In this document: in pieces, positions 1 to 10,034 of the stretch
Numbering within the stretch: position 1 is the stretch's first letter
Layout of the letters: every line of letters begins with the position of its first letter
Assembly: GCA_003644825.1 (NCBI GenBank)
Contig: QNDJ01000029.1
Span: 1 to 10,034 of the forward strand
Length of the DNA: 10,034 nucleotides
Direction: 5' to 3'
Source of the DNA: B21-G16 sp003644825 [NCBI: Candidatus Zhuqueibacterota bacterium]
GTDB taxonomy: Bacteria > SM23-31 > B21-G16
Position numbers and translations under genes: made by a program
The notes under the pieces: model-generated
Databases searched by the model: none
Told to the model about the DNA's origin: nothing
What the model saw: only the letters and a program-made list of their open reading frames with translations

Positions 1-439
1 ATCTATAATCAACAATAATGATTTTTCCACAATTTCTGGTAACCCTGATTATCTCCTTCAAAACCTTTTTTCTGATAGATGATGGCATTTCATGCAATCC
101 GAATGAAATAATTGTTCCATCAAAACAACCATCTCTAAAAGGAATATTTACTGCATCTCCAAGGCAAAATACAATATTATTATATTTATTTTTTCTCATC
201 GCCTTTTTTAACATCTCTTCTGTCAAATCCAGACCAACAACATTATATCCTTTTTTCCCAAATGCAATAGCTTGAGAACCTGTTCCTGTACATACATCAA
301 GTATTCTTGAACCATTCTTTAAATTTGAAAGCTCAACAGCCTTATGCCTTACACCGGATATAAATATATCCACCAGATCATAAAATGACGAATATTTCTT
401 GAAAAGTCTTTTTATATAGAGATAATATCCATCTTCCAT
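1..439 (-). CDS. Class I SAM-dependent methyltransferase, UbiE/COQ5-like (3' end outside window)
   Basis: Read from an ATG at 439, the frame stays open to the window edge and gives 146 residues; the C-terminus is missing. SAM-binding motif I is LDVCTGTG (residues 47-54). It is followed by the acidic strand-2 end VVGLDLTEEML (67-77), motif II-like GDAVNIPF (94-101), FDGTIISFGLHEM (106-118), and a post-motif strand GKIIIVDYR (138-146). This order is that of the Methyltransf_11/UbiE group, whose members methylate quinones or other small molecules. The N-terminal YSSFYDLVDIFISG (16-29) resembles the YDxxNxxxS lead-in of UbiE-type enzymes. The substrate cannot be told from this fragment. The ATG has no clear Shine-Dalgarno sequence; a GTG lies directly before it in frame and is an alternative start. 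It diverges from the M1 peptidase gene. Fold assignment is secure; substrate and exact subfamily are inference. Confidence 0.85.
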   Translation of the reverse strand, partial: MEDGYYLYIKRLFKKYSSFYDLVDIFISGVRHKAVELSNLKNGSRILDVCTGTGSQAIAFGKKGYNVVGLDLTEEMLKKAMRKNKYNNIVFCLGDAVNIPFRDGCFDGTIISFGLHEMPSSIRKKVLKEIIRVTRNCGKIIIVDYR

Positions 440-485
440 CACTAAATTTAAAAGTAGATAAATTAATTAAAAAAGGCAAGCAGAA

Positions 486-491
486 ATTATA
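486..491 (-). promoter_or_regulatory. Possible -10 box for the methyltransferase gene
   Basis: The minus strand reads a perfect TATAAT here, about 46 bp before the methyltransferase ATG. No convincing -35 hexamer lies 16-18 bp upstream, so this is weak, and chance is plausible in such AT-rich DNA. The rest of the 174-bp divergent intergenic region (440-613) holds no ORF, RNA or inverted repeat that I can support. Confidence 0.25.
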
Positions 492-600
492 TGATAAAAA
501 GTCCGACTAAATTTATTTATTTTCTTTTTGAATTTAACCTCAATAAATATTAATTTGTAAAAAAACATTAATGATTATAAAACCTTCTATATAAGAGTAA

Positions 601-606
601 AAGGAG
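601..606 (+). promoter_or_regulatory. Shine-Dalgarno site of the M1 peptidase gene
   Basis: AAGGAG lies 7 nt before the ATG at 614. It fixes the peptidase start, which is also where a hydrophobic signal peptide begins. Confidence 0.8.
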
Positions 607-613
607 AAAATAA

Positions 614-2587
614 ATGAAAGAAAAATTATCCATATTCTTGGTCATTTCAGTCTTTTTCATTTTTTTCTCTTTCAATAAATCAAATACAACCCTTGTGGAC
701 TCCCGTATTACAATTACCGAAAACCAGAAAAGTTTTGATGTTATCTATTACTGCCTGAACCTTGAAGTTTTTCCTGCATCCGAATCCATCTCAGGATATG
801 TAGAAATAAAAGCAAAAAGTCTTGTCAATGAGCTTTCCTATATAGAAATAGATTTATCAAATGTTTACATTATAGATTATATTTCATCAAACAATAAAAG
901 TCTTAATTATACTCATTCAAATAATTTAATAAAAATTACATTAAGTAAAATATACTCCAAAAATGAAGAAGTTAATATAAAAATTGGATATCATGGAAGC
1001 CCGCCTCAGGCTCGTAAAGACCCCTCAGGAGTTTTCTATTTTACTACCTATGATGGAACTAATCCGATAATATGTACAACCTGTGAACTTGAAGGAGCTC
1101 GCAACTGGTGGCCCTGTAAAGATTACCCCGGTGATAAACCCGATTCGATGGACATAAATATAACAGTCCCTGAAAATCTTACTGTAGCTACAAATGGTAG
1201 ACTGGTTGAAGTTTCATCAAAGGAAAATAAGAAAACATTCAGGTGGCATGTAAGTTATCCTGTTACAACATATAATGTTGCTTTGAATATTTCCAATTAT
1301 GCTGTTTTTTCTGATTATCTATTGCTCAACAATCAGGATACTCTAAAAATGGATTTTTATGTATATCCTTCAAATATCAATATTGCAAAAACCCATTTTC
1401 AACAGGTAAAAGATATTATTTCGTTTTATTCTAAGGTGTTCTGTCCCTACCCTTTTTCAGGTGATAAACTTGGGATGGCAGAAGTTTGCTACTGGGGAAT
1501 GGAGCATCAAACAATTATAGCTTATGGAAATAACTATAAAAATAATACATATTCTGTAGATATTGATTACATAATTCTTCATGAATTCGCTCACGAATGG
1601 TTTGGTAATATGATTTCCCTGAAAGATTGGGGACATTTCTGGCTAAATGAAGGTTTTGCTACCTATGCTGAACCTTTATATATAGAAGAAAAATATGGAA
1701 AAGAAAAATATCATAATTATATGAAATATCTTAAAAATAGAATAAATAAATCGTTAGAGAACTCAAAACCTATATTCTGTTCGGACTCAACAAATGCAAG
1801 GGCATCATACAATATCAACATATATTTTAAAGGAGCCTGGATTCTTCACTCCTTAAGACACATCCAGGGAGATAGTACTTTCTTTTCCATTTTGAAAGAA
1901 TATTGTTCAGACCCCCGATTTAAATACAAAAATGCAAATACCCGGGATTTTATTGATGTGTGTGAAAAAGTATCAGGAAAAGAATTAAACTGGTTTTTCA
2001 ACCAATGGATTTTTGGAACTGGTCGGCCTCAATATGAATACTCCTGGAATGCAATGAAAAACAATTCAGGTTATTCCATCAATTTAGAAATTAAACAAAA
2101 AGGAAATATATTTAAAATGCCCATTGATTTAACCTTTAAATCTGCTGAAAAAGAAACAACACTAACAATCTGGGACAGTTTGCAAACTCAGAACTTTGAA
2201 ATTAAATTAGATTTCAAACCAACAGAAGTTTTGTTTGACAGAGAAAATTGGTTCCTAAGAGATGTGAAAAAAATACCTGCAAAAATTCATAATAAACGAG
2301 AATCAAAAAAATCAATATTATTTAAAAATTACCCGAATCCATTCAATCTTAAAACAACAATTAAATATAATATTCCTTATCCTCAATCGGTAAATCTCTG
2401 TATTTATGATATAAAAGGCAAATTGATAAAAACTCTTGTTAAAAATAAAAAAATGTACCCTGGTATTTACACCACTTTATGGAGTGGCAAAAATGAAAAT
2501 AATATCGAAGTATCAAGTGGTGTATATATACTTGTGATGAAATCAGAAAAATTTAAAATCGGAAGGAAATTAGTTTTATTAAAGTAA
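614..2587 (+). CDS. Secreted M1-family zinc aminopeptidase with C-terminal sorting/FlgD-Ig-like domain
   Basis: This 657-residue protein is probably an exported metallo-aminopeptidase that trims peptides outside the cytoplasm. Residues 1 to about 24 form a signal peptide (MKEK, then a Phe/Ile-rich core). The N-terminal beta domain includes ARNWWPCKDYPGDKPDSMD, typical of bacterial M1 enzymes. The substrate-anchoring GxMEN motif appears as WGMEH (294-298). The zinc site is H323-E-F-A-H327 with the third ligand E346 exactly 18 residues after the second His (LNEG), and Y404 in YFKGAW matches the transition-state Tyr. There is no long helical C-terminal domain. Instead a short beta region is followed, from about residue 567, by a roughly 91-residue tail with YPNPFN (573-578), IYDIKGKLIKTL, a GIYTTLWSGKN-like strand and SSGVYILVMK, ending in KLVLLK. 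Such tails direct type IX secretion or surface attachment in some FCB bacteria; whether they do so here is inference. The gene stands alone and converges on the ABC transporter genes. Confidence 0.93.
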   Translation: MKEKLSIFLVISVFFIFFSFNKSNTTLVDSRITITENQKSFDVIYYCLNLEVFPASESISGYVEIKAKSLVNELSYIEIDLSNVYIIDYISSNNKSLNYTHSNNLIKITLSKIYSKNEEVNIKIGYHGSPPQARKDPSGVFYFTTYDGTNPIICTTCELEGARNWWPCKDYPGDKPDSMDINITVPENLTVATNGRLVEVSSKENKKTFRWHVSYPVTTYNVALNISNYAVFSDYLLLNNQDTLKMDFYVYPSNINIAKTHFQQVKDIISFYSKVFCPYPFSGDKLGMAEVCYWGMEHQTIIAYGNNYKNNTYSVDIDYIILHEFAHEWFGNMISLKDWGHFWLNEGFATYAEPLYIEEKYGKEKYHNYMKYLKNRINKSLENSKPIFCSDSTNARASYNINIYFKGAWILHSLRHIQGDSTFFSILKEYCSDPRFKYKNANTRDFIDVCEKVSGKELNWFFNQWIFGTGRPQYEYSWNAMKNNSGYSINLEIKQKGNIFKMPIDLTFKSAEKETTLTIWDSLQTQNFEIKLDFKPTEVLFDRENWFLRDVKKIPAKIHNKRESKKSILFKNYPNPFNLKTTIKYNIPYPQSVNLCIYDIKGKLIKTLVKNKKMYPGIYTTLWSGKNENNIEVSSGVYILVMKSEKFKIGRKLVLLK

Positions 2588-2614
2588 AAAACCTAACTGA
2601 TACAGGTGCAGTTA
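2586..2614 (-). terminator. Candidate intrinsic terminator of the ABC-transporter operon
   Basis: On the minus strand, just after the permease B stop codon, TAACTG and CAGTTA can form a 6-bp stem around a 9-nt loop (2614-2594). GGTTTTTT follows (2593-2586), the usual hairpin-plus-U-tract order. The T-tract overlaps the stop codon of the convergent peptidase gene. The stem is short and not GC-rich. On the plus strand no good T-run follows, so it would mainly serve the minus-strand operon. Confidence 0.45.
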
Positions 2615-2623
2615 TCTTTCCAA

Positions 2624-3547
2624 TCATAATTTTTCTCCACCTCTGTAATATGGTTTTCCACTGGCTTTAGGTGGAATAGCTTTTCCAATAAATCCAGCAA
2701 GAATAAGAATTGTTAATATATATGGTATCATCTGAATAAATTCCACAGGAATACCAAACTTTCCCTGAAGCCTGATCTGAAGAGCGTCAGCAAAACCAAA
2801 TAATAAACACGCAAGAAATACTGGAACAGGTTTCCATTTTCCAAGAATAAGAGCAGCAAGTGCTATATAACCCCGACCAGCAGACATATTTTTTATAAAC
2901 TGTGTCCCGTGAGAAATTGAGAGATATGCACCACCTGCACCTCCAAGTATCCCGCTCAGAAGTACCCCATAAAATCTATATTTAACTACACTTATTCCTG
3001 CCACTTCAAGGGCTGATGGATTTTCCCCTGAAGCAATTATCCTTAAACCAAATCTTGTCTCCCGGAATATTACAAAGGTAATCACAACAACAATAAAAGA
3101 AAAATACACCAGTATTGAATGCCCGGAAAATATTTCACCTGCAATCGGTATTCTCTCAATCCAGCTAATGTTTACAGGCTTAAACCATTTTACAACAGGC
3201 GGTGTGGAGCTTGGTGTTCCAAACATAGTTGAAGATAACAAACCAGGAAGGCCAAGGGCAAGAATGTTAATTCCTATTCCGCTAATTATCTGATCTGCAC
3301 GGAAAATTATTGTTATAATAGCATGAATCAGAGATGCCATAAAACCGCACAACATTGCACAAATGAAACCAGCCCAGGGACTCCCGGTATAATAAGCAGC
3401 TACTGCTCCTCCAAAAGCGCCAAAAAGTAAAATCCCCTCAAGAGCTATATTAAATATACCACTCCTTTCAGAATATAATCCACCTATCGCTGCGAAAGTT
3501 AAAGGAGTGGATAATCTTATACCTGCTCCTATTAAGCTGAAATCCAG
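2624..3547 (-). CDS. ABC transporter permease B, BMP/nucleoside importer type (probable CTG start)
   Basis: This is an integral membrane subunit of a BPD_transp_2 importer, resembling NupQ/YufQ of BMP-linked nucleoside transporters. I place the start at CTG 3547 (307 residues), which is near the family's usual length of about 300-320. The first in-frame ATG (3355) would give only 243 residues and drop conserved sequence: RLSTPLTFAAIGGLYSERSG (11-30), then FNIALEG (32-38), the hallmark of this permease family. No ATG, GTG or TTG occurs in frame between the upstream stop (TAA, 3555-3553) and 3355. GGAGGT (3558-3553) sits 5 nt before the CTG. Later landmarks are FRADQIISGIGINILALGL and SAGRGYIALAALILGKWKP, the latter probably the loop that contacts the ATPase. 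Several hydrophobic segments span the membrane. It begins 17 nt after permease A stops and is the last gene of the operon. An out-of-frame ATG at 3560 could instead mean a frameshift or sequence error. Confidence 0.9.
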   Translation of the reverse strand: MDFSLIGAGIRLSTPLTFAAIGGLYSERSGIFNIALEGILLFGAFGGAVAAYYTGSPWAGFICAMLCGFMASLIHAIITIIFRADQIISGIGINILALGLPGLLSSTMFGTPSSTPPVVKWFKPVNISWIERIPIAGEIFSGHSILVYFSFIVVVITFVIFRETRFGLRIIASGENPSALEVAGISVVKYRFYGVLLSGILGGAGGAYLSISHGTQFIKNMSAGRGYIALAALILGKWKPVPVFLACLLFGFADALQIRLQGKFGIPVEFIQMIPYILTILILAGFIGKAIPPKASGKPYYRGGEKL

Positions 3548-3552
3548 AAATT

Positions 3553-3558
3553 ACCTCC
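3553..3558 (-). promoter_or_regulatory. Strong Shine-Dalgarno site that decides the permease B start
   Basis: The minus strand reads GGAGGT here, 5 nt before CTG 3547 and just after the permease A stop codon. No in-frame ATG, GTG or TTG lies within 180 nt downstream of it, so it points to initiation at the CTG. The ATG at 3560 overlaps this site, has no Shine-Dalgarno of its own, and opens a frame that ends quickly. Confidence 0.7.
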
Positions 3559-3564
3559 ATTAAT

Positions 3565-4626
3565 TTACAAAGCTGTATACTTTTTCCTTTTTGCAATCAC
3601 GCTCATTAATTCCCGACTAATAACAAATAAAATAATGATTCCCTGAATAACAAAAATGACATCTCTGGAAATTCTGTCAGAATGTATATCTACAAGAAGA
3701 CCGCCCCTGGAAATCGCACCGAAAAAAATGGCACTTGCTATCACTCCAAGGGGATGATTCTTACCAAGCAAAGCAACAGCAATACCAAAGTATCCATACC
3801 CGGGTGAAAAATTGTTCAGAAATCTGTATCTATAACCAAGAACTTCATTTATACTTACCATTCCAGCAAAAGCACCACTGATAAACATAGTCAACAAATT
3901 TATCTTTATTAAACTTATTCCTGATAATCTTGAAGCATCAGGATTAAAACCAACTGAACGTATTTCATAGCCGAGCTTTGTATATTTTAATAAAACATAA
4001 GCAAAAATTGCAGAAAATATAGCTATAAAAAACGAAATATTTAATGGAACTGTTTCTGGAAAAGCAGGGAAAATCGTATGAATTTCGGGAATCCTCGCAG
4101 ACTCCGAAATTAAAGGGGTTTGTGGAATCTGGTCACCGGGATTCTTAAAAGGACCCGAAGATAGATAGCCAACAAGACTTATTGCAATAAAATTCAACAT
4201 AATAGTGTTTATAACCTCATGGGAACCAAATTTCGCCTTTAAAAACCCTGCAATTGAACCCCATAAACCTCCACCAATGATAGATACAAGTATTGTTAAA
4301 GGAATTAATACAACCGGAGGGAAATTCACAAGTGTAAAACCAACAAAAGCTGCTGCCATCGAACCAATATACAATTGCCCTTCTGCTCCGATATTAAAAA
4401 GACCACCCTTTAATGCAAAAGCTACTGATAGACCTGTAAATATAAGGGGAGTTGAAAAAAAAAGGGTATATAATATCCCTTCTGTTGAACCAAATATACC
4501 CTCTATAAAAATAGAAAATACTTCCGAAGGATGCTCACCAGAAAAAAGTATAATTAAACCCGAAATAAAAAAAGCTCCACAAATAGAAATTAACAGAAAC
4601 AATATCTCTTTTAAATACTTTTTCAC
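3565..4626 (-). CDS. ABC transporter permease A, BMP/nucleoside importer type
   Basis: This is the first of two non-identical membrane subunits, NupP/YufP-like, which would pair with permease B to form the substrate channel. From GTG 4626 it has 353 residues, normal for the family. A first hydrophobic segment (ILFLLISICGAFFISGLIIL) is followed by a periplasmic loop, then the family signature GGLFNIGAEGQ (about residues 74-84). FGSHEVINTIMLNFIA and, near the C-terminus, GYGYFGIAVALLGKNHPLG follow; the latter is the likely ATPase-contact loop. Many hydrophobic stretches indicate roughly 8-10 membrane spans. I prefer GTG 4626, 7 nt after the ATPase stop, because AGGA lies 10 nt upstream of it. 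GTG 4656 in the same frame would add ten polar residues, overlap the ATPase gene by 23 nt, and lacks a good Shine-Dalgarno. The substrate is not shown by sequence; a nucleoside is inferred from family precedent. Confidence 0.92.
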   Translation of the reverse strand: MKKYLKEILFLLISICGAFFISGLIILFSGEHPSEVFSIFIEGIFGSTEGILYTLFFSTPLIFTGLSVAFALKGGLFNIGAEGQLYIGSMAAAFVGFTLVNFPPVVLIPLTILVSIIGGGLWGSIAGFLKAKFGSHEVINTIMLNFIAISLVGYLSSGPFKNPGDQIPQTPLISESARIPEIHTIFPAFPETVPLNISFFIAIFSAIFAYVLLKYTKLGYEIRSVGFNPDASRLSGISLIKINLLTMFISGAFAGMVSINEVLGYRYRFLNNFSPGYGYFGIAVALLGKNHPLGVIASAIFFGAISRGGLLVDIHSDRISRDVIFVIQGIIILFVISRELMSVIAKRKKYTAL

Positions 4627-4633
4627 CTGTAGT

Positions 4634-6148
4634 TCATCCTGCTTTCCTTTTTTCACCGCCTAACATCATAAACCCTATTTCTCTTTCATCGGTTTCTCTG
4701 GTATTAAAAACACCTGTAATTCTTCCTCTATACAACACAGCTATTCTTGAGGTAATAGAGAAAGCCTCATCTATATCAGAAGTTATTAACAAAATACCAG
4801 CACCTTTTTCTTTTAATTTCAGCAACCTGTTACGGATAAAAAATGTTGATTTGATATCAACACCTCTGGTAGGGTTACAGGCAATTAGAAATTCCGGATT
4901 TTTACTTAATTCCCTGGCCAAAATTACCTTTTGCTGGTTGCCACCTGATAGATATTTCACCCTGATATATGGATTATAAGGTTCTATATTAAATTCATCA
5001 ATTAACTTTTCTGCTTCCTTAACAATGATTTTCTTCTGCAACAATCCAAACTTACTGAACTTTTTTTCATCTATTCTCCCGAGTATACAATTTTCATAAA
5101 CAGTAAAATCTTCTACTAAACCATCTTCAATTTTTCGAGAAGGGATAATACTTATTTTACTTTCTTTCAACCATTCGGGGGATATGTTTCTTTTACATTG
5201 TCCTTTGAAGAATATTTTGCCACCATCAGGTTTTATAAATCCCGATAAAATGCCTTCAAGTTCTTTCTGGCCGTTACCCTCAATTCCTACCACTCCAAGT
5301 ATTTCTCCTTCTTTAACCTCGAGTGATATATTTAAATACACTTCTCTATTTTTTTTCAGTTTTACATTTTCTAATTTAAACACAGGTTCTTTCCCACTGA
5401 ACAAGTAAAAAGAATCTTCTAATTTCAATTCCTCACCTGTCATTAATTCAGTCAATTTTTCCACATTCGCTTCATTTTTATTTATAGTTGTGTATATTTT
5501 TCCCTGCCTCATAATTGATATTCTATCTGAAATTTCAATAACTTCCGGTAGTTTGTGAGAAATAAACAGAATTGACTTTTTAGAATCTTTTAACTTTTTC
5601 AATATGTTAAAAAGAGCATCCACTTCAGAAACAGTTAGTGAAGCTGTTGGTTCATCCAGAATAATAATTTTTGCATCCTGCATAAGAATTTTAATCAATT
5701 CGATCCTTTGTTGTTCTCCCAGTGTAAGTTTATTCACCATATCATCAGGGTTAAAATTTAAACCGTATTTTTTAATTAACCTGATAACTTCATCTTTCAC
5801 ATCTTCTCTTTTTATAAATCCGAATTTTACCGGTTCTCTTCCAAGAATAATATTATCAAGTGCTGAAAGGGTATCAACAAGCACAAAATCCTGATGAACC
5901 ATCCCTATCTTTTCATTAATAGCATCCTGAGTTGAATTAAATCTTTTTTCCTCACCATTTATTTTTATTTTTCCAGAATCAGGTTTTAGCAAACCAAAGA
6001 GTATTTTCATTAATGTAGATTTACCTGCCCCATTACCACCTACAATTCCGTGTATTTCACCTTCACATAGGTCAAGATTTACATTATCATTTGCCCTGAC
6101 ATCGCCAAAACTCTTACTTATGTTCAGCATTTCTACTAATTTTTTCAT
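4634..6148 (-). CDS. Two-domain ABC transporter ATPase, BMP/nucleoside importer type
   Basis: At 504 residues, this cytoplasmic subunit powers import and carries two ABC cassettes in one chain, as in NupO/YufO and RbsA-type proteins. Cassette 1 is complete: Walker A GGNGAGKST (37-45), Q-loop Gln86 in MVHQDF, signature LTLGEQQR (141-148), and Walker B IIILDEP with Glu166 (161-167), followed by ILFISHKL. Cassette 2 is degenerate in the usual family manner. Its P-loop region reads GIEGNGQKEL without the GKS/T lysine, its signature is intact (YLSGGNQQKV), and its Walker B region reads LIACNPTRGVD without the catalytic Glu. One site is therefore probably catalytic and the other mainly structural or regulatory. 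The C-terminal GFMMLGG is typical of the family. The ATG at 6148 lies 35 nt inside the lipoprotein gene and has no clear Shine-Dalgarno, suggesting translational coupling. ATG 6130 is possible, but the family usually keeps the VEMLNISKSFG segment. Confidence 0.96.
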   Translation of the reverse strand: MKKLVEMLNISKSFGDVRANDNVNLDLCEGEIHGIVGGNGAGKSTLMKILFGLLKPDSGKIKINGEEKRFNSTQDAINEKIGMVHQDFVLVDTLSALDNIILGREPVKFGFIKREDVKDEVIRLIKKYGLNFNPDDMVNKLTLGEQQRIELIKILMQDAKIIILDEPTASLTVSEVDALFNILKKLKDSKKSILFISHKLPEVIEISDRISIMRQGKIYTTINKNEANVEKLTELMTGEELKLEDSFYLFSGKEPVFKLENVKLKKNREVYLNISLEVKEGEILGVVGIEGNGQKELEGILSGFIKPDGGKIFFKGQCKRNISPEWLKESKISIIPSRKIEDGLVEDFTVYENCILGRIDEKKFSKFGLLQKKIIVKEAEKLIDEFNIEPYNPYIRVKYLSGGNQQKVILARELSKNPEFLIACNPTRGVDIKSTFFIRNRLLKLKEKGAGILLITSDIDEAFSITSRIAVLYRGRITGVFNTRETDEREIGFMMLGGEKRKAG

Positions 6149-7178
6149 AATAATCAGGAACTTTTAATTTTCCTTTTATAATATCCTGCTTTGCTTTTTC
6201 GACCTTCAAAATAAGAGATTCTGGAATTAAATTTCTATTATAATCATCAATAGCATAGTCCAGTCCTTTGTTTTTCAGGTCAAACTTGTGAATACCGGGT
6301 TTAAAATTTCCCTGCACAACATCTTTTATAATCTGGTAAACAGCAACATCCACTTTCTTTAACATACTCGTAAGAACATACCCTGGCTTCAAATAATTCT
6401 GATTAGAATCGTTACCTATGACAAACTTTTTTACTTCTTCAGCAGCATCAAAAACACCCAGCCCGGTAGCACCAGCAGCGGCATAAACTACATCTGCTCC
6501 TCTGGAATATTGTGCTAAAGCTATTTCTTTTCCTTTAGTTGGGTCATTCCAGGCATCAAGGGTTACTCCTGCATAACCCTCATAAACCTCAACTTTCGGG
6601 TTAATATACAGGGCTCCCGCTTTATATCCTTCATAGAATCTGTGAATTAATGGTATATCCATACCGCCAACAAATCCTATTTTCCCAGTTTTTGAAACAC
6701 CTGCTGCAATCATTCCAACAAGAAAAGCCCCCTGGTGTTCCTCAAACAGAATAGATGCTACATTATCGCCCTTTACTTCCACATCAACAATAGCAAATTT
6801 TAATTCGGGATATTCTTTAGAAACTTCTTCAATATAAGGTTTATTCCCAAAACCAACCCCGATAATAAGGTCAAAACCCTGCTCCGCAAGAATCCTGATA
6901 GAAGGCTCGATAGCTGAAGGTTCACCTGGTTCCACATCCTTCAACACTATATTAAAATCTTCTTTTGCTCTCGAGGCTCCAACCCAGGATGCGGTATTAA
7001 AAGACTTATCATCCTTTCCAGCCGCATCAAAAACAAGACCAACCTTGATTTTCCCTTTGTTCTTATCTTCTTCCTTTTTCCTGCAGGATTGAAGTAAGAA
7101 CAATAATCCAAAAAATATTACAAAAAAAATCCGGGAAATATACAAAATCCCGGAAAAACTAAAACTCATTTTTTTCAT
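6114..7178 (-). CDS. BMP-family (PnrA-like) substrate-binding lipoprotein
   Basis: This 354-residue protein should be the extracytoplasmic receptor of the importer encoded just downstream. It has a basic N-terminus, a long Phe/Ile/Leu core and a lipobox LQSC with lipidated Cys32, then a charged linker (RKKEEDKNKGK). The mature part starts with IKVGLVFDAAGKDDKSFN (44-61), the conserved first strand and ligand loop of the BMP/PnrA family. Further hallmarks are GVGFGNKPYIEEVSKEYPELKFAIVD, a GKIGFVGGMDIPLIHRFYEG-type hinge strand, and VYAAAGATGLGVFDAA. PnrA of Treponema and several related proteins bind purine nucleosides, so a nucleoside is the first guess, not a demonstrated substrate. The start at ATG 7178 gives a sensible signal peptide but lacks a clear Shine-Dalgarno; ATG 7169 is an alternative. 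It is the first gene of the four-gene operon and overlaps the ATPase gene by 35 nt. Confidence 0.95.
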   Translation of the reverse strand: MKKMSFSFSGILYISRIFFVIFFGLLFLLQSCRKKEEDKNKGKIKVGLVFDAAGKDDKSFNTASWVGASRAKEDFNIVLKDVEPGEPSAIEPSIRILAEQGFDLIIGVGFGNKPYIEEVSKEYPELKFAIVDVEVKGDNVASILFEEHQGAFLVGMIAAGVSKTGKIGFVGGMDIPLIHRFYEGYKAGALYINPKVEVYEGYAGVTLDAWNDPTKGKEIALAQYSRGADVVYAAAGATGLGVFDAAEEVKKFVIGNDSNQNYLKPGYVLTSMLKKVDVAVYQIIKDVVQGNFKPGIHKFDLKNKGLDYAIDDYNRNLIPESLILKVEKAKQDIIKGKLKVPDYYEKISRNAEHK

Positions 7179-7240
7179 TTTAATTTCTTTTTGGTTTTTT
7201 AATTTTGTTCAAATATACAAAAATCGCTTGCTCACACATC

Positions 7241-7660
7241 CTAAAATGGTAAATCATCTTCTCCTTTAGCAATATCCTGTTTATCTTCAGGGGGAGGTGG
7301 TGGCATTTCTTCCTCAGATTCTGGTTTTCTACCCAGCATCTGAATACTATTTGCAAATATTTCGGTTGTATATCGTCTTATCCCATTTTTATCGTCCCAG
7401 GTTCTCGTTCTTATTTTTCCTTCAACATAAACCTGCATTCCTTTTTTTAACCATTCATTGCTGAATTCAGCCAGTTTTCTCCACGCAACAATTCTATGCC
7501 ATTCAGTTTTTTCCTGCAGGTTTCCATCCTTATCTCTCCATGCTTCACTTGTGGCAAGGTTAAAGTTTACTACCGCATCTCCCGTAGGAGTATACTTAAT
7601 ATCCGGGTCTGTTCCAATGTATCCTATTAATATTGCTTTATTAATTCCTCTTGAAGCCAT
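7241..7660 (-). CDS. ssb: Single-stranded DNA-binding protein
   Basis: At 139 residues it is slightly shorter than E. coli SSB but of usual size for many bacteria. It coats single-stranded DNA in replication, repair and recombination. The OB-fold runs from about residue 4 to 110: [33 protein letters not shown], then [14 protein letters not shown] with the conserved Trp, and [18 protein letters not shown] short acidic, proline-containing tail with a run of five prolines ends in DDLPF, the acidic tip through which SSB recruits partner proteins. AGGAGGA five nt or so before the ATG is a strong ribosome site. A near-consensus promoter lies directly upstream, so ssb is probably expressed strongly and apart from the rnhB-yraN gene before it. 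No clear terminator follows, so the BMP transporter operon 62 nt downstream may share its transcript. Confidence 0.98.
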
Positions 7661-7702
7661 TAAATCCTCCTAAAATTTAATTTTAAAATTACACTGGTTT
7701 GA

Positions 7703-7731
7703 ATAATATAAATTTTTATAAAAAATGTCAA
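7703..7731 (-). promoter_or_regulatory. Sigma-70-type promoter for ssb
   Basis: On the minus strand a perfect -35 TTGACA (7731-7726) and a -10 TATTAT (7708-7703, 5 of 6 consensus) are separated by exactly 17 bp. The start of transcription would fall near 7696, giving a leader of about 35 nt with the ssb Shine-Dalgarno. The promoter fills the 80-bp gap between the rnhB-yraN stop and ssb. It is the only near-consensus promoter I find in the window. Confidence 0.82.
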
Positions 7732-7740
7732 GCAATTTTT

Positions 7741-8697
7741 CTAAACCCAGAAAGCATCCTTTATATGATTAATTTTAACAAATCCATCCTTTTCAAGTTT
7801 AATTGCTAATACATCAAAACGGCAGTCAATATTATACAGATTCATTTCCTGTAAATATATATTAGCCATTTTTCCTATTTGTTTTTGCTTTTTTTGAGTG
7901 ACCCTGAACTCCGGTTCACCAAACCCACCTTTTTTATTTGTTTTAACTTCTATAAAAACCAGTGTGCCCTGGAATTCAGCCACAATGTCGATTTCTCCAT
8001 CACTTCGCCTGAAATTTCTCTCTATAATTTTGTATCCTCTTTTTCTCAGGTAATTACAGGCTATATCTTCTCCATATCTCCCTATACCCTTTCTTTCATC
8101 ACCAATTAGAAACTTCTGACAGAAAGTAACCCTGTGAACCGGAGATATACCGATATCTTTTATCTTTTCTATATGATATCTTGTTCCATATCCTTTATTT
8201 TTGTCGAACCGATATTCCGGATATTTTTTATGATACTCTTTCATTATTCTATCCCTTGTTACCTTTGCAATAATGGAAGCCGAAGCAATGGATATTGAAT
8301 GAGAATCTCCATCTATTATTGCATAAGGTCTGGGCTTAACATCAGGTTTGTATTTTCCATCAACAATGATTTTATCAGGTTTTTCAGAAAGATTTTCAAT
8401 AGCAATTTTCATCGCTTTTAATGAAGCTTTTAAAATGTTCAGTCGATCAATTTCTTTCTCATCGATTATTCCAATTCCATAACATACGCAATTCTTTATA
8501 AGATAATTATAAAGCTCTTCTCTTTTAGATTCGGAAAGTTTTTTTGAATCGTCGATTCTTGAATCGTAAAAATCCCTTGGAAGTATAATAGCAGAAGCAA
8601 CAACAGGACCTGCAAGAGGACCTCTACCCGCTTCATCAACTCCTGCCAGGTTATATGTTCCTTTCTGCCAGATTTTTTTATCAATTATTGCTTCCAT
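7741..8697 (-). CDS. rnhB: Ribonuclease HII fused to a YraN/UPF0102 nuclease-like domain
   Basis: This 318-residue protein joins two normally separate proteins. Residues 1 to about 200 are RNase HII, which cuts RNA in RNA-DNA hybrids and nicks at single embedded ribonucleotides. GVDEAGRGPLAGPV holds catalytic D21 and E22 and the GRG loop; D113 (IVDG) and D131 (DGD) complete the acidic set. IASASIIAKVTRDRIM follows, and Y170 in KGYGT matches the Tyr that senses the RNA-DNA junction. Residues about 204-318 are a YraN domain (UPF0102, a Holliday-junction-resolvase-like fold of poorly known role). They contain GRYGEDIACNYLRKRGYKIIERN, then GEIDIVA with D237 and VFIEVKT with E250 and K252, an intact PD-(D/E)xK-type pattern. 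There is no stop or frameshift between them; the linker is only a few residues (about 199-205). ATG 8697 has AGGAG 5 nt upstream. It starts 21 nt after comEC and is probably cotranscribed with it. rnhB and yraN are separate neighbours in many bacteria, which makes a genuine fusion plausible. Confidence 0.96.
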   Translation of the reverse strand: MEAIIDKKIWQKGTYNLAGVDEAGRGPLAGPVVASAIILPRDFYDSRIDDSKKLSESKREELYNYLIKNCVCYGIGIIDEKEIDRLNILKASLKAMKIAIENLSEKPDKIIVDGKYKPDVKPRPYAIIDGDSHSISIASASIIAKVTRDRIMKEYHKKYPEYRFDKNKGYGTRYHIEKIKDIGISPVHRVTFCQKFLIGDERKGIGRYGEDIACNYLRKRGYKIIERNFRRSDGEIDIVAEFQGTLVFIEVKTNKKGGFGEPEFRVTQKKQKQIGKMANIYLQEMNLYNIDCRFDVLAIKLEKDGFVKINHIKDAFWV

Positions 8698-8718
8698 TTA
8701 TTCTCCTGATGAAAACAA

Positions 8719-10034
8719 TCAGGGAATACGAACCCTTTCTATCTTATCTCCATCACTCTTAAAAACAATTGTTCCATCAACATCCGTTCTTAATATTTTT
8801 GAATTAATCAAAGCATATCGATTAAGAACATCCGTTGAAGGATGATTAAAGGGATTAAAAGCTCCAACACTTATCACCGCATACTCTGGATTAACAATCC
8901 TAATGAAATCCATAGTTGAAGATGTGCTGCTTCCATGGTGAGGGACTTTTAATACATCACTTCTCAGGATTTCGCTCCATATCTTTAGCAAACTTTCCCC
9001 TTTTTTCCCTATATCACCGGTAAACAATATTTTATTTTTCCCATATACAAGAAGAATAACAAGAGAATTATCATCTTCGTTCAATTTTCCATTCATAAAC
9101 ACAGGGTTCAATATAAATAAATATTTATTTTTTCCTAAAATAATCTTTTTCCCAGCCTTTAATCTTTTTATTGGAATTGAACTGGTATTCAATACTTTAT
9201 GAATATTATCAACAGGTTCAAAATAGTTTGATGCTTCTGATTCAATAAACTCATCTATTCTATACCTCTCTAAAATGGAAATACACCCACCTGTATGGTC
9301 AATATGATTATGAGAGATAATGATTTTATCCAAGTGTCTTATCCCCTTTTTCTCAAAATAGGGTATAATGGAAAAATCAGCAGCTGTATAATCTTTCATT
9401 CTTGTTCCAGTATCTATCAGAATCTTCTTTCCTGAAGGGAAGTCAAGCAAGCATGCATCACCCTGACCAACATCAAAAAACATTATCTTCAGTTTACCAT
9501 CACCTAAAAAACAAAATCTATTCCAGAAAATCAAATTAAAAACCATCAAAGGTATTATAATCTTCTTATTATTTACTTTATATTTCTTCAAAAGATAAAA
9601 AACCAAAACTATGAACAGTATCCCAGTTAAAAAAAATGTATCCTTTCTGGACAAAGCCAGAACAGAAAAAGAAAATTCAGATGTAATTTGAGATATCTTT
9701 ATAAGTAAGGAAAGAAGAAGCTCTGCCATTCTCTCAAGAAACTGTTCAGGAAAATATGGTATAACTCCCAGTATTATCGATACTGCAACAAGAAAAATTA
9801 TAACACCAAAACCGGGTATGAATATAATATTAAGCAAAATCGATAATATTGAAACTCTTGAAAAATAATAACCGATAAAAGGCATAGTAAAAATGATAAT
9901 TCCTGCAGAAACTCCGACCGAATAGGTTATATAATTCAGAATTTTACTTTTAACACCTTTTCCCGGTTTCAAATAATTATAAAGAAGGTTTCCAGAAAAT
10001 ATTATAGCCGCAACTGCAGAAAAAGAAAGTAAAA
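8719..10034 (-). CDS. comEC: ComEC/Rec2-family DNA uptake channel protein, C-terminal part (5' end outside window)
   Basis: The frame is open to the window edge and gives 437 residues; full-length ComEC is usually about 700-800, so the N-terminal part is missing. A TTG at 9972 is in frame but should not be taken as the start, because upstream codons continue the competence domain (LLSFSAVAAIIFSGN). The first 150 or so residues hold about five hydrophobic membrane segments from the end of that channel domain. The rest is the metallo-beta-lactamase-like domain: MFFDVGQGDACLL (DVGQGD at 9474-9457), ISHNHIDHTGG (9312-9295 covers HNHIDH), FTGDIG, VPHHGSSTS (HH at 8940-8935) and ISVGAFNPFNHPS. These metal-site motifs look intact. 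ComEC carries single-stranded DNA across the inner membrane in transformable bacteria, and this domain is proposed to degrade the other strand. Whether the organism is transformable is not shown. rnhB-yraN follows after 21 nt. Confidence 0.95.
   Translation of the reverse strand, partial: LLSFSAVAAIIFSGNLLYNYLKPGKGVKSKILNYITYSVGVSAGIIIFTMPFIGYYFSRVSILSILLNIIFIPGFGVIIFLVAVSIILGVIPYFPEQFLERMAELLLSLLIKISQITSEFSFSVLALSRKDTFFLTGILFIVLVFYLLKKYKVNNKKIIIPLMVFNLIFWNRFCFLGDGKLKIMFFDVGQGDACLLDFPSGKKILIDTGTRMKDYTAADFSIIPYFEKKGIRHLDKIIISHNHIDHTGGCISILERYRIDEFIESEASNYFEPVDNIHKVLNTSSIPIKRLKAGKKIILGKNKYLFILNPVFMNGKLNEDDNSLVILLVYGKNKILFTGDIGKKGESLLKIWSEILRSDVLKVPHHGSSTSSTMDFIRIVNPEYAVISVGAFNPFNHPSTDVLNRYALINSKILRTDVDGTIVFKSDGDKIERVRIP

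Follow-up and report, generated by a model that had tools for sequence, protein, structure and literature searches.

An intact and recurrent fusion of RNase HII and YraN/UPF0102 in one bacterial open reading frame

Why would an RNase HII and a YraN/UPF0102 protein be made as one polypeptide, and what does their joining say about the role of YraN? The question is raised by a single gene in the 10,034-nucleotide stretch of DNA analysed here (the window), in which an earlier note had read one uninterrupted frame encoding both domains. That reading is correct, since a single open frame on the minus strand matches both Pfam RNase_HII and Pfam UPF0102. YraN occurs widely and is only beginning to be given a role. 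Natural fusions of this kind supply proteins of fixed stoichiometry, whose YraN half can be tested either alone or joined to its partner. The gene, its parts and its neighbours are as follows.

7241..7660, minus strand: ssb (Pfam SSB, 2.2e-37), 80 bases downstream of the fused ORF
7741..8697, minus strand: fused rnhB-yraN ORF of 318 aa, a single open frame with an ATG start
7801..8073, minus strand: YraN/UPF0102 domain, residues 209-299 (Pfam PF02021, solved relative 3fov)
8083..8106, minus strand: junction, about residues 198-205 (pLDDT, start-codon scan, comparison with the unfused pair of genome G003)
8116..8646, minus strand: RNase HII domain, residues 18-194 (Pfam PF01351, alignment with T. 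maritima 3o3g)
8719..10032, minus strand: 3' part of a comEC-like gene (Pfam Competence and Lactamase_B), upstream of the fused ORF, with its 5' end off the window

With E-values of 1.9e-39 and 8.7e-28, both domain matches lie beyond chance. The RNase HII half aligns with PF01351 over its full length (136 bits, cut-off 25.8) and passes the NCBIfam ribonuclease HII equivalog NF000594 (263.6 against 243 bits), while the YraN half covers positions 1-80 of the 80 in PF02021 (97 bits, cut-off 23.6) and passes the NCBIfam YraN model NF009154 (111.1 against 109 bits). Among solved structures, the first half matches by sequence the RNase HII of T. maritima (3o3g, 1.2e-44), and the second half matches the UPF0102 protein RPA0323 (3fov, 4.3e-10). 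No second copy of either domain was found at E <= 1e-3 in the window's own genome, which is 84% complete, and a PHROGs search gave extra matches to families of unknown function only.

The claim that both domains retain their functional residues holds as well. D21, E22, D113 and D131, which we take to be the acidic metal ligands of RNase HII, and Y170, presumably its substrate-sensing tyrosine, are all found in the window protein and are identical in the 13 fused proteins aligned, the window's included. In the YraN half, the stretches E235-I-D237 and E250-V-K252 make up the intact EID...EVK pattern, and the E, D, E and K are retained in 13 of 13 fused proteins (alignment read by eye); the ID...EVK nuclease half-motif of YraN/UPF0102 is given in the available text of PMC1189080. 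With RNase HII (T. maritima 3o3g, E. coli 7uwe), the window protein shares the whole domain, the active-site residues and the fold, but it adds a C-terminal YraN domain. With YraN/UPF0102 (PF02021, 3fov) it shares the whole domain, the PD-(D/E)XK-type E-D-ExK residues and the fold, whereas free YraN is a protein of about 120 aa and the window's YraN is attached to RNase HII. Purifying selection acts on both halves of the fusion in three other genera: across five within-genus pairs (three in family f77 and one each in f18 and f9, all from genera other than the window's), dN/dS ranged from 0.07 to 0.15 over the RNase HII half and from 0.04 to 0.15 over the YraN half, the f9 pair being close to synonymous saturation and one f18 gene being truncated by a contig end.

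An AlphaFold2 model of the 318-aa protein, built from a 16-row alignment that is imperfect where the separate YraN rows begin, reached a mean pLDDT of 89.1 and a pTM of 0.65, with the lowest values (below 50) at residues 200-204. It predicts two well-formed domains without fixing how they are placed relative to each other. In Foldseek searches, RNase HII structures ranked first, the top match being an E. coli transcription-coupled repair complex, and the second domain matched 3fov with a TM-score of 0.80 (by target length).

The joint between the two domains bears on whether a free YraN could also be made. Fourteen residues separate the two Pfam matches, and no in-frame ATG, GTG or TTG occurs in the window gene over the last 60 nt of the RNase HII match or from there to the start of the YraN match; the nearest upstream in-frame start codons, at about residues 96 and 152, fall within RNase HII. 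Because start codons are absent near the junction, a separately initiated YraN is unlikely, and the window's YraN half is, from its sequence, very probably produced only within the fusion chain. Six of the 13 fused genes described below have no in-frame start codon at the joint (the window's L001, with L004, L035, L037, L038 and L060). The other seven carry at least one in-frame start codon nearby and may also yield free YraN.

How common is such a chain? A sample of 386 genomes gave 346 with a match at 1e-20, and matches were listed down to about 8e-47. Among the matches listed, the single-ORF fusion occurs in at least 13 genomes, the window's included, with 9 family codes (G000, G011, G020, G059, G079, G149, G167, G221, G285, G298, G299, G333 and G350; loci L002, L004, L007, L035-L038, L042, L045, L060, L064 and L065 besides the window's). 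The hunch of the earlier note that similar fusions exist was thus well founded. Of the listed rows whose open frames reached about 300 aa, nearly all were inspected; G073, from the family that includes the unfused L061 and L092, was left out. Thirteen is a lower bound, since only the best matches are listed and fusions with long linkers are split into separate rows. The gene of G020 runs into a contig end and is fused over its available length. In the other bacterial fusions the domain order is that of the window and a single ORF is used, but L064 and L065 have long linkers (about 65-75 residues between the domain matches) and the fusions probably do not all stem from one event. Chains of this type bear the UniProt label 'multifunctional fusion protein'. 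No published description of an RNase HII-YraN fusion was found in the literature searched, where spelling variants ('RNAseHII' in PMC10140301) may conceal papers.

Several candidates were set aside. In L005, L011, L039, L040, L041, L043, L044 and L049 a stop separates the domains, and the long open frames of L061, L066, L080-L087, L092 and L051 are not YraN fusions. As a separate observation, G350 holds, besides L037, a second RNase HII-YraN fused frame (contig C102, L068) of 229 aa, truncated by a contig end, which may reflect a strain mixture or a true copy.

This recurrence also weighs on the suspicion that an indel in the window's metagenome assembly joined two separate genes. The lineage is known from one assembly (84% complete, 493 contigs) and the class relatives G002, G003 and G005 are unfused, as such an error would have it; yet short-joint fusions recur across other genomes, three of a single genus among them, and the present frame has no separate YraN start codon near the joint, so that we consider an artefact highly improbable. 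The fused chain consists of one ORF with intact residues and without an internal start nearby, and it recurs. It is a real, recurrent and intact joining of two known domains and belongs to a class of fusions found scattered among bacteria; it does not amount to a new system.

Unfused genomes suggest how the joining may have come about. In a sample of 60 genomes including the window's own, mostly distant relatives (58 with a match), the 53 other genomes with both domains divided into 25 with separate but adjacent genes, 25 with non-adjacent genes and 3 with fusions, which bears out the frequent rnhB-yraN adjacency asserted beforehand. Genes were scored as adjacent when they shared a strand and their matches lay -100 to 400 bases apart; pairs split between contigs were scored as non-adjacent, and some of the non-adjacent pairs are divided in this way in fragmented assemblies. 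G038, whose one row has a stop dividing the domains, was counted as adjacent-separate, the other 24 having been assigned by script, and the counts include the weak partial RNase matches of G023 and G034. In three Clostridium genomes (L026, L027 and L028), yraN directly follows rnhB as a tail-to-tail neighbour encoded on the other strand.

Closer to the window, five other genomes of its phylum were available for comparison (G001-G005). G002, G003 and G005, all class relatives, possess both domains unfused, and neither domain was matched in the incomplete genomes of G001 and G004 (79 and 70%). A distance of 10.8 kb separates the two genes of G002. G003 carries, in this order, what looks by eye like the end of a comEC-like gene, a further ORF, and rnhB, followed after a single base by yraN, and the end of its rnhB has a Phe-Cys-x-Lys stretch resembling the window's. 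With only one base between its two genes, G003 makes an adjacent separate pair a plausible ancestor, and the window fusion would then be most simply explained by a few codons lost from a joint of this kind, as judged from this one relative.

Domain trees were built from 54 RNase HII and 43 YraN rows of loci L001-L059, including 10 of the 13 fused genes. They exclude L033 (which duplicates the place of L009), L060, L064, L065, loci without the domain, and short matches (up to 150 residues for RNase HII and up to 80 for YraN). On each tree the fused state requires six changes, of which well-supported branches force at least three on the RNase HII tree and at least two on the YraN tree. Label shuffles were as low as observed in 1-2 of 500 cases for RNase HII and 5-7 of 500 for YraN, so that most shuffles leave the fused label less clustered than it is on the trees. 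Fused genes of two families (L002 and L038, from G059 and G333) group together on both trees, and some families may share one fusion event. By identity, the rows closest to the window come from class relatives that lack the fusion: G002 (56%) in RNase HII and G003 (54%) in YraN. A single common origin of all fusions was not supported: the fused rows are scattered on both trees, whose deep branches are weak. This scatter makes more than one fusion event probable, with gain and loss indistinguishable on the trees.

What the chain does is a further matter. The RNase HII family incises at ribonucleotides embedded in DNA. For YraN, the available portions of PMC1189080 and PMC1913061 class it among PD-(D/E)XK nucleases, and the earlier note described it as having little assigned function, a statement that may be outdated: in its accessible part, a 2025 article (PMC12455585, whose source for YraN-ComM is a 2024 preprint from Hardy and colleagues) presents YraN as a helicase-associated nuclease that may aid, with the helicase ComM, the integration of transforming DNA. 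No further papers on YraN function beyond those cited here were found among the matches listed.

We favour, with a probability of about 0.6, a bifunctional chain derived from merged adjacent rnhB and yraN genes, in which each half does the job of its own family and no shared substrate is needed. Co-directional neighbours would have lost the intervening stop, the start and a few codons. We infer that the RNase HII half would incise embedded ribonucleotides in DNA as well as RNA-DNA hybrids, and that the YraN half would be a small PD-(D/E)XK-type DNA-binding module, probably a nuclease, most likely serving recombination with a ComM/YifB helicase. One chain with a short linker would hold the halves in a fixed 1:1 ratio, and the fusion would mainly be a by-product of operon adjacency. 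Against this by-product view, two genes that fuse again and again can do so under selection for coupling, and the repeated joining of this pair goes beyond a single accident. The favoured reading is also weakened by the DNA binding without cutting reported for one UPF0102 protein (below) and by the seven fused genes that may yield free YraN.

The earlier note went further and took the fusion as a hint that both halves act on a shared substrate, such as RNA-DNA junctions or nicks. In its explicit form, RNase HII would nick DNA at ribonucleotides, and the YraN attached to it would process the same nick, flap or junction. The fusion in at least nine families (among the matches listed) and the frequent adjacency of the separate genes speak for such channelling, as does a predicted RNase HII gene flanking five of five metagenomic UPF0102 genes inspected in the available text of PMC10140301. 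Against it, the genes are non-adjacent in 25 of 53 genomes (some of these on different contigs of fragmented assemblies), and the UPF0102 protein assayed in the same text left the substrates tried (damaged, mismatched, tailed or junction DNA) uncut. The control genomes of B. subtilis and L. lactis gave no UPF0102 match, and B. subtilis uses RNase HII. Furthermore, rnhB is also fused elsewhere: L063:1200-2348 of G100 joins RNase HII to QueH in one ORF (PF02677, 7e-69; family f98), and L062 of G367, in the same genus, has a QueH-like C-terminal part by sequence similarity. QueH is a queuosine enzyme without expected link to RNase HII, so shared function should not be read from fusion alone. The fusion is a modest clue to function; the queH case and the B. 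subtilis control weaken the step from joining to a common substrate, and channelling itself seems to us possible though doubtful.

The mycobacterial protein RelZ (MS_RHII-RSD), likewise bifunctional, has its RNase HII at the N-terminus, but the partner is a (p)ppGpp synthetase unrelated to YraN. Its domains are reportedly both required in cis, according to the available text of PMC7591505, and RNase HII fusions can for this reason be truly interdependent. For YraN, the question of why its gene is so often next to rnhB becomes directly testable, because natural fusions give its half with or without the partner.

In the accessible part of PMC10140301, the UPF0102 protein under assay bound DNA, both single- and double-stranded, but left it uncut, as would be expected if YraN were a non-cutting tether keeping RNase HII on DNA. 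The retention of the nuclease residues E/D/E/K in all 13 fused proteins runs counter to such a role, which we regard as improbable.

Joint work on recombination or transformation intermediates can also be envisaged, in which RNase HII would open those containing ribonucleotides and the linked YraN, with ComM, would cut or trim the same intermediate; we find this rather unlikely. A ComM/YifB match above the family cut-off was present in 15 of 16 genomes (the window's, four of five class relatives and 10 of 10 other fused genomes), that of G005 being a fragment; the search took 11 of the fused genomes, without G149 and G285. Among 14 control genomes, all matched ComM/YifB, eight of them above the cut-off, and 11 had DprA, which is also matched in the window genome. 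Since both proteins are widespread in the controls, their presence is permissive and gives weak support to the ComM partnership proposed under our preferred reading of two independent activities.

The gene neighbourhood had been offered as a DNA-processing context for the fusion. A comEC-like gene end is also found upstream in the unfused G003, so this neighbour is not tied to the fusion, and the upstream genes of other fusions differ: judged by eye, they resemble rpsP, rimM, trmD or rplS in f77, f18 and f9, and neither these nor comEC in G059, G333 and G299. Elsewhere in the window, positions 2624-7178 hold a PnrA-like (Bmp) gene (Pfam), then genes that resemble, by eye, those of an ATPase and two permeases, a probable nucleoside-type ABC uptake operon. 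An M1-family peptidase at 614-2587 has a weak C-terminal Por_Secre_tail match (below cut-off), which suggests a secreted enzyme.
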